DNA of 64,000 nt from an uncultured Dokdonia sp. (GTDB lineage Bacteria > Bacteroidota > Bacteroidia > Flavobacteriales > Flavobacteriaceae). Shown here piece by piece: positions 1 to 64,000 of this stretch. The stretch lies in contig CANNDF010000003.1 of assembly GCA_947503305.1 (NCBI GenBank), forward strand, positions 310,001 through 374,000. The letters run 5' to 3'. A program made the position numbers and the translations under genes. The stretch's first letter is position 1. Every line of letters starts with the position of its first letter. The notes beneath the pieces were generated by a model. It saw only the letters and a list, made by a program, of their open reading frames with translations. It searched no databases and was not told the origin of the DNA.

Positions 1-221
1 ATCCAGATTTTATAGACTACTTTATTGATGGTATCCGCTTTAATAGAATTACTAAAAGTGATATCCCAGAAGGAGAAGATTGGGTTTTTGATGATCAACC
101 CTTCTTTTTATTATTAAATGTTGCCGTAGGAGGTACTTTTGTAGGTTTCCCCGTTGATGCAACTCCGTTACCACAAACAATGCTTGTGGATTATGTACGT
201 ATTTACGAAATCGGAAACTGA
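1..221 (+). CDS. GH16 endo-beta-1,3-glucanase (laminarinase), C-terminal end only
   Basis: Only the last 72 codons lie in the window (frame beginning at base 3, TGA at 219-221). The visible peptide carries the typical end of GH16 laminarinases: a DDQPFFLLLNVAVGG segment, then a PQTMLVDYVRIYE strand that closes the beta-jelly-roll. The catalytic ExDxxE motif would lie upstream and cannot be checked. The family cleaves internal beta-1,3 bonds of laminarin. The following GH17, GH30 and GH149-like genes support this substrate. No C-terminal sorting domain follows the catalytic fold. The family call is confident; exact specificity is inferred from context. Confidence 0.85.
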   Translation, partial: PDFIDYFIDGIRFNRITKSDIPEGEDWVFDDQPFFLLLNVAVGGTFVGFPVDATPLPQTMLVDYVRIYEIGN

Positions 222-464
222 TACAAAAAATCATAACAACTACTATAGATTTATCATATACAAATAGAACATATACTCTATTCAACAAAGCAATTTTAGC
301 GTTTTTACATCACTTAAATGCTTTGCTATATATGACATATAGATCTAATTAAATGTAATAAATAAAAATAGTCAAGTAGTATCCTATTAGATATTTTACC
401 TCTAAGGATTACTATTATTACTAATTATCTTAAAAAATAAGATAGTTATTGTGAAAATTTACAA

Positions 465-3400
465 ATGACAGAACAAACCATCTATATAGGAAATAAACGT
501 GCTACTTTTAATGGTAATGAAATTAAAGGAGAGCTCATAAATATTGATAACGAGGTTTATTACAAGATTTCTAATAGTGATCAAATGAGACCTTTCTTTA
601 TGAGCCTCATTAGTGATTCTAATCATTGGATGTTCATAGCTAGTAATGGAGGGTTATCTGCAGGGCGGAAAAATTCGGATTATTCATTATTTCCCTATTA
701 TACAGACGATAAAATTACTGAAGCTAGTGATACTACAGGTAGTAAAACACTATTAAAAGTATCTAAAGATGGGAAAGTATTCTTATGGGAACCTTTTTCA
801 AATAAATATGAAGGTGTTTATACAATAACTAGAAATCTGTACAAGAATAGTTATGGTAACAAAGTTGTATTTGAAGAACACAATAAAGATTTAGGCCTTA
901 CCTATAGATATCAATGGAATACTAGTGATGTATTTGGTTTTGTAAAAAAATCTACACTTATAAATGATCAAGATCGTACTGTACAAGTAACAGTACTTGA
1001 TGGGTTACAGAATATTGTTCCTCATGGTGTAGGTGAAGATGTACAAAAAACAAGCAGTAACTTAGTAGATGCCTACAAGCGTAATGAACTTATAGCAGAT
1101 TCTGGGGTCGGGTTATTTGCTCTAAGTGCAATAATTGTGGATAAAGCTGAGCCAAGTGAAGCTTTAAAAAGTAATGTGGTATGGTCATTAGGTATAGATG
1201 ATCCAAAATACCTATTATCGTCACTACAACTAGATGCTTTTAGACGTGGAGAAGATATTCAACAAGAAACAGATATAAAAGCAGAACGCGGAGCCTATTT
1301 TATTTGTTCAACTATTGAGCTAGATGCAAATAATCAAAAAGAATGGATGCTCCTAGCTGATGTCAATAAAACGATAAGTGCCATTATTGAGATTTCTGAA
1401 AAAATAAAAACAACTCCAGACCTTATGGAGTCAGTTCAAGAAGATATTGATAAAGGTACGACACACCTTTTAGAACTTGCAAGTGCTTCTGATGCAATGC
1501 AATTAAGTGAAAATAAACTACGAAATACTAGACATTTTTCAAATACGCTCTTTAATATTATGAGAGGAGGTATTTTTGATAATAACTATCAAATAGAAAA
1601 GTGGGATTTCAAAGCTTATATAGAAAAAGCCAATTGCATTGTTTTTAAAAATGCCCTGTCTATTATTAATGCATTGCCAGATGAATTCTCACTGTCAGAT
1701 TTAAAAATAATTGCCTCTCAGAGTGATGATAATCATTTTAAACGATTATGTTTAGAATACATGCCTTTAAAGTTTAGTAGAAGACATGGAGATCCTAGTA
1801 GACCTTGGAATAAGTTTTCTATTAATACACGAAGCGAAATTGATGGTTCAAAAGTATTAGATTATCAAGGTAACTGGAGGGATATCTTTCAAAATTGGGA
1901 AGCGCTAGCACTAGCCTATCCTGAATTTATTGAAAGTATGATTCACAAATTCCTCAATGCAACTACTTTTGATGGTTATAACCCCTATCGTGTTACAAAA
2001 GATGGTTTTGATTGGGAAACTATTGAAGAAGATGATCCATGGTCATATATAGGCTATTGGGGAGATCACCAAATTATATACTTGCAAAAGTTTTTAGAGA
2101 TCATTGAAAATCAAAACCCTGGAAAATTAGAAAGTTATTTTAATAAGGACCTATTTGTATATGCAAATGTTCCTTATAAAATAAAAAGCTATACTGAAAT
2201 TCTTAAAAATCCTAAGGATACCATTGATTTTGATTTTGATCTTGATCATAAAATAAATGAGCAAAGAGCCAGTATAGGTGTAGATGGAGCCCTTATACGT
2301 ACTAAAGAAGATCGTATTTACAACGTAAATTATATTGAAAAAATTCTAGCCACTGTTCTGGCCAAAGTATCTAATTTTATACCTGAAGCAGGTATATGGT
2401 TAAATACACAACGTCCGGAGTGGAATGATGCAAATAATGCGCTTGTAGGTAATGGTGTCTCTATGGTTACATTATATTATCTAAGACGTTTTTTAAGCTT
2501 TTTTGATAAGACTATTCAAAATGTCTCGATAAAAGAAACTCACATATCTGAAGATCTAAAAACATTTTTTACTGCTGTTCATCAAACGCTTGACACACAT
2601 AAAGAATTATTAAAAAAATCAATATCAGATAAAGATCGTAGAGCTATATTAGATGGTTTAGGTACTGCTGGAAGTACATATAGAATGAAGGTGTATGAAA
2701 ATGACTTTTCAGGAAAAAAGGAACAAATCTCATTAGAAAGTATTTCTCAATTTATAAATACAACCCTTGCATTTATAGAACACACAATAGATGCAAATAA
2801 ACGAGAGGATCATTTATATCACGCATATAATCTAATGACCGTCAAAGGAAATGAGGAGGTTACTGTAAGTTATCTAGAAGAAATGTTAGAAGGACAAGTA
2901 GCTGTCTTAAGTTCTGGATACCTAAGCTCAAAAGAAAATCTTGAGGTCTTAGATGGGTTAAAAAATAGTGCATTGTTCAGACCAGATCAATATAGCTATC
3001 TCCTCTACCCTAACAAAGAATTATCAAAATTCTTAGAGAAAAATCAAATCCCAAAAGAAGCTGTTCAAAACTCACAACTCTTTCAACAACTCCTTAAAGA
3101 TGGAAATACACAAATCATACAGAAAGATATCAAGGATCAATATCACTTTAACGGTGATTTTAATAACGCAAAAAGACTCAATGAAACCTTAGATAGCTTA
3201 AATGATTCCCGTTATGATAAGCTTATCCTAAATGAACGCCAATTTTTATTAGATACCTACGAAGCAGTTTTTAACCATAAAGCATTTACAGGTAGGTCAG
3301 GAACCTTCTTTGGTTATGAAGGTCTAGGATCAATCTATTGGCATATGGTTTCTAAACTTTTACTTGCTGTTCAGGAATGTTGTCTAAAAGCGATTCATGA

Positions 3401-3938
3401 GAATGAAAGTGAAGAGATTGTAGGTAGATTGTTAGAACATTACTATGAGATAAATGAAGGTATCGGAGTTCATAAATCTCCAAAACTCTATGGAGCATTC
3501 CCTACAGATCCTTATTCACATACTCCATCAGGAAAAGGAGCACAACAGCCTGGTATGACAGGACAAGTAAAAGAAGATATTTTAAGCCGTTTTGGAGAGT
3601 TAGGGGTTTTTGTAAGAAATGGAAAACTACAGTTTGCCCCGTATATGCTTCGCACATCAGAGTTTTTAAAGTCACCACAATCATTTAATTATACTGATAT
3701 ACATCTCAAAAAACAAAGAATTACTATTCCAGCAAATTCTTTAGGTTTTACCTATTGTCAAGTACCTATATTATATACGATCTCAGAAAAAGAAAGTATC
3801 GTAGTATTTTTAAAAGACGGCACTTCGCGTGTTTTTGAGCAATTAAGTCTAGATAATACATTAAGTCATCAAATATTTAACCGTACAGGAGATATTACAG
3901 AAATACATGTATCCGTAACTAATCACTATCTAAAGTAA
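465..3938 (+). CDS. Large cytosolic GH149-like beta-1,3-glucan phosphorylase
   Basis: The 1157-aa protein has no signal peptide (it starts MTEQTIYIGNKRATF), so it should be cytosolic. The N-terminal ~250 residues look like a beta-sandwich, followed by a long helical region as in the (alpha/alpha)6-barrel phosphorylases. Landmarks are FFGYEGLGSIYWHMVSKLL and GAFPTDPYSHTPSGKGAQQP in the last fifth. Length, composition and position between GH16 and GH17/GH30 genes fit GH149, whose characterised members phosphorolyse beta-1,3-glucans to glucose-1-phosphate. The assignment rests on recalled family features and context, not on an alignment. GH94 or GH161 are the alternatives; GH94 proteins are usually shorter. 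The ATG at 465 has A-rich upstream sequence rather than a Shine-Dalgarno, as is usual in Bacteroidota. Confidence 0.68.
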   Translation: MTEQTIYIGNKRATFNGNEIKGELINIDNEVYYKISNSDQMRPFFMSLISDSNHWMFIASNGGLSAGRKNSDYSLFPYYTDDKITEASDTTGSKTLLKVSKDGKVFLWEPFSNKYEGVYTITRNLYKNSYGNKVVFEEHNKDLGLTYRYQWNTSDVFGFVKKSTLINDQDRTVQVTVLDGLQNIVPHGVGEDVQKTSSNLVDAYKRNELIADSGVGLFALSAIIVDKAEPSEALKSNVVWSLGIDDPKYLLSSLQLDAFRRGEDIQQETDIKAERGAYFICSTIELDANNQKEWMLLADVNKTISAIIEISEKIKTTPDLMESVQEDIDKGTTHLLELASASDAMQLSENKLRNTRHFSNTLFNIMRGGIFDNNYQIEKWDFKAYIEKANCIVFKNALSIINALPDEFSLSDLKIIASQSDDNHFKRLCLEYMPLKFSRRHGDPSRPWNKFSINTRSEIDGSKVLDYQGNWRDIFQNWEALALAYPEFIESMIHKFLNATTFDGYNPYRVTKDGFDWETIEEDDPWSYIGYWGDHQIIYLQKFLEIIENQNPGKLESYFNKDLFVYANVPYKIKSYTEILKNPKDTIDFDFDLDHKINEQRASIGVDGALIRTKEDRIYNVNYIEKILATVLAKVSNFIPEAGIWLNTQRPEWNDANNALVGNGVSMVTLYYLRRFLSFFDKTIQNVSIKETHISEDLKTFFTAVHQTLDTHKELLKKSISDKDRRAILDGLGTAGSTYRMKVYENDFSGKKEQISLESISQFINTTLAFIEHTIDANKREDHLYHAYNLMTVKGNEEVTVSYLEEMLEGQVAVLSSGYLSSKENLEVLDGLKNSALFRPDQYSYLLYPNKELSKFLEKNQIPKEAVQNSQLFQQLLKDGNTQIIQKDIKDQYHFNGDFNNAKRLNETLDSLNDSRYDKLILNERQFLLDTYEAVFNHKAFTGRSGTFFGYEGLGSIYWHMVSKLLLAVQECCLKAIHENESEEIVGRLLEHYYEINEGIGVHKSPKLYGAFPTDPYSHTPSGKGAQQPGMTGQVKEDILSRFGELGVFVRNGKLQFAPYMLRTSEFLKSPQSFNYTDIHLKKQRITIPANSLGFTYCQVPILYTISEKESIVVFLKDGTSRVFEQLSLDNTLSHQIFNRTGDITEIHVSVTNHYLK

Positions 3939-3967
3939 AATGAAATTTGAGAATTAATAAATAGTAC

Positions 3968-3981
3968 GCTTTCGCGAAAGC
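3968..3981. repeat. Palindrome GCTTTCGCGAAAGC, copy 1 (intergenic)
   Basis: Perfect 14-bp palindrome in the 96-bp gap between the phosphorylase-like gene and the GH17 lipoprotein gene. It has no T-tail, so it does not look like an intrinsic terminator. Confidence 0.95.
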
Positions 3982-4034
3982 ATATACAAATATTAAATTT
4001 TAAAATACTAAACATCACTAAATAAGCAAGACCA

Positions 4035-5327
4035 ATGAAAACAATAAATCACATCGTAGTACTCCTATTTTTAGCTACTTGTGGTATGTCTTGTAAAAAG
4101 AGTATGAAATCGCCCGAAACACCTACACAACAATCAATATCAAAAAAAGTGACAGCCCAAGAAATACTAGGAAACCCTGACTATTTAGCCATATCATATG
4201 GTGGGTACCGTATGACTTCTCGTGATAGTCAACCTACGATACCACAGTTAAAGCAAGACATGAAGCTTCTTTATGCAATGGATATTAAAGTGTTAAGAAC
4301 CTATAATGTACAATTAGCACAAGCCTCTAATATTCTCAAAGCCATTAAAGAGCTTAAAGAAGAAGATTCCAGTTTTGAGATGTATGTGATGCTAGGAGCA
4401 TGGATAGACTGTCTAAATGCATGGACAGAACTTGAACCAGATCACAATATAGAAAGCCCTGACAATGCTGCCGAAATTGACAGAGCCGTAGCCCTGGCAA
4501 AACAGTATCCAGATATTGTAAAGATAATCGCCGTAGGTAATGAAGCTATGGTCAAATGGGCAGCTCCATATTATGTGCAACCAGATGTTATATTAAAATG
4601 GGTAACATATTTACAAGATCTTAAAAACAAAGGAACTCTTTCAAAAGATTTATGGATTACGAGTTCAGATAATTTTGCATCGTGGGGTGGCGGAGAATCT
4701 CAATATCACGTCAAGGCCTTAGAAGAACTTATCGAAGCTGTAGATTATCTATCAGTACACACCTACCCTATGCATGACACGCATTACAACCCTGATTTTT
4801 GGGGAGTTTTTGGCCAGGAAAACGAACAAACACAACTAGAAAAAATAGATGCCGCTATGCTACGTGCTAAAAAATATGCAATAGCACAGACAGACAGCGT
4901 AGCTAGTTATATGAAAAGCTTAGGAATAAACAAACCTATCCATATAGGAGAAACTGGTTGGGCAAGCTCTTCTAATGGACTATACGGGCCTAATGGATCT
5001 AAAGCTACCGATGAGTATAAAGAAGCACTCTATTATGATCATATGCGTAAGTGGACCAATGAAAATGGGATGTCATGCTTTTATTTTGAAGCCTTTGATG
5101 AACCATGGAAAGATGCCCATAATGCAGGAGGATCAGAAAATCATTTTGGTCTATTTACAGTAGACGGAAAAGCAAAATACGCCCTATGGAAACTTGTAGA
5201 TCAACAAGTTTTTAAAGGCTTAATACGCAATGGGAATCCAATAACCAAAACCTATAATGGAGATAAAGAAGCATTACTAAACGATGTATTACCTCCCCCT
5301 GCAAAGGGAAAGGTTCTAGTGAATTAA
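4035..5327 (+). CDS. GH17 family beta-glucanase, lipoprotein
   Basis: 430 aa with a lipoprotein signal (hydrophobic stretch ending GMSC, Cys at about residue 20), so it is anchored in the envelope. The GH17 TIM barrel is recognisable: acid/base Glu170 in AVGNEAM, nucleophile Glu306 in GETGWAS, and the closing FYFEAFDEPWK strand. GH17 enzymes hydrolyse or transglycosylate beta-1,3-glucan. It ends 5 bp before the GH30 gene, which implies cotranscription. Its sequence is clearly different from the two cytosolic GH17 domains downstream, so the three probably work at different cellular sites. Confidence 0.9.
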   Translation: MKTINHIVVLLFLATCGMSCKKSMKSPETPTQQSISKKVTAQEILGNPDYLAISYGGYRMTSRDSQPTIPQLKQDMKLLYAMDIKVLRTYNVQLAQASNILKAIKELKEEDSSFEMYVMLGAWIDCLNAWTELEPDHNIESPDNAAEIDRAVALAKQYPDIVKIIAVGNEAMVKWAAPYYVQPDVILKWVTYLQDLKNKGTLSKDLWITSSDNFASWGGGESQYHVKALEELIEAVDYLSVHTYPMHDTHYNPDFWGVFGQENEQTQLEKIDAAMLRAKKYAIAQTDSVASYMKSLGINKPIHIGETGWASSSNGLYGPNGSKATDEYKEALYYDHMRKWTNENGMSCFYFEAFDEPWKDAHNAGGSENHFGLFTVDGKAKYALWKLVDQQVFKGLIRNGNPITKTYNGDKEALLNDVLPPPAKGKVLVN

Positions 5328-5332
5328 TAATT

Positions 5333-6841
5333 ATGAAACTATTTAAAACATATAGTCTATTTATACTTGTTATTACTGCAATGGCATGCACAAAAGAAAC
5401 AAAAAAAGAAAAAATACTTCAAGTTGATGTCTATGAGACATCAGCAAGTGGAAATAAATTAACGGTTGTTAATACAATCTCTAAGGCAGATACTTTAGAA
5501 AAAATCACCTTATTTCCAGAAAAAGAATTGCAAACCATTACTGGTTTTGGAGGGGCCTTTACTGAGTCTTCTGCCTATTTATTAAATAAATTAAGTAAGA
5601 AAAATAGAGATACTATTCTACAAGCTTATTTCAGTAAGAAAGGTGCAAACTATTCTCTTACCAGAACTCATATGAATTCCTGTGATTTTTCATTATCACA
5701 ATATTCATATTCTCCTGTTGAAGATGATATGGAGTTAGAACATTTTACAATTCAAGAAGACAAAGAAGATTTAATTCCTATGATTAAAGATGCTATGAGT
5801 GTATCTGAAGATGGATTTAAAATATTTGCATCTCCCTGGACTGCAGCACCTTGGATGAAAGACAATAACGAATGGGTAGGTGGAAAATTATTGCCAAAAT
5901 ATTATGATACGTGGGCTCTGTTTTTTTCAAAATATGTAGATGCATATAAAGCAGAAGGTATTGATATTTGGGGATTCACTGTAGAAAATGAACCCCATGG
6001 TAATGGTAATAATTGGGAAAGTATGCATTATACCCCTGATGAAATGACCAATTTTGTACAACATCATCTAGGTCCCAAACTAGAAGCCGATGGTCATGGT
6101 GATAAAATAATTTTGGGGTATGATCAAAATAGAGCTGGATTAAAAGAATGGGTAGACTCTATGTATGCTACCGAAGAAACATCAAAATATTTTGATGGCA
6201 CTGCGATACACTGGTATGAAAGTACATATGAGGTTTTCCCAGAAGAATTACAATACGCACATAACAAAGCGCCTAACAAATTACTTATAGAAACCGAAGG
6301 CTGTGTAGATTCTGAAGTTCCCGCCTGGAAAGATGATATGTGGTACTGGAGTAAAGAATCTACAGACTGGGGTTGGGATTGGGCCTCTGAAGAAGACAAA
6401 CATTTACATCCCAAATATGCGCCTGTTAATAGATATGCTAGAGATATTATAGGATGTCTTAACAATTGGGTAGATGGCTGGGTAGATTGGAATATGGTAT
6501 TAGATACACAAGGAGGGCCTAACTGGTTTGAAAATTGGTGTGCTGCACCCGTTATTGTAGATCCTGATAAGGACGAAGTGTATTTTACACCCCTCTATTA
6601 TACGATGGCACATTTTAGCAAGTACATCCGCCCTGGCGCAAAAGTCATAGCACTAGAAAAACCAGCAGATAAAAAGTTTATAGCTACTGCTGCAAAAAAC
6701 CCAGACGGATCCATAGCAGTCGTCGTTTTTAATGAAGAACCGACAGCAAGAGATTTTAGTCTCATCCTTAATGAAGAAACTGTAAACCTTCACATAGAAG
6801 GACAAGCATTGCAAACAATAATGATCCCAAATCGTAAATGA
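5333..6841 (+). CDS. GH30 family glucosidase/beta-1,6-glucanase, lipoprotein
   Basis: 502 aa with a lipoprotein signal (TAMAC, Cys at about residue 20). GH30 hallmarks are FGGAFTESSAYLL near residue 70, acid/base Glu220 in TVENEPHGNG, probable nucleophile Glu322 in IETEGCVDS, and a C-terminal beta-domain. In marine laminarin PULs, GH30 enzymes remove beta-1,6-linked glucose branches, which fits its place directly after the GH17 gene. Debranching specificity is inference. The sequence alone would also allow a glucosylceramidase-type activity. Confidence 0.88.
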   Translation: MKLFKTYSLFILVITAMACTKETKKEKILQVDVYETSASGNKLTVVNTISKADTLEKITLFPEKELQTITGFGGAFTESSAYLLNKLSKKNRDTILQAYFSKKGANYSLTRTHMNSCDFSLSQYSYSPVEDDMELEHFTIQEDKEDLIPMIKDAMSVSEDGFKIFASPWTAAPWMKDNNEWVGGKLLPKYYDTWALFFSKYVDAYKAEGIDIWGFTVENEPHGNGNNWESMHYTPDEMTNFVQHHLGPKLEADGHGDKIILGYDQNRAGLKEWVDSMYATEETSKYFDGTAIHWYESTYEVFPEELQYAHNKAPNKLLIETEGCVDSEVPAWKDDMWYWSKESTDWGWDWASEEDKHLHPKYAPVNRYARDIIGCLNNWVDGWVDWNMVLDTQGGPNWFENWCAAPVIVDPDKDEVYFTPLYYTMAHFSKYIRPGAKVIALEKPADKKFIATAAKNPDGSIAVVVFNEEPTARDFSLILNEETVNLHIEGQALQTIMIPNRK

Positions 6842-6894
6842 TAAAGATATAGTATATAAATAACGCCTAGATAGATCCTAATAAAAATAAAAAC

Positions 6895-6908
6895 GCTTTC
6901 GCGAAAGC
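6895..6908. repeat. Palindrome GCTTTCGCGAAAGC, copy 2 (intergenic)
   Basis: Perfect copy in the 126-bp gap between the GH30 gene and the transporter-GH17 fusion gene. Confidence 0.95.
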
Positions 6909-6967
6909 TAATTCAGAATCATAACATCTATCCACCAATAAATTATTAACCATAAATCTAAAAAATT

Positions 6968-9295
6968 ATGTCCACAACTACCCAAAAAGTCCCATTCGGT
7001 CAGAAAGTAGCTTTCGGTATCGGAATGCTAGCTAATCAAATGTTTCCTGCAGCCTTAGGAATATTTATGGTGGTACTTGTTCAAGATTTAGGATTTCCTG
7101 GTTGGATGTGGGGAGTTATTTATTTCTTTCCTAGAATATTTGATACGTTCACAGACCCTATTATGGGCTATATTTCAGATAATACCAAGTCCAAATGGGG
7201 CCGAAGACGACAATATGTGATTCTAGGCGGTATTATTATGGGTACAGCATTTATTGTTATGTGGCAACTCTATAAGGGAGCTGGTATTGACTATAATTTT
7301 ACCTACTTTATGATTTGGTCATTTATATTTTACTTGGGTATTACCATTTTTAGTGTCCCTTATGTAGCTATGGGCTATGAGATGAGTAATGATTTCCATG
7401 AAAGAACGAGTATTATGGCAACTGCACAATGGATTGGACAGTGGGCATGGGTAATTGCTCCATGGTTTTGGGTGATTATGTATGACCCAGAATGGTTCGA
7501 ATCGGCAGAAGTCGCTACGCGATCACTTGCCGTTTGGGTAGGGGTTATTTTTGCCATTTGTGCTATTATACCCGGTATATTTATTAAAAGTAAGTCGACA
7601 TTAGACGAAGACTATTCTCCACTCAATTTTAAAAGCATAGGAAATAGTCTGAAAGAAATAGGACAAGGTTTTGTAACGGCATTTAAAATGCAACCATTTA
7701 GAAAGCTCTGTATAGCAACCTTCATGGTTTATAATGCTTTTATGACCATTGCTTCTTTCTCATTTTTTATTATCGTCTATCATCTTTTTGGTGGTGATGC
7801 TGGTGCTGCTGGTATATGGCCAACATTATTTGGCTGTTTAGGTGCGTTAGGAACTACCTTTATGGTGATTCCTATAGTAACAAGAATATCTAAGAAGTTA
7901 GGTAAAAAGAAAGCCTTCTTGATATCCCAAGCAATTTCTATTGTTGGATATATTATGCTGTGGTTTTTATTTGTTCCAGGCAAACCATATTTATTCATTT
8001 TTGCATTACCCTTTTTCTCTTTTGGGATAGGGAGCTTGTTTGTCTTAATGATGTCTATGACCGCAGATGTTATTGACTTAGATGAGTTAAATACAGGACT
8101 AAGACGAGAAGGAATTTTTGGAGCCATCTATTGGTGGATGGTAAAATTTGGGTTTGCAATTGCTGGAGGATTAAGTGGCGTTATTATGAGTTCGGTAGGT
8201 TTTGATTCAGGAGTTACTGTTCAACCAGAAGGTGCTATTGAAGGATTACGATTATCTTTCTCAGGAATTCCTATATTAGGAACACTCATCGCTATGCTTG
8301 TAATGCGTAATTATAGTGTCACTGAAGAAACTGCAAATGAAGTTCGTAAAAAACTAGAAGCACGTAAAAAACCAACTTCTTTCTATCAAACAGGTAAGCT
8401 AGCATCATTAATGAGCGCTTCTATAGATACCGATTCAAAATATGATATTGACTTTAGTAGTATGTCTACTGATGAGATAAAATCCTTATTTACAAAATCA
8501 TTAAATAATGGGTTACATGGTATCTGTTTTAGCCCATATACAGAAGGTCAAAATGTTGGCGATCTATTATCAGAAGAGCAAATACAACGTCGTATGGATG
8601 TCATTGCTCCTCATACACAATGGGTGCGTTCATTCTCCTGTACACATGGAAACGAATTTATCCCTAAAGCAGCACGTAATAAAGGATTAACAACCATGGT
8701 AGGTGCTTGGATTGGAAGTGATAAAAATCAAAATAATATAGAAATTGATTCTCTCATACAACTTGGAAAGAATAAGCTTGTAGATATTGCTGTCGTAGGT
8801 AATGAAGTTCTTATGAGAAATGATTTAAATATTCAAGAAATAATAGCATACATTAATAAAGTTAAAGAAGAATTACCGGGTATCCCTGTAGGATATGTAG
8901 ATGCCTACTATCAGTTCCATGATCACCCTGAGCTTATAGAGATTTGTGATGTAATATTGATAAACTGTTACCCCTTCTGGGAAGGAAGCAGTATAGAGGG
9001 AGCTTCCAGCTATTTAAGACAAATGTATACTGTCACAAAAAATATTTCAAAAGGGAAACCAGTAATTATTACAGAAACGGGGTGGCCTAACCAAGGAGAT
9101 AACGTAGAAGGTGCTATACCAACTACAGAAAATGCTATGAAATACTTCATTTCGGCTAGTAATATGTCTAAAAAGAGTTCTATACCTCTATTCTATTTCT
9201 CTTCATTTGATGAGTCTTGGAAAGTACATCAAGAGGGAGATGTTGGAGCTCGTTGGGGGGTATGGGATTCTAGTGAAAAATTAAAATATAAATAA
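6968..9295 (+). CDS. GPH-type MFS sugar symporter fused to a C-terminal GH17 domain
   Basis: 775 aa in one uninterrupted frame. Residues ~10-455 are a 12-helix glycoside-pentoside-hexuronide symporter: DPIMGYISD at 63-71 followed by KWGRRR, and an RREGIFGAIYWW segment near residue 380. After a charged linker, residues ~490-775 form a complete GH17 domain with acid/base Glu613 (VVGNEVL) and nucleophile Glu703 (ITETGWP). MFS permeases have both termini inside, so the hydrolase should sit on the cytoplasmic face at the exit of the permease. The predicted role is import of laminari-oligosaccharides coupled to hydrolysis or transglycosylation. The downstream gene is a free copy of the same GH17 domain, only 2 bp away. 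Confidence 0.92.
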   Translation: MSTTTQKVPFGQKVAFGIGMLANQMFPAALGIFMVVLVQDLGFPGWMWGVIYFFPRIFDTFTDPIMGYISDNTKSKWGRRRQYVILGGIIMGTAFIVMWQLYKGAGIDYNFTYFMIWSFIFYLGITIFSVPYVAMGYEMSNDFHERTSIMATAQWIGQWAWVIAPWFWVIMYDPEWFESAEVATRSLAVWVGVIFAICAIIPGIFIKSKSTLDEDYSPLNFKSIGNSLKEIGQGFVTAFKMQPFRKLCIATFMVYNAFMTIASFSFFIIVYHLFGGDAGAAGIWPTLFGCLGALGTTFMVIPIVTRISKKLGKKKAFLISQAISIVGYIMLWFLFVPGKPYLFIFALPFFSFGIGSLFVLMMSMTADVIDLDELNTGLRREGIFGAIYWWMVKFGFAIAGGLSGVIMSSVGFDSGVTVQPEGAIEGLRLSFSGIPILGTLIAMLVMRNYSVTEETANEVRKKLEARKKPTSFYQTGKLASLMSASIDTDSKYDIDFSSMSTDEIKSLFTKSLNNGLHGICFSPYTEGQNVGDLLSEEQIQRRMDVIAPHTQWVRSFSCTHGNEFIPKAARNKGLTTMVGAWIGSDKNQNNIEIDSLIQLGKNKLVDIAVVGNEVLMRNDLNIQEIIAYINKVKEELPGIPVGYVDAYYQFHDHPELIEICDVILINCYPFWEGSSIEGASSYLRQMYTVTKNISKGKPVIITETGWPNQGDNVEGAIPTTENAMKYFISASNMSKKSSIPLFYFSSFDESWKVHQEGDVGARWGVWDSSEKLKYK

Positions 9296-9297
9296 AC

Positions 9298-10206
9298 ATG
9301 TCATATAGAGGAGATCATAATTATCTACTTGAAAACACAGATTTCACAAGTCATAAAGGTGTTGATTTTAGTAAATATTCAACAAAAGCATTAGAAAAGC
9401 TATGGAGAGAGACCCTAAAAGCAGGGATGCATGGACTATGCTTTAGTATGTATGAAGATGCACAAAAGCCTGGAGATATCATTACAGAAGCACAAGTAGA
9501 ACGACGTATAAAAATTATAAAGCCCTATACAAAATGGGTCCGTTCTTTCTCTTGTATAGAAGGTAATGAATATGTACCTCGTATTGCTCATAGACACGGT
9601 CTTAAGACTATGGTTGGTGCTTGGCTAGGAGATGATTTACAAAAAAATGAAGACGAGATAGAAGCATTGATTACACTTGCTAAAGAAGGATGTGTAGATA
9701 TTGCTGCAGTTGGAAATGAAGTGATGTATCGAGGTGATTTAACAGAAGAACAGTTACTAGACTATCTACATATTGTAAAAGAAGCATTACCCGATATCCC
9801 AGTAGGATATGTAGATGCTTATTATGAATTTTCACATAGGCCAAGGATTACAGAGGCTTGTGATATTATACTTGCCAATTGTTATCCATATTGGGAAGGC
9901 TGTGATATAGATAATTCACTTAATCATATGCAACAGATGTTTGGACAAGCTACCCATGCTGCAAATGGAAAAAAAGTAATCATTACTGAAACTGGATGGC
10001 CTAGTCACGGAACCAACTTAAAAGGTGCCTATCCCTCAGAAGAAAATGCAATGAAATATTTTATCAATTCACAAGCCTGGTCGGCAAAAGATAATATAGA
10101 TCTATTCTATTTTTCGTCATTTGATGAATCATGGAAAGTAGGCCCTGAAGGTGATGTAGGTGCCTATTGGGGACTCTGGGACAAGCATGAAAACTTAAAG
10201 TTTTAA
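9298..10206 (+). CDS. Cytosolic GH17 beta-1,3-glucanase/transglycosylase (paralogue of the fusion domain)
   Basis: 302 aa without a signal peptide. It can be followed almost residue by residue against the C-terminal domain of the preceding fusion: shared WVRSFSC, TMVGAW, IPVGYVDAYY, IITETGWP and LFYFSSFDESWKV blocks. Catalytic Glu141 (AVGNEVM) and Glu231 (TETGWPS) are intact. The start is 2 bp after the fusion stop, so the genes are translationally linked. It is compact and probably acts on imported short oligosaccharides. The tandem arrangement points to duplication, with one copy captured by the transporter gene or released from it. Confidence 0.9.
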   Translation: MSYRGDHNYLLENTDFTSHKGVDFSKYSTKALEKLWRETLKAGMHGLCFSMYEDAQKPGDIITEAQVERRIKIIKPYTKWVRSFSCIEGNEYVPRIAHRHGLKTMVGAWLGDDLQKNEDEIEALITLAKEGCVDIAAVGNEVMYRGDLTEEQLLDYLHIVKEALPDIPVGYVDAYYEFSHRPRITEACDIILANCYPYWEGCDIDNSLNHMQQMFGQATHAANGKKVIITETGWPSHGTNLKGAYPSEENAMKYFINSQAWSAKDNIDLFYFSSFDESWKVGPEGDVGAYWGLWDKHENLKF

Positions 10207-10228
10207 GTAAATATTATAACAACAAAAC

Positions 10229-10266
10229 ACACCCTCATTACAAATAAAATGAGGGTGTCCTTTTTT
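10229..10266 (+). terminator. Rho-independent terminator of the PUL operon
   Basis: 11-bp perfect stem (ACACCCTCATT with its complement), 8-nt loop, then CC and a run of six T. It lies between convergent genes, and its last bases overlap the end of the leftward DUF1684 gene. An A-rich flank means it may also act on the minus strand. Confidence 0.85.
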
Positions 10267-10939
10267 AATGCTTTCCGAAATCCTTTACTCCTACCTCAAT
10301 ACGTAATTTTAAATCATTTGCTTCGGGAGGTATAGGGCAACTATAACCTGCAGTATAGGCACAATATGGATTATACGACTTATTAAAATCAATGATAAGT
10401 GTGTTATCTATAATATCAGATTGATCAATATCTATATAACGACCACCTCCATAGGACCCATCTCCACTGGTATAATCTGTAAAAGCTAAGAAGAGACTTT
10501 TACCATACTCATGATCTGGGTTTTTAATATAAAAGGTGTTTTGATAAATAGGTAAGTTATACGCTACTCCATCTATTTCAAATATGGCAATACCGTAACT
10601 AACATACTCTCGAGTGTTACCAGAAGATACAGCCATCTCAAAGGGAACTGCGTCTGGCGTCCTTTTAAAATTTGCACTTACACGAAATTTCAAATTAATA
10701 GGGTAAAATTCTAATCCCTTAAACTTCTTTAACTGTCTTTTAGATAGTATCGATGTTTCTGGGTTTGAATACACTTCTGATAAAGAATCCTGGTGTCGTT
10801 GAGCAAAAGCTATCCATTTATCATCATTTATACTTTTACTATTTTTAGTTTGAGAAATACTATTATTTATAAATGCAAAAGCAAGTAACAAAAAAATCAA
10901 CCTTCTTTTTTTTACTTTAAAAATCTTCAAGTAATACAT
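10265..10939 (-). CDS. DUF1684 domain protein, exported
   Basis: About 224 aa with a basic N-terminus and hydrophobic signal segment ending near NSISQ. The remainder matches the DUF1684 pattern: YPINLKFRVSANFKR, then FTDYTSGDGSYGGGRYIDI, then NPYCAYTAGYSCPIPP EANDLKL. The function of this family is not established. The ATG at 10939 is chosen. A TTG at 10945 overlaps the stop codon (10942-10944) of the upstream gene and would add two residues. Either way the two genes are translationally coupled and form a two-gene leftward unit. Confidence 0.85.
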   Translation of the reverse strand: MYYLKIFKVKKRRLIFLLLAFAFINNSISQTKNSKSINDDKWIAFAQRHQDSLSEVYSNPETSILSKRQLKKFKGLEFYPINLKFRVSANFKRTPDAVPFEMAVSSGNTREYVSYGIAIFEIDGVAYNLPIYQNTFYIKNPDHEYGKSLFLAFTDYTSGDGSYGGGRYIDIDQSDIIDNTLIIDFNKSYNPYCAYTAGYSCPIPPEANDLKLRIEVGVKDFGKH

Positions 10940-10941
10940 TT

Positions 10942-13659
10942 TCAATAATTATTTATTTTGATAAATCTATTATTAATTTCATTTTTCCTAAATGCTTCTT
11001 CATCATCAGTAATTAAAGTTACTTTCTGCATTAAATCTTTAAAATTATACACATCTACTTTATCATAATGGTCAACAAAAAATTCATTACTAAACTTTTT
11101 ATTATTAGGGTCAGGAAATTTGTTGTAGATTTTATAATTTCCTGCTATTATATACACATAAGGATTAGGTTTTAAAACGCTCTCACCAAAATATGAAATA
11201 AGATGTTCTACTCTTTTTTGATAATTATTAGTATGAAATAAACGCTGGTTTGAAACATCATAAGCTTCCGCTCCAGCAGTCATAACCAGTAAATCATTCT
11301 TACCTAATAATCGTTTAATAAGTTCATCAGAACCTGTAAATGTATTCCTTACTTGTTTACTATCTAATTCAAATCGTAAAATACGAGTATCTAGCATCTC
11401 ATCACTATCCTCTTTCATTACTATAATTTTTACATCATTTTTATTTAATAAATCTTTATTATTCTGTAGTGTACGTTTAACAATACTTGAATACCCAAAA
11501 ACTAAAATATAAATATTATCAAATTCTTGTTTTCCTATTAACTCAGTAAACTTTATTTTAAATGATTCCGATATAGTTTTCATTGCTTTATTATGCTTAG
11601 AGGCAACATCTTCTCTAATATTACTAAAAAGCTTTGTATGTTTTTTTATCTCTAAATTTAGTTCAGTTTTATTATTCTTATTTTTCCAATTTTTAATCTT
11701 TTCAAGATGTTTAGGAACATTGATTTTATATAGATTTTTATTGTAATAGTTTTCAAGAGTAATTAATAAGTCAAATCCATAATGTGCTTTACTTCTATGT
11801 AATAGAGCTATAAAAGGGTCATATTGATTTGTTTCCCTTATATATCTTAAACTTTTATATTTTTCATAATTTGTATTGCTTTTTAGTGTATCATCAACTT
11901 TATTAATTAATTGTGATAATCCTCTAGTGAAAATTCGCAATGATTTAGATGTCGAAGTAACAGAAGCCATATCGATTATATCATCATGTATTTCGTCAAA
12001 AATTATTAACTGTGCTAAGTATTTTTTCCTTTTATATTCTATATCATAGATTATTGAATAAACTTCATCAATAGCCTTGATTAACTCTTTACAATATGAT
12101 TTTTTTTCTCTTGTTCCATCTTTTTCTTGATTTTCAATATTCTCAATAATATATTGAACAGTTGATACAGAATGGATTAATGTATATACTCTTTGTTCAA
12201 AAATATGAGGTGAAAATTTAGTTATATGGTGACTGAACTCAATTGGAAGTATTCCTAATAAACGTGTTACTTCAAGTTTCAACGATTTAGCATTAGAGTT
12301 TATTTTGGTTTTATTTTTCCTAAACTCATTTATATCTTTATATAACTCAGAAAAAAAATCTTTTATAAATTCTTTTAATTTTAATTGTAACTTAATTTCT
12401 ACTTCTTGAATATTTTCATAAAATTTATTTCTTGTCTCTTTATCTGATATTATTTCTAATAATATTTCTATACTTTTAGTATTAAGCTTTTTAACTTTTT
12501 CAAGTTCTATATTTGGAATTTTTGTTATTTCATCTTTTTTGAAAATTTCTAATAGGCTTTTTTTATCATCTCTTTTAAAAAAATCATCTAAATCATTTAA
12601 TCCAATTTTATTTTTATTAATATAATTTTGGAGGCTTTTTGAAAATTTATCAATAATTCCATCTCGCATTTCAAGTATTTCATCTTGCTTTTTTATTTCT
12701 TTTCTATAAAAATTAAATGGAGAATCACTTATAGATTTTAACATATAAAGCGTTTCATCAATGTTTTTTTTGTTATCACATTTAACTACAGTCGTAATAA
12801 AATCATCACACAATTCCCAATAGCGTAAAGAGACAAAGGTGAGCATTTCACTCCTATTCAAATTACTTAAACTAATAGTTGCATATTGATCAGATGGTAA
12901 CTTATAAATTATTTGACGCAAGAATAATGGAAAAAGAGTTATTAATAAAACTATCGTCATAAGTATAGAAACTAATAATTTTATAAAAGTTTTATAACTA
13001 TCATTAATTTGATTATAATAATATTGTGTTGGATTTTTTTCATTAAGATTTTCGTCTAATTGTAAATGAGTTTTAGCAGCTAAAGAATCGATTACAGAAG
13101 AAGACATAACAAAAAGACTATCTGTATTTTTAAAATTATTTCTACTATATATAGTTACGTATATATCATCATTATTATGTAATAACTTTTGCGGTTCATT
13201 CATACTCCCTTCCAAAACACCATATAAAATTGTAAAGATTATAGAACCAAAAGCAATACCTAAGGCAAATATTGCACCTGCATTAGACCAAAATGACACC
13301 CTTATATTATTAAAGCGAATCCAATTAAGTGTATTTATCTTTTTAAAAGAACCATTAAAATATTTTCTTTTAAATATCTTCTTAATACTTCTTGTTAATT
13401 TTTTATCTATTGGATTATAAAAAGTGTAAGGACCATGTGCAGAAAATATAGTAAATGGAATAACCCTAAAAAAAACGTTTAACATTAAAAATATTATATA
13501 CCCTATTAATAATGTAAATAATGCAACTATGTTGATTATTTTTAGAAAGAAACATCCAAATAATATAAGAGGAGGTAAAAGTAATGACATAAGAATTAGT
13601 AATAGCTTTCCTATCAATTTAATTCTAAACCATAATCTTTTTAAGAAAAGTATTATCAC
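10942..13659 (-). CDS. Multi-pass membrane protein with eIF2B/ISOCOT-like C-terminal domain
   Basis: 905 aa with a GTG start; an in-frame stop lies a short way upstream and no ATG is available. The N-terminus has two to three closely spaced hydrophobic segments (about residues 10-70), another near 125-150 and another near 222-250. A long, Lys/Glu/Ile-rich helical region follows. From about residue 713 the pattern resembles the Rossmann-like part of initiation factor 2B/sugar-phosphate isomerase (ISOCOT) proteins: IYILVFGYSSIVKRTL, VKIIVMKEDSD, and a loop containing MTAGAEAYD near 790. That fold match is by eye and tentative. The gene is visibly more AT-rich than its neighbours, which may indicate transfer. 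No function is assigned. Confidence 0.6.
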   Translation of the reverse strand: MIILFLKRLWFRIKLIGKLLLILMSLLLPPLILFGCFFLKIINIVALFTLLIGYIIFLMLNVFFRVIPFTIFSAHGPYTFYNPIDKKLTRSIKKIFKRKYFNGSFKKINTLNWIRFNNIRVSFWSNAGAIFALGIAFGSIIFTILYGVLEGSMNEPQKLLHNNDDIYVTIYSRNNFKNTDSLFVMSSSVIDSLAAKTHLQLDENLNEKNPTQYYYNQINDSYKTFIKLLVSILMTIVLLITLFPLFLRQIIYKLPSDQYATISLSNLNRSEMLTFVSLRYWELCDDFITTVVKCDNKKNIDETLYMLKSISDSPFNFYRKEIKKQDEILEMRDGIIDKFSKSLQNYINKNKIGLNDLDDFFKRDDKKSLLEIFKKDEITKIPNIELEKVKKLNTKSIEILLEIISDKETRNKFYENIQEVEIKLQLKLKEFIKDFFSELYKDINEFRKNKTKINSNAKSLKLEVTRLLGILPIEFSHHITKFSPHIFEQRVYTLIHSVSTVQYIIENIENQEKDGTREKKSYCKELIKAIDEVYSIIYDIEYKRKKYLAQLIIFDEIHDDIIDMASVTSTSKSLRIFTRGLSQLINKVDDTLKSNTNYEKYKSLRYIRETNQYDPFIALLHRSKAHYGFDLLITLENYYNKNLYKINVPKHLEKIKNWKNKNNKTELNLEIKKHTKLFSNIREDVASKHNKAMKTISESFKIKFTELIGKQEFDNIYILVFGYSSIVKRTLQNNKDLLNKNDVKIIVMKEDSDEMLDTRILRFELDSKQVRNTFTGSDELIKRLLGKNDLLVMTAGAEAYDVSNQRLFHTNNYQKRVEHLISYFGESVLKPNPYVYIIAGNYKIYNKFPDPNNKKFSNEFFVDHYDKVDVYNFKDLMQKVTLITDDEEAFRKNEINNRFIKINNY

Positions 13660-13796
13660 ATTCTTGCAGTTATTTTTTATTTAAAATCATTAAAATATAC
13701 AAAATATACAATAACGCAATATACTCATAAACAGATGATTATATTAATTAAAATATAATTATTTTTTCTAGAGTCAAGAAGTAATATATTTTTACT

Positions 13797-13804
13797 TAAT
13801 TTTG
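13797..13804 (+). promoter_or_regulatory. Candidate -7 box TAATTTTG upstream of the leader ORF
   Basis: Matches the Bacteroidota TAnnTTTG consensus and lies 19 bp before the leader ATG. No TTG is present at the expected -33 spacing, so support is partial. Confidence 0.5.
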
Positions 13805-13822
13805 AAGAATAAACAGATAACA

Positions 13823-13891
13823 ATGAAGACATTCAATACATATAATCAGAGATCGGTGGTGAAAACACCCGTCGGATGGTATGTATTGTAG
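13823..13891 (+). CDS. 22-aa leader peptide of a transcription attenuator
   Basis: Short ORF reading MKTFNTYNQRSVVKTPVGWY then VL and TAG. It lies between a -7 box and a strong terminator hairpin upstream of the MFS exporter gene. A small hairpin, GGTG-AAAA-CACC (13858-13869), falls within it. The following GTCGGA (13871-13876, the Val-Gly codons) is complementary to TCCGAC (13926-13931) of the terminator 5' arm. Ribosome position on this ORF could therefore decide between antiterminator and terminator. It is too short for routine gene calling. The regulatory role is inferred from architecture; the inducing signal is not visible. Confidence 0.65.
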   Translation: MKTFNTYNQRSVVKTPVGWYVL

Positions 13892-13919
13892 CTATATAAG
13901 TATAACTAGTAACAATTTC

Positions 13920-13955
13920 AAAAAGTCCGACCAATGTGTCGGACTTTTTATTTTT
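13920..13955 (+). terminator. Attenuator terminator upstream of the MFS/DJ-1 operon
   Basis: 12-bp perfect stem (AAAAAGTCCGAC with its complement at 13938-13949), 6-nt loop CAATGT, then a T-rich tail. It lies in the leader, 45 bp before the MFS start codon, rather than after an operon. The 5' arm can pair alternatively with GTCGGA in the leader ORF. A third GTCGG at 13961-13965 could also compete. Confidence 0.8.
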
Positions 13956-14000
13956 AGAAAGTCGGCGCAGGATTTTATTTAATCAGAAAATTACCCAATT

Positions 14001-15245
14001 ATGAAACTATTACTGCGCAATTATATAAGAACCTTTGAAGGACTCTCCAAAGAAATTTGGTGGTTATCCCTTATTACTCTCATAAATAGAACGGGAGCTA
14101 TGGTTATCCCATTCCTTTCATTGTATTTAAAAGAAGATCTGCATTTTACAATTCCAGATGTAGGCTGGGTCATGACTGCATTTGGAATTGGCTCATTTTT
14201 TGGAGCTTGGCTCGGAGGAAAATTAACCACACTTATAGGATATTATAAAGTGATTCTATTAAGTCTAGTTCTTACTGGAGTCAACTTTTTATGGGTAATG
14301 CATGTCGAAGAATTCTGGATGATGTGTTTTGCATTTTTCATCCTCATTGCTATTTCAGATATAGGAAGGCCTGCATTTTTTGTAGCATTAAGTGCCTATT
14401 CAAAGCCTGAAAATAAAACAAGATCACTTACCCTTATTCGTCTTGCAATTAACCTTGGATTTTCTGCAGGACCCGCAGTAGGAGGTTTTCTTATTGCCAC
14501 ACTTGGGTATGAATCACTATTCTATGTAGATGGTATTACATGTATTTTGGCTGGGATCCTTATGACACAAACCCTGCATCCAAAAAAGGTAAAAGAACTG
14601 GATAAAGAAATACCTGTAGAAAACCCTTTACCACCACAAAATGACCTGCCATATCTATTATTCTTAGTAGCGCTAGCCTTATTTGGAATTATATTTGTGC
14701 AATATTTTTCTACTGTTCCCCTTTTTTATAGAGACATACATCATTTAAGTGAAGATGCTATTGGGCTTATTTTGGCAATGAACGGTTTTCTGATTGTTAT
14801 CTTGGAAATGCCATTGGTAGCCTGGATGGAAAGTAAAAAATGGTCAAACATTAAAAATACCATCGTAGGATTATTACTTACAGGAGTAAGTTTCTTATTA
14901 CTCCTATGGGAATCATGGATAGGCATTGTCGTAATAGGTATGATCATTGCTACTATAGGTGAGATGATTTCATTCCCTTTTAGCAATAAATTTGCCTTAG
15001 ATCGCTCCAAAAAAGGAAAACAAGGTTCCTATATGGGAGTTTATGCAATGTCATTTTCTGTAGCACATATCTTTGGCCACAATAGCGGGATGCAAATTAC
15101 CGCTCATTATGGATATACGATAACATGGGGTTTCCTAATTGCACTCACTGTAATAGCATGGTTGTTATTATATATTACCAATAGACTTCTTGGAAAAGAA
15201 AAAACGATAGAAGCAGTATCTTTAAAATCAAATTTAGAATCATGA
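14001..15245 (+). CDS. MFS (DHA1-like) drug/metabolite exporter
   Basis: 414 aa with 12 predicted hydrophobic helices. A helix 2-3 loop ending FGIGSFFGAWLGGKLTTLIG and a SAGPAVGGFLI motif in TM5 (motif C-like, typical of antiporter/exporter MFS) suggest efflux. The substrate cannot be read from the sequence. It overlaps the DJ-1 gene by 4 bp (ATGA), so the two are coupled. Expression is probably controlled by the leader peptide and terminator just upstream, an arrangement known for some antibiotic-inducible transporters in other phyla. Confidence 0.85.
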   Translation: MKLLLRNYIRTFEGLSKEIWWLSLITLINRTGAMVIPFLSLYLKEDLHFTIPDVGWVMTAFGIGSFFGAWLGGKLTTLIGYYKVILLSLVLTGVNFLWVMHVEEFWMMCFAFFILIAISDIGRPAFFVALSAYSKPENKTRSLTLIRLAINLGFSAGPAVGGFLIATLGYESLFYVDGITCILAGILMTQTLHPKKVKELDKEIPVENPLPPQNDLPYLLFLVALALFGIIFVQYFSTVPLFYRDIHHLSEDAIGLILAMNGFLIVILEMPLVAWMESKKWSNIKNTIVGLLLTGVSFLLLLWESWIGIVVIGMIIATIGEMISFPFSNKFALDRSKKGKQGSYMGVYAMSFSVAHIFGHNSGMQITAHYGYTITWGFLIALTVIAWLLLYITNRLLGKEKTIEAVSLKSNLES

Positions 15246-16006
15246 AACAACTTATTTATAGTACACTACTCATTTTACTTTTTTCATGCACAAATACAAG
15301 TACATCAAAAATAAATGACAATCAAATAACTCGGGAAAGTTCTATACACGCTTTCGCGAAAGCGACCCCAGAATTAAAGGAAGGTAGATATAATGTTGCT
15401 TTCCTCATTATGGATGGCACCTATAATACGGAACTTACAGCACCCTTTGATATTTTTCAACACACTCAATATCGTGAGAATATCAAACAGATGAATGTAT
15501 TTACAGTAGCAAATACACTAGATCCTATTCGAACATTTGAAGGCATGTATCTCCTACCTGATTTTGATTATACAGCATCCGATCTTCCTAAAATTGATAT
15601 CCTAGTAGTTCCTAGTGCAGAGCATCATTTAGATACAGACTTGGAAGATGAGATAATGATCAATTTTGTAAAAGAAGTAGATGAAAATGCCCTTTTTATG
15701 ACTTCCCATTGTGATGGCGCTTTTGTATTGGCAAAGGCTGGGGTCCTTGATCATAAAGTATCGACTACTTTTCCTAGCGATATAAATAAAATGCGTGAAA
15801 CATTCCCTCAGTTAGATATTAGAAAAGAAGTCCTATTTGTACATGATGGAAAGTACATTACTTCCGCAGGAGGAGCAAAAAGTTTTGAAGCCGCACTTTA
15901 TCTCGCAGAACATCTCTATGGTGCAGAAATAGCACGATCTCTAGCAGGTGGGCTCGTGATAGATTGGAAACTAGAAGATGTACCTCATGTAATTATAAAG
16001 CAGTAA
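15242..16006 (+). CDS. DJ-1/PfpI-family lipoprotein
   Basis: 254 aa with a lipoprotein signal (LLFSC, Cys at about residue 16), unusual because most DJ-1/PfpI relatives are cytosolic. The domain spans ~48-250, with VAFLIMDGTYNTELTAPFD, nucleophile-elbow Cys157 in TSHCDGAFVLA, and a TSAGGAKSFEAALYLAEH segment as in the AraC-associated GATase1-like subgroup. The DNA-binding half of that subgroup is absent. The N-terminal linker contains the AFAKA peptide specified by a palindrome copy. It overlaps the MFS gene and shares its operon. The reaction is unknown. Confidence 0.85.
   Translation: MKQLIYSTLLILLFSCTNTSTSKINDNQITRESSIHAFAKATPELKEGRYNVAFLIMDGTYNTELTAPFDIFQHTQYRENIKQMNVFTVANTLDPIRTFEGMYLLPDFDYTASDLPKIDILVVPSAEHHLDTDLEDEIMINFVKEVDENALFMTSHCDGAFVLAKAGVLDHKVSTTFPSDINKMRETFPQLDIRKEVLFVHDGKYITSAGGAKSFEAALYLAEHLYGAEIARSLAGGLVIDWKLEDVPHVIIKQ
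15350..15363. repeat. Palindrome GCTTTCGCGAAAGC, copy 3 (in DJ-1 gene)
   Basis: Perfect copy inside the coding sequence, in the frame that reads AFAKA, in the linker between the lipoprotein anchor and the enzyme domain. Confidence 0.95.
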
Positions 16007-16101
16007 ACAAAATAATATACTAATATTCAGCAAGGTAGCTTCAAAAAGACTAAATTTATGAGATAGAAATAATACTATTTACTAATCTCAAAAAAATAAT
16101 T

Positions 16102-16959
16102 ATGTCAAAAAAACTACTAATACTATGTGTATTCCTATTAGTATCCTACACGATTCCATGTATTGCTCAAGACTACGATAAAAAAATACAGATAACCATT
16201 ACAATTAAAGATAAAGTAAGCGAAGCCTATCCATTTGAAGTAATACAACTTCACAAACTATCATTTAACGATAATGATTTTATATATGATATAAATGAGC
16301 ATGTTGGGTTTGAAATTAATGTGGATAACCAATCTGAATCGGGAAAAGTATTCAATTATATACTATCATACGCTCCCTATAATTATAATGCCTCTGAAGA
16401 TGATCTTACTAGAGGAGGTTTAAAACCAGTTACAATACCCCCTATAGAGGATTGTGAAGATGATGATGACGAAGATTGCGAATGCTTAGATGAAGATCAA
16501 TTTGCTTCAACACCACAAACATTCCCTTTTACACCTATTAATGAAGCTATTGATCTTACGTCATCACAACTAGGGAGCGGTACCGTATCTTTATATTTAA
16601 CATTAGATAACCAATTAGTAAGTCAGATTAGTCATCCCTTTAAAGTGATATCTGGGTCTTCAAAATCAAGTGAAAATAATGTGTCATTATATCCTAATCC
16701 ACTTGATACGTATTTATACATACAACTAGAAGAAGATAAAAACAATCGAATTTTATCACAAAATGTGACAAATAACCATGCCATTATTGAAGTGTATACT
16801 ATGCAAGGAATACTATTAAAAAAATCACATTTAAGCCCCCTAAATAATGATTTTAACACTACCTATAGATTTACCAATCCATCTTTAAAAAGAGGGACTT
16901 ATGTCTATAAAATTACTATTGATGGCCATGAATACTCTAAAATAGTATACAAAAGATAA
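16102..16959 (+). CDS. Secreted protein with type IX secretion C-terminal sorting domain
   Basis: 285 aa with a signal peptide (to about IAQ, residue 22). The middle contains a very acidic Cys/Asp/Glu stretch (EDCEDDDDEDCECLDEDQF) that could bind cations. The last ~85 residues form a type A T9SS sorting domain: SLYPNPLDTYLYIQL, IEVYTMQGILL, and final RGTYVYKITIDGHEYSKIV. The N-terminal region is not recognised as a known domain. The protein is expected to be released or attached at the cell surface. It stands alone, followed by a bidirectional hairpin. Confidence 0.82.
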   Translation: MSKKLLILCVFLLVSYTIPCIAQDYDKKIQITITIKDKVSEAYPFEVIQLHKLSFNDNDFIYDINEHVGFEINVDNQSESGKVFNYILSYAPYNYNASEDDLTRGGLKPVTIPPIEDCEDDDDEDCECLDEDQFASTPQTFPFTPINEAIDLTSSQLGSGTVSLYLTLDNQLVSQISHPFKVISGSSKSSENNVSLYPNPLDTYLYIQLEEDKNNRILSQNVTNNHAIIEVYTMQGILLKKSHLSPLNNDFNTTYRFTNPSLKRGTYVYKITIDGHEYSKIVYKR

Positions 16960-16993
16960 CTGCTTTTGTATATAAACTAATCGGCCATATAAT

Positions 16994-17035
16994 ATACAGC
17001 CTATTTAAGTCCTACTAGACCATAATAGGCTGTAT
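16994..17035. terminator. Hairpin between convergent genes
   Basis: 12-bp perfect stem ATACAGCCTATT/AATAGGCTGTAT with an 18-nt loop, between the convergent T9SS protein and metallophosphoesterase genes. The T-tail is weak, so termination is likely but not certain. Confidence 0.6.
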
Positions 17036-17051
17036 AAAATTATTAAAGTAT

Positions 17052-17065
17052 GCTTTCGCGAAAAC
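17052..17065. repeat. Palindrome family, degenerate copy (GCTTTCGCGAAAAC)
   Basis: One mismatch to the 14-bp palindrome; intergenic, just beyond the 3' end of the metallophosphoesterase gene. Confidence 0.8.
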
Positions 17066-17087
17066 AGAGATAACTACTGTTAATCAT

Positions 17088-18236
17088 CTAATTACAACCT
17101 GTATAAGGTTGTATAAATTCATCTGGATTCTTTGCCCAAGTCAATGTGGTTTTATCTCTAGATAAGGTTGGGTTTTCTGGAACTGCTTTAGTATATGGAT
17201 CCCCTATACAAAACCCTACCGACTCAAATTCTAATGCCCCACTTTGCATTACCGTAATAGTACTATATCCAAAAAAAGGAGCCGCCCCTTCACTTCCTCC
17301 GTTACCAGCTACTATTTGATATGTACCTCCTCCTAAAGAATCATTAATAGGTTGCCATCGTTGATAATCATGTACATGTGCAGATAATAATGCAGCTACT
17401 TTTCCTTTTTCAAATGCTGGCCATAATTCAGGGCCTTGTGGTAATCCAGAATGTCCAGTTTCAGTCTTACCGTCTACATAGTAAGGGCGATGTGCCAGTA
17501 CAAAAATATGATCTACACTCGAATCTTTCTTATATGCCTGCACCTGATCAATTACCCATTGAACAGGAACTTGCCCTTCTAAACCATAAGGATTATCAGT
17601 CGTAGGAGGATTATATGTATCCGAATTCATGACTACAAAACCTACATTATGTCTTTTGAAAGAAAATGTCATTCGGTTATCTAACGTATCTGAACTGGGA
17701 GACGTACTACGATCCTTAGGCATATAATCGTTCATATATTTAAGCCACATATCAGTACTCCCTTTTAAAGGAAATTCTTTCCACTTTCCCTTCTTATAAT
17801 GCCTTGTAATTACTTCTTTAGAATACAGCATTTCATGATTCCCAGGAACAGCCACAAGTTCTATCTCTGAAGCACTAAAAGGATTATTATCATACAAGGC
17901 CTTCCATGCATTAAGCTGGTTATCTAGATTTTCTAATGTGCTTTCTGCAAGAACTAGATCTCCTAAAAAAAAGAAAAGCTCTGGTTGTATTTTCTGTGAT
18001 CTCATCTCTTTAAATATGCGTTGGAGCGCATATTTATTTGCTGTAGAAGGTATAGAATCTACAACATCTCCCCTATTAACACGATTACAACCCATAAATG
18101 AAAAACTGAATACGATAGAATCATGTATAACTGCGGTTTCTTTACTATTATTTTTCTCATCTGAAGTTTCAATACGTTTACAACTACTTACTAAGATGAA
18201 TATAATAATACTGCTAAGGAATATACTTGTTTTCAT
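17088..18236 (-). CDS. Calcineurin-like metallophosphoesterase, lipoprotein
   Basis: About 382 aa. The ATG at 18236 (MKTSIFL) is preferred to the ATG two codons upstream because it gives a standard lipoprotein signal ending LVSSC. Metallophosphoesterase motifs follow in order: FLGDLVLAES (GD), AVPGNHEM (GNHE), LAHRPYY and LSAHVHDYQ (GHxH-type, here SAHVH). They predict a dinuclear metal centre and phosphomonoester or diester hydrolysis in the envelope. The first motif is FMGCNR rather than the usual DxH, so one metal ligand may differ. The substrate is unknown. It appears monocistronic. Confidence 0.83.
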   Translation of the reverse strand: MKTSIFLSSIIIFILVSSCKRIETSDEKNNSKETAVIHDSIVFSFSFMGCNRVNRGDVVDSIPSTANKYALQRIFKEMRSQKIQPELFFFLGDLVLAESTLENLDNQLNAWKALYDNNPFSASEIELVAVPGNHEMLYSKEVITRHYKKGKWKEFPLKGSTDMWLKYMNDYMPKDRSTSPSSDTLDNRMTFSFKRHNVGFVVMNSDTYNPPTTDNPYGLEGQVPVQWVIDQVQAYKKDSSVDHIFVLAHRPYYVDGKTETGHSGLPQGPELWPAFEKGKVAALLSAHVHDYQRWQPINDSLGGGTYQIVAGNGGSEGAAPFFGYSTITVMQSGALEFESVGFCIGDPYTKAVPENPTLSRDKTTLTWAKNPDEFIQPYTGCN

Positions 18237-18269
18237 AATCATAGTTTAGGAAGGGATACTTCAATACTT

Positions 18270-18287
18270 GAGATATTATTGTATCTC
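18270..18287. promoter_or_regulatory. Inverted repeat GAGATA-N6-TATCTC upstream of the metallophosphoesterase gene
   Basis: 6-bp perfect arms, 34 bp before the chosen start codon on the minus strand. It could be an operator or an mRNA hairpin; no recognisable -7 box adjoins it. Confidence 0.35.
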
Positions 18288-18381
18288 ATGAAAACGAAAA
18301 TAAAGAAATTAATGTATTGAAAACCAAGTGCAAATACCTGAATTTAATATTTTGTATTTGATAGCGATACTATAAAAGAGA

Positions 18382-19761
18382 TTAATCTCCATAAAATTTT
18401 GACTTGCTGAAATAAGCAAAGATGATTGCATTCCAATCTTGACCTATTCGCAATGCTGTCGTCCCATCAATACGATATAACGCATCGTAATCTGTATATC
18501 CACTTTTAAGTAGTTCTTCTAAATAAAATAAAGCTGCATTAGTATCACCCTCTTTGGCACTTAAGGATATAGCATTTATAAATGCTTGATGATTATTAGG
18601 ATTTACAAGTGTACGTAACACATTCATAAACAGCAAGTTTTCAATTGAAGGTTGACGACTCTGTATTTCTTTGTATTTTTCTTCTACTATACTATTTACA
18701 AACCCTTTGAGGCGTTTAGAAGCTTTACGTTCTTGGGCATTTAGAGCCGTACTATCAATTTTTTTATCCAGATCTTCCATTTGAAAATTCCACCACCCGA
18801 GGTTATCAAAATAAGCGTTTTTTGCATCATCATCCAGATAGAACTGAAAATCTTCTGCCAATAAGATTTCTGCATACTTTACAGAATTTTGTCGAGATCG
18901 TTTTGCTTTGAATGTTCTATTAGAACGTATTTGTTTTAATAAATTTTTCTGCGCATCTATATTATCTATTACTCCTTTATATTGAAGTCGCATATCTTGC
19001 ACAAAATCAAAAGCAATTAAATGTTTTTGCCTCTTGTATAATAACTCTCCAAAAGCTAGATCTTTTTCATAAAATTCTATTCGCTTTTCTGGATCAGTTT
19101 GATTATTCATTAAAATATCTACCATTGCTGCCGAAAAGAATCCTGGGTTAGGCCATGCTGTATCTCCTTCATATTCATAATATCCGGCGAGGAGAAAATT
19201 ATTTTTAAATAAATTTTTATAGCCGCGCATTTTATAATAATTAGGGCCTTCATCACCAGAAATGAGTACAAATCGAGCACGAGAGTTTTGTACTAATAAA
19301 CTTTTATCTATATACACATTATTAAGTGCTATAACACCAAGAATACCTTTAGTTAAATGAGCGCTTGTACTGGCAACTATAGCCCCAGCTCCTCGTCCTG
19401 CAAGGATTATTTTATTGCGATTTATTCCATAACGTTCATAAGCGGTATTGATAAGACGTTCACTTTGTTTAAGCCCTTTAGGTAGTGAATCATTAAATTC
19501 AAAATTTGCTCCTATAATTATGCTTTGTGTAAGCTCGGCTCCTATAGTAAATTGTTGTACCGCTTTTGCTCCTTCACTCATTTCATCAAAAATAAATACG
19601 ACTGGATATGTACGGTTTTCATCATATTCTCTGGGTAAATACAAAGCATATGAATCACTAGTGGTACTATCAATAGCTATAGCATTTACAATCGTTCCAG
19701 GAACTATCTGTTGACCATGTACTCCTATTACTATAAAAAGAAATAATAAAGTTAAACGCAT
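18382..19761 (-). CDS. Exported alpha/beta-hydrolase-like protein lacking the nucleophile Ser
   Basis: 459 aa from the ATG at 19761 (MRLTLLFLF), which gives a clean signal peptide; the upstream ATG would add 13 mostly polar residues. Residues ~30-220 look like an esterase/PHB-depolymerase type alpha/beta-hydrolase: YALYLPREYDENRTYPVVFIFD, and AYERYGINRNKIILAGRGAGA at the nucleophile elbow. That elbow reads GRGAG, with Gly-Ala in place of the expected GxSxG serine, so a classical Ser hydrolase mechanism is unlikely. The C-terminal half is helical. It diverges from the M14 peptidase gene. Confidence 0.65.
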   Translation of the reverse strand: MRLTLLFLFIVIGVHGQQIVPGTIVNAIAIDSTTSDSYALYLPREYDENRTYPVVFIFDEMSEGAKAVQQFTIGAELTQSIIIGANFEFNDSLPKGLKQSERLINTAYERYGINRNKIILAGRGAGAIVASTSAHLTKGILGVIALNNVYIDKSLLVQNSRARFVLISGDEGPNYYKMRGYKNLFKNNFLLAGYYEYEGDTAWPNPGFFSAAMVDILMNNQTDPEKRIEFYEKDLAFGELLYKRQKHLIAFDFVQDMRLQYKGVIDNIDAQKNLLKQIRSNRTFKAKRSRQNSVKYAEILLAEDFQFYLDDDAKNAYFDNLGWWNFQMEDLDKKIDSTALNAQERKASKRLKGFVNSIVEEKYKEIQSRQPSIENLLFMNVLRTLVNPNNHQAFINAISLSAKEGDTNAALFYLEELLKSGYTDYDALYRIDGTTALRIGQDWNAIIFAYFSKSKFYGD

Positions 19762-19898
19762 AAAAGATGTCTTACAATTTTTAAAAATAGTAGTTATCAA
19801 ATACCATGCAAAAAATAAAGAAACAAAAAAATAAAAGGAATTACATCATTCATAGCCCACTTATTTTTCCTTATTTTTAAAAATCTAAAACTCTCACT

Positions 19899-22412
19899 AT
19901 GCGATTACTACTACTAATAATTTTTAGTCTATGTACAACTTTGTTAAATGCACAAGATTATTATTTTAAAAACTATGCCCCATTCCAATCTGAAATCCCT
20001 ACACCTGAGCAGTTTTTGGGCTATGCCATAGGAGATCAGCATACACGTCATGATCAGATTGTAGCGTATTTAGAAATGCTTGCCGAAGTTTCTGATAGAG
20101 CGACTATCACCAGTTATGGTAAAACGCACGAACATAGAAAACTCGTAATGCTTACAGTTACAACCTCTGAACACCATCAAAGGTTACCAAGTATAAAACA
20201 ACAACATCTTGCTTTTGTAGATCACAATCAAAAAGTCACTAACTATGACGAAGTCCCTGTTTTCATACAATTAGGTTATAATGTACATGGGAATGAACCT
20301 TCAAGTTCTGAAGCAGCACTTCTTACAGCTTATACTTTAGTCGCATCTGAGCACCCAGAAATTAAAAAATATAGACAAAAAGCAATCCTATTTATAGATC
20401 CTACCATTAATCCCGATGGCCGAGATCGTCATACACAATGGGCCAATAGTTACAAAGGAAATCCATTGGTATCTGATAATATAGATGCAGAGCATACTGA
20501 AATGTGGCCACGAGGGCGTACCAATCATTATTGGTTTGATCTTAATCGTGATTGGTTATTAGGTATTAATCCAGAAAGCCGTGGGAAACTTAATTGGTAT
20601 CATGATTGGTATCCGAATGTTGTTACAGATTTTCATGAAATGGGTACAAATAGCACCTATTTCTTTGAACCCATGCTACCTATAGGAAGTCTAAACCCAA
20701 TTATGCCAAAGGAAAATTATGAAGATTTGAATGACCTATTTGCTCCCTATTTTTCTGATGCATTAAATAATATAGGATCCTTTTATTTTACAAAAGAAGC
20801 TTTTGACGGTACTTATCCAGGATACGGGAGCTCTTATCCCGATTTACAAGGGGCACTGGCATTACTTTTTGAACAAGCTAGCAGTAGAGGTCATTTACAA
20901 GATACTGACTTTGGAACTATTTCTTTTCCATTTACGATACGTAATCAATATACTTCGAGTTTTGCTACTGTAAAAGCTGCTGTCGAGAATAAAGCCAGGC
21001 TCAGGAAATATCAACAAGATTTTTTTATTTCCGCTTTCGCGAAAGCAAAAACCGATCAATCAGTAGCCTATGAATTTGGAGATCCAAAAGATAAAAACAG
21101 AACCAAAGCATTTATAGATAAATTACTTCTACATCGTATAAAAACATATAAAAAAGGAAATGGTAGATATATCGTGCCACTAGCACAACCCCAAAAAAGA
21201 ATGGTACAATCTATTTTCGAAACCTATAGCACCTATAGAGATAGTGTGTATTATGATGCCAGTGCATGGAGTGTTGCAAATTTTTATAATATGCGATATA
21301 AAGGAGTAAACAATGTTCCATCTTTAGGTGACGAAATCACAAGTACAGACGGGCTTACACAACAAACCCCATTAACAAAGACAAACTACGCATATTTAAT
21401 AGATTATGATGATTATAATGCACCTGCTTTATTGTATGACTTACAAAAAAACGGGATTATTGTTGCTACAGCTTTTAAACCATTTACGGCAAAAACCAAT
21501 AAAGGAACTATAGATTTTAATTATGGTACAGCGCTCATTCGTGTGTCTCAGCAATCAAAAACAAGTGATGAAATCTACACCATTATCTCAAAAGCCCAAG
21601 ATCGTTTTAATGTGCCTGTATATGCAACACAAACAGGATTTAGTATCAAAGGAATAGATTTAGGAAGTCGTAATTTTCAAAAAATCGACACTCCCAAAGC
21701 ACTATTAATTATAGGAAATGGAACTAATTCCTATGAAGCTGGTGAAGTATGGCATTTGCTGGATACTCGAGTTCATATGCCTATTACAAAATTACTCATG
21801 GATAATTTCCAATTTGTAAACCTTAATGACTATAATACGCTTGTTATGGTTTCTGGAAATTATAACAGACTGTCAGATAATGAGATCACACGAATAAAAA
21901 ATTGGGTATCTCAGGGTAACACACTAATCACTATAGGAAGTGCTACATCATGGGCCATAAATAAAAAAGTAGCCACAGAAAAACTTATCAAAAAAGAGGA
22001 AGATTCTACTAAAATTGTAGAACGTAAAAACTATGTAGATGCCAGACCCAATAACGGTAAAAATAGATTAGGAGGAGCTATATTTAAAGTAGACTTAGAC
22101 CTTACTCATCCATTAGGCTTTGGATATAATTATCGTGACCTACCTGTATATAAAAATAATAATGTCTGGCTTGCCCCTAGTAAAAATGAATATAATACGG
22201 TTGCAAAATATACAGAAGATCCACATATAGATGGGTTTATCTCCTCAGAAAATTTAGATGACTTTTTAAAACCCTCAGCATCATTAGTAGTAAGCCCTAA
22301 GGGACAAGGTCGTATTGTTTTGTTTGCAGACAATCCTAATTTTAGAGGAAGCTGGTATGGAACCAATAAACTATTCCTTAATGCGCTTTTCTTTGGAAAT
22401 CTTATTAATTAA
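19899..22412 (+). CDS. M14 family zinc carboxypeptidase, exported
   Basis: 837 aa with a signal peptide ending LLNAQ (residue ~19). The M14 fold occupies ~30-390. Zinc ligands are in NVHGNEPSSSE (HxxE), the next His is in TDFHEMGTN, and substrate-side motifs NPDGRDRH and DLNRDW are present. The catalytic Glu is probably that of LALLFEQASSRG. The C-terminal ~450 residues include a class I glutamine amidotransferase-like/beta region, as in large Bacteroidota M14 proteins. It presumably degrades peptides in the periplasm or at the surface. Confidence 0.88.
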   Translation: MRLLLLIIFSLCTTLLNAQDYYFKNYAPFQSEIPTPEQFLGYAIGDQHTRHDQIVAYLEMLAEVSDRATITSYGKTHEHRKLVMLTVTTSEHHQRLPSIKQQHLAFVDHNQKVTNYDEVPVFIQLGYNVHGNEPSSSEAALLTAYTLVASEHPEIKKYRQKAILFIDPTINPDGRDRHTQWANSYKGNPLVSDNIDAEHTEMWPRGRTNHYWFDLNRDWLLGINPESRGKLNWYHDWYPNVVTDFHEMGTNSTYFFEPMLPIGSLNPIMPKENYEDLNDLFAPYFSDALNNIGSFYFTKEAFDGTYPGYGSSYPDLQGALALLFEQASSRGHLQDTDFGTISFPFTIRNQYTSSFATVKAAVENKARLRKYQQDFFISAFAKAKTDQSVAYEFGDPKDKNRTKAFIDKLLLHRIKTYKKGNGRYIVPLAQPQKRMVQSIFETYSTYRDSVYYDASAWSVANFYNMRYKGVNNVPSLGDEITSTDGLTQQTPLTKTNYAYLIDYDDYNAPALLYDLQKNGIIVATAFKPFTAKTNKGTIDFNYGTALIRVSQQSKTSDEIYTIISKAQDRFNVPVYATQTGFSIKGIDLGSRNFQKIDTPKALLIIGNGTNSYEAGEVWHLLDTRVHMPITKLLMDNFQFVNLNDYNTLVMVSGNYNRLSDNEITRIKNWVSQGNTLITIGSATSWAINKKVATEKLIKKEEDSTKIVERKNYVDARPNNGKNRLGGAIFKVDLDLTHPLGFGYNYRDLPVYKNNNVWLAPSKNEYNTVAKYTEDPHIDGFISSENLDDFLKPSASLVVSPKGQGRIVLFADNPNFRGSWYGTNKLFLNALFFGNLIN
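21033..21046. repeat. Palindrome GCTTTCGCGAAAGC, copy 4 (in M14 gene)
   Basis: Perfect copy in the frame that reads SAFAKAK, just after the catalytic domain, in what looks like an interdomain linker. Confidence 0.95.
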
Positions 22413-22442
22413 TACAACCTAAAAAAGATAGGAACATTTAAA

Positions 22443-23219
22443 ATGAGCAATCTCTTTAGAAAAATAAGACAACAAATGTTTATGAAAAACAAAGTAATTA
22501 AATACTTGATATATGCATCTGGCGAAATTTTACTTGTCGTTATTGGCATTTTAATTGCCTTGCAGATCAATACTATGAATGAAAATCATAAAAAAGATCA
22601 AAAAGTCATTACCTATCTTAAACAGTTTACGAATGATCTTACTTATGATATTGAAACCCTTACTACCTTAATTAAGAATAATGAAATCAAAATTAAAAAT
22701 ATAGATTCCATACAACTGTTTTCAATAACAAAAGACGAGCTAACACCAGAAGAGATAAAAAAATTTATTGATCTCCATGAGTCTCTTGTTTTTGAATCCT
22801 ATTTTATCCCTGAAAAAAGCACCTATGATCAATTGGTTGCTAGTAGCCATGGAGATTTCTTTCAAAATGAGGTTCTAAGAAAACTACTGTTCAGGTACTA
22901 TTCTACAAATGAACGTAATGAAAAGAATAACGAGATAAGTACTCAACTATATCAACATCATTATTTTACGGAGCATATTACAAATACGATACTAATCTCT
23001 TCAGAAAGTTTTGAGCGTTTTGGTATTAAAAATATAAAACGACCAAATATAGATTTTCAAAATTTATCCTTAAATACCCATTATGTTTCTGCTATAACTC
23101 GTAGAAGAAAAAATGCTCGCAACCAAAACAGCAATTACAAAAGGATAAAAGGGTTAGCAGAGAATCTCTTGAAAAAAGTAGAGAATGAACTTGACTTACA
23201 AGAAGTGTTAAACCCTTAA
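22443..23219 (+). CDS. DUF6090 family membrane protein
   Basis: 258 aa. An amphipathic start (LFRKIRQQMFMKNK) precedes a single TM helix with the diagnostic ASGEILLVVIGILIALQI motif, followed by a charged helical domain that probably lies outside the cytoplasm. This is the common flavobacterial DUF6090 family of unknown function. It starts 30 bp after the M14 gene and may share its transcript. Confidence 0.85.
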   Translation: MSNLFRKIRQQMFMKNKVIKYLIYASGEILLVVIGILIALQINTMNENHKKDQKVITYLKQFTNDLTYDIETLTTLIKNNEIKIKNIDSIQLFSITKDELTPEEIKKFIDLHESLVFESYFIPEKSTYDQLVASSHGDFFQNEVLRKLLFRYYSTNERNEKNNEISTQLYQHHYFTEHITNTILISSESFERFGIKNIKRPNIDFQNLSLNTHYVSAITRRRKNARNQNSNYKRIKGLAENLLKKVENELDLQEVLNP

Positions 23220-23266
23220 AATTAATTCTTAATAAGTAGCTATTTATTTTAATTAAATAAAATCAA

Positions 23267-24136
23267 TTGAGAACTTTTCATTTTGAAAAACAGAAGTATG
23301 GATTTGAGCTTTTAATGGATTTGCATAAATTCGAAACTAATCCGAATGTATTTTTTGAAGCATCACCCCATACTACTGATTTTTTTGAAATCTTTATTTT
23401 TGAAAAGGCCACAGGTCAAATAAATTTAAATGGGTTTTCTATTGATGTTTGTGATCATTCCATATTCTTTATTTCTCCATATCAAAAAAAAAGTTGCACT
23501 GTACCTATCACTGACATTAAGGGGTTTCACCTTGTTTTTAAAGATGGATTTCTTTCTGATTTTTTTAATGACAAATTATTTGTTTACAGACTACAATATT
23601 TTTACAATTCAATACACCCACAGCATTTAGTACTAACAGATACTGAATACAATATCATAAAATTAATATTAGAAGAGGTTCTAAAGGAAATAGATCATTT
23701 TCAAAAAGACAGCCTACATATCATTAGATCATTACTCTATTTTACGGTATCTAAACTTAATAGATTGTTTTCAAAAAAATATAATCTATCACCAGAAACA
23801 CAAGCAGATTCTCTCGCATACCGCTTTAAGGAAAGCCTGGAAATGCATATTCGAGAATTTCATTCTGTAGAAGCTTATTGTACTCTTTTAAATGTTTCTC
23901 GTCACAAATTAAATAAAGTAGTCAAAGAATATGTAGGGAGTACTCCTATAAAAATTATTCATTTACGGCTACTACAAGAAATTAAAATGGAACTACGCCA
24001 TTCTAAGAAGACAATCTCAGAAATTGCAGATGCTTTGCAGTTTAGTGAGGCAAATAATCTTACTCGATTTTTTAATACCTATGAAAGCATATCTCCAAGT
24101 AATTATAGGAAAAATTACCAAAACGATAGTAATTAA
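23267..24136 (+). CDS. AraC-family transcriptional regulator
   Basis: 289 aa from a TTG start, or 273 aa if the in-frame ATG at 23315 is used. The TTG start is preferred because it keeps an FHFEKQKYGFELLMDLH beta-strand that completes the cupin-like sensor domain (~1-170). The C-terminal ~100 residues carry two helix-turn-helix motifs of the AraC type: VEAYCTLLNVSRHKLNKVV, and ISEIADALQFSEANNLTRFF followed by SPSNYRK. The ligand and target are unknown. The downstream lectin-like gene, 66 bp away, is a candidate target. Confidence 0.88.
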   Translation: MRTFHFEKQKYGFELLMDLHKFETNPNVFFEASPHTTDFFEIFIFEKATGQINLNGFSIDVCDHSIFFISPYQKKSCTVPITDIKGFHLVFKDGFLSDFFNDKLFVYRLQYFYNSIHPQHLVLTDTEYNIIKLILEEVLKEIDHFQKDSLHIIRSLLYFTVSKLNRLFSKKYNLSPETQADSLAYRFKESLEMHIREFHSVEAYCTLLNVSRHKLNKVVKEYVGSTPIKIIHLRLLQEIKMELRHSKKTISEIADALQFSEANNLTRFFNTYESISPSNYRKNYQNDSN

Positions 24137-24202
24137 GCATAGATTGATAGGTATATAAAAAGTCTAAAATATAATCTTTGTCAGTATAAAATATATACTG
24201 CT

Positions 24203-25288
24203 ATGAAAATTCTATTTAGAATAACAATCCCCATTATCCTATTACAAATACAGATATGTACTGCCCAATATAAAACGACCTCTGTCCCTATGGATGAATC
24301 TTTTTGGAATGTTACGAAGGGAGTTGATGCTACTTTTGAAACCATCGATGGTAGAAAAACTTTATATTTAAATGGAAAAGTAACTGTTAGAAATCAACAA
24401 TTTTCAAATGGAACTATAGAAGTTGATGTCTATGCAAATAAAGCAAGAAGTTTTGCAGGTATTATTTTTAGAAAACAAAAAGAAACAATGGAAGAGGTCT
24501 ATATGAGACTTCATAAATCTAGCCAGCCTGATGCTATTCAATACTCTCCTACTTTTAATAAAGAATTAACCTGGCAATTATATAAAGAATATCAAGCCAA
24601 TGTTGAATTTAAAAATAAAGGCTGGAATACATTACGTATCAAAGTAATCAACAACCAAGCAATTATATTTGTCAATAATGATAAAGTACTTACAGTAAAC
24701 AATCTCAGATCAGATCAATCCATAGGAGAAATAGGATTATTTGCGCTTTTTAATAATAGATTTTCAAATTTTAGATTTACTCCTAGTAGTACAGAAACAA
24801 ACTCCAAAGCACCTTCTGAAGAAACACCCTCTACGACTATTATTTCTAAATGGAATATTACTGAAGCATCTATATATAAAGAGAAAGAACTTGATGTAAA
24901 TACGTTTTCAAATCAGAAATATAGAACCGTAGCAACCGAACCTTCAGGCTTACTTCCTATTTCAAAGTATATTAAAAAACCATCTGCTGGTAATTTTGAA
25001 AAAAATAAAAATGTATATATAGTTGCCTCTACAACGATACATTCTGACAAAGAGTCTTTACAAAAATTCTCATTTGATTATAGCGATCAAATAATTGTGT
25101 ATTTAAATGGAGACCGCCTTTTTTATGGAAATAATTCCTTTAGATCTAAAGGCCTTCAATACCAAGGACATATTGATATCAATGCAAATACACTATTCTT
25201 GAATCTACAAAAAGGAGATAATACACTCCAATGCGTTATTATAGATAAAGCAAATGGTTGGGGTATTATAGGAAAGCTTGAAAAATAA
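24203..25288 (+). CDS. Exported protein with concanavalin-like (LamG/DUF1080-type) domain
   Basis: 361 aa with a signal peptide ending CTAQ (residue ~21). Residues ~30-195 form a jelly-roll pattern seen in LamG/DUF1080-like domains (NGTIEVDVYANKARSFAGII, WNTLRIKVINNQAIIFVNN). A Ser/Thr/Pro linker and a second beta-rich domain follow. No catalytic residues are apparent, so it may bind rather than cleave. It follows the AraC gene in the same direction and ends before a strong terminator. Confidence 0.65.
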   Translation: MKILFRITIPIILLQIQICTAQYKTTSVPMDESFWNVTKGVDATFETIDGRKTLYLNGKVTVRNQQFSNGTIEVDVYANKARSFAGIIFRKQKETMEEVYMRLHKSSQPDAIQYSPTFNKELTWQLYKEYQANVEFKNKGWNTLRIKVINNQAIIFVNNDKVLTVNNLRSDQSIGEIGLFALFNNRFSNFRFTPSSTETNSKAPSEETPSTTIISKWNITEASIYKEKELDVNTFSNQKYRTVATEPSGLLPISKYIKKPSAGNFEKNKNVYIVASTTIHSDKESLQKFSFDYSDQIIVYLNGDRLFYGNNSFRSKGLQYQGHIDINANTLFLNLQKGDNTLQCVIIDKANGWGIIGKLEK

Positions 25289-25427
25289 ATAGATCACACT
25301 ATACATTTAATATGCATATAAAATCTAATAAGACAAAAAACTGACAATACTGGAGTTGATAAGGTAAATTAGATAATTTATAAATAGTTATGTTTCTTAG
25401 GAAGCTAGTAACAATTTATACATCCAT

Positions 25428-25462
25428 AAAAAAGGCAGTCTAAATTTAGACTGCCTTTTTTT
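25428..25462. terminator. Bidirectional terminator between convergent genes
   Basis: Near-perfect palindrome: A-run, GGCAGTCTAAA, its complement, then seven T. It serves both the rightward lectin-like gene and the leftward katG gene. Confidence 0.88.
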
Positions 25463-25477
25463 ATTCAATATCGATTC

Positions 25478-27721
<2,244 letters not shown>

Positions 27722-27848
27722 CTATCGATTTATCATATATTTAAATGAATATGTAATAAATAATATTTATAGCTATTGTGTGCTTGAATTAAGAAACACT
27801 TATATCCTACAATTACGATATTATCTATTTTTCAGTACGTACTTTTAA

Positions 27849-27856
27849 TATATTTG
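27849..27856 (+). promoter_or_regulatory. -7 box TATATTTG for the Crp/Fnr gene
   Basis: Perfect TAnnTTTG match, 36 bp before the preferred ATG at 27893. There is no clear TTG at -33. It overlaps the alternative upstream start, arguing against that start. Confidence 0.5.
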
Positions 27857-27892
27857 TTATTTCTATTCCTATATAAGCTAGGTTACAATTAT

Positions 27893-28456
27893 ATGAGTCA
27901 CCCTCTGAGAAAACATATAGAAGAAATAATACACCTAACAGATGAAGAATTTGACTTTATTCTTAGTCATTTTAAAACAGTAAAAAAGCGTAAATATCAA
28001 TATATCATACAACAAGATGAGATTGTTACTAAAGAGTTTTGGGTCGTAAAAGGATGTTTAAAAAGCTATTTTCTAGATGAAAACGGACGAGAGCATATTT
28101 TACAATTTGGAATGGAAAACTGGTGGATAACTGACTATGAATCTTTTATTAAACAAACCAAATCAAAAACTTATATAGACTGTTTAGAAGACTGCGAACT
28201 TCTATATATAACTTACGAAGATAGAGAGAAACTCACTTCTGAAATGCATAAAATGGAGCGCTTTTGGGCTAAGAAAAGTAAAATAGGACGAATAGCCCTT
28301 CAAAATAGAATTCTATCACTACTAAAAAACTCTACTAAAGAGCAATACAATACACTTTTAGAACAATACCCTACGCTTTTTCAAAGAGTTCCTAAAAAAC
28401 TCATAGCTGCCTACCTTGGTGTATCCAGGGAAACTTTGAGTAGAATGAATTCTTAA
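27893..28456 (+). CDS. Crp/Fnr-family transcriptional regulator
   Basis: 187 aa from the ATG at 27893 (MSHPLRKHIEE); the longer frame starts inside the -7 box. It has an N-terminal cyclic-nucleotide-binding-like beta-roll (QDEIVTKEFWVVKGCLKSYF) without an obvious cAMP phosphate-binding cassette, and a C-terminal winged helix whose recognition region reads AAYLGVSRETLSRM. The divergent katG and the tautomerase operon downstream are candidate targets. The latter is preceded by a TGTGA-N6-TCAC box. Confidence 0.85.
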   Translation: MSHPLRKHIEEIIHLTDEEFDFILSHFKTVKKRKYQYIIQQDEIVTKEFWVVKGCLKSYFLDENGREHILQFGMENWWITDYESFIKQTKSKTYIDCLEDCELLYITYEDREKLTSEMHKMERFWAKKSKIGRIALQNRILSLLKNSTKEQYNTLLEQYPTLFQRVPKKLIAAYLGVSRETLSRMNS

Positions 28457-28488
28457 ACTACACTTCCTGAATATTACATATCCCTTAA

Positions 28489-28519
28489 TGTGACAATTAT
28501 CACTTTTAAAAAGTGATAA
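28489..28519. promoter_or_regulatory. CRP-like box overlapping a 23-bp palindrome
   Basis: TGTGA-CAATTA-TCAC (28489-28503) matches the classical Crp/Fnr half-site layout. It overlaps TTATCACTTTT-A-AAAAGTGATAA (28497-28519), a perfect 11-bp inverted repeat. It lies 63 bp before the tautomerase gene and just after the Crp/Fnr gene. The palindrome could alternatively be part of that gene's 3' hairpin, but it lacks a clear T-tail. Confidence 0.5.
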
Positions 28520-28581
28520 ACCTCATTTCTCAATAGACTACTTCATCGCAACTTTGTATCGTAATCAATACACAAGCAATC

Positions 28582-28782
28582 ATGCCATACATTAATATCA
28601 AAGTTACAGATGAAAAAGTGACTAAAGAACAAAAGCGCTTATTAATTGAGGGCGCGACACAACTCGTTGTAGATGTGCTAGACAAAAATCCAAAGACGAC
28701 ACATATCGTCATTGATGAAGTCCCTATAGAAAATTGGGGTGTTAACGGAAAACAATATTCAAGAATAAAAATGAAAAAATGA
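28582..28782 (+). CDS. 4-oxalocrotonate tautomerase family protein
   Basis: 66 aa, the normal size for a 4-OT monomer. Pro2 (the catalytic N-terminal proline after Met removal) is followed by the family pattern YINIKVTDEKVTKEQKRLLI and HIVIDEVPIENWG. Members isomerise enol/keto acids or act on related small substrates as hexamers in the cytoplasm. It overlaps the SDR gene by 4 bp (ATGA) and heads a three-gene unit. The substrate is unknown. Confidence 0.9.
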   Translation: MPYINIKVTDEKVTKEQKRLLIEGATQLVVDVLDKNPKTTHIVIDEVPIENWGVNGKQYSRIKMKK

Positions 28783-29522
28783 AAAACAAGACAGTAATTA
28801 TTACAGGCGCATCTTCAGGAATAGGTAAAGAAGTTGCAAGATATTTTATAGAAAGAGAAAGTAACGTTGTTATGAACTCTTCTAATGAGGAGAACTTAAA
28901 AAATACATATGAAGAATTAGGTGCTCCAGCTAATGCCATTTATTATGCAGGTGATATTAGTAAAAAAGAAACTGGGAAAAAACTTGCTCAGGTTGCTATT
29001 GAAAAATTTTAAACTATAGATGTGTTAATTAATAATGCAGGTGTATTTGCACCAAAGCCATTTTTGGAAGTAGAAGAAACAGATCTGGATCATTTTTGGA
29101 ATGTAAATCTTAAAGGCACCTATTTTACATCTCAAGCAGTAATTCCACAGATGAAACGTCAACAAAATGGTTCTATAATTAATATAGGAACGGTTCTCGT
29201 TGATCATGCTTTAGATGGATTCCCAGCAACAGCGCCGATTACTAGTAAAGGAGCTATTCATTCCTTAACTAGACAATTAGCAGCAGAATTTGGAAAAGAG
29301 AATATAACTGTAAATACCATAGCTCCTGGGATTATACGAAGTCCATTGCAAGATAAAATAGGCGTTCAAGATGCCGACAGTCTAGCTGGATTACACCTAT
29401 TAAATAGAATAGGGGAAACTCATGAAATCGCCGAAGCCGCTTATTATATAGCAAGCGCAAGCTTCGTGACTGGAGAAACTATTAATGTTGCAGGAGGACA
29501 CACTATTGGTCATGCAATCTAA
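28779..29522 (+). pseudogene. Short-chain dehydrogenase/reductase interrupted by one in-frame stop
   Basis: The frame encodes a full ~247-residue SDR: TGASSGIG cofactor motif near residue 11, NNAG at about 82, and a C-terminal GETINVAGG. A single TAA at 29010-29012 interrupts it, between QVAIEKF and TIDVLINNAG. No frameshift is present. One substitution (AAA to TAA) would explain it. The active-site YxxxK region reads TAPITSKGA: Lys is kept but the usual Tyr is Ile/Thr-like, so activity was doubtful even before the stop. Sequencing error, true decay or readthrough are all possible. It is coupled to the tautomerase gene. Confidence 0.85.
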
Positions 29523-29533
29523 AAAAAAAGAAT

Positions 29534-29902
29534 ATGTATATAGATGATATAAAAGAAATCGAACGTCTAATCAAAGATTATTTTGAAGGGATCTATTATG
29601 GAGACAGCAACAAACTCCAAAAATGTTTTCATGAAAATGTATATATCTACGGAGATATCAAAGGAGTAGAGTATCTAAAAAGCATATCTGATTATATAGA
29701 TGGTGTTAATAACAGAAAAAGTCCTGAAGAACTTCATGAAGAATTTGCTATGAAAGTTATAGGCATAGATGTTCTAGAGAAAATTGCCATGGCAAAGTTA
29801 CATGTACCTATGCTAGGATATAATTACTATGACTATATCTCTCTTTCAAAAATTGATGATCAATGGAAAATGGTAAATAAAGTATTTACACATGTAGATT
29901 AA
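29534..29902 (+). CDS. NTF2-like (SnoaL/lumazine-binding-like) protein
   Basis: 122 aa, single cone-shaped NTF2-like domain: helical start DIKEIERLIKDYFEGIYYGD, then FHENVYIYGD, and terminal strand DDQWKMVNKVFTHVD. Cytosolic, with no signal. It lies 11 bp after the SDR frame, so it is the third gene of the tautomerase unit. Such small domains often are isomerases or ligand binders, but no catalytic role is visible. Confidence 0.82.
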   Translation: MYIDDIKEIERLIKDYFEGIYYGDSNKLQKCFHENVYIYGDIKGVEYLKSISDYIDGVNNRKSPEELHEEFAMKVIGIDVLEKIAMAKLHVPMLGYNYYDYISLSKIDDQWKMVNKVFTHVD

Positions 29903-29924
29903 AAAGTTGTTTCGTTGTGTTTAA

Positions 29925-29956
29925 GGTAGTAGTCGTTTTTATAAGCGGCTACTGCT
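29925..29956 (+). ncRNA. Stable hairpin in a structured 3' region
   Basis: About 10-bp stem around AGTAGTCG/CGGCTACT with a 10-nt loop. A smaller GCTC/GAGC hairpin and then a terminator follow, so the 86 bases 29925-30010 fold as consecutive hairpins. This could be a 3' UTR element, a small RNA or a leader of the next gene; nothing distinguishes these from sequence alone. Confidence 0.3.
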
Positions 29957-29977
29957 CTTAATTGTTGAGCAACTATG

Positions 29978-30010
29978 AAAGCGTGAGTTATTAGAACTTG
30001 CGCTTTTTTT
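29978..30010 (+). terminator. Rho-independent terminator after the tautomerase/SDR/NTF2 unit
   Basis: Stem AAGCGTGAGTT paired with AACTTGCGCTT (two G-T wobbles), 5-nt loop, then a run of seven T. Confidence 0.8.
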
Positions 30011-30140
30011 ATACATTTATAGAATCTGAATAAAACTACCCCTTCATTATCATTTTTTCAGATTATAAATAGTTACATCATCATATATAGCATTGGAAAA
30101 TAATCAACAGGTTTTCCTTTCTATATAATTGTAATCAAAG

Positions 30141-30320
30141 ATGTTATTTATAAAATCTATGAATACGATCATTAAAAAATGGACTGATAATATAGTTAAG
30201 CTAACTATTAAAGTATGTTACTTTAGTATAATCTGCATGTGCCCTATCTTCAGTTTTAGTCAAGGTCAAATACAAACATGTAATTCTGATTTTTTTATAA
30301 AAAAACAAATTAACACATGA
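30141..30320 (+). CDS. Small exported protein or truncated remnant, coupled to the TolB-like gene
   Basis: 59-aa frame with a positively charged start, a hydrophobic core (FSIICMCPIFSF) and a plausible cleavage after FSQ, leaving about 18 residues (GQIQTCNSDFFIKKQINT). Its stop overlaps the next ATG (ATGA), as in coupled pairs. It is below the usual gene-calling length. It may be a real small secreted peptide or the 5' stump of a lost exported protein. No homologue is recognised. Confidence 0.4.
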   Translation: MLFIKSMNTIIKKWTDNIVKLTIKVCYFSIICMCPIFSFSQGQIQTCNSDFFIKKQINT

Positions 30321-31228
30321 AAAAAATACTCTTTATTATAAGTATATGTTTTTTTTCATGTACTGTACTTTTTTCTCAAGAGTTAAATGCCCCGTTTATT
30401 AAAGATGTCAAAATTGTATTTGTATCATATAGAACAGGAACTGCAGACCTTTTTATGATGAATTCTGATGGAAGTGATTTACAGCAAATCACAAATTCAA
30501 AAGAAGATAATCGATTTCCAGTTCAGATAGATCAAAATACCATTGGGTTTACAAAAATTGATAGTCTTAGAAATTTTAAAAAATATCAAGTAGATATCCA
30601 TACAGGGATTGAAAAAAAACAAGAAGTAGATCCTATAGTACCTGGAGCAGATTGGGAAAATATTGATAGTTCTGGACGATATATAGCCTATTATAAGAGT
30701 ATTCAAGGAGTTAATGAACTATATATCTATGATACTCTTGAAAAATATGAAAAACAAATTACAAGAAATTTAAAAAATAATATCGTTGCTCACTCCGTAA
30801 ATCATACTTGGTCTCCAGACGGTAAACAAATAGCTTTTATGAGTGGGCCAGATTGGTATCATCAGTTTATACGAGTATACGACTTAGAAAAAGATATAAT
30901 TAGGACTGTAACAAAAAGAGGGTATATGAACTCTGGCTTATTGTGGCTTAAAGACAATAGTACACTGTTAGCAAATCTTAAAATCAGAAATGAGACGCTT
31001 TATGACTTATATCATGTATCTTCAGAAAATGGTCAGGTACGACAGATAACAAAAGGAATAAATTTACATCCTAATATTTCTCCAGACGGCAATTGGATCG
31101 TATTTGAAAGTCAAAGACATGGTAATGATGGAGAAGTATATATTATGCGTCCAGACGGAACAAATCAAATAAGACTCACTAATAATCCTAATTATAATGG
31201 AAGATGTATCTGGTTTCGATTAAAATAA
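30317..31228 (+). CDS. Exported TolB-like (PD40) beta-propeller protein
   Basis: 303 aa with a signal peptide ending FSQE. Repeated TolB/PD40 blades are seen: IVFVSYRTGTADLFMMNSDG, HTWSPDGKQIAFMSG, NISPDGNWIVFESQRHGN followed by DGEVYIMRPDGTNQIRLT. Only a propeller is present, so a binding or scaffold role is likely. It precedes the amidohydrolase gene by 37 bp in the same direction. The combination of TolB-like propeller and amidohydrolase is common in Bacteroidota, sometimes as fusions. Confidence 0.82.
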   Translation: MKKILFIISICFFSCTVLFSQELNAPFIKDVKIVFVSYRTGTADLFMMNSDGSDLQQITNSKEDNRFPVQIDQNTIGFTKIDSLRNFKKYQVDIHTGIEKKQEVDPIVPGADWENIDSSGRYIAYYKSIQGVNELYIYDTLEKYEKQITRNLKNNIVAHSVNHTWSPDGKQIAFMSGPDWYHQFIRVYDLEKDIIRTVTKRGYMNSGLLWLKDNSTLLANLKIRNETLYDLYHVSSENGQVRQITKGINLHPNISPDGNWIVFESQRHGNDGEVYIMRPDGTNQIRLTNNPNYNGRCIWFRLK

Positions 31229-31265
31229 GAAATCCATTATCCATTAAAAAGTAAGACGTTATATC

Positions 31266-32828
31266 ATGAAAAAACAACTACTCCTTACCTTCACATTTAT
31301 TTTGAGTGTATACGCTTTCGCGAAAGCGCAAACCCAACAAGGCCCATTTAATCAACTTATAATTAGAGGTGTAACTGTGATTAATGGCGATGGGGCACCT
31401 CCTATAGGCCCTGTAGATATTGTAGTAGAAAATAATACAATACACCAAATAAAAGTAGTAGGATATCCGGGAGTACCTATTGATCAAACCAAACGTCCTC
31501 AATTAAAAAGTGGAGGAAAAGAACTTGATGCCAATGGTATGTTTCTTTTACCAGGTTTTGTAGATATGCATGGGCATATAGGAGGAGTAGCACAAGGAGC
31601 AGATTGGGATTATGTATTTAAATTATGGATGGCACATGGAGTTACTACAGTACGAGAACCGTCAGGAAGAGGAATTGATTATACACTAGACCTAAAACGT
31701 AGATCGGAGAAAAATGAAATTATTGCACCAAGACTTGTTGCGCATACAGGTTTTGGACAAGGAAGTAAAACACCTATTACCACTGCAGAACAAGCAAGGC
31801 AATGGGTACGAGATAATGCAAAAAAAGGAGCTGATGGTATCAAATTTTTTGGTGCAGAGCCTCATATCATGAAAGCAGCACTGGATGAAAATAAAAAATT
31901 AGGCCTCACCTCTTCCATGCATCATGCGCAATTAAGTGTTGCCCGCTGGAACGTATTACACTCGGCAAGAGCAGGTTTAACATCTATGGAGCATTGGTAT
32001 GGATTACCAGAAGCACTTTTTGAAGATCGTACAGTACAAGATTACCCTCTGGATTATAATTATAATAACGAGCAACATCGTTTTGGAGAAGCTGGACGCT
32101 TATGGAAACAAGCTGCAGTGCCATATTCAGATCATTGGAATGCAGTTATGGAAGAACTTTTAGCATTAGACTTTACACTTGATCCTACATTTAATATCTA
32201 TGAAGCCAGTCGTGATTTAATGCGTGCACGTCGCGCCGAATGGCATGAGGACTATACATTGCCATCGTTATGGCGTTTTTACCAACCTAGCAAAATTTCA
32301 CACGGATCCTATTGGCATTTTTGGGGAACCGAAGAAGAAGTCGCTTGGCGCGAAAACTATCGCCTATGGATGACATTCATAAATGAATATAAAAATCGAG
32401 GAGGACGAGTAACTACAGGGTCTGATTCTGGTTTTATATTTCAATTATATGGCTTTGCCTATATCAGAGAGTTAGAACTATTAAGAGAAGCGGGATTTCA
32501 TCCTATGGAAGTCATACGCGCTGCTACACTTAATGGTGCCGAAGCTTTAAGAATGGATGATAAAATAGGCTCTATACAAGTAGGAAAACTTGCAGATTTT
32601 GTGATTGTAGAAGAAAATCCACTTCAAAATTTAAAAGTACTCTATGGTACGGGAGCTATAAAGCTTACAGAAGATAACAAAGTGATTCGTGCAGGAGGTG
32701 TAAAATACACTGTCAAAGATGGAATTATTTATGATGCCAAGCAATTGCTGAGAGACGTAAAAGCTATGGTTGATAAAGCAAAGGCCGAAGAGGGTTTTGA
32801 AATCAAACAACCAGGAGTCGATGATTAA
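31266..32828 (+). CDS. Exported metal-dependent amidohydrolase
   Basis: 520 aa. The signal peptide contains the AFAKA peptide of a palindrome copy right before the predicted cleavage. The amidohydrolase superfamily fold is clear: FVDMHGHIGG (HxH), GADGIKFF (Lys region), SSMHHAQLS and SMEHWYG (His ligands), TTGSDSG (Asp), and the terminal GKLADFVIVEENPLQ of the small beta-domain. It probably hydrolyses amide or lactam bonds of peptides or cyclic amides in the periplasm. Exact substrate is unknown. Likely cotranscribed with the TolB-like gene. Confidence 0.87.
   Translation: MKKQLLLTFTFILSVYAFAKAQTQQGPFNQLIIRGVTVINGDGAPPIGPVDIVVENNTIHQIKVVGYPGVPIDQTKRPQLKSGGKELDANGMFLLPGFVDMHGHIGGVAQGADWDYVFKLWMAHGVTTVREPSGRGIDYTLDLKRRSEKNEIIAPRLVAHTGFGQGSKTPITTAEQARQWVRDNAKKGADGIKFFGAEPHIMKAALDENKKLGLTSSMHHAQLSVARWNVLHSARAGLTSMEHWYGLPEALFEDRTVQDYPLDYNYNNEQHRFGEAGRLWKQAAVPYSDHWNAVMEELLALDFTLDPTFNIYEASRDLMRARRAEWHEDYTLPSLWRFYQPSKISHGSYWHFWGTEEEVAWRENYRLWMTFINEYKNRGGRVTTGSDSGFIFQLYGFAYIRELELLREAGFHPMEVIRAATLNGAEALRMDDKIGSIQVGKLADFVIVEENPLQNLKVLYGTGAIKLTEDNKVIRAGGVKYTVKDGIIYDAKQLLRDVKAMVDKAKAEEGFEIKQPGVDD
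31314..31327. repeat. Palindrome GCTTTCGCGAAAGC, copy 5 (in amidohydrolase signal peptide)
   Basis: Perfect copy encoding AFAKA at residues 17-21, exactly the small-residue region recognised by signal peptidase. Confidence 0.95.
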
Positions 32829-32857
32829 TGTTTAAAAATATCTATGCGCTCATAAGA

Positions 32858-33346
32858 CTATGGATAAAGCAGGCTCTCTATGGTTTCATAATCAATAGTA
32901 CCATCCTCATTTCGGAAATAAGCTATCAATACCTCCCCCCAAGTAGTGCCATCAGAAAAATCGGCGATAATCCAACGATGATTTAAAACCTGTACTTGAT
33001 TGACCTGGTACGGTCTATTATCACCTACATAGGGAACTAATACATTCCCATTAACAGTATTCAATTCATATACCCCATCTATAATCACAGGCATAAAAGC
33101 ACTCACATCGATAGCATCATTTTCATAATACTCATATGCATTTGAGTTGGTCAACAATCCAAAGTATTCAGAAGTAAAAAGACGTTCATTTAACACATTA
33201 AGACTATCACTATACTTTTGATTGGTTTCTTCTAACTTTACAATTTGTTTCTGTTGATTCTCATACACTTTTGTGTTATTCACATACTGGAATATCACCC
33301 AGAGTGACACAAATAAAAAGAGGTACATAAAAATATTACGTTTCAT
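32858..33346 (-). CDS. Membrane-anchored coiled-coil protein of unknown function
   Basis: 162 aa: an N-terminal TM anchor (~6-22), a coiled-coil stretch (~28-60, EETNQKYSDSLNVLNERLF), then a ~100-residue beta-rich domain with WIIADFSDGTTWGEVLIAYF. I do not recognise a named family beyond similar flavobacterial hypothetical proteins. The start overlaps the end of the MBL hydrolase gene by 11 bp, so the pair is cotranscribed leftward. Confidence 0.72.
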   Translation of the reverse strand: MKRNIFMYLFLFVSLWVIFQYVNNTKVYENQQKQIVKLEETNQKYSDSLNVLNERLFTSEYFGLLTNSNAYEYYENDAIDVSAFMPVIIDGVYELNTVNGNVLVPYVGDNRPYQVNQVQVLNHRWIIADFSDGTTWGEVLIAYFRNEDGTIDYETIESLLYP

Positions 33347-34139
33347 CTATCGTAGTTAAAGTTAAGCCATCATAGGCTAGATATATTGATTTAGGTAGTT
33401 TTTTTTCGACATCTGCATGAAATCCCATATCATGACTTATATGGGTAAAATACGTGCGTTGAGGGTTTATTTTTTGAATAAGTGCTATTGCTTCATCTAC
33501 ATTCAAATGTGTAGGATGTTCTTTATAACGTAAGACATTTAAAACAAGTATATCTAATCCTTTTAGTTTTTTAATTTCTAAATCGGGAATAGTTTTTACA
33601 TCTGTGAGGTAAGCAATATTCCCAAAACGATATCCAAAGATCTGTAAATCCCCATGATATGCTTCTATAGGAACTACCTGTATCCCTCCCAACATAATAG
33701 ACTGACCATTAATTACTTCATGTGCTTTTACACTTGGAGCGCCAGGGTATTTATTCTCTGTTTCAAAGATATATTCAAAACGCTTTTTTAATGTATCTAA
33801 AACTCGTTTATGACCATAAATGGGAAGATCTCCTTGTCTAAATACGAAAGGTCTAATATCATCTAATCCCGCTACATGATCTGCATGTTCATGGGTAAAT
33901 AAAATTCCATTCAATAAAACAAGATCTCCAGAAGGAGTGCGCTTTCGCGAAAGCGTACTTAACATCTGTGCTCTAAAATCAGGACCACAATCTATAACAT
34001 ATCTATAATCATCCCATTCTAAAAGTACTGAGACTCTAAGGCGGGTATCCCTTGGATCTTTACTTAAACAGACAGGGTGGTCACTCCCTATTACCGGAAT
34101 CCCCTGTGAAGTGCCTGTACCGAGAAAAGTTATTGTCAA
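33336..34139 (-). CDS. MBL-fold metallo-hydrolase, PhnP-like
   Basis: 267 aa, cytosolic. It starts with GTGTSQGIPVIG and contains CLSKDPRDTRLRVSVLL, DCGPDFR, the HxHxDH metal motif in THEHADHVAGLDD, and later FTHISHDMGFH. This order matches PhnP/cyclic-phosphate phosphodiesterase-type MBL proteins. The palindrome copy at 33941 adds LSRKR in the loop before the metal motif. Natural substrate is unknown; no phn genes are nearby. Overlaps the coiled-coil gene. Confidence 0.85.
   Translation of the reverse strand: MTITFLGTGTSQGIPVIGSDHPVCLSKDPRDTRLRVSVLLEWDDYRYVIDCGPDFRAQMLSTLSRKRTPSGDLVLLNGILFTHEHADHVAGLDDIRPFVFRQGDLPIYGHKRVLDTLKKRFEYIFETENKYPGAPSVKAHEVINGQSIMLGGIQVVPIEAYHGDLQIFGYRFGNIAYLTDVKTIPDLEIKKLKGLDILVLNVLRYKEHPTHLNVDEAIALIQKINPQRTYFTHISHDMGFHADVEKKLPKSIYLAYDGLTLTTIDET
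33941..33954. repeat. Palindrome GCTTTCGCGAAAGC, copy 6 (in MBL hydrolase gene)
   Basis: Perfect copy within coding sequence, but read in a different frame from the others (LSRKR rather than AFAKA). Confidence 0.95.
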
Positions 34140-34206
34140 CCTATGCTATATTAAAATGATGTATAAGAATCTACACTAATGGTGAACAAAAATACAGTTA
34201 TTTTTT

Positions 34207-34235
34207 TTGCTTGCACTGGTCTTTTAGTATCTTTG
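34207..34235 (+). promoter_or_regulatory. Promoter TTG-N18-TATCTTTG
   Basis: -33 TTG at 34207-34209 and perfect TAnnTTTG at 34228-34235 with near-ideal 18-bp spacing, 31 bp before the downstream ATG. This is the best-matching flavobacterial promoter seen in the window. Confidence 0.7.
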
Positions 34236-34266
34236 AAGACCTATTATAAAGGGGAAAAATAAAACT

Positions 34267-35718
34267 ATGGCAGTTTCAATTCTTGGGGATAGGGAGTTTG
34301 AAAAAGTTCCTTCCATTAAAAACAAAGTTCTCAGAGTAAATCTTAATGAAAACATTTACGGAACCTTCGCAGAAATAGGCGCAGGACAAGAAACCGTAAG
34401 GCATTTTTTTAGAGCTGGTGGTGCAAGCGGTACCATTGCAAAAGCAATGAGTGCCTATGACAAAGACTTTAGTGATGCTATCTATGGAATAGAAGATGAT
34501 GGACGTTATGTAACAGAAAAACGCCTCAAGAAGATGCTATCTCATGAGATGAAACTCATTGAAGATCGTATCTCACGATATAAACAACCCAATAAAATCT
34601 TCTTTAGCTATGCAAATACGGTTGCGACTATTGATTTTGCAAAGAAGTTTAAAGGACATGGTTGGGTAGGTATTAAGTTTCAAATATCACCAGATGGTGA
34701 TTTTAATGAAATTATTTTACATGTTCGTTTTCACGAAAATGATGCACGTCTCCAGCAACTTACCCTGGGTACATTAGGTGTTAATCTTATATACGGCGCT
34801 TTTTATAAGCACGATAATCCAAAACATCTACTCCGATATCTCTATGATCATATAGATAAAGATCAAATTGAGATTGATACTATAAATTTTTCAGGCCCAC
34901 AGTTTGAAGAAGTAGATAACCGTTTAATGAGTTTACAACTCGTTAAAAACGGAATGACAGAAGCAGTAATGTTTGATCCAAAAGGGAATAATATCTTACC
35001 CGCAGCTATTCTTTACAAAAAGAATGTACTTGCATTACGAGGTAGTTTTCGTCCCGTTACAAAAGTAAACATGGATATGTATGAGAAATCACTAGCTATG
35101 TTTTTGGATGCAAATCGTGTTAATGAAAAGAAAACCGAAGTTATCTTCGAAATAACACTATCAAATTTACGTGCCGAAGGAGAAATAGACGAAGAAGATT
35201 TTATGGCCAGAGCGCGATTATTATGCTCACTAGGGCAAACTGTAATGATTTCTAATTTTAAGGAATACTATAAAGTTGTTGAATACTTCTCAAACTATAC
35301 AAAAGAACGTATGGGGCTTGTTATGGGAGTAAATAATCTTATCGATGTATTTGATGCAGGCTATTACCGTCATTTAAGTGGAGGAATTTTAGAAGCTTTC
35401 GGAAAATTATTCTTTAAAGATCTCAAGGTATATCTATACCCTATGATGAGTAAGAAAACGGGAGAGCTTACTACCAGTGAAAATTTAAAAGTACACCCTC
35501 GTATGAAAGAACTCTATAAGTTCTTTAAATATAATGGCAAGGTAGTAGATATAGAAAACTATGACCCAAGTATCTCAAATATCTTCTCCAGAGAAGTACT
35601 TCAAATGATCGCAGATGGGAAACAGGGTTGGGAGCAAATGTTACCTGAAGGTGTTGCTGAAATGATTAAATCAAGACAGCAATTTGGTTATAAAAGTATT
35701 GAAGTAGAAAACAAGTAA
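34267..35718 (+). CDS. Conserved flavobacterial cytosolic protein of unknown function
   Basis: 483 aa, no signal peptide or TM segment. The first 45 residues contain GTFAEIGAGQETVRHFFRAGGASGT with a glycine-rich turn; later parts are mixed alpha/beta (KGHGWVGIKFQ, VMGVNNLIDVFDAGYYRHLSGG). Similar proteins are sometimes labelled as nicotinate-nucleotide adenylyltransferase or TonB receptor in databases. Neither label is supported here: there is no HIGH-type nucleotidyl motif and no beta-barrel. It is monocistronic with its own promoter and terminator and may be a metabolic enzyme. Function not assigned. Confidence 0.75.
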   Translation: MAVSILGDREFEKVPSIKNKVLRVNLNENIYGTFAEIGAGQETVRHFFRAGGASGTIAKAMSAYDKDFSDAIYGIEDDGRYVTEKRLKKMLSHEMKLIEDRISRYKQPNKIFFSYANTVATIDFAKKFKGHGWVGIKFQISPDGDFNEIILHVRFHENDARLQQLTLGTLGVNLIYGAFYKHDNPKHLLRYLYDHIDKDQIEIDTINFSGPQFEEVDNRLMSLQLVKNGMTEAVMFDPKGNNILPAAILYKKNVLALRGSFRPVTKVNMDMYEKSLAMFLDANRVNEKKTEVIFEITLSNLRAEGEIDEEDFMARARLLCSLGQTVMISNFKEYYKVVEYFSNYTKERMGLVMGVNNLIDVFDAGYYRHLSGGILEAFGKLFFKDLKVYLYPMMSKKTGELTTSENLKVHPRMKELYKFFKYNGKVVDIENYDPSISNIFSREVLQMIADGKQGWEQMLPEGVAEMIKSRQQFGYKSIEVENK

Positions 35719-35741
35719 TTATTCTAATTATAAGATATAGT

Positions 35742-35772
35742 AACGCTCCATAATATATGGAGCGTTTTTTTA
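35742..35772 (+). terminator. Rho-independent terminator
   Basis: 10-bp stem AACGCTCCAT/ATGGAGCGTT, short AT loop and a run of T, 23 bp after the preceding stop codon. Confidence 0.88.
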
Positions 35773-35867
35773 TTAATAAACTGTACCCCAATACTATTAG
35801 AAACTATTGCATAAAATACATAACTATGATCCTATCAATAAAATAGGTATCTTATAAAAAAAACGAT

Positions 35868-37565
35868 ATGATGACATCAAAGTGTATTGCTATAACGGTA
35901 AGTCTTTGTATACTATCTGTTATAGTGCAGGTTCTATATAGTCAAACCACAAATATGCAAGAACGTCATCTGGAAGTCCCTGATGATATTTATACACCTG
36001 TTTCTAGAGATCATATGCCTAAAGGTCCTGCCTATACTGTAAGAACCAGTGATGTATTTACTACGCAAGTAAACATTGATGAAGATGGAAATGATATTAT
36101 AGGAGATGCCGCAAATGAGCCATCAATAGCTGTTGATCCTACAAACCCAAACCGTATGGTAATAGGCTGGAGACAATTTGATACTATAGATAATAATTTT
36201 AGACAAGCTGGATATGGATATTCATTAGATGGCGGACTATCATGGGTATTTCCAGGTGTTTTAGACCCAGGGAATTTTAGATCAGATCCTGTATTAGATT
36301 TTGATTCAAATGGTAATTTTTATTACAATAGTCTTCAAGGAGATTTTTCATGCGATGTATTTGCCATCCGTGACGGTGGTGTTGTTTGGGAGGCTCCAAT
36401 ACCTGCAAATGGAGGAGATAAACAATGGATGCGCGTAGATCGTACCGAAGGTCTAGGAGCTCAAAATATATATGCACATTGGAATTTATCATTTACTACA
36501 TGTGATGATGCATTTACAAGGTCTACAGATGATGGATTAAGTTTTGAAGATTGTGTTAGTGTGCCTGAGAATCCTTTTTGGGGAACTCTTGCTGTGAATA
36601 GAGACGGTATTTTGTATGTAACAGGTACAAGTGCTTTTGGAAATGGTATTGTAGTTATACGCTCATTTACTGCACAAGATCCTAATGATAACTTTGTTTG
36701 GGAAGATATGAGTATGGTAAATCTAGATGGGTCATTAGATGCATTTGTTCCTATAAATCCTCAAGGACTCTTAGGACAAACATGGGTAGATGTAGATATT
36801 TCTGAAGGACCTGGTCAAGATAATGTATACGTACTAGCATCAGTACGTCGTATATCAAATAGCGACCCAGCAGATGTTATGTTTGCTAGAAGTACAGACG
36901 CTGGAGTAAGCTTTGAAAGCCCTATACGGATTAATACAGATAATAGCACGTCTAACTATCAATGGTTTGGAACAATGGCTGTGGCTCCTAATGGCAGAAT
37001 AGATGTTATATGGTTAGATACGCGGGATGCCCCAGCCGGGACATTCTTCTCAGAATTATATTATTCTTTTTCTGAAGATCAGGGAGTAACATGGTCAGAA
37101 AATGAAAGTATGTCTATCCCATTTGATCCTACAGTTGGGTATCCACAACAAAACAAAATGGGTGATTATTTTGATATGGTTTCTGATAATGAAGGAGCTC
37201 ATATAGCATGGACAAACACCATAAATGGAGGTCAAGATGTGTATTACTCAAGAATTATACCTTCTGATGTACTTTCTAATGAGAACCTAATATTCACAAA
37301 TAATAGTATAATAAGCTACCCAAATCCTTTTACAGACCAAATAACGATCTTATTCAATCTACAACAGCGTGAAAAAATTCAGGTAGAAGTCTATGATATC
37401 TTAGGAAAAAAAATAAGTAGCCTATTAAACGAAGAAACCTCAGGGGAACAAAAAATTATATGGGATGGAACAAATCAGGAAAATAAACCTGTAACAAATG
37501 GAATGTATTTTATATTGCTACGAACTTCAACGACAACAGAGATAATAAAAGTGCTTAAACAATAG
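35868..37565 (+). CDS. Secreted BNR-repeat (sialidase-like) protein with T9SS sorting domain
   Basis: 565 aa with a signal peptide. A six-bladed propeller is suggested by several Asp-box (SxDxGxxW) motifs: SLDGGLSWVFPG, STDDGLSFEDC, STDAGVSFESP, SEDQGVTWSEN. The last ~80 residues are a type A T9SS sorting domain (ISYPNPFTDQITILFNL, VEVYDILGKKI, NGMYFILL). The conserved Arg triad of true sialidases is not evident, so enzymatic function is uncertain. It should be exported to the surface or medium. Confidence 0.82.
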   Translation: MMTSKCIAITVSLCILSVIVQVLYSQTTNMQERHLEVPDDIYTPVSRDHMPKGPAYTVRTSDVFTTQVNIDEDGNDIIGDAANEPSIAVDPTNPNRMVIGWRQFDTIDNNFRQAGYGYSLDGGLSWVFPGVLDPGNFRSDPVLDFDSNGNFYYNSLQGDFSCDVFAIRDGGVVWEAPIPANGGDKQWMRVDRTEGLGAQNIYAHWNLSFTTCDDAFTRSTDDGLSFEDCVSVPENPFWGTLAVNRDGILYVTGTSAFGNGIVVIRSFTAQDPNDNFVWEDMSMVNLDGSLDAFVPINPQGLLGQTWVDVDISEGPGQDNVYVLASVRRISNSDPADVMFARSTDAGVSFESPIRINTDNSTSNYQWFGTMAVAPNGRIDVIWLDTRDAPAGTFFSELYYSFSEDQGVTWSENESMSIPFDPTVGYPQQNKMGDYFDMVSDNEGAHIAWTNTINGGQDVYYSRIIPSDVLSNENLIFTNNSIISYPNPFTDQITILFNLQQREKIQVEVYDILGKKISSLLNEETSGEQKIIWDGTNQENKPVTNGMYFILLRTSTTTEIIKVLKQ

Positions 37566-37569
37566 ATAT

Positions 37570-37610
37570 AAATACAAAGGCTCTTCTAGATTAGAAGAGC
37601 CTTTGTATTT
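37570..37610. terminator. Long bidirectional hairpin between convergent genes
   Basis: 19-bp perfect stem (core CAAAGGCTCTTCTA) with a 3-nt loop, located between the BNR protein and bcp genes. AT-rich ends on both sides fit a shared terminator. Confidence 0.8.
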
Positions 37611-37629
37611 ATATCTTGAAGCATCATTA

Positions 37630-38079
37630 TTATAATAATTGTGCAGCATGGTCTTTTGTTTTAACTTTATCTATAACAGTAGTCACAATACCTTCTTCAT
37701 CTATTTTAAAAGTCTTACGGTGAATACCATCGTATTCTTTACCCATAAATTTCTTTAATCCCCATACACCAAATGCATTAATTACTGTATGATCTTCATC
37801 TGCAAGCAACTGAAATGGAAAATCATATTTCGTAGCAAAGTTCTTTTGACGTTTCTCAGAATCTGCGCTCACACCTAATAAACTATATCCTTGCTCCTGT
37901 AATTCTTTATAATTATCTCTTAAATTGCAAGCTTCTGCTGTACATCCAGGAGTAGATGCTTTAGGGTAAAAGAAAACAATAAGTTTCTTTCCTTTAAAAT
38001 CGGAAAGAGATACTGTGTTTCCATCTTGATCTGTTGTTGTAAAATCAGGGACTTTATCGCCTACTTTAAGTGTATTCAT
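37630..38079 (-). CDS. bcp: Thioredoxin-dependent thiol peroxidase (Bcp/PrxQ type)
   Basis: 149 aa, standard length. The peroxidatic Cys is in FYPKASTPGCTAEACNLRD, with the second Cys five residues later as the resolving Cys of atypical 2-Cys PrxQ. Catalytic Thr/Pro (TPGC) are kept. It reduces H2O2 and organic hydroperoxides using thioredoxin in the cytoplasm. It is divergent from nth, a pairing that fits oxidative-damage defence, though shared control is not shown. Confidence 0.95.
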   Translation of the reverse strand: MNTLKVGDKVPDFTTTDQDGNTVSLSDFKGKKLIVFFYPKASTPGCTAEACNLRDNYKELQEQGYSLLGVSADSEKRQKNFATKYDFPFQLLADEDHTVINAFGVWGLKKFMGKEYDGIHRKTFKIDEEGIVTTVIDKVKTKDHAAQLL

Positions 38080-38126
38080 TATCTTCGTTTAGCTGGTTAC
38101 AAAAAATTTGTTTAAACTTTTATCAA

Positions 38127-38152
38127 CAAATATAAACAAAATGACTAAACAA
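38127..38152 (-). promoter_or_regulatory. Candidate bcp promoter (TTG-N15-TATATTTG)
   Basis: On the minus strand, TATATTTG (38127-38134) matches TAnnTTTG, and a TTG (38150-38152) lies 15 bp upstream. The spacing is short, so support is moderate. Confidence 0.35.
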
Positions 38153-38815
38153 GAAAAGGTAGATTTCGTTATAAATACCTTAAAAGAATTATACCCTCAG
38201 ATCCCTATTCCATTAGACCATAAAGATCCATATACTTTATTGATTGCAGTATTAATGAGCGCACAAAGTACAGACGTCCGTGTGAATCAAATTACACCTC
38301 TACTTTTTGAGATTGCAGACAATCCCTATGATATGGTAAAACTTACTGTCGAAGAAATCCGTGAGATTATAAAACCCGTAGGATTATCACCTATGAAATC
38401 AAAAGGCATACATGGTCTCTCACAAATACTAATAGATAAGTATAATGGCAAAGTTCCTAAAGAAATAGAGCTCCTAGAAGAATTACCCGCGGTAGGTCAT
38501 AAAACCGCAAGTGTTGTTGTTTCACAGGCATTTGGTATACCTGCATTTCCTGTAGACACACACATTCATCGTTTGATGTATCGCTGGGGATTTACAAATG
38601 GAAAAAATGTAGTGCAAACAGAAAAAGATGCAAAGCGCCTATTTCCAGAGTATATTTGGAATGATTTACACTTACAGATTATATGGTATGGCCGTCAGTA
38701 TTCTCCAGCTCGTGGATGGGATTTAGAAAAAGATATTATTACAAAAACAATTGGCAGAAAAACAGTTATCCAAGACTATTACAAAGTGTTAGAAAAACGT
38801 GCTAAGAAAAAATAA
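38141..38815 (+). CDS. nth: Endonuclease III-like DNA glycosylase lacking the Fe-S cluster
   Basis: 224 aa from the ATG at 38141 (MTKQEKVDFV); the longer start at 38108 lies upstream of it and adds an untypical tail. The helix-hairpin-helix ELPAVGHKTASVVV provides the catalytic Lys and PAFPVDTHIHR the catalytic Asp, as in Nth, so it should remove oxidised pyrimidines. The usual C-terminal Cys-x6-Cys-x2-Cys-x5-Cys motif is absent. The corresponding region reads YGRQYSPARGWDLEKDI, and the protein has no cysteine at all, so no [4Fe-4S] cluster can form. Confidence 0.93.
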   Translation: MTKQEKVDFVINTLKELYPQIPIPLDHKDPYTLLIAVLMSAQSTDVRVNQITPLLFEIADNPYDMVKLTVEEIREIIKPVGLSPMKSKGIHGLSQILIDKYNGKVPKEIELLEELPAVGHKTASVVVSQAFGIPAFPVDTHIHRLMYRWGFTNGKNVVQTEKDAKRLFPEYIWNDLHLQIIWYGRQYSPARGWDLEKDIITKTIGRKTVIQDYYKVLEKRAKKK

Positions 38816-38829
38816 TATTACTTAAAATA

Positions 38830-38861
38830 GAAAAAGCCCAATCTAACGATTGGGCTTTTTC
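38830..38861. terminator. Bidirectional terminator after nth
   Basis: 14-bp perfect stem GAAAAAGCCCAATC/GATTGGGCTTTTTC with TAAC loop. It also sits directly after the 3' end of the leftward 49-aa gene. Confidence 0.88.
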
Positions 38862-38868
38862 ACAAAGT

Positions 38869-39018
38869 TTAGTTGATGAGTGCTTCAAACTTCATCGATT
38901 TATATGTAATAACACTTAAAGCCTTGGAATAGTTAAGAAGAAACTGTATTGTTTCTAATTTTGGTTCTAAATTATTAGCCTTTTTACCTGGCGAAGGTTC
39001 TGAGTAAAGTCTTGCCAT
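38869..39018 (-). CDS. Small 49-aa protein, probably conserved in Flavobacteriia
   Basis: Encodes MARLYSEPSPGKKANNLEPK followed by a helical LETIQFLLNYSKALSVI segment, ending ALIN. It is too short for common gene-length cut-offs. It is flanked by a terminator immediately 3' and by the ECF sigma factor gene 57 bp upstream in the same direction. I recall closely similar short proteins in other flavobacteria, which supports a real gene, but this was not checked. No function known; a small cytosolic helical protein. Confidence 0.65.
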   Translation of the reverse strand: MARLYSEPSPGKKANNLEPKLETIQFLLNYSKALSVITYKSMKFEALIN

Positions 39019-39075
39019 TTACTATTTTTTTGGTTAGAGATAATACACTAACGCAAAATTGACAAGAATATTGTA

Positions 39076-39660
39076 TCAGTTTGTTAAAATTATATTGTGC
39101 TTTTCTATTACTTTTCGCAAATTAATAAGTGCATATCTCATTCTTCCAAGCGCAGTATTAATACTAACCCCTGTGCGTTCGGAAATTTCTTTAAAACTCA
39201 TCTCCTGATATACCCTCATACGAAGTACTTCTTTTTGATCTTCTGGAAGTTCTTCTATCAATCGTCTTACATCACATTCTACTTGATCTTTTATAATCTG
39301 ACGTTCTGCATTTAAGCAATTATCGCTTAGTACAGAAAAAATACTAAACTCCCCATCATTATCAAACTTAGGCATACGATTATTACGTCTAAAATGATCA
39401 ATAACAAGGTTATGCGAGATACGCATTACCCATGGAAGAAATTTACCCTCTTCATTATATCTCCCTCTTTTAAGGGTATTAATAACTTTTATGAAAGTAT
39501 CTTGAAATATATCTTCAGAAACATCTCTATCGTACACTTTAGAATATATAAAACTATATATACGCTGTTTGTGTCTTGCTATTAAGATAGATAGTGAATT
39601 TTCGTCTCCTTTGATGTAGTTGCTTACGAGCGTAGCGTCATCTATTAACACAGTTTTCAT
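39076..39660 (-). CDS. RNA polymerase ECF-type sigma factor
   Basis: 194 aa. Region 2 contains RIYSFIYSKVYDRDVSEDIFQDTFIKV and LPWVMRISHNLVIDHFRR (2.3/2.4). Region 4 contains LPEDQKEVLRMRVYQEMSFKEIS followed by a TGVSINTALGRMRYAL helix-turn-helix. No anti-sigma gene is adjacent. It diverges from uvrA with a 237-bp spacer. A regulon cannot be inferred. Confidence 0.92.
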   Translation of the reverse strand: MKTVLIDDATLVSNYIKGDENSLSILIARHKQRIYSFIYSKVYDRDVSEDIFQDTFIKVINTLKRGRYNEEGKFLPWVMRISHNLVIDHFRRNNRMPKFDNDGEFSIFSVLSDNCLNAERQIIKDQVECDVRRLIEELPEDQKEVLRMRVYQEMSFKEISERTGVSINTALGRMRYALINLRKVIEKHNIILTN

Positions 39661-39867
39661 ATTACACTTTTTGTAGGTTATTAATAGGGAGGGGTAACCC
39701 CCTTTAACTCAAATTATAAAAAAGTAATAATATGCTATACGCGTAGTAGTTTTTGTGTTATTGTGAGGTAAATATAGTATTATTCTATCGACATATACAA
39801 AAAAATTATTGAATTTTCTGTTTAAAAATTCTAAAAACCCAGTATTTTCAGTAAGCTACAGAAGTAT

Positions 39868-39875
39868 TATCTTTG
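39868..39875 (+). promoter_or_regulatory. -7 box TATCTTTG upstream of uvrA
   Basis: Perfect TAnnTTTG match 22 bp before the uvrA ATG; no clear -33 TTG. No SOS-like palindrome was recognised in the spacer. Confidence 0.5.
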
Positions 39876-39897
39876 TCTCTTTACGTAAAAAAAGACC

Positions 39898-42693
39898 ATG
39901 CAAGTAGACATTTCTACCATAAATCCTCGTGAGAATATTATCATAAAGGGTGCCAAACTTCACAATTTAAAAAATATAAATGCAATTATTCCACGTAATA
40001 AGCTCGTGGTTATCACTGGTCTATCTGGCTCTGGAAAATCTAGCCTTGCATTTGATACTTTATACGCAGAGGGACAACGCCGTTATGTAGAAAGTTTATC
40101 ATCATATGCCAGACAATTTTTAGGTCGTCTAGACAAACCTAAAGTAGACTATATAAAAGGAATTGCACCTGCAATTGCAATAGAACAAAAGGTAAATTCT
40201 ACAAATCCACGTTCTACAGTAGGAACATCTACAGAAATTTATGATTACCTTAAATTGCTATATGCGCGTATAGGTAAAACTATCTCACCTATTTCTGGGA
40301 ATGTTGTAAAAAAAGATACTGTAACAGATGTTGTCGCTTATGTTAATGCTTTCGCGAAAGCGGAAAAACTACTCCTACTCGCCCCTATTCACTTAGAAAA
40401 AGGCCGGAAACTTGAAGACAAACTCAAGGCTCTATTGCAACAAGGATATGCCAGAGTAAAAATCAAAAATGAGGTAAAACGAATAGATGAACTAGGAGAA
40501 TTACCAAAAAAAACAAAAGCAAAGGATATCCTGCTAGTTGTTGATAGAATCGTCACAAATCCTGATGATGAAGATTTTAACAATCGCCTGGCAGATGCTG
40601 TGCAAACGGCTTTTTTTGAAGGAAAAGGCACACTATATATCGAAAGATTAAATCCAGAAGATGTCCGTCATTTCTCTAATAAATTTGAATTAGACGGAAT
40701 GACATTTTTAGAGCCAAACGTACATCTTTTTAGTTTTAACAATCCATACGGTGCCTGCCCTACTTGTGAAGGATATGGAGACGTCATTGGTATTGATGAA
40801 GATTTAGTCATTCCAAATACAGGGCTTTCTGTATTTGAAAATTGTGTTTTCCCTTGGCGTGGAGATAGCATGAGTTCCTATAGAGATCAATTGGTAAACA
40901 ATGCATATAAATTTGATTTTCCAATTCACAAACCTTATTTCGAGCTTTCTGAAGAACACAAACAACTCCTATGGGAAGGAAATGATTATTTTGAGGGAAT
41001 TCATCAGTTTTTTGAATTTTTAGAATCCAAAGCCTATAAAATTCAAAATAGAGTTATGCTTTCCCGATACAGAGGCAAGACAAAATGTTCTACATGCAAA
41101 GGAAAACGTTTACGACCTGAGGCTACTTATGTAAAGGTGGGTGATAAAACTATTGTCGATCTTGTCACGCTGCCATTAGACGAAGTAGCCACTTTCTTTA
41201 AAAAACTAACTTTAGGAGAATATGATGCTCAAATTGCAAAACGCCTCTTAAAAGAAATAAATAGCCGATTAGAATTTCTATCAAAAGTAGGGCTAGATTA
41301 CCTTACTCTCAACAGAAAATCAAATACACTTTCGGGAGGGGAATCTCAACGTATAAATCTGGCAACATCTCTGGGGAGCAGCTTGGTAGGTTCTATGTAT
41401 ATACTTGATGAACCCAGTATAGGTCTACATCCTAAGGATACAGAAAAATTAATTGAGGTGCTTAAGTCCCTTCGAAATCTTGGAAACACTGTCATTGTAG
41501 TAGAGCATGATGAAGATATTATGAAGGCCGCCGATGAAATTATAGATATAGGACCAGAAGCAGGAACTTTTGGTGGGCATGTGGTAGCGACAGGAACTTA
41601 TAGTGATATACTCCTGAGTGAATCTTTAACTGCAAAGTATCTAAATGGTACCATGGAAATTGCAATTCCTTCCAAACGCAGAACATCAAACTACTATATA
41701 GATATCATAGGCGCCAGAGAAAATAACCTCAAAAATATAAACGCTCATTTTCCTCTTGGCCTTTTTACAGCAGTTACTGGTGTATCTGGAAGTGGTAAAA
41801 GTACATTGGTTAGAAAATTACTCTATCCAGCTTTATTAAAAGCTATAGGTGGTTATGGAGAAAAAGCTGGGCAGTTTACAGAGATTCAAGGAAAGTATGA
41901 TAACATCAAAACTGTTGAGTTTGTAGATCAAAACCCAATAGGAAGATCGTCACGCTCAAACCCTGTTACATATATAAAAGCATATGATGATATAAGGAAA
42001 TTATATGAAAATCAGCAACTCAGTAAAATAAGGAATTACAAGACAAAACATTTTTCTTTTAATGTAGATGGCGGTCGATGCGAGACTTGTAAAGGTGAAG
42101 GAGAAGTGACCATCGAGATGCAGTTTATGGCTGATGTCCATCTAGAATGTGATACATGCAAAGGAAAGCGATTTAAAAAAGAAGTGCTTGAAGTTACATT
42201 TCACGATAAGAATATAGACGATATTCTTACAATGACTATAGATGATGCGGTTGCATTCTTTGAAGAACATAAAGAAACAAAAATCACTAGTAAACTCAAA
42301 CCTTTACAAGATGTAGGGTTAGGGTATGTAACATTAGGCCAGAGTTCATCGACTCTATCTGGAGGGGAAGCACAGCGTATCAAACTAGCCTCTTTCTTGG
42401 TCAAAGGAAATACAAAAGAAAAAGCGCTCTTTATTTTTGATGAACCAACGACAGGTTTACATTTTCATGATATTAAAAAACTCCTTGCGTCTTTTGAAGC
42501 TTTGATTGAAAAAGGTCATAGTATTATTGTGGTAGAGCATAATATGGATCTTGTAAAATGTGCCGATTATGTCATTGATCTCGGACCAACAGGAGGAAAA
42601 AATGGAGGAACTATTGTAGCCGAAGGAACCCCTGAAGAAGTCGCTAGGATCAAAGAATCATATACCGGTCAGTATTTAAAAGAGAAACTATAA
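39898..42693 (+). CDS. uvrA: Excinuclease ABC subunit UvrA
   Basis: 931 aa, full length. Two ABC ATPase modules have Walker A GLSGSGKSS (~40) and GVSGSGKST (~640) and signature motifs NTLSGGESQRINLA and STLSGGEAQRIKLA. Zinc-finger CxxC pairs are seen (CPTCEGYG, CSTCKGKR, CETCKGEG, CDTCKGKR). UvrA recognises bulky DNA lesions and loads UvrB in nucleotide excision repair. A palindrome copy adds AFAKA in a surface segment near residue 153. It is divergent from the sigma factor gene. Confidence 0.98.
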   Translation: MQVDISTINPRENIIIKGAKLHNLKNINAIIPRNKLVVITGLSGSGKSSLAFDTLYAEGQRRYVESLSSYARQFLGRLDKPKVDYIKGIAPAIAIEQKVNSTNPRSTVGTSTEIYDYLKLLYARIGKTISPISGNVVKKDTVTDVVAYVNAFAKAEKLLLLAPIHLEKGRKLEDKLKALLQQGYARVKIKNEVKRIDELGELPKKTKAKDILLVVDRIVTNPDDEDFNNRLADAVQTAFFEGKGTLYIERLNPEDVRHFSNKFELDGMTFLEPNVHLFSFNNPYGACPTCEGYGDVIGIDEDLVIPNTGLSVFENCVFPWRGDSMSSYRDQLVNNAYKFDFPIHKPYFELSEEHKQLLWEGNDYFEGIHQFFEFLESKAYKIQNRVMLSRYRGKTKCSTCKGKRLRPEATYVKVGDKTIVDLVTLPLDEVATFFKKLTLGEYDAQIAKRLLKEINSRLEFLSKVGLDYLTLNRKSNTLSGGESQRINLATSLGSSLVGSMYILDEPSIGLHPKDTEKLIEVLKSLRNLGNTVIVVEHDEDIMKAADEIIDIGPEAGTFGGHVVATGTYSDILLSESLTAKYLNGTMEIAIPSKRRTSNYYIDIIGARENNLKNINAHFPLGLFTAVTGVSGSGKSTLVRKLLYPALLKAIGGYGEKAGQFTEIQGKYDNIKTVEFVDQNPIGRSSRSNPVTYIKAYDDIRKLYENQQLSKIRNYKTKHFSFNVDGGRCETCKGEGEVTIEMQFMADVHLECDTCKGKRFKKEVLEVTFHDKNIDDILTMTIDDAVAFFEEHKETKITSKLKPLQDVGLGYVTLGQSSSTLSGGEAQRIKLASFLVKGNTKEKALFIFDEPTTGLHFHDIKKLLASFEALIEKGHSIIVVEHNMDLVKCADYVIDLGPTGGKNGGTIVAEGTPEEVARIKESYTGQYLKEKL
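40348..40361. repeat. Palindrome GCTTTCGCGAAAGC, copy 7 (in uvrA)
   Basis: Perfect copy in the AFAKA frame within an essential-type repair gene, at a position where UvrA proteins tolerate sequence variation. Confidence 0.95.
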
Positions 42694-42706
42694 ACAGTAA
42701 AAGGGT

Positions 42707-43432
42707 ATGATTTCGAGTATAAAAAAGTTTTTTGGAATTAAAGAAAAACCCACTCTTAATCCTGCTATTTTTAATCACCCTCTAGCAGAAAAAACAGCAT
42801 GGCACCCTAAAGCAAGAGGAGGTTCAAACTTTAAAACACGAATACTAAAAGAAGTTTCTTCTTCAGAACTACACTATAAAGGATCTTCCTGGAGTTTATT
42901 TTTTTCTCTAGTATTTATAATTATGCCCATAATTTTTATTGTGGTTTTTTTAGGTAGTGATGTTTTTGGCTCAGATAACGGCTTTAAATACTCCTCCTTC
43001 CTATTTCTTCTTTTTCCTGCTGTAGGATGCTATTTGTTATTTACACACTTACGTCCTATCGTATTTGATAAACGGATAGGATATTTTTATAAGAGTTTTA
43101 AAAAGCCTGTAAATAGCCTTCACCATACTAAAAATAAAAATCATATTAAGTTAGATACCATTGAGGCACTGCAAATTATTCCTGAATATGTAAGAACAAA
43201 AAATAGTAGTTATACCAGTTATGAATTGAATTTTGTTTTTGAAGACGGCCTACGCTATAATGTCGTTGATCATGCTAACTATGAGACTATACGAAAAGAT
43301 GCAAAAACAATTTCAGATTTTTTAGGGGTACCGTATTGGGATGCAGTACGTTTATATGCATATACTCCAGTAAATGAAAGACAAGATTTGGATAAACCTT
43401 ATTCTTCTACAGGGCGGTTTAGAGATATGTAA
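42707..43432 (+). CDS. Two-helix membrane protein of unknown function
   Basis: 241 aa, cytosolic N-terminus (~65 residues), two TM segments (~66-85 and ~98-115), then a ~125-residue soluble domain with alternating beta-strands (LNFVFEDGLRYNVVDHANYE), perhaps PH-like. It begins 13 bp after uvrA and may be read from the same transcript. No recognised family; not obviously linked to DNA repair. Confidence 0.75.
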   Translation: MISSIKKFFGIKEKPTLNPAIFNHPLAEKTAWHPKARGGSNFKTRILKEVSSSELHYKGSSWSLFFSLVFIIMPIIFIVVFLGSDVFGSDNGFKYSSFLFLLFPAVGCYLLFTHLRPIVFDKRIGYFYKSFKKPVNSLHHTKNKNHIKLDTIEALQIIPEYVRTKNSSYTSYELNFVFEDGLRYNVVDHANYETIRKDAKTISDFLGVPYWDAVRLYAYTPVNERQDLDKPYSSTGRFRDM

Positions 43433-43440
43433 ATAAGAAC

Positions 43441-43454
43441 GCTTTCGCGAAAGC
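43441..43454. repeat. Palindrome GCTTTCGCGAAAGC, copy 8 (intergenic)
   Basis: Perfect copy 8 bp after the membrane-protein stop codon and 37 bp before the next ATG, extended to 18 bp (ACGCTTTCGCGAAAGCGT). Confidence 0.95.
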
Positions 43455-43491
43455 GTAATAACTCCTATCTTTAGATCAAATTAATACAACT

Positions 43492-44712
43492 ATGCACTCT
43501 CACTTTATTTTACCACGTGTAATACATCGTTGGTCTTTCTATGGTACATTTTTACTTATTTTTTGTACACACTCAGTAATCGCACAAGGCAATACAGAAG
43601 TATACCTCTTTGATATTACACCTACTGAAACTTCTTTTAAACTTTCAAATGAGCGTAATATCTCAAACAACCCTGGGTATGATAATCAACCGTCATTCTA
43701 TAATGATAATCAAGTCTTATTTGCAAGCACACGCAATGGGCAAACCGATATAGCAGCATATAATATAAGAGACAAAAAAGTATCATGGATTAATAACACA
43801 GGATTTGGAAGTGAGTACTCCCCTACCAAAATACCTACAAAAAAAGCAATTTCTTCCATTCGGTTAGACACTACAGGATTACAGCGCTTATATGAATATG
43901 ATTATAAAACAGGCGCATCACAACTTCTTGTCAAAGATCTTGTTATTGGATATCATACATGGTATACCAAAGATATTCTGATCTCTTCTGTTCTTGCAGA
44001 TGGAGGCCTAGATCTTGTCGTTTCTAATCTTAAAGATGGAACAAACAGTACACAACAAAAAAAAATAGGAAGATCATTGCATAAGATTCCTAATTCAGAT
44101 CGTATAAGCTACATAAGTAAAGAAGAAGAAGAACGTTGGAAAATAAAATCATTGCATCCTATTTCTGGAGAGACAGAAGTTATCATCCCAACGATACCAG
44201 GCGCCGAAGATATGTGCTGGCTTATAGATGGGACTATTTTAATGGCAAAAGAAAATACGATCTATAAATACAATGCTAAGAAAGATCGTAATTGGAGTAT
44301 CTTAATACAATTTGATGCAAACACTATTGCAGATATTTCAAGAGTAGCTACCAATCCAACCTCGACCCTACTCGCTGTAGTCTCAGGAGAATCTCCTGCA
44401 ATTATTGTTCAAAAGCAACTAGACGCATACAATGCAAGAGATATAGAGGCGTTTGCAGCTACATATACTGATGATGTAATGTTGTATAATTTTCCTGAAA
44501 ATCTTATCTCTGAAGGCAAAGAAGCTTTAAAGTCTTCATATGAGACTTATTTTAGAAACACACCTGATCTTCATTGTAAAATCAAAAACCGAATCATCAT
44601 TGGTAATAAGGTAATCGACGAAGAATATATCACTTCAAATGGCAATAACTTCAGCGCTGTAGCGATATATGAAGTCACTCGTGGAAAAATCTCCAAAGTC
44701 ACATTTTTATGA
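43492..44712 (+). CDS. TolB-like propeller fused to a SnoaL/NTF2-like domain, exported
   Basis: 406 aa with a signal peptide ending SVIAQ (residue ~32). Residues ~35-300 are a degenerate PD40 propeller (NQVLFASTRNGQTDIAAYNI). The last ~105 residues are a SnoaL-like domain (IVQKQLDAYNARDIEAFA, TPDLHCKIKNRIIIGNKVI). The fusion could pair a sugar- or peptide-sensing propeller with a small ligand-binding domain. Catalytic residues are not evident. It overlaps the CBM9 gene by 4 bp (ATGA), starting a rightward run of exported proteins. Confidence 0.82.
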   Translation: MHSHFILPRVIHRWSFYGTFLLIFCTHSVIAQGNTEVYLFDITPTETSFKLSNERNISNNPGYDNQPSFYNDNQVLFASTRNGQTDIAAYNIRDKKVSWINNTGFGSEYSPTKIPTKKAISSIRLDTTGLQRLYEYDYKTGASQLLVKDLVIGYHTWYTKDILISSVLADGGLDLVVSNLKDGTNSTQQKKIGRSLHKIPNSDRISYISKEEEERWKIKSLHPISGETEVIIPTIPGAEDMCWLIDGTILMAKENTIYKYNAKKDRNWSILIQFDANTIADISRVATNPTSTLLAVVSGESPAIIVQKQLDAYNARDIEAFAATYTDDVMLYNFPENLISEGKEALKSSYETYFRNTPDLHCKIKNRIIIGNKVIDEEYITSNGNNFSAVAIYEVTRGKISKVTFL

Positions 44713-45488
44713 AAACCCATGCCTCCCTCCTCCTTTGTATCTTACTATTTACAATACAATGTAAATCCGATAAAAAAAATCTCGCTACGAGTGATCAACC
44801 AGAAGTATTTGCTCCTAAAACAGATCATCAATTACGCCAAATTCCAAAAACAGTTATTACCCCTACCATTGATGGGATAATGGATGACCCAGCATGGGAA
44901 AATTTGCCATGGTATAAACTTGATCAAAATTGGATAGGTGAAGCTTATACAGACAATGATTTTTCGGGCCGTTATAAATTAACATGGACACCAGAAGCTC
45001 TTTACCTAATTGCAGAAATACAAGATGATATATTGTTTGATCAGAATTCTGACCCGTTAAAATTATGGTGGGATGATGATTGTCTAGAAATTTTTGTAGA
45101 TGCAGATAACTCAGGAGGAGGTCATCAATATACTCACAATGCATTTGCATATCATGTAGCATTAGATGGTAATGTTGTAGATCTGGCTCCAAAAAATATT
45201 CCTACACTCTATAATAGTCATGTAAATTCTGCCAGAAAAACAAATGGCACTGTTACAATCTGGGAATGTGAAATTTTTATATATGAAGATTCCTATGTAG
45301 ACCATAGTGCAAATGATCAAAAAATATTACAACCAAATCAAAAAATAGGGTTTGCACTTGCATACTGTGACAATGATGCTAGTCCCACACGCGAAAATTT
45401 TATAGGATCTGTACCTGTCCAAGGAGAAGATAAAAATCGAGGATGGATAGATGCAGGTATTTTTGGCACCATAGAATTAATAGAATAA
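44709..45488 (+). CDS. CBM9-like carbohydrate-binding lipoprotein
   Basis: 259 aa with a lipoprotein signal (LFTIQC, Cys ~18). A CBM9 domain covers ~55-255: TPTIDGIMDDPAWENLPW, LYLIAEIQDDILFD, WWDDDCLEIFVDADNSGG, IGFALAYCDND. Such domains bind reducing ends of polysaccharides or metals. It is translationally coupled to the propeller-SnoaL gene and followed by peptidase genes. A surface ligand-binding role is inferred. Confidence 0.85.
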   Translation: MKTHASLLLCILLFTIQCKSDKKNLATSDQPEVFAPKTDHQLRQIPKTVITPTIDGIMDDPAWENLPWYKLDQNWIGEAYTDNDFSGRYKLTWTPEALYLIAEIQDDILFDQNSDPLKLWWDDDCLEIFVDADNSGGGHQYTHNAFAYHVALDGNVVDLAPKNIPTLYNSHVNSARKTNGTVTIWECEIFIYEDSYVDHSANDQKILQPNQKIGFALAYCDNDASPTRENFIGSVPVQGEDKNRGWIDAGIFGTIELIE

Positions 45489-45511
45489 GTAGTTCCCAAT
45501 AAAATATAATT

Positions 45512-46882
45512 ATGAAGATTCGATTTTCACTATCTATACCTCAACATATTTTCTACCTATGTGTTATTTGTACACTTATAACACTACAAACCGTTACTGC
45601 ACAAACAGATACTAGAATCTATGACATAATAGAAGAGGTTTCAGCAGAGCGTATTAAACAAGATATAAAGAAACTAGCAGATTTTGGAACACGGCATACC
45701 CTCAGTGATACTGTATCAAAAACAAGAGGTATCGGTGCTGCTAGACGATGGATAAAAAGTCAGTTTGACAAAACCTCAAATGCATGTAATAATTGTCTTG
45801 ACGTATTCTACCAAAAAGATTTAGTAGAGAAAGGACGCAATCAACGTATTGTACATGATGTAGAGGTTGTAAACGTAGTCGCTATACAACGAGGAACAAA
45901 ATACCCAAATCGTTTTATTATCATGAGTGGTGATATAGATAGCCGTGTGTCTGATCCTGCAGACTTTACATCAGATTCTCCAGGCGCAAATGATAATGCA
46001 AGTGGTATGGCTGGGACAATAGAAGCAGCAAGGGTACTTTCTAAATATAGTTTTGAAAACAGTATTATATATGTAGGGCTATCTGGTGAGGAGCAAGGCC
46101 TTTTTGGAGGGCAAGGATTAGCTGCGTATGCTAAAGAAAAAGGATGGCATATCATTGGAATCTTAAACAATGATATGATCGGAAACATTACAGGTGTTGA
46201 TGGTGTTATTGATAATCGTACGTTTCGAATATTTTCAGAACCTGTACCCCCAACAGAAACAGAACGTGAGCGACGTGCTCGCCGTTTTTATGGTGGTGAA
46301 GTCGACGGTATTTCGCGACAGCTCGCTAGATATGTTCATAAAACAGTAAAAACATATATGCCAGAAATGAATCCTATGATGATCTATCGTTTAGATCGTT
46401 TTGGACGGGGAGGTCATCACCGTCCCTTTAACGATGCGGGATATCCAGGTATCCGTATTATGGAAGCACATGAAAACTATACCCAACAACATCAAGATAT
46501 TCGAACTGAAAATGGTATTAATTATGGAGATACTTTTGAGCATGTAAATTTTGAATACGCTGCAAAACTTACAGCTGTAAATGCGATTAACCTTGCTAGT
46601 ATAGCATGGGCGCCTCCATCTCCTGAGAGTGTATCTATAGGTGGGATTGTACAACCTTCTGCAAAGTTCAAGTGGAGTGCTGTAGAAGGAGCCACTGGTT
46701 ATAAAATATACTGGAGAGACACAACATCTCCTACTTGGGATCATGCCCGTTATGTAGGAAACGTTACCGAATACGTCTTAGATGGTATTGTTATTGATAA
46801 TTTCTTTTTTGGGATAGCAGCAATAGGAAAAGATGGTCATGAAAGTCCGATCGTATTTCCAAATGCTATTTTTAGAAATTAA
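45512..46882 (+). CDS. M28 family zinc peptidase with C-terminal Fn3-like domain, exported
   Basis: 456 aa with a signal peptide ending TVTAQ. M28 residues are visible: SPGANDNASGMAG (Asp ligand), GLSGEEQGLFGG (catalytic Glu and ligand), NNDMIGN (Asp ligand), and a late His in GGHHRPFNDAG. An Fn3-like segment occupies the last ~90 residues (AKFKWSAVEGATGYKIYWRD). It is an aminopeptidase-type enzyme, with a probable periplasmic or surface role in peptide degradation, alongside the M1 gene. Confidence 0.9.
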   Translation: MKIRFSLSIPQHIFYLCVICTLITLQTVTAQTDTRIYDIIEEVSAERIKQDIKKLADFGTRHTLSDTVSKTRGIGAARRWIKSQFDKTSNACNNCLDVFYQKDLVEKGRNQRIVHDVEVVNVVAIQRGTKYPNRFIIMSGDIDSRVSDPADFTSDSPGANDNASGMAGTIEAARVLSKYSFENSIIYVGLSGEEQGLFGGQGLAAYAKEKGWHIIGILNNDMIGNITGVDGVIDNRTFRIFSEPVPPTETERERRARRFYGGEVDGISRQLARYVHKTVKTYMPEMNPMMIYRLDRFGRGGHHRPFNDAGYPGIRIMEAHENYTQQHQDIRTENGINYGDTFEHVNFEYAAKLTAVNAINLASIAWAPPSPESVSIGGIVQPSAKFKWSAVEGATGYKIYWRDTTSPTWDHARYVGNVTEYVLDGIVIDNFFFGIAAIGKDGHESPIVFPNAIFRN

Positions 46883-46925
46883 TTTAATTACTAAAAAAAG
46901 ATATACTAGGACTTTGATATCAATT

Positions 46926-48548
46926 ATGAAACATACCATCTTATTTTTATTTCTTCTTATAGTCACTACTTCTCAAGCTCAATTTTCGAGGCAAGATACT
47001 TTGAGAGGATCTATTACCCCGCAACGTGCATGGTGGGATATTAATCATTATAATTTATCTGTAGATGTATATCCAGAAGCCAAATCAATTATAGGAACAA
47101 ACATAATTACATATACAGTATTAAAAGAAGGTGTTAATGAGCTACAAGTAGATCTCCAACCTCCTATGGAGATTACATCTATTACGCAGAATGGTAAGTC
47201 TCTGAAAGTCCGTCATGAAGGCAATGCACATTTTATTGAATTAAAAGAAAAGCAACAGAAAGGAACTGTACAACAGGTAACAATAGGTTTTGAAGGAAAA
47301 CCTCGAGAAGCAAAAAATGCGCCATGGGATGGAGGTTTTTCATGGAAAAAAGACTCAAATGGAAATCCATTTATTGCTACTTCTAATCAAGGAATAGGAG
47401 CTAGTATCTGGTGGCCAAACAAAGATCATAGTTATGAAGAAGTAGATAGTCTTGATATGCATATAACAGTTCCTAAAGAATTAGTAGATGTTTCAAATGG
47501 CAGACTCGTAAGTATAGACTCTACGCATACATCTAAAACCTATCACTGGACTGTAAAAAATCCAATTAATAATTATGGCGTAAATCTCAATATTGGCAAT
47601 TACGTACGTTTTTCCGAACAATATGAAGGAGAGAAAGGATCTTTACTTATGGACTATTGGGTGCTTGAAGAAAACATAGAAAAAGCTAAGGAACAATTCA
47701 AGCAAGCTCCCTTAATGATGGAAGCTTTTGAACACTGGTTTGGTCCCTATCCATTTTATGAAGATAGCTTTAAACTAGTAGAAGCTCCCTATTTAGGAAT
47801 GGAACATCAGAGTTCTGTAACATATGGCAATAAGTATAAAAATGGATATTTAGGGAGAGACTTATCACGTACAGGTTGGGGTTTAAAATTTGATTTTATT
47901 ATCATACATGAAGCGGGGCATGAATGGTTTGCAAATAACATTACTCACAAAGATGTTGCCGATATGTGGATACACGAAGGGTTTACTGCGTATTCAGAAA
48001 ACCTCTATTTGGACTACCATTTTGGGAAGGAAGCTTCACGAGAATATGTAATAGGCACAAGAGATAATATACAAAATGACATTCCAATCATAGGGACATA
48101 TAATGTTCATAATGAAGGAAGTAGTGATATGTATTACAAAGGAGCAAATATCCTACATATGCTTCGAACCATTACTCAAAATGATGAAGTCTGGCGAGAA
48201 GTCTTAAGAGGTCTTAATAAAGAATTTTATCATCAAACAGTTACAACACAGCAAGTAGAAGGTTATATTTCGCAAAAGCTAACTAAAGATTTTTCTGCCT
48301 TTTTTGATCAATACTTACGTACTACTAAAATTCCCGTAGTAGAATATTACATAAAACGTAATAAGCTTTCAATACGCTATACAAACACAGTATCAAATTT
48401 TGATATGCCTATCCAAATTGAAGCTCAAGGAGAAATGCAGTGGGTATATCCAACTAATGAATGGAAGACTATTAAAATAGACAGTAAAAAAAGTACTTTG
48501 GTTATTGCAGATGATTTTTATGTCAAAACAAAAAAAGTCACACCTTGA
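46926..48548 (+). CDS. M1 family metallopeptidase, exported
   Basis: 540 aa from the ATG at 46926 (MKHTILFLFLLIV), which gives a signal peptide; the frame start at 46833 overlaps the M28 gene and is rejected. The zinc motif HEAGHEWFANN and distal Glu in WIHEGFTAYSE define gluzincin M1. The exopeptidase motif reads LGMEHQSS (GMEH instead of GAMEN), a variant common in Bacteroidota M1 proteins. It cleaves N-terminal residues from peptides. Its stop codon overlaps the TTG start of the next gene. Confidence 0.93.
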   Translation: MKHTILFLFLLIVTTSQAQFSRQDTLRGSITPQRAWWDINHYNLSVDVYPEAKSIIGTNIITYTVLKEGVNELQVDLQPPMEITSITQNGKSLKVRHEGNAHFIELKEKQQKGTVQQVTIGFEGKPREAKNAPWDGGFSWKKDSNGNPFIATSNQGIGASIWWPNKDHSYEEVDSLDMHITVPKELVDVSNGRLVSIDSTHTSKTYHWTVKNPINNYGVNLNIGNYVRFSEQYEGEKGSLLMDYWVLEENIEKAKEQFKQAPLMMEAFEHWFGPYPFYEDSFKLVEAPYLGMEHQSSVTYGNKYKNGYLGRDLSRTGWGLKFDFIIIHEAGHEWFANNITHKDVADMWIHEGFTAYSENLYLDYHFGKEASREYVIGTRDNIQNDIPIIGTYNVHNEGSSDMYYKGANILHMLRTITQNDEVWREVLRGLNKEFYHQTVTTQQVEGYISQKLTKDFSAFFDQYLRTTKIPVVEYYIKRNKLSIRYTNTVSNFDMPIQIEAQGEMQWVYPTNEWKTIKIDSKKSTLVIADDFYVKTKKVTP

Positions 48549-49354
48549 AAGTTTACTTTCCACAATGGCAAGGGGCCGGAATAGGAAAAGGTATAGAGGT
48601 TGGAGCCAAAACAATACTTAATTATCTAGAGAATCCTGATTTTATAGAAATCCCATTATCTACTATCCCTGCAGGCATAAATGGAGTTCAAAAATATAAT
48701 ATAAATAATTTTGAAGCGATAATAGAGCAATTGAGCTTTTTTAAACAAGAACTCGAAAACAAACACCCTAAAACCATACAGACAATAGGTGGAGATTGTG
48801 GTTTAGAAATTGTACCTGTCTCCTACCTCAATAGTATATATTCCAACTTAGGTGTTATATGGTTTGATGCACATGCAGACATCAATAGACCTTGCGATTC
48901 TGCAAGTTGTAACTTCCATGGAATGCCATTACGCACATTATTAGGTGAAGGAGAATTAAAAATAGAAAAACTATTGTTCAGTAAACTTCGAGATCATCAA
49001 GTTCATTATGTAGGTTTACGGGATATAGATGTTGCAGAACAAGAAAGATTAGATAAAGGGGCAATTTATCACCCTCGATCCTTAGATATTCCAGATTTTA
49101 TTGATACGCTTAAAGCGAAAAGCATCACGCATCTATACCTGCATTTTGACTTTGATTGTTTAGAACCTTCTGACTATGACAAGACCTATTATCAAGTTCA
49201 AAATGGAGTAACTACTACTGAGGCATTATCATGTATTAAAGCCCTTCAAGAACAATTTACAGTAGTTGGTAGTAGTGTATTGGAATCAATAACGACAAAA
49301 CGGGAAGAACTCACTCCCATAGTGCCTATCATAGATGCACTTATGAAACCATAA
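48545..49354 (+). CDS. Arginase/ureohydrolase-family protein with altered first metal motif
   Basis: 269 aa, cytosolic, TTG start overlapping the M1 stop (TTGA). Ureohydrolase metal motifs are present: WFDAHADINRP (DAHAD) and HFDFDCLEPSD (DxD). The first ligand motif reads GGDCG instead of GGDHS, replacing a Mn-binding His by Cys. The protein may be a mononuclear or altered-specificity relative of arginase/formiminoglutamase. Substrate unknown. Confidence 0.85.
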   Translation: MKVYFPQWQGAGIGKGIEVGAKTILNYLENPDFIEIPLSTIPAGINGVQKYNINNFEAIIEQLSFFKQELENKHPKTIQTIGGDCGLEIVPVSYLNSIYSNLGVIWFDAHADINRPCDSASCNFHGMPLRTLLGEGELKIEKLLFSKLRDHQVHYVGLRDIDVAEQERLDKGAIYHPRSLDIPDFIDTLKAKSITHLYLHFDFDCLEPSDYDKTYYQVQNGVTTTEALSCIKALQEQFTVVGSSVLESITTKREELTPIVPIIDALMKP

Positions 49355-49358
49355 CAGT

Positions 49359-50135
49359 ATGCAAAATCTATTCCTTATTGCAGTATGTTTGCTCTGTCTG
49401 AGTAGCTGCAATCCCAATGCAGAAAATCCTCCTCAAAAAACAAAGAATGAAGTCCTAATTTTAGGGACGATCCATGGAGGTCACCTTACAGATACCTTAT
49501 ACAATACTGCATATTTAGAAAAACTAATTCGTGATATAGACCCAGACTATATCCTTGCCGAAATCCCTCCTAATCGTATGAAAGCTGCGATGGACGGTTT
49601 TATAAGAGATGATAGTATTTCAGAACCCAGAGTACGACGTTTTCCCGAATATGTAGATGTTGTTTTCCCACTAACGAAAGATATGGATTTTGAAATCATT
49701 CCTACCGCAGGTTGGACACGAATTATGGCTGATGAGCGTAGTGCAAAACTCCGAGCCATCAGTAAAGATACTAGTCGTATCGAAGATTGGAATGCATATA
49801 CCATTGCCAATAGAAAATCAGATTCGATATACAAAGCAACTGGAAAAGTAAATGACCCTTATTTCATTCATACAGATGCTTATGATGATATACAAGATAT
49901 AAGTTTACAAACGTATAACAGATTATTTAATGAAGAGCTCGCTTTAGGAGGGTGGGAAAATATTAATATTGCACACTATTGGAATATAGAAAAAGCTCTT
50001 GAAAAATATCGATATCAAGGAAAACGTTTTTTAATCATCTATGGAGCTGGTCATAAAGGGTGGTTTAAACGTCAATTGAAAAAAAGAGAGGATATAGAAT
50101 TATTAATGATGAAACCATTTTTAGATAATATATAA
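49359..50135 (+). CDS. TraB/DUF5694-like lipoprotein
   Basis: 258 aa with a lipoprotein signal (CLSSC, Cys ~17). It contains VLILGTIHGGH near residue 32, DYILAEIPPNRM, and LIIYGAGHKGWF near the end. These GxxHxxH/E/GxxH elements resemble the TraB/TIKI and DUF5694 families, in which they are putative metal-binding sites. It starts 4 bp after the arginase-like gene, so it is the last gene of the rightward unit. Function unknown. Confidence 0.75.
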   Translation: MQNLFLIAVCLLCLSSCNPNAENPPQKTKNEVLILGTIHGGHLTDTLYNTAYLEKLIRDIDPDYILAEIPPNRMKAAMDGFIRDDSISEPRVRRFPEYVDVVFPLTKDMDFEIIPTAGWTRIMADERSAKLRAISKDTSRIEDWNAYTIANRKSDSIYKATGKVNDPYFIHTDAYDDIQDISLQTYNRLFNEELALGGWENINIAHYWNIEKALEKYRYQGKRFLIIYGAGHKGWFKRQLKKREDIELLMMKPFLDNI

Positions 50136-50147
50136 GAACTGATATAT

Positions 50148-50426
50148 TTACTTTTTTATCTCATACCATAACTCTACCATTCCATCCTTATATGCTGTCA
50201 CATCTTTTAGATGTAGATGTTCTTTTGTACCGATATAATCAAAAAATAATAGTCCATCTCCTAAAATAACTGGCATAATAGATACTATAATATCATCAGC
50301 TAGTTTCAAACGAATACATCCTTTCGTAAGCATAGCACCTCCTACAAACCATATGTTTTTATAGGTTAATTTTAATTGGTCATTAATGAGTTTATGGAGA
50401 TGCTCATTATTAACATTCATTAACAC
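50148..50426 (-). pseudogene. C-terminal remnant of a dihydrofolate-reductase/RibD-type protein
   Basis: 92-aa frame covers only the second half of the DHFR-like fold: WFVGGAMLTKGCIRL, then IVSIMPVILGDGLLFFD, ending VELWYEIKK. The N-terminal half, with the substrate site, is missing and a stop codon sits immediately upstream of the GTG. No matching N-terminal half is found upstream, so this is a truncated gene fragment. The rightward alpha/beta-hydrolase gene begins just beyond. Confidence 0.75.
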
Positions 50427-50481
50427 TCAATAACTAATCAATATCATAAATAATATGATTTTTGAAAAAAACATATCAATT

Positions 50482-51594
50482 ATGAAGTTAAAATTTATAG
50501 TGCTCATATTTATTATGAGCTTTTTAAAGGGTTATTCCCAAGATTTAAAAAAATGTCGAGCTATTATTAATCTTATAGAACAATCAGTCAATGAAGGGTC
50601 TGATGAGAAGATTGAGTCGTATTTAGCAAGTGATTTTAGTATCGCAAATCAATCGGGGCCTTTTGCTCGCGTAATTCTTAAACAAATGCTACCACAATTA
50701 GGAGTTACTATTATAAGTAGTAAAGAACTAGATGTTACTACAGATGATGATGTTGCAACTTTCAAATATCTTAATACATTCAAGAATAAAGGAGTGGTTG
50801 AAGGCACGTATACGTTCAATAAAAATAATGAAATAGCGTCCATTGAAATTTTTAAAATGATAGTTGATAGTAGTACTCAAGAAGAGGAAGAAGAAGATCC
50901 AGAGATAAAGGTAAAAACATCCAATATTCAAAAAGTTGAATTCTATGCAAATGATGGATTAAAAGTTAGCGGAAATTTATATGAAATTGATTCTGACCTA
51001 CCTGTAATTTTACTTTGTCATATGGCAAACAGGAATAAATCTGAATATAATGAGATAGCAAAAGAATTTAATCGTTTAGGGTATAAATGCCTAGCAATTG
51101 ATCAAAGGTCGGGAGGTTCAAATTTTGGAGGGACAAATGAAACTAATATAAGGGCTAAATCAAAAAAAATTGGGACAGAATATCTAGATGCAAAGCCAGA
51201 TATACAAGCTGCAATTGATTACTTATACAATACATATAATACCAAAGTAATCTTATTAGGAAGTTCATACTCTTCTGGATTAGCTTTGTTTGAAGCACTT
51301 GAAAATGATAAGCTAAAAGCAGTAATATCTATGAGTCCTAATGATTATTATGGGGGTAGTGTTCCATCTTTAGAATCAGTTATTCCTAAAATAAACATCC
51401 CTTATTTTATCACAGCGAGTAAACAAGAGGCAAAAAATATAGAGCATTTTTTTAATGATATAGAATTATCATCCACAAAAATGTTTTTTGAGCCAGAAGT
51501 CAATGGCATGCATGGATCAATGTCGCTTTTAAAATCTACACAAGGTAGTGAGAGCTATTGGAAAGCTATTGAAACTTTCCTATCAAAAATTTAG
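50482..51594 (+). CDS. Exported alpha/beta-hydrolase with N-terminal NTF2-like domain
   Basis: About 370 aa from the ATG at 50482 (MKLKFIVLIFIM), which gives a signal peptide ending KGYSQ. Residues ~20-125 resemble a small NTF2-like domain, then an acidic linker (TQEEEEEDPEIK). An alpha/beta-hydrolase domain follows with a nucleophile elbow in LLGSSYSSGLA, oxyanion-side LLCHMANRNKSEY and a late His in GMHGSMSLL. This resembles dienelactone-hydrolase-like enzymes. Substrate unknown. Stands alone, convergent with the Reg_prop gene. Confidence 0.8.
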   Translation: MKLKFIVLIFIMSFLKGYSQDLKKCRAIINLIEQSVNEGSDEKIESYLASDFSIANQSGPFARVILKQMLPQLGVTIISSKELDVTTDDDVATFKYLNTFKNKGVVEGTYTFNKNNEIASIEIFKMIVDSSTQEEEEEDPEIKVKTSNIQKVEFYANDGLKVSGNLYEIDSDLPVILLCHMANRNKSEYNEIAKEFNRLGYKCLAIDQRSGGSNFGGTNETNIRAKSKKIGTEYLDAKPDIQAAIDYLYNTYNTKVILLGSSYSSGLALFEALENDKLKAVISMSPNDYYGGSVPSLESVIPKINIPYFITASKQEAKNIEHFFNDIELSSTKMFFEPEVNGMHGSMSLLKSTQGSESYWKAIETFLSKI

Positions 51595-51609
51595 TGAGCA
51601 GTAAAAACA

Positions 51610-52728
51610 TTAGTAATTTCTCCAAGGCCCATCCATAGTAGTAAGGTGAGAAAAAGTCCCCCCTTTATAAAGAAAAAGTCCTCGCCAGCCTCCAAGCCAT
51701 AGTTGTCCATCATTATCTTCAAAAATGCATTGTATTCCTCCGCTTGTAACTCCTTGTTCTGTATAAAAATTAGTAAAAGATTGCCCATCATAGCGGTATA
51801 CACCAACACCTTCTGCAGGAAACCATATATTGCCATTGCGATCTTCATATATACTCCAAACCTCCATACCATCTATAACATTGTCTTTTGTATAATTGGT
51901 AAATGACTTTCCATCATACCGACTTATTCCTCCAAAATGAGTAGCAAACCAGATAGTCCCATCTTTTGCTTCTAAAATACTATTTACAGAATTATCACTA
52001 AGCCCATCTTTTTCAGATATATTTGATAGTGATACTCCATCATAGATATACGCACCATTATTAGTTCCAAACCACATATTACCACTACTATCTTCCATAA
52101 TACAATGAACAATTCTTGCGCTTGTAACTCCTCTTCTATAATCAGGCTGGGATGTAGGAATATCAAATGTTGTAAATTCTTTACCATCAAAACGATTTAC
52201 TCCCCCTAAAGTTCCAATCCATATAATTCCCTTACTATCAATAAATAGGCTCCATACATCATTATGAGAAAGCCCCTCCTTTTCTGTATAATTAATAAAT
52301 GATTCCCCATTAAATTTGGTTATTCCCCCTGTTGTAGCAAACCAGACATCACCCTCTCTATCTTCTACAATCCCTCGAACTGCCCAACCTCCAAAGCCCT
52401 CTTTTTCAGAAAAATAGTCCAAAGATTTTCCATCAAAACGTATCACTCCATCACCATTGGTTCCAAACCATAAATTCCCCTTTTTATCATGAAAAATTCT
52501 ACGTACAAATTCACTTACAGGAGGTGGCGTAAGTAGAGAATACTCATCTTTTACTGCCGTATTTTTTAACGGGTCTTTTGAAGCTATTTCTAAATCAATA
52601 ACCATATTTTCAGGTGAATTCTTATTTTCTCCTTTATTACATGATGTAATGCATATCGAACATATAATTAGTAAGAAATAGATAAAGGACTCCTCTAGGC
52701 ATTTCTCTAAAATCACTATTCTTCTCAT
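51610..52728 (-). CDS. Stand-alone Reg_prop (two-component-type) beta-propeller lipoprotein
   Basis: 372 aa with a lipoprotein signal (ICITSC, Cys ~30). It contains at least seven Reg_prop repeats of the form GNLWFGTNGDGVIRFDGK. These blades usually form the periplasmic sensor of hybrid two-component systems, but here neither TM helix nor kinase is fused and no kinase gene adjoins. It may be a surface binding protein or an orphan sensor module. Confidence 0.85.
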   Translation of the reverse strand: MRRIVILEKCLEESFIYFLLIICSICITSCNKGENKNSPENMVIDLEIASKDPLKNTAVKDEYSLLTPPPVSEFVRRIFHDKKGNLWFGTNGDGVIRFDGKSLDYFSEKEGFGGWAVRGIVEDREGDVWFATTGGITKFNGESFINYTEKEGLSHNDVWSLFIDSKGIIWIGTLGGVNRFDGKEFTTFDIPTSQPDYRRGVTSARIVHCIMEDSSGNMWFGTNNGAYIYDGVSLSNISEKDGLSDNSVNSILEAKDGTIWFATHFGGISRYDGKSFTNYTKDNVIDGMEVWSIYEDRNGNIWFPAEGVGVYRYDGQSFTNFYTEQGVTSGGIQCIFEDNDGQLWLGGWRGLFLYKGGTFSHLTTMDGPWRNY

Positions 52729-52928
52729 ACGGTTATTTTTATTTTCTCCATGTCATAAGAGCTACTATTATTCGATTAAAATTGACTTAAAAAATCATTT
52801 TATGTCTCATAAATGTATTAAAAAAACGCAAGTTTTAATGATTCGTATTTTATACGGTTAGATCATTAATAGAAATTGCTTGAAGAAGTGTTTTTGTTAT
52901 AAAAGAACTAAAAATAGTTGCAAAAACT

Positions 52929-53609
52929 TTAAAATAATTGTTGGACCCAATCAGAAATAATATGATCTCTATTCAAATAAATAAGTGTGACCCCTACTGT
53001 ATCAAATAATCCATGTATTAAAACAAGTAGTAATAAATTATTCCGATTTTTATTAAATATCAATGAAATAAAGAACGACCATAAAAAGCTACCTATTATC
53101 CCTGCTGTTCCTTGGTATCCATGAGATACCCCAAAATAAATTGATGTAATTATAGCAGAAAGTAACCAAGATCTATTTGTATTACCCAATAACTCTGCTA
53201 ATGCTTTCATATAATAACCCCGAAATAGAAACTCTTCTCCAAAAGCAGCAAATATCCATACTACAGCCATTAATGCAATATATCCCCCTAAGTTCCCTCG
53301 TATATCATCTATGGATGATAGATCAAAATCTCCAAAATATGATAGTAAAATAGGGTCAATTACTATATAAAATGCAACTAGAAATAATAACGTTAGAAAT
53401 ATACTTTTTAAAGCTGTCTTTACACTAACTCTCTTTTCTATCCCAAATCTCGACCAATCAAAATCACTTCCCGATAAAATTAGAAAAGCCACACTTAATC
53501 CAGAAAAAAAGACAAAATTTCTATCAATAAAACCAAACAATGGTGTAATTAACATTGTAAAAACCACTGTATAGGGCTTTGTTAAATAATAATAAATTTT
53601 AGACTTCAT
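52929..53609 (-). CDS. CPBP family intramembrane glutamic endopeptidase
   Basis: 226 aa with about seven TM segments. The ABI/CPBP motifs are FGEEFLFRGYYMKAL (EExxxR), FGVSHGYQG (FxxxH) and LIHGLFDTVGV (HxxxD). Bacterial members process membrane proteins or prenylated peptides, or confer immunity to bacteriocins. No bacteriocin gene is nearby. Stands alone. Confidence 0.9.
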   Translation of the reverse strand: MKSKIYYYLTKPYTVVFTMLITPLFGFIDRNFVFFSGLSVAFLILSGSDFDWSRFGIEKRVSVKTALKSIFLTLLFLVAFYIVIDPILLSYFGDFDLSSIDDIRGNLGGYIALMAVVWIFAAFGEEFLFRGYYMKALAELLGNTNRSWLLSAIITSIYFGVSHGYQGTAGIIGSFLWSFFISLIFNKNRNNLLLLVLIHGLFDTVGVTLIYLNRDHIISDWVQQLF

Positions 53610-53844
53610 TTTATATTTGATATTAATTAAACATGCCCGTAAAAATATTTCTTGCTTATTTTGAAATAAAAAAAATGTGATGAGTTCTACTCTTTTAGGG
53701 ATATATCGTTAAAACTAGTAGTACATACTATACTATCACAGACTTCATCATATCGTTATCAAATAGTCCAATTTATTCTTATAATGCTAGCCTTTCTGGT
53801 TTTAAATACAGTTATATCTAAAAAACTGTGTTATAGTTTTCAGT

Positions 53845-53871
53845 GTATACATATTTCGAATGTATATATTT
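53845..53871 (+). promoter_or_regulatory. ADH gene promoter with overlapping operator-like dyad
   Basis: A TATACAT-N7-ATGTATA inverted repeat (53845-53865) overlaps a perfect -7 box TATATTTG (53864-53871), 35 bp before the ATG at 53907. The overlap suggests that a dimeric repressor or activator binds there. No -33 TTG was found, and no regulator gene adjoins. Confidence 0.5.
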
Positions 53872-53906
53872 GAATAGCACACTAATTTGATTAAAAATTG
53901 TGATCA

Positions 53907-54947
53907 ATGAAAGCACTTATATATGAAACATTTCAAGGGGTATTAAATATTCAAAATGTTCCAGATCCTTCCCCAAAAGATCATGGAGTAATCATAAAGG
54001 TTAAAGCCACTGGGCTTTGCCGAAGTGATTGGCATGGGTGGATGGGGCATGATCCAGACATTAAACTCCCACATATCCCAGGACATGAACTTGCTGGAAC
54101 AATAGAAGCAATCGGGAAAAATGTAAAAGGATTTACTATTGGAGAACGTGTAACAGTACCTTTTGTATGTGGTTGTGGGAGCTGTGGACAATGTATTTCT
54201 GGGAACCATCAAGTATGTGACCTACAATCCCAACCAGGATTTACTCATTGGGGCTCTTTTGCAGAGTATGTTGCTATAGACTATGCATCTACTAATCTTG
54301 TCAAACTCCCAGAAACTATTACCGATAGTACAGCAGCTACATTAGGATGCAGGTTTATTACAGCCTATAGAGCAGTGATTGATCAAGGCGATTTACGAGG
54401 TGGACAATATATAGCTATTCATGGTTGCGGAGGTGTTGGTTTATCAGCAATTATGATTGCCAGTGCTATAGGAGCACAAGTGATCGCGATAGATATTAAT
54501 GAGAATACATTAACCTATGCTAAACACCTTGGAGCTACTCATACGATTAATGCCACTCATAAAAAGGATGTTAGTACTCAAATTAAACAACTTACACATG
54601 GAGGTGCTCATGTATCTATAGATGCTTTGGGGAGTGCAACTACATGTTTTAATTCTGTCTCATGTCTTCGAAAACGAGGAAAGCATATTCAGGTAGGTTT
54701 AATGACTGGAGATCATAAACACCCCAAAGTACCTATGGATCGTATTCTATCTGATGAGTTAGAAATCATTGGAAGTCACGGAATGCAAGCCTATAGATAT
54801 CCAGAAATGCTTGCTATGATAAAAAATGGAACCCTACAACCCCAAAAACTTATTGAACGTACGATCTCACTAGAAGATGCTATCACAGAACTTCCTGCAA
54901 TGGATAATTTTAAGAACAAAGGAGTACTGGTTATCAATCAGTTTTAA
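53907..54947 (+). CDS. Zinc-dependent alcohol dehydrogenase
   Basis: 346 aa, MDR superfamily. Catalytic zinc ligands are in [10 protein letters not shown] and PGHELAG. Structural zinc Cys cluster is in [17 protein letters not shown]. The Rossmann motif is [19 protein letters not shown] followed by VIAIDIN (acidic residue, NAD-type preference). It oxidises alcohols or reduces aldehydes in the cytosol; substrate unknown. Controlled by the dyad/promoter just upstream. Confidence 0.93.
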
Positions 54948-55069
54948 TTTACTTTTATCCATTTGACAGTTCTATTTCCTTGATCTATGACCATAGTCGT
55001 TACTATACCATTACTATCTTTTACAAATTTATATAAATGATGACACTGTCTTCTAGATTGAAAACTCAT
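54944..55069 (-). pseudogene. Short C-terminal remnant of a decayed gene
   Basis: 41-aa frame containing YKFVKDSNGIVTTMVIDQGN followed by RTVKWIKVN. It resembles the strand-turn-strand tail (FVKDxxGxVTxxxxxQGG) at the end of many Bacteroidota exported hydrolases, including serine hydrolases with a C-terminal lipocalin-like domain. Upstream frames contain stops, so only the end survives. It overlaps the ADH stop by 4 bp. Confidence 0.4.
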
Positions 55070-55164
55070 TTCAGAAATGGATTTTGAAGTAATTAATTAG
55101 AATTCAAAGCCATCTAAGCATATGCCTTTATACAAAGTTAGCAATTCATATAAAAGAAATAAAG

Positions 55165-55740
55165 CTACTTATATGAAGCTGTAATAAGATTATCTAAGAT
55201 CTCTCGCACACTATCGCTATTCCAGTCTTTTGCACCTTGTTCTTTGATTACAATATTTCCCGTTTTATCAATCACATAATTGGTAGGGATTGATTTTTCA
55301 TATAATATTTCAGGGGTATTCATTTTAGGAAACACAGCTGGGATGTTCAATTGTTTTTTTTCTAGAAAACGCTTTACGACTTCTGGATCTTCTTGAGTAA
55401 TTAGAACAAAATCTACTCTATTCCCATAATCTGCGTATAATTGGGCGATGCTAGGCAATTCTGCAATACAAGGCGGGCACCAAGTAGCCCAATAGCTTAT
55501 AAATGTAACCTTACCTTGTCCAATATTTGCCTCACGAGCAACACCATCAATAGATGAAAGTTTATATGTAAAAGGTGGGAGTTGGGTTTGGTCCGCTTTC
55601 GCGAAAGCAGAAGGCGAAAATATAGATACACTTAATTGATGAAGTGCAATTTGGATGGGTTTCCGTGTCTGCGGAATAATCATCAACGCAATAAGAATAA
55701 TAAAAAGGAGGTTAGAAAGCTTAAATTTTTTCTTTTTCAT
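55165..55740 (-). CDS. TlpA-like thioredoxin-fold protein, membrane-anchored
   Basis: 191 aa with an N-terminal TM anchor (~10-25). The redox motif WCPPC lies in SYWATWCPPCIAELP, with cis-Pro in KSIPTNYVIDK. TlpA/ResA proteins reduce disulfides in the periplasm, for example during cytochrome c maturation. A palindrome copy encodes AFAKA in the linker after the anchor. It lies downstream of the Crp/Fnr gene, same direction. Confidence 0.9.
   Translation of the reverse strand: MKKKKFKLSNLLFIILIALMIIPQTRKPIQIALHQLSVSIFSPSAFAKADQTQLPPFTYKLSSIDGVAREANIGQGKVTFISYWATWCPPCIAELPSIAQLYADYGNRVDFVLITQEDPEVVKRFLEKKQLNIPAVFPKMNTPEILYEKSIPTNYVIDKTGNIVIKEQGAKDWNSDSVREILDNLITASYK
55595..55608. repeat. Palindrome GCTTTCGCGAAAGC, copy 9 (in TlpA-like gene)
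   Basis: Perfect copy in a minus-strand gene, again in the frame that reads AFAKA (the palindrome reads the same on both strands). Confidence 0.95.
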
Positions 55741-55783
55741 AATAACACTTCATAGACTGGAAAGTTACAATAACTATACTATA

Positions 55784-56449
55784 TTATTCAATTTTGATTC
55801 GTATTTCGTTTCTATTAAAATCTATAAATTTATCAGACTTTAATTCATTCATAATGATATTTAATGTTGGGCGTGAAGTTCCAATTAAGGATGCTATATC
55901 TTTTTGAGTATACGGATGCTTTATAATAGTATCTCCCGTTTTGGGACAACAGTAACCATACTCATCTTCAAGCTCTTTAAGAAACTCTTTTACGCGAGTT
56001 TTTGTATCCTTAAAGAGTAGAAGTTCTAAGCGTCTTTCTAATTTTTTAATGCGCAACCCTAAAAACTTATAAATTTTTAGGCTAAATGGATGATTATCAC
56101 GCATTAATTCCTGTATCGTCCTTACAGGAACTGGACATATCGTTGTATGATGATCTATAGATTGTGCAAACTCTGTGTGTGTTTCCTGTCCTAAAATAGC
56201 TTTCTCACCAAACATTTCTCCCTTTGTTAGAATAGCTTTAATGATCTCTTCCCCATCTTCCCCATAATACCCAAGTTTTACCTTCCCTTTTTCTATAAGG
56301 TACACTTTATTAGCCTCATCTTTCTGAAAATAGATATAGGCTTGTTTTTGATAATGATTAAAGTGATGTTTCTTTTTGTAGCGTTTTAATTTATGGGGAC
56401 AGAGAATCCCGAATACATTTACATCTTCAAGAAACCATATTTTTGCCAT
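55784..56449 (-). CDS. Crp/Fnr-family transcriptional regulator
   Basis: 221 aa. The N-terminal effector domain has KDEANKVYLIEKGKVKLGYY and KGEMFGEKAILGQ. A helix rich in leucines (LRIKKLERRLELLLF) provides dimerisation. The winged helix contains TQKDIASLIGTSRPTLNIIM. The N-terminus lacks the Cys cluster of oxygen-sensing Fnr (the Cys17 of ILCPHK is isolated). It is followed by the TlpA-like gene 44 bp downstream in the same direction; targets unknown. Confidence 0.9.
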   Translation of the reverse strand: MAKIWFLEDVNVFGILCPHKLKRYKKKHHFNHYQKQAYIYFQKDEANKVYLIEKGKVKLGYYGEDGEEIIKAILTKGEMFGEKAILGQETHTEFAQSIDHHTTICPVPVRTIQELMRDNHPFSLKIYKFLGLRIKKLERRLELLLFKDTKTRVKEFLKELEDEYGYCCPKTGDTIIKHPYTQKDIASLIGTSRPTLNIIMNELKSDKFIDFNRNEIRIKIE

Positions 56450-56500
56450 TGTAGATAGGGGTGGTTCCTAAACCTGTCGTAATTACTGGTTATTTCTTAC

Positions 56501-56533
56501 AAAAAAAGCGATCAAAAATGATCGCTTTTTTTT
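56501..56533. terminator. Rho-independent terminator after aconitase
   Basis: 14-bp stem with A/T-run flanks (core AGCGATCA/TGATCGCT), AAAA loop, usable on the minus strand for the aconitase gene; the mirrored A-run also fits the plus strand. Confidence 0.88.
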
Positions 56534-56556
56534 GTAGAACATATTCTATTTTTAAA

Positions 56557-58827
56557 TTATGCTGCGTTTTCTTTTTTAATAAGATTTAAAGCACTTCCTT
56601 CATTATACCAATCTATTTGTGATTGATTATATGTATGATTTACTTTAATAGTATCACTGGTTCCATCGACATGCACAATTTCTATTGTTAATTGCTTATC
56701 TGGAGCAAATTCATTTAAGTCTAAGAAGTTAAATGTATCGTCTTCTTGAATAAGGTCATAATCAGATTCATTTGCAAAAGTAAGACCTAACATCCCTTGT
56801 TTTTTAAGGTTTGTTTCATGGATTCGAGCAAAACTTTTTACAATTACAGCGGCAACGCCTAAATGACGTGGTTCCATAGCTGCATGTTCTCTAGAAGATC
56901 CTTCACCGTAATTATGATCTCCTACAACTATCGTTTTAATACCAGCCGCTTTATAAGCACGTTGTGTATCTGGTACGCCTCCATACTCACCATCTATTTG
57001 ACTTTTGACAAAATTTGTCTTTTTATTGTAGGCATTGACAGCTCCTATAAGGCAGTTATTAGATATATTATCCAAGTGCCCTCTAAAACGTAACCAAGGG
57101 CCTGCCATAGAGATATGATCTGTTGTACATTTACCAAATGCTTTGATCAATAGTTTAGCTCCTGTAATAGTATCACCTATAGGGGTGAATGGAGTTAATA
57201 GTTCAAGACGCTCACTAGTAGGGCTTACAGAAACTTCTACACTACTACCATCTTTTACGGGTTCTATATAGCCATTATCTTTTACATCAAAACCTTTAGG
57301 AGGTAATTCCCACCCAGTAGGTTCATCAAATTTTACTTCTTGTCCATCTTCATTAATCAATGCATCTGTGATAGGATTAAAATCCAGACGTCCAGATATT
57401 GCAATTGCAGCTGTTAACTCTGGAGAAGCTACAAAAGCATGCGTATTAGGATTACCATCTGCACGTTTTGCAAAGTTTCTATTAAATGAATGTACAATAC
57501 TGTTTTTAGGAGCATTTTTGGGATCGTTATATCGTGCCCATTGTCCTATACATGGCCCACATGCATTTGTAAATATTTTGGCATCAAGTTTTTCAAATAC
57601 TTCTAAGATTCCATCGCGTTCTGCTGTATAACGTACTTGCTCTGAACCTGGATTGATCCCGAGCTCTGCATTCATCTTAATTCCTTTGTCCAAGGCTTGT
57701 TGTGCAATAGACGAGGCTCTTGATAAGTCTTCATATGAAGAGTTTGTACATGATCCTATCAATCCCCATTCTACTTGCATAGGCCATTCATTAGCTTTTG
57801 CCTTTTCGGTCATTTCCTTACCTACTGCTGTAGATAAGTCAGGAGTAAATGGTCCATTTAATAAGGGCCCTAATTCTGATAAATTGATATCTATTACTTG
57901 ATCAAAATAATTCTCTGGGTTTGCATATACGTCTGCATCTGCTGTAAGATGTTCTTTAACTTGGTTTGCAGCATCTGCAACATCTTCTCTGTCTGTAGCT
58001 CTTAAATAACGTTCCATAGATTCATCATATCCAAAAGTAGATGTTGTTGCTCCTATTTCTGCACCCATATTACATATAGTTCCTTTACCTGTACATGACA
58101 TAGCGGTAGCTCCAGGTCCAAAATATTCTACGATTGCTCCTGTCCCTCCTTTTACTGTAAGAATTTCAGCGACCTTAAGAATGACATCTTTTGGTGCTGT
58201 CCATCCGCTTAGTTTCCCTGTTAGTCTTACTCCAATAAGTTTAGGAAATTTAAGTTCCCAAGCCATTCCTGCCATAACATCTACCGCATCTGCTCCTCCT
58301 ACTCCAATAGCAACCATACCTAGTCCTCCTGCATTTACTGTATGAGAGTCTGTACCTATCATCATTCCTCCTGGAAATGCATAGTTTTCTAAAACTACTT
58401 GATGTATAATTCCAGCACCTGGTTTCCAAAAACCAATTCCATATTTATTTGAAACAGAAGCCAAAAAATCAAATACTTCATTACTTGTTTCATTAGCTCT
58501 TTTCAGATCTTGTGCCGCACCTTGTTTAGCTTGAATTAAGTGATCACAATGTACCGTAGTAGGAACCGCAACTTTATTTTTTCCAGCTTGCATAAATTGC
58601 AATAGTGCCATTTGTGCTGTTGCATCTTGACATGCGATTCTATCAGGAGCAAAATCTACATAGTCTTTACCTCTTGTAAAGGCTTTTGTAGGAGTTCCTT
58701 CCCATAGATGGGAATATAATATCTTTTCAGAAAGGGTTAATGGTCTTCCTACAAGATCTCGAGCTGCGTCTACACGCTCTGCCATCTTTGCGTAGACTCC
58801 TTTGATCATTTCTATATCAAATGCCAT
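56557..58827 (-). CDS. acn: Aconitate hydratase (mitochondrial-type)
   Basis: 756 aa, full length. Fe-S ligands are Cys in [12 protein letters not shown] and the pair in [11 protein letters not shown]. Catalytic regions [14 protein letters not shown] and [16 protein letters not shown] (active-site Ser) are present. It interconverts citrate and isocitrate in the TCA cycle and binds a [4Fe-4S] cluster. Monocistronic, with its own terminator. Confidence 0.97.
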
Positions 58828-58970
58828 ATGCTATTTTTTTTGGTTTATGGGTTAAAGTTTCTTTTCAAGAGTGACGAATTTACGAAATCACAGTGACAAC
58901 GCCAATACTTACTTTGCGCGACATTAAAACAATTAAGCTCCCATTTTTTGTTTTAATTATAGAATTTATA

Positions 58971-59007
58971 TAAAAAGCCTCAAATGAGTATTTCATCATT
59001 TGAGGCT
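58971..59007 (-). terminator. Rho-independent terminator of the 59088-59591 lipoprotein gene
   Basis: On the minus strand: 12-bp perfect stem AGCCTCAAATGA/TCATTTGAGGCT, 8-nt loop, then a TTTTTA tail. Confidence 0.8.
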
Positions 59008-59064
59008 ATATGAATATGGTAGGATTTTAAAACCAGCTAGGCAGTTTTGGTTTAAAATGTATAT

Positions 59065-59078
59065 GCTTTCGCGAAAGC
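59065..59078. repeat. Palindrome GCTTTCGCGAAAGC, copy 10 (intergenic)
   Basis: Perfect copy 10 bp beyond the stop codon of the small lipoprotein gene, between it and its terminator. Confidence 0.95.
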
Positions 59079-59087
59079 GTGCGTTTC

Positions 59088-59591
59088 TTAAAAATCGGCT
59101 ATTTGATAAGTCCCTACATAGCTTCCTGCTACTAGTTTTCCATCTGTACGCTGAAATTCAAAAATAATTTCTATTTCTTTTCTTGGAGGATCAATGTCTA
59201 AAATGCGCATAAATCCACTTAGTGCTGTATCTTCGTTTAAAATATTTTGCCCCTCTTCTACATTCCCTTTATTCCATTGGCCATTTGCAACAGCTAAGCA
59301 TCTTGTAAGGTCTTCTCCAAAGTTGTATGACTTTTCTATTAATGTATTTCCTGATACACTAAAGCTAGCAATATCTATAGTCTCTATAAACAGGTCTTCT
59401 GATACTTGTCTGCTAGATAGTATAATATCGTTGTTTTGAGTGATGTATACATTATCTGTAATATAAGCTACATTATTAAATTGGAATCCATTCTCACCAG
59501 CGAGAGAGTTATTAGGCACTGTATCATCATCACTACAGGATATACAAATAGCAAAACATAATCCTAATAGTAGGTGTAATTGACTTTTCAT
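59088..59591 (-). CDS. Small lipoprotein of unknown function
   Basis: 167 aa with a lipoprotein signal (CISCSDDD, Cys ~19, followed by acidic residues as in surface-exposed Bacteroidota lipoproteins). The remainder is predicted beta-rich with no motif I recognise (NGFQFNNVAYITDN, ending AGSYVGTYQIADF). Monocistronic, preceded by a tandem 20-bp repeat. Confidence 0.75.
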   Translation of the reverse strand: MKSQLHLLLGLCFAICISCSDDDTVPNNSLAGENGFQFNNVAYITDNVYITQNNDIILSSRQVSEDLFIETIDIASFSVSGNTLIEKSYNFGEDLTRCLAVANGQWNKGNVEEGQNILNEDTALSGFMRILDIDPPRKEIEIIFEFQRTDGKLVAGSYVGTYQIADF

Positions 59592-59643
59592 AATGCTTTA
59601 AGATTTGGGATCTTGAAGCGAATTTAAGAAAAAGTATTTAATT

Positions 59644-59683
59644 TATCGATAAAATACATAAAATATCGATAAAATACACAAAA
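59644..59683. repeat. Two tandem 20-bp repeats upstream of the lipoprotein gene
   Basis: TATCGATAAAATACAxAAAA occurs twice head to tail (19 of 20 bases identical), 53 bp before the start codon on the minus strand. Each unit contains the palindrome ATCGAT. Two half-turn-compatible repeats near a promoter suggest paired protein-binding sites. Confidence 0.7.
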
Positions 59684-59743
59684 TCAATTTTAAAACTCTA
59701 TAGTTATATGATGGTTTTGCGTAGTATTTCAGTACTAATATTA

Positions 59744-59772
59744 AAAAAAGCGTCACTTAATATGACGCTTTT
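59744..59772 (-). terminator. Rho-independent terminator of the PPIase-MoxR operon
   Basis: On the minus strand: 10-bp stem AAAAGCGTCA/TGACGCTTTT, 7-nt loop, then an extended T-run; 24 bp after the moxR stop. Confidence 0.85.
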
Positions 59773-59796
59773 AAAATTTAATTTATATAAGCAAGT

Positions 59797-60750
59797 TTAG
59801 AACAAGCTTTTAATAATATCTTCTATACTTAAGCCTTCAGCTTCGGCTTTATAGTTTTTTATAAGTCTATGTCTTAATATACCTTCTGCTACTGCCTGAA
59901 CATCTTCTATATCTGGAGAATATTTTCCTTTTACTGCTGCATGGGTTTTTGCACCTAGTATTAAATTTTGTGAGGCTCTAGGTCCAGCTCCCCAGTCTAT
60001 ATAGTCATTTACAATTTGAGCTGCACTTGTCGTTTTAGGACGCGTCTTACTTACTAATTGTACTGCATATTCTATGACATTATCTGCAACAGGGATTCGT
60101 CGTATTAATTGTTGAAAATCTATAATCTCTTGAGCTGTAAATAACGAAGATACGGTAGGTTTTTTGTCGGATGTTGTAGCTTTAACGACATCAATTTCTT
60201 CTTGAAAAGAAGGATAATCTAAATGTATAGCAAACATAAAACGGTCCAACTGTGCTTCTGGTAATGGGTAGGTTCCCTCTTGTTCAATAGGGTTTTGAGT
60301 TGCCAGTACGAAATACGGTAAATCTAATGAGTACCTATGTCCAGATACTGTTACAATACGTTCCTGCATTGCTTCCAGTAGGGCTGCTTGAGTTTTAGGT
60401 GGTGTTCTATTGATCTCATCGGCAAGAATGATATTTGAAAACACAGGTCCTTTTATAAATTTAAACTGGCGTGATTCATCTAGGATTTCTGAACCTAATA
60501 TATCACTGGGCATAAGATCAGGAGTAAATTGTATTCTTTTAAAATCTAATCCTAATGCAGTAGCTATGGTATTTACCATAAGCGTTTTTGCTAGCCCTGG
60601 TACTCCAATAAGCAATGCATGCCCTCCAGAAAAAATAGCAAGAAGTATTTCATCTATTACTTTTTCTTGGCCTACTATTACTTTTGCAATTTCAGATTTA
60701 AGTTGGGTATGTTTTTCTACTAATTTACCTATAGCAGCTACGTCAGACAT
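59797..60750 (-). CDS. MoxR-family AAA+ ATPase
   Basis: 317 aa. Walker A GVPGLAKT (~46), Walker B LADEINRTPPK, sensor-type VLATQNPIEQEGTYPLPEAQ and the C-terminal lid. MoxR ATPases act as chaperones for metal insertion or protein-complex assembly, usually beside DUF58/VWA genes. Those would lie downstream (left), but the terminator and a lipoprotein gene follow instead. It starts 5 bp after the SurA-like gene, so it belongs to the folding-factor operon. Confidence 0.92.
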   Translation of the reverse strand: MSDVAAIGKLVEKHTQLKSEIAKVIVGQEKVIDEILLAIFSGGHALLIGVPGLAKTLMVNTIATALGLDFKRIQFTPDLMPSDILGSEILDESRQFKFIKGPVFSNIILADEINRTPPKTQAALLEAMQERIVTVSGHRYSLDLPYFVLATQNPIEQEGTYPLPEAQLDRFMFAIHLDYPSFQEEIDVVKATTSDKKPTVSSLFTAQEIIDFQQLIRRIPVADNVIEYAVQLVSKTRPKTTSAAQIVNDYIDWGAGPRASQNLILGAKTHAAVKGKYSPDIEDVQAVAEGILRHRLIKNYKAEAEGLSIEDIIKSLF

Positions 60751-60755
60751 ATAAA

Positions 60756-62183
60756 TTATTTTTTAAGCCAGTTACTTACATATTCACAATCGCGATTGTT
60801 TCCGTTAACTTTTATGTAGGTTTCTTGTATTTTTTCTTCTTGCCACTTTGCTATTTCTTTAATCTGTTTTTCTTTAAGGGCTAGATCTTTAATTTTCACA
60901 TAATCCTTAGAATAATCGGCTTTATGTTCTTCCAGTCTGTTCTTTACCGTCATAATTTTATAACGAGTTTTACCTGTTCTACTAGGATCATTAAATACTA
61001 AAGATACCTCATCATCTTTAAGGTTACTCACTTTTGTATATAAAGTAGGGTCTAACTTATTTAACTCAAAGCGTTTATCTAATGTTACTGGATTTACTAA
61101 TACCCCTCCATCAAACTTTGTTTCTTTTTCAACAGAAAACTCTCGTGCTGCTTCATCAAAGGTTAATTCTCCATCAACAATTCGTTTTCTAATAAGATTA
61201 ATATGGTCCTTAGCTTCTTCTTCTTGGGCTTTTTTAATTTCTGGTATTAAAAGTATATGTCTTACTTCTAATTTATCTCCTTTAATTTTTTCTAGCATAG
61301 CTATATGAAAACCATATTCAGTTTCAAAAGGTTCACTTATTTCTCCTTCCTGTAATCCAAAAACAACATCTCTAAATTCTTTTACTAATGGAGTCCTTCT
61401 GTCTATTGACATAAAACCTCCTTCTCCTCTAGATGCTCCATCGTCTGTATACAAAACAGCTTTTGTTGCAAAACTGCTCCCATTATCTATAATATCTGCT
61501 CTAAACCCATTAAGACGATCTATAATACGTTGTTTTTCTTCTTCTGTAGCTTTTGGTTCAATAACTATCTGTGCAATTTCTAACTCTACACCAAATGTGG
61601 GAAGTTCATCTTCTGGGATACTCTCATAAAATGACTTTACTTCGTCTGGTGTTACATCTACAGTCTCTATAATACGCTCATTCATTCGTTCAGATAGAAG
61701 GATATCTCTTCGTATTCCAAATAATTCGGAACGTAGATCTGCCATATTATCTTTTTTGTAGTACTCTACTACCTTTTGATCAGATCCTAATTGTTGTGAA
61801 AATCTATCTATAATCTGATCTACTTCAGAGTTTACACGTATATCGCTCACTATGATACTATCCTGAATGGCATGATGTGCTAGAAGTTTATCTTCCAGGA
61901 GTTTTCCCATTACCTGACATGGGGTAACATCTACTGTAGATTGACCTTGACTTTTGATATCAAAAAGAAATTTATCGATATCACTTTCTAATATTAAATA
62001 ATCACCTACAACACCAGCAACTCCATCTACTTTAAATTTTGAAAATGACTTTATACTGTCTGTATTTACTTGTGTGATAACCTCATTAACTGTATTTTGA
62101 GCAAATACTGTTGGGCTTACTAATAAAGCTATGAGTACTAACTTAATTGTAAATTTCAAATTTTTTGTTTTTAATTGCATCAT
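60756..62183 (-). CDS. SurA-like periplasmic peptidyl-prolyl isomerase
   Basis: 475 aa with a signal peptide ending TVFAQ (~29). SurA-type N-terminal helical region (~40-170), then two parvulin-like domains: EIAQIVIEPKATEEE with GGFMSIDRRTPLV, then EVRHILLIPEI followed by SFDGGV-like EKETKFDGGVLV. It probably chaperones outer-membrane proteins. Start overlaps the preceding PPIase gene by 41 bp; no later start would keep the signal peptide. Third of three adjacent related genes. Confidence 0.9.
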   Translation of the reverse strand: MMQLKTKNLKFTIKLVLIALLVSPTVFAQNTVNEVITQVNTDSIKSFSKFKVDGVAGVVGDYLILESDIDKFLFDIKSQGQSTVDVTPCQVMGKLLEDKLLAHHAIQDSIIVSDIRVNSEVDQIIDRFSQQLGSDQKVVEYYKKDNMADLRSELFGIRRDILLSERMNERIIETVDVTPDEVKSFYESIPEDELPTFGVELEIAQIVIEPKATEEEKQRIIDRLNGFRADIIDNGSSFATKAVLYTDDGASRGEGGFMSIDRRTPLVKEFRDVVFGLQEGEISEPFETEYGFHIAMLEKIKGDKLEVRHILLIPEIKKAQEEEAKDHINLIRKRIVDGELTFDEAAREFSVEKETKFDGGVLVNPVTLDKRFELNKLDPTLYTKVSNLKDDEVSLVFNDPSRTGKTRYKIMTVKNRLEEHKADYSKDYVKIKDLALKEKQIKEIAKWQEEKIQETYIKVNGNNRDCEYVSNWLKK

Positions 62184-63000
62184 CTTTAATCTCCTTTTCT
62201 AGCTGTTTTACTAATGTCAACTTTCTTTTATTCCGTATGATTTGATCAATGGTTGGCCTTACATATTCTAGAGGTGCCGTTTCATTTCGCGAAAGCGTAG
62301 CCTTGACAGCGATCAAATATAATCCTAATGAATCTCGTAGTTGTAAAAAATTGGTTTTTTTTAACAATTTATCGGCATTTGAGGCATTAATTGGGTTAAT
62401 CCCTGCTTGAACTACACTTCTCTTGACCCATATTGAATCATTCAAAAAATAATTTTTAAACTGTAATCGTATGGAGTCTAATTGTACTCTATCTTCTGGT
62501 TGAAAGTCAATAAAAAGTTTTTGCAACTCTTTACTGTCCTTAAAATCTGGTCCTACTTGGATATATCGCAATTGGATAAGCTCTTCGTTAAGCTTAAAAT
62601 TATGCTTATTTGCTTCATAAAATTGCTTTGCTTCTTGATCTGATACTGTACTATCCAATCGTTGATTAATCAACCTGTCTTTATATAGTTTTGTGTATAA
62701 ATCACTTCGGTAATCTTGAACTAATTTCTCAAATTTATTTTGCTCTTCTTCTGACAAATTCAAAAGTGCTCCATCTAGTAATAGCTGATTTGTTGCCCAA
62801 TCATTAATATAGTCTGTAATTATTGTTGCACTATCCAAAAGAAATTCTTTTTCTTTTAAAACTTTTTCTACATCTTTTTTGTACAGAACTTTTTTATTTA
62901 CTCTAGCTACCACTTCTTCTGGTGCAGAGTTATCAAAATAACCGCAGGACCCAAGAAGAAGACATATTAAACTTAATATAACACCTTTGAGTAAACTCAT
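62143..63000 (-). CDS. PpiC/SurA-type peptidyl-prolyl isomerase-like lipoprotein
   Basis: 285 aa with a lipoprotein signal (LLLGSCGYF, Cys ~19). Contains a SurA-like N-terminal helical pattern (ARVNKKVLYKKDVEKVLKEK) and EANKHNFKLNEELIQLRYI, but the parvulin core is degenerate, so it may act as a chaperone only. ATG overlaps the stop of the upstream gene (ATGA), and its own 3' end overlaps the SurA-like gene by 41 bp. Confidence 0.82.
   Translation of the reverse strand: MSLLKGVILSLICLLLGSCGYFDNSAPEEVVARVNKKVLYKKDVEKVLKEKEFLLDSATIITDYINDWATNQLLLDGALLNLSEEEQNKFEKLVQDYRSDLYTKLYKDRLINQRLDSTVSDQEAKQFYEANKHNFKLNEELIQLRYIQVGPDFKDSKELQKLFIDFQPEDRVQLDSIRLQFKNYFLNDSIWVKRSVVQAGINPINASNADKLLKKTNFLQLRDSLGLYLIAVKATLSRNETAPLEYVRPTIDQIIRNKRKLTLVKQLEKEIKDDAIKNKKFEIYN
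62284..62297. repeat. Palindrome family, degenerate copy (CATTTCGCGAAAGC)
   Basis: Two mismatches to the 14-bp palindrome; intact 10-bp core TTTCGCGAAA. In the PpiC-like gene, read as TLSRNE rather than AFAKA. Confidence 0.7.
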
Positions 63001-64000
63001 TCTCCCACTTCTTTAATTAAGGTTTTAAGAACTTTTTCATCTACTGTTATCTTAGATGAAATCTTAAGCTCTTCTAACCAATCTTGTTCAATTTCTTTTT
63101 GAAAATCATTGATCACTGTCCCTTTTATTTCGTCTAAAGTTCTTAATCTTGATGGTAGTATTTTTATAACGTTATATAATACATATTCATTGTCATTTTT
63201 ATAAATATCACTTAACCCTAGGGTTGGGGTGTATTCCTTTACAATGTAGTTTGTATCTGCTTTTGTTATTTCCTTATTACTAAAGAGCGCATTTACTTCC
63301 TGATCTTTATTTATGATCCCTTCTATACTTTCAATATCTACTCCTTTTCTTAATAGTTTTTTGATTTTAGTGAGTGTAGACTTCTTACTTCCAGTAATAA
63401 TCGTTACTTCCAACTGTTCTGGCTTTCTATATGTCTCTATGTGATCTTGGTAGTATTTTTGAAGTCGTATAGTGTCATTTTTTGCTATTCCCCAAACTTT
63501 AGACTCTAATAAATCAAAAAGTAGTAATCCTTCTTTATATTCTCGTAAGACTGCTTTAAATTCTGGATTATGTTCTTCTAAGTGGTTTTCATGATAACGT
63601 CTAATCGTACGACTAGTCCATGCATTTAAAGCTTGCTCAACAAAGTTTTTTTTAGAAGAATACGATTGCCTTTGTAAAGTATTTGTTATGTATTTACCAA
63701 AGTCTATATATCGTAAAACTGTATCATTTAATGTAAATACAACCTTATCTGCATCTTTAGTTGAGTCACCATATCTCCAGCCTTTTTTAGCGTCATTATC
63801 TGGTAATAATTGGACAAAATGTGGTACAACTTCTATAGCATCTTTTATCCCGTAATAAGAACGTAATTTTGTGATGAGAGTATCTGATATAATTTTAGAG
63901 CGTTCATCTCTTTTTAATTTTGCCTCGATAGCATCGCGTTCTTGTTCATAACTTTTTACAGGAAATTTTTCTATTAGCTTAGCGATATGCCATCCAAATT
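62997..64000 (-). CDS. Parvulin-type peptidyl-prolyl isomerase, N-terminus outside the window
   Basis: The frame is open from the window edge to TGA at 62997-62999 (333 visible residues). The edge begins FGWHIAKLIEKFPVKSYEQE, the closing strand of a parvulin domain. The remainder is a helical SurA-like region. A TTG at 63413 is an internal codon, not the start. It is the first visible gene of the leftward unit PPIase-PpiC-SurA-MoxR, with ATGA overlap to the next gene. Confidence 0.88.
   Translation of the reverse strand, partial: FGWHIAKLIEKFPVKSYEQERDAIEAKLKRDERSKIISDTLITKLRSYYGIKDAIEVVPHFVQLLPDNDAKKGWRYGDSTKDADKVVFTLNDTVLRYIDFGKYITNTLQRQSYSSKKNFVEQALNAWTSRTIRRYHENHLEEHNPEFKAVLREYKEGLLLFDLLESKVWGIAKNDTIRLQKYYQDHIETYRKPEQLEVTIITGSKKSTLTKIKKLLRKGVDIESIEGIINKDQEVNALFSNKEITKADTNYIVKEYTPTLGLSDIYKNDNEYVLYNVIKILPSRLRTLDEIKGTVINDFQKEIEQDWLEELKISSKITVDEKVLKTLIKEVGE

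Follow-up and report, generated by a model that had tools for sequence, protein, structure and literature searches.

A candidate ribosome-mediated transcription attenuator ahead of an MFS exporter gene in Dokdonia and many other genera of Flavobacteriaceae

The window, a 64,000-nt stretch of DNA from an uncultured Dokdonia sp., contains an MFS exporter gene that is preceded by a short leader region and followed by a gene encoding a DJ-1/PfpI-family lipoprotein-like protein (Table 1). Among solved sequences, the MFS protein is nearest to NorA (E 7.3e-12), and none of 25 of the 28 NCBIfam families listed for it reaches its cutoff. The MFS and DJ-1/PfpI genes are probably in the same operon. Among the matches listed, 41 of the 80 named loci have a DJ-1 homologue no more than 3 kb away from the MFS gene, and in one locus (L131) a glyoxalase-family gene lies between the two. 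We rejected a constant association between the DJ-1 gene and the leader, because Aquimarina loci lack the leader but do have the gene.

An earlier note on this DNA had read a -7 box and a 22-aa ORF ahead of the exporter gene, then a small hairpin and a strong terminator 45 bp before the gene. The box and the ORF are indeed present in the sequence, and the small hairpin appears in the predicted fold, where 13855-13858 pair with 13866-13869. The strong terminator is also there, but the distance was wrong, since 51 nt lie between its end (13949) and the MFS start (14001). Direct reading further bears out the complementarity that had been pointed out between GTCGGA (13871-13876) in the leader and TCCGAC (13926-13931) in the terminator arm. 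The predicted fold of the whole region (13812-13960) is better than that of 199 of 200 dinucleotide shuffles (z -3.62).

Table 1. Features of the exporter locus in the Dokdonia window, with the aromatic leaders found in other genomes in the last row.
Feature	Position	Strand	Basis and remarks
Upstream neighbour, 905-aa protein	10942-13659	-	No convincing family; KMP11 below cutoff
-7 box TANNTTTG	13797-13804	+	Read from sequence; presumed promoter of the leader transcript
Leader ORF, 22 codons and TAG	13823-13891	+	Sequence; reads MKTFNTYNQRSVVKTPVGWYVL
Helix P1, 5' arm (segment 1), within the leader ORF	13834-13843	+	Fold; swap test, 106 leaders
Small apical hairpin	13855-13869	+	Fold
Antiterminator strand GTCGGAT, part of segment 2	13871-13877	+	Pairs with 13925-13931; covariation
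Helix P1, 3' arm (segment 2), directly before the leader stop codon	13879-13888	+	Fold; swap test
Linker AGTAACAAT	13908-13916	+	Swap test p 0.0015; fold of truncated leader
Intrinsic terminator (segments 3 and 4)	13920-13949	+	12 bp, loop of 6, T run
MFS exporter gene, 414 aa	14001-15245	+	Pfam MFS_1 E 8.4e-49; export predicted
DJ-1/PfpI-family lipoprotein-like gene, overlaps MFS stop	15242-16006	+	Pfam DJ-1_PfpI E 3.4e-16
F/Y-rich leaders with terminators before prephenate dehydratase-like genes	L267-L271, L273-L275, L277-L280, L282

Homologs of the exporter (hereafter the pump) were collected by protein search, which gave matches in 40 of 59 relatives (five of these 40, with E from 1e-16 to 1e-6, are weak and were not counted as orthologs), in 145 of 249 genomes of the family at E<=1e-60, and in 81 of 345 genomes of the phylum at E<=1e-40. 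A scan of named records contributed at least 80 pump loci. The upstream regions of 215 loci were reduced to 197 unique ones by the removal of 18 duplicates, and L026 was dropped because its gene start was not found. A strong terminator near the pump gene is present in 150 of the 197 regions and absent in 47; an ORF satisfying our rule accompanies it in 141 of the 150, while nine fail the rule. From the 141 leaders, 106 that are less than 80% alike were kept and 35 were set aside as at least 80% alike to another. In a family sample comprising 119 of the 145 matched loci, the leader is present by rule in 97, with the remainder consisting of 16 loci lacking a strong terminator and six having a terminator but no ORF by the rule. 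All 16 upstream regions from the genus of the window show an ATG ORF and a terminator by eye, of which the rule passes 12; the other four (L003 and L005-L007) apparently fail because only three T follow in a row after the stem. As the rule misses four of 16 leaders that are visible by eye, the presence counts given here are lower bounds. Many orthologs of the MFS gene, across numerous genera of the family, have this leader layout upstream. It is not universal, since no strong terminator was found before the pump in any of the 24 Aquimarina-titled loci, nor in any of the 18 loci from g147, a large genus within the family. Flavobacterial-type pumps are also found on contigs filed under Gracilibacteria and Chlorobiota genomes (L099 and L104), which are likely binning errors. 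Upstream of the ORF, the TANNTTTG box occurs at -45 to -12 from the leader ATG in 76 of the 106 leaders, against 3.6 expected from shuffles.

The earlier note had suggested a covariation search of the leader, and in this search the antiterminator follows the changes in the terminator and P1 covaries too. Among the 106 leaders, eight of the nine consensus pairs of the terminator have changes on both sides with the pair kept. In the column analysis, the top eight pairs belong to the terminator and the ninth is an antiterminator pair (98-168, z 6.3), although some pairs outside the model score nearly as high (148-196, z 6.2; 40-164, z 5.9), and RNAalifold on the MAFFT alignment A2 recovered the terminator alone. 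The antiterminator strand lies 48-53 nt before the terminator in most leaders, and its variants are matched by those of the terminator arm, as with AGCTGGAT and GTCCAGCT in L145, ACCGGAT and GTCCGGT in L203, and GCCAGAC and GTCTGGC in L086. On the alignment, 81.0% of the antiterminator cells are paired, compared with 18.8-48.4% when the partner is slid, and 64 cells are changed on both sides, compared with 29.3 in shuffles; the covariation score was reached by none of 500 shuffles. Counted by pair rather than by cell, double changes in the antiterminator (six) do not exceed those in shuffles (5.5; reached by 281 of 500).

Because the register of P1 differs between clades by eye, P1 and the antiterminator were also tested without an alignment. 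The antiterminator strand of a leader scores 16.08 with its own terminator and 13.10 with swapped terminators, while two control regions give 7.45 and 7.96, or 8.77 and 8.80, for own and swapped partners; leaders pair better with their own terminator than with those of others at p 7e-16. The swap test for P1 on the 106 leaders likewise favors the own arm (-12.96 vs. -9.52 kcal/mol, p 3.5e-15), and three control region pairs show no such preference (p 0.38-0.5). An extension of the antiterminator into the linker, in which AGTAACAAT may pair with the 3' arm of P1, gives a weaker signal than P1 or the antiterminator (p 0.0015). These results support the earlier claim that terminator and antiterminator would exclude each other in a leader-peptide attenuator, the pairing covarying across much of the Flavobacteriaceae. 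The same note had made the attenuator idea depend on conservation of the leader ORF and the pairing; as both are kept across relatives, the idea was not refuted.

The reading frame of the leader was assessed by blindly taking the first ATG at 88-115 nt before the terminator, which is present in 146 of the 150 terminator-bearing leaders. The frame of this ATG is open to -40 in 141 of the 146 leaders, compared with 22 and 32 for the other two frames, and as it is open far more often than the others, the leader ORF is very probably translated in the cell. In the 141 leaders satisfying the ORF rule, 19-38 nt separate the stop codon from the terminator downstream. No excess of synonymous changes was observed in 24 independent close pairs (0.23 in frame vs. 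0.22 and 0.14), suggesting that no particular peptide is held and that it is the reading of the ORF, rather than the exact peptide, that is kept.

The peptides nevertheless have a peculiar composition. In codons 2-14, D, E, A, and G together make up 1.3% of residues, compared with 23.9% in 195 longer ORFs from the same loci (ORFs of at least 200 codons, a background in which the pump is therefore heavily represented) and 12.6% over the same codons of these longer ORFs, and 91 of the 106 leaders contain none of the four residues in this stretch. The depletion depends on the reading phase, with GA occurring six times at codon positions 1-2 and 46 and 86 times in the other phases, and it persists when the 51 peptide clusters are weighted alike. 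Since shuffling the whole ORF exaggerates the depletion of G-starting codons, it was also tested within codons 2-14, by phase, and against real ORFs. RNA motifs locked in one frame may account for part of it. Favored residues are T, Q, C, and Y; Leu and Phe are avoided. Thr is found in codons 2-14 in 0.97 of the 106 leaders, spread rather than repeated, and runs of the same residue are short (the longest being 1 or 2 in 99 of the 106). No residue string common to all pump leaders was seen, and the macrolide-type arrest motif (MRLR or +X+, of the Mef(E)L/ErmDL type) is not enriched (18 of 106 leaders vs. 20.0 expected). Pairs of Ser/Thr (64 of 106 vs. 32.5 expected) and K/R followed by Q/K (63 of 106 vs. 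21.6 expected) are enriched. When weighted by cluster, KQ remains above expectation (12.0 vs. 6.3) and QK does not (5.9 vs. 6.0). These enriched pairs weigh on one large peptide cluster, which accounts for 26 of the 106 leaders, and are absent from some leaders.

Genomes were then searched with a covariance model of the leaders (R1) and with a sequence pattern. In 149 genomes, 68 R1 rows reached E<=1e-4, of which 67 lie at the pump when places and ORFs are compared, a result that holds by construction since many of these genomes had supplied leaders for the training of R1. The sequence pattern gave 20 matches in 299 genomes, all 20 at the pump, and the reversed pattern gave none; the pattern misses the window's own leader. 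The one exception among the R1 rows is a strong leader copy in genome G164 (L257:1501-1652, E 1.7e-13) with no MFS gene within 3.2 kb, where the next gene, on the minus strand, encodes a Lrp/AsnC-type regulator that is AsnC-type by Pfam. This orphan leader was probably left behind by gene loss.

Another 49 R1 rows have E between 1e-4 and 0.01, including nine at the pump, two antisense to it, and 38 elsewhere. We considered whether the best 17 of these 38 represent the pump switch on other genes, and rejected this, as 13 of the 17 are aromatic amino-acid leaders, rich in F and Y and located before prephenate dehydratase-like genes (Table 1), with peptides such as MQNTNFTYFNFFYFFFNRRDEALYV. The downstream gene in L267, the sole one of the 13 checked with Pfam, has a PDT match. 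Of the remaining four, L272:197-259 encodes a leader with a Tyr run (MKNLNNTYYYYPILTRRIGQ) before a gene for a biopterin-dependent aromatic amino-acid hydroxylase, and nothing clear was found in L276, L281, and L283. The F/Y-rich leaders indicate that the same bacteria use classic amino-acid attenuation with a similar layout, and their residue runs are conspicuous where those of the pump leader are short.

The pump leader has the short ORF, the terminator, the antiterminator sharing a strand, and the 1:2 helix of a ribosome-mediated transcription attenuator, and on this sequence evidence we consider it highly probable that it is one, of the 1:2 / 2:3 / 3:4 type, working by the position of the ribosome whatever the signal. 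RNA polymerase would start just after the -7 box, and a ribosome would begin the 22-codon leader. Upon reaching the stop codon, the ribosome would cover segment 2 (the antiterminator strand and the 3' arm of P1), so that the terminator forms and the exporter stays off; after its departure, P1 would form, again followed by the terminator, and the exporter would still be off. A ribosome moving slowly or stalling within roughly the first half of the ORF would instead cover the 5' arm of P1 and leave segment 2 free to pair with the 5' arm of the terminator, allowing read-through into the MFS exporter and DJ-1 genes. The stop codon in the window lies directly behind the 3' arm of P1, where a terminating ribosome would block segment 2. 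We infer that ribosome position decides between terminator and antiterminator. The direction is probably that a slow or stalled ribosome turns the exporter on. Even when the first 11 codons are masked, equilibrium folding prefers the terminator to the antiterminator in all 10 leaders folded (in L001, -24.8 compared with -20.6 for the stretch ending after the 5' arm of the terminator), so the switch would have to act co-transcriptionally.

What the ribosome senses is a separate matter. By analogy with mef(E), bmrCD, and toiL, a drug signal seems likeliest for an exporter, and our guess is that the signal is inhibition of translation as such, the likeliest cause being ribosome-targeting compounds exported by the pump, rather than shortage of one amino acid. 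We tentatively suggest, as a possibility well short of probable, that the leader senses translation stress in general and that selection acts on the amino-acid classes in its peptide rather than on the sequence, the 51 clusters having no common motif. If true, a composition code would slow the ribosome or sensitize it to drugs over the first half of the ORF, which would be a new design of sensor leader, here in Bacteroidota; constrained composition without conserved sequence also poses a testable question on what stalls the ribosome. A narrower reading of the same attenuator, which we find rather doubtful, is that it is tuned to one drug class through nascent-peptide arrest, as with Mef(E)L or ErmCL. 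The controlled gene being an MFS exporter nearest to NorA, the preference for T, Q, C, and Y without acidic residues, and the enrichment of two of the three motifs tested (Ser/Thr pairs, and K/R then Q/K) are in line with it, and a streptococcal MFS pump controlled by a leader peptide and a terminator switch has been described (PMC4335068). The lack of a residue string seen in all leaders, of enrichment of +X+ and QK, and of a broad base for the enriched pairs, which weigh on a single cluster, argues against such tuning. So does the depletion of Ala, as Ala is the strongest chloramphenicol context.

The leader could also measure one charged tRNA, with the MFS protein moving amino acids or peptides; this, too, would be an attenuator, and its architecture is indeed that of the prephenate dehydratase leaders found by R1. 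Genes near the pump that were noticed by eye, Lrp/AsnC-like in L107, L113, L122, and L131 and LysE-like in L057, together with the AsnC-type regulator behind the orphan leader and the near-ubiquity of Thr, would fit. We nevertheless regard amino-acid sensing as improbable, because the regulatory codon run is lacking, Thr is spread along the peptide, and it is hard to explain why starvation should turn an exporter on. Slightly more improbable still is a riboswitch or a protein-bound leader whose ORF is unread. It would account for helices that covary while the peptide sequence is free, and P1 would also suit a ligand-controlled switch, but the ATG frame would not then be expected to be open so much more often than the other two, nor the extreme scarcity of D, E, A, and G codons to be phase-specific (to which frame-locked RNA motifs may add). 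In addition, an Rfam search of 13600-14200 returned seven matches up to E 1, none at gathering score (the best with 23.7 bits vs. 47). That the terminator simply ends an upstream transcript, with complementarity by chance, has a negligible probability in our view: AAAAGTCCGAC-type stems may serve as terminators at many places in these genomes, but the upstream neighbour is on the opposite strand, and the complementarity sits at a fixed place and covaries, which that of the control regions does not. A translational attenuator of the erm/tetQ type was not found here either, the hairpin being a T-run terminator that ends 51 nt before the MFS start.

The pump leader shares with Phe/Trp/His-type attenuators, including the prephenate dehydratase leaders of this family, the short ORF, the alternative helices, the stop codon within segment 2, and the intrinsic terminator, but it has no regulatory codon run and controls an exporter instead of a biosynthetic operon. 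In the streptococcal mef(E)/mel system, an MFS efflux gene is likewise preceded by a leader peptide and by an intrinsic terminator that competes with another fold; its leader, MTASMRLR, has a fixed MRLR-type arrest motif and is found on mobile elements (PMC4335068), while the pump leader shows no fixed motif and occurs across many genera of one family. In Bacillus subtilis, bmrB-bmrCD is induced by lincomycin, erythromycin, and chloramphenicol, and leader translation there decides transcriptional read-through of the exporter, as we propose for the pump leader, although bmrCD is an ABC transporter, its 53-residue leader itself harbours the stem-loops, and the phylum is another (PMC4191407). The toiL leader ORF of Escherichia coli is a general translation-stress sensor, as the pump leader may be, but acts through a ribosome-binding site and Rho rather than an intrinsic terminator, and on a toxin-antitoxin transcript (PMC12121999). 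Within Bacteroidota, the tetQ leader of Bacteroides, included in a review as a translational attenuator, is a similar case of attenuator control of a resistance gene; there, however, translation is attenuated and the gene encodes ribosome protection (PMC5418344).

The earlier remark that such control is little explored in Bacteroidota is fair, but the field is not empty, given tetQ (PMC5418344) and, in the accessible text of a flavobacterial transcriptome study, clues for leader-peptide attenuation before amino-acid operons (PMC9723704). In the literature searched (titles and abstract openings, mostly outside subscription journals), we found no description of the pump leader, and tetQ was the only resistance-linked Bacteroidota leader, as far as the accessible parts of these sources go. 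Nor is the pump leader mentioned in the available portions of PMC9723704 (which reports 64 structured leaders; supplements aside), PMC7366714, PMC8632094, and PMC10219788. If our reading is true, an efflux gene would be under the control of a chromosomal transcription attenuator in many genera of one Bacteroidota family, and since marine hosts such as Dokdonia carry this leader, one could ask which compounds slow their ribosomes.

Elsewhere in the window, at 6968-10206, a single ORF (775 aa) fuses an MFS_2 sugar transporter and a GH17-like domain, and is followed by a separate GH17-like gene.
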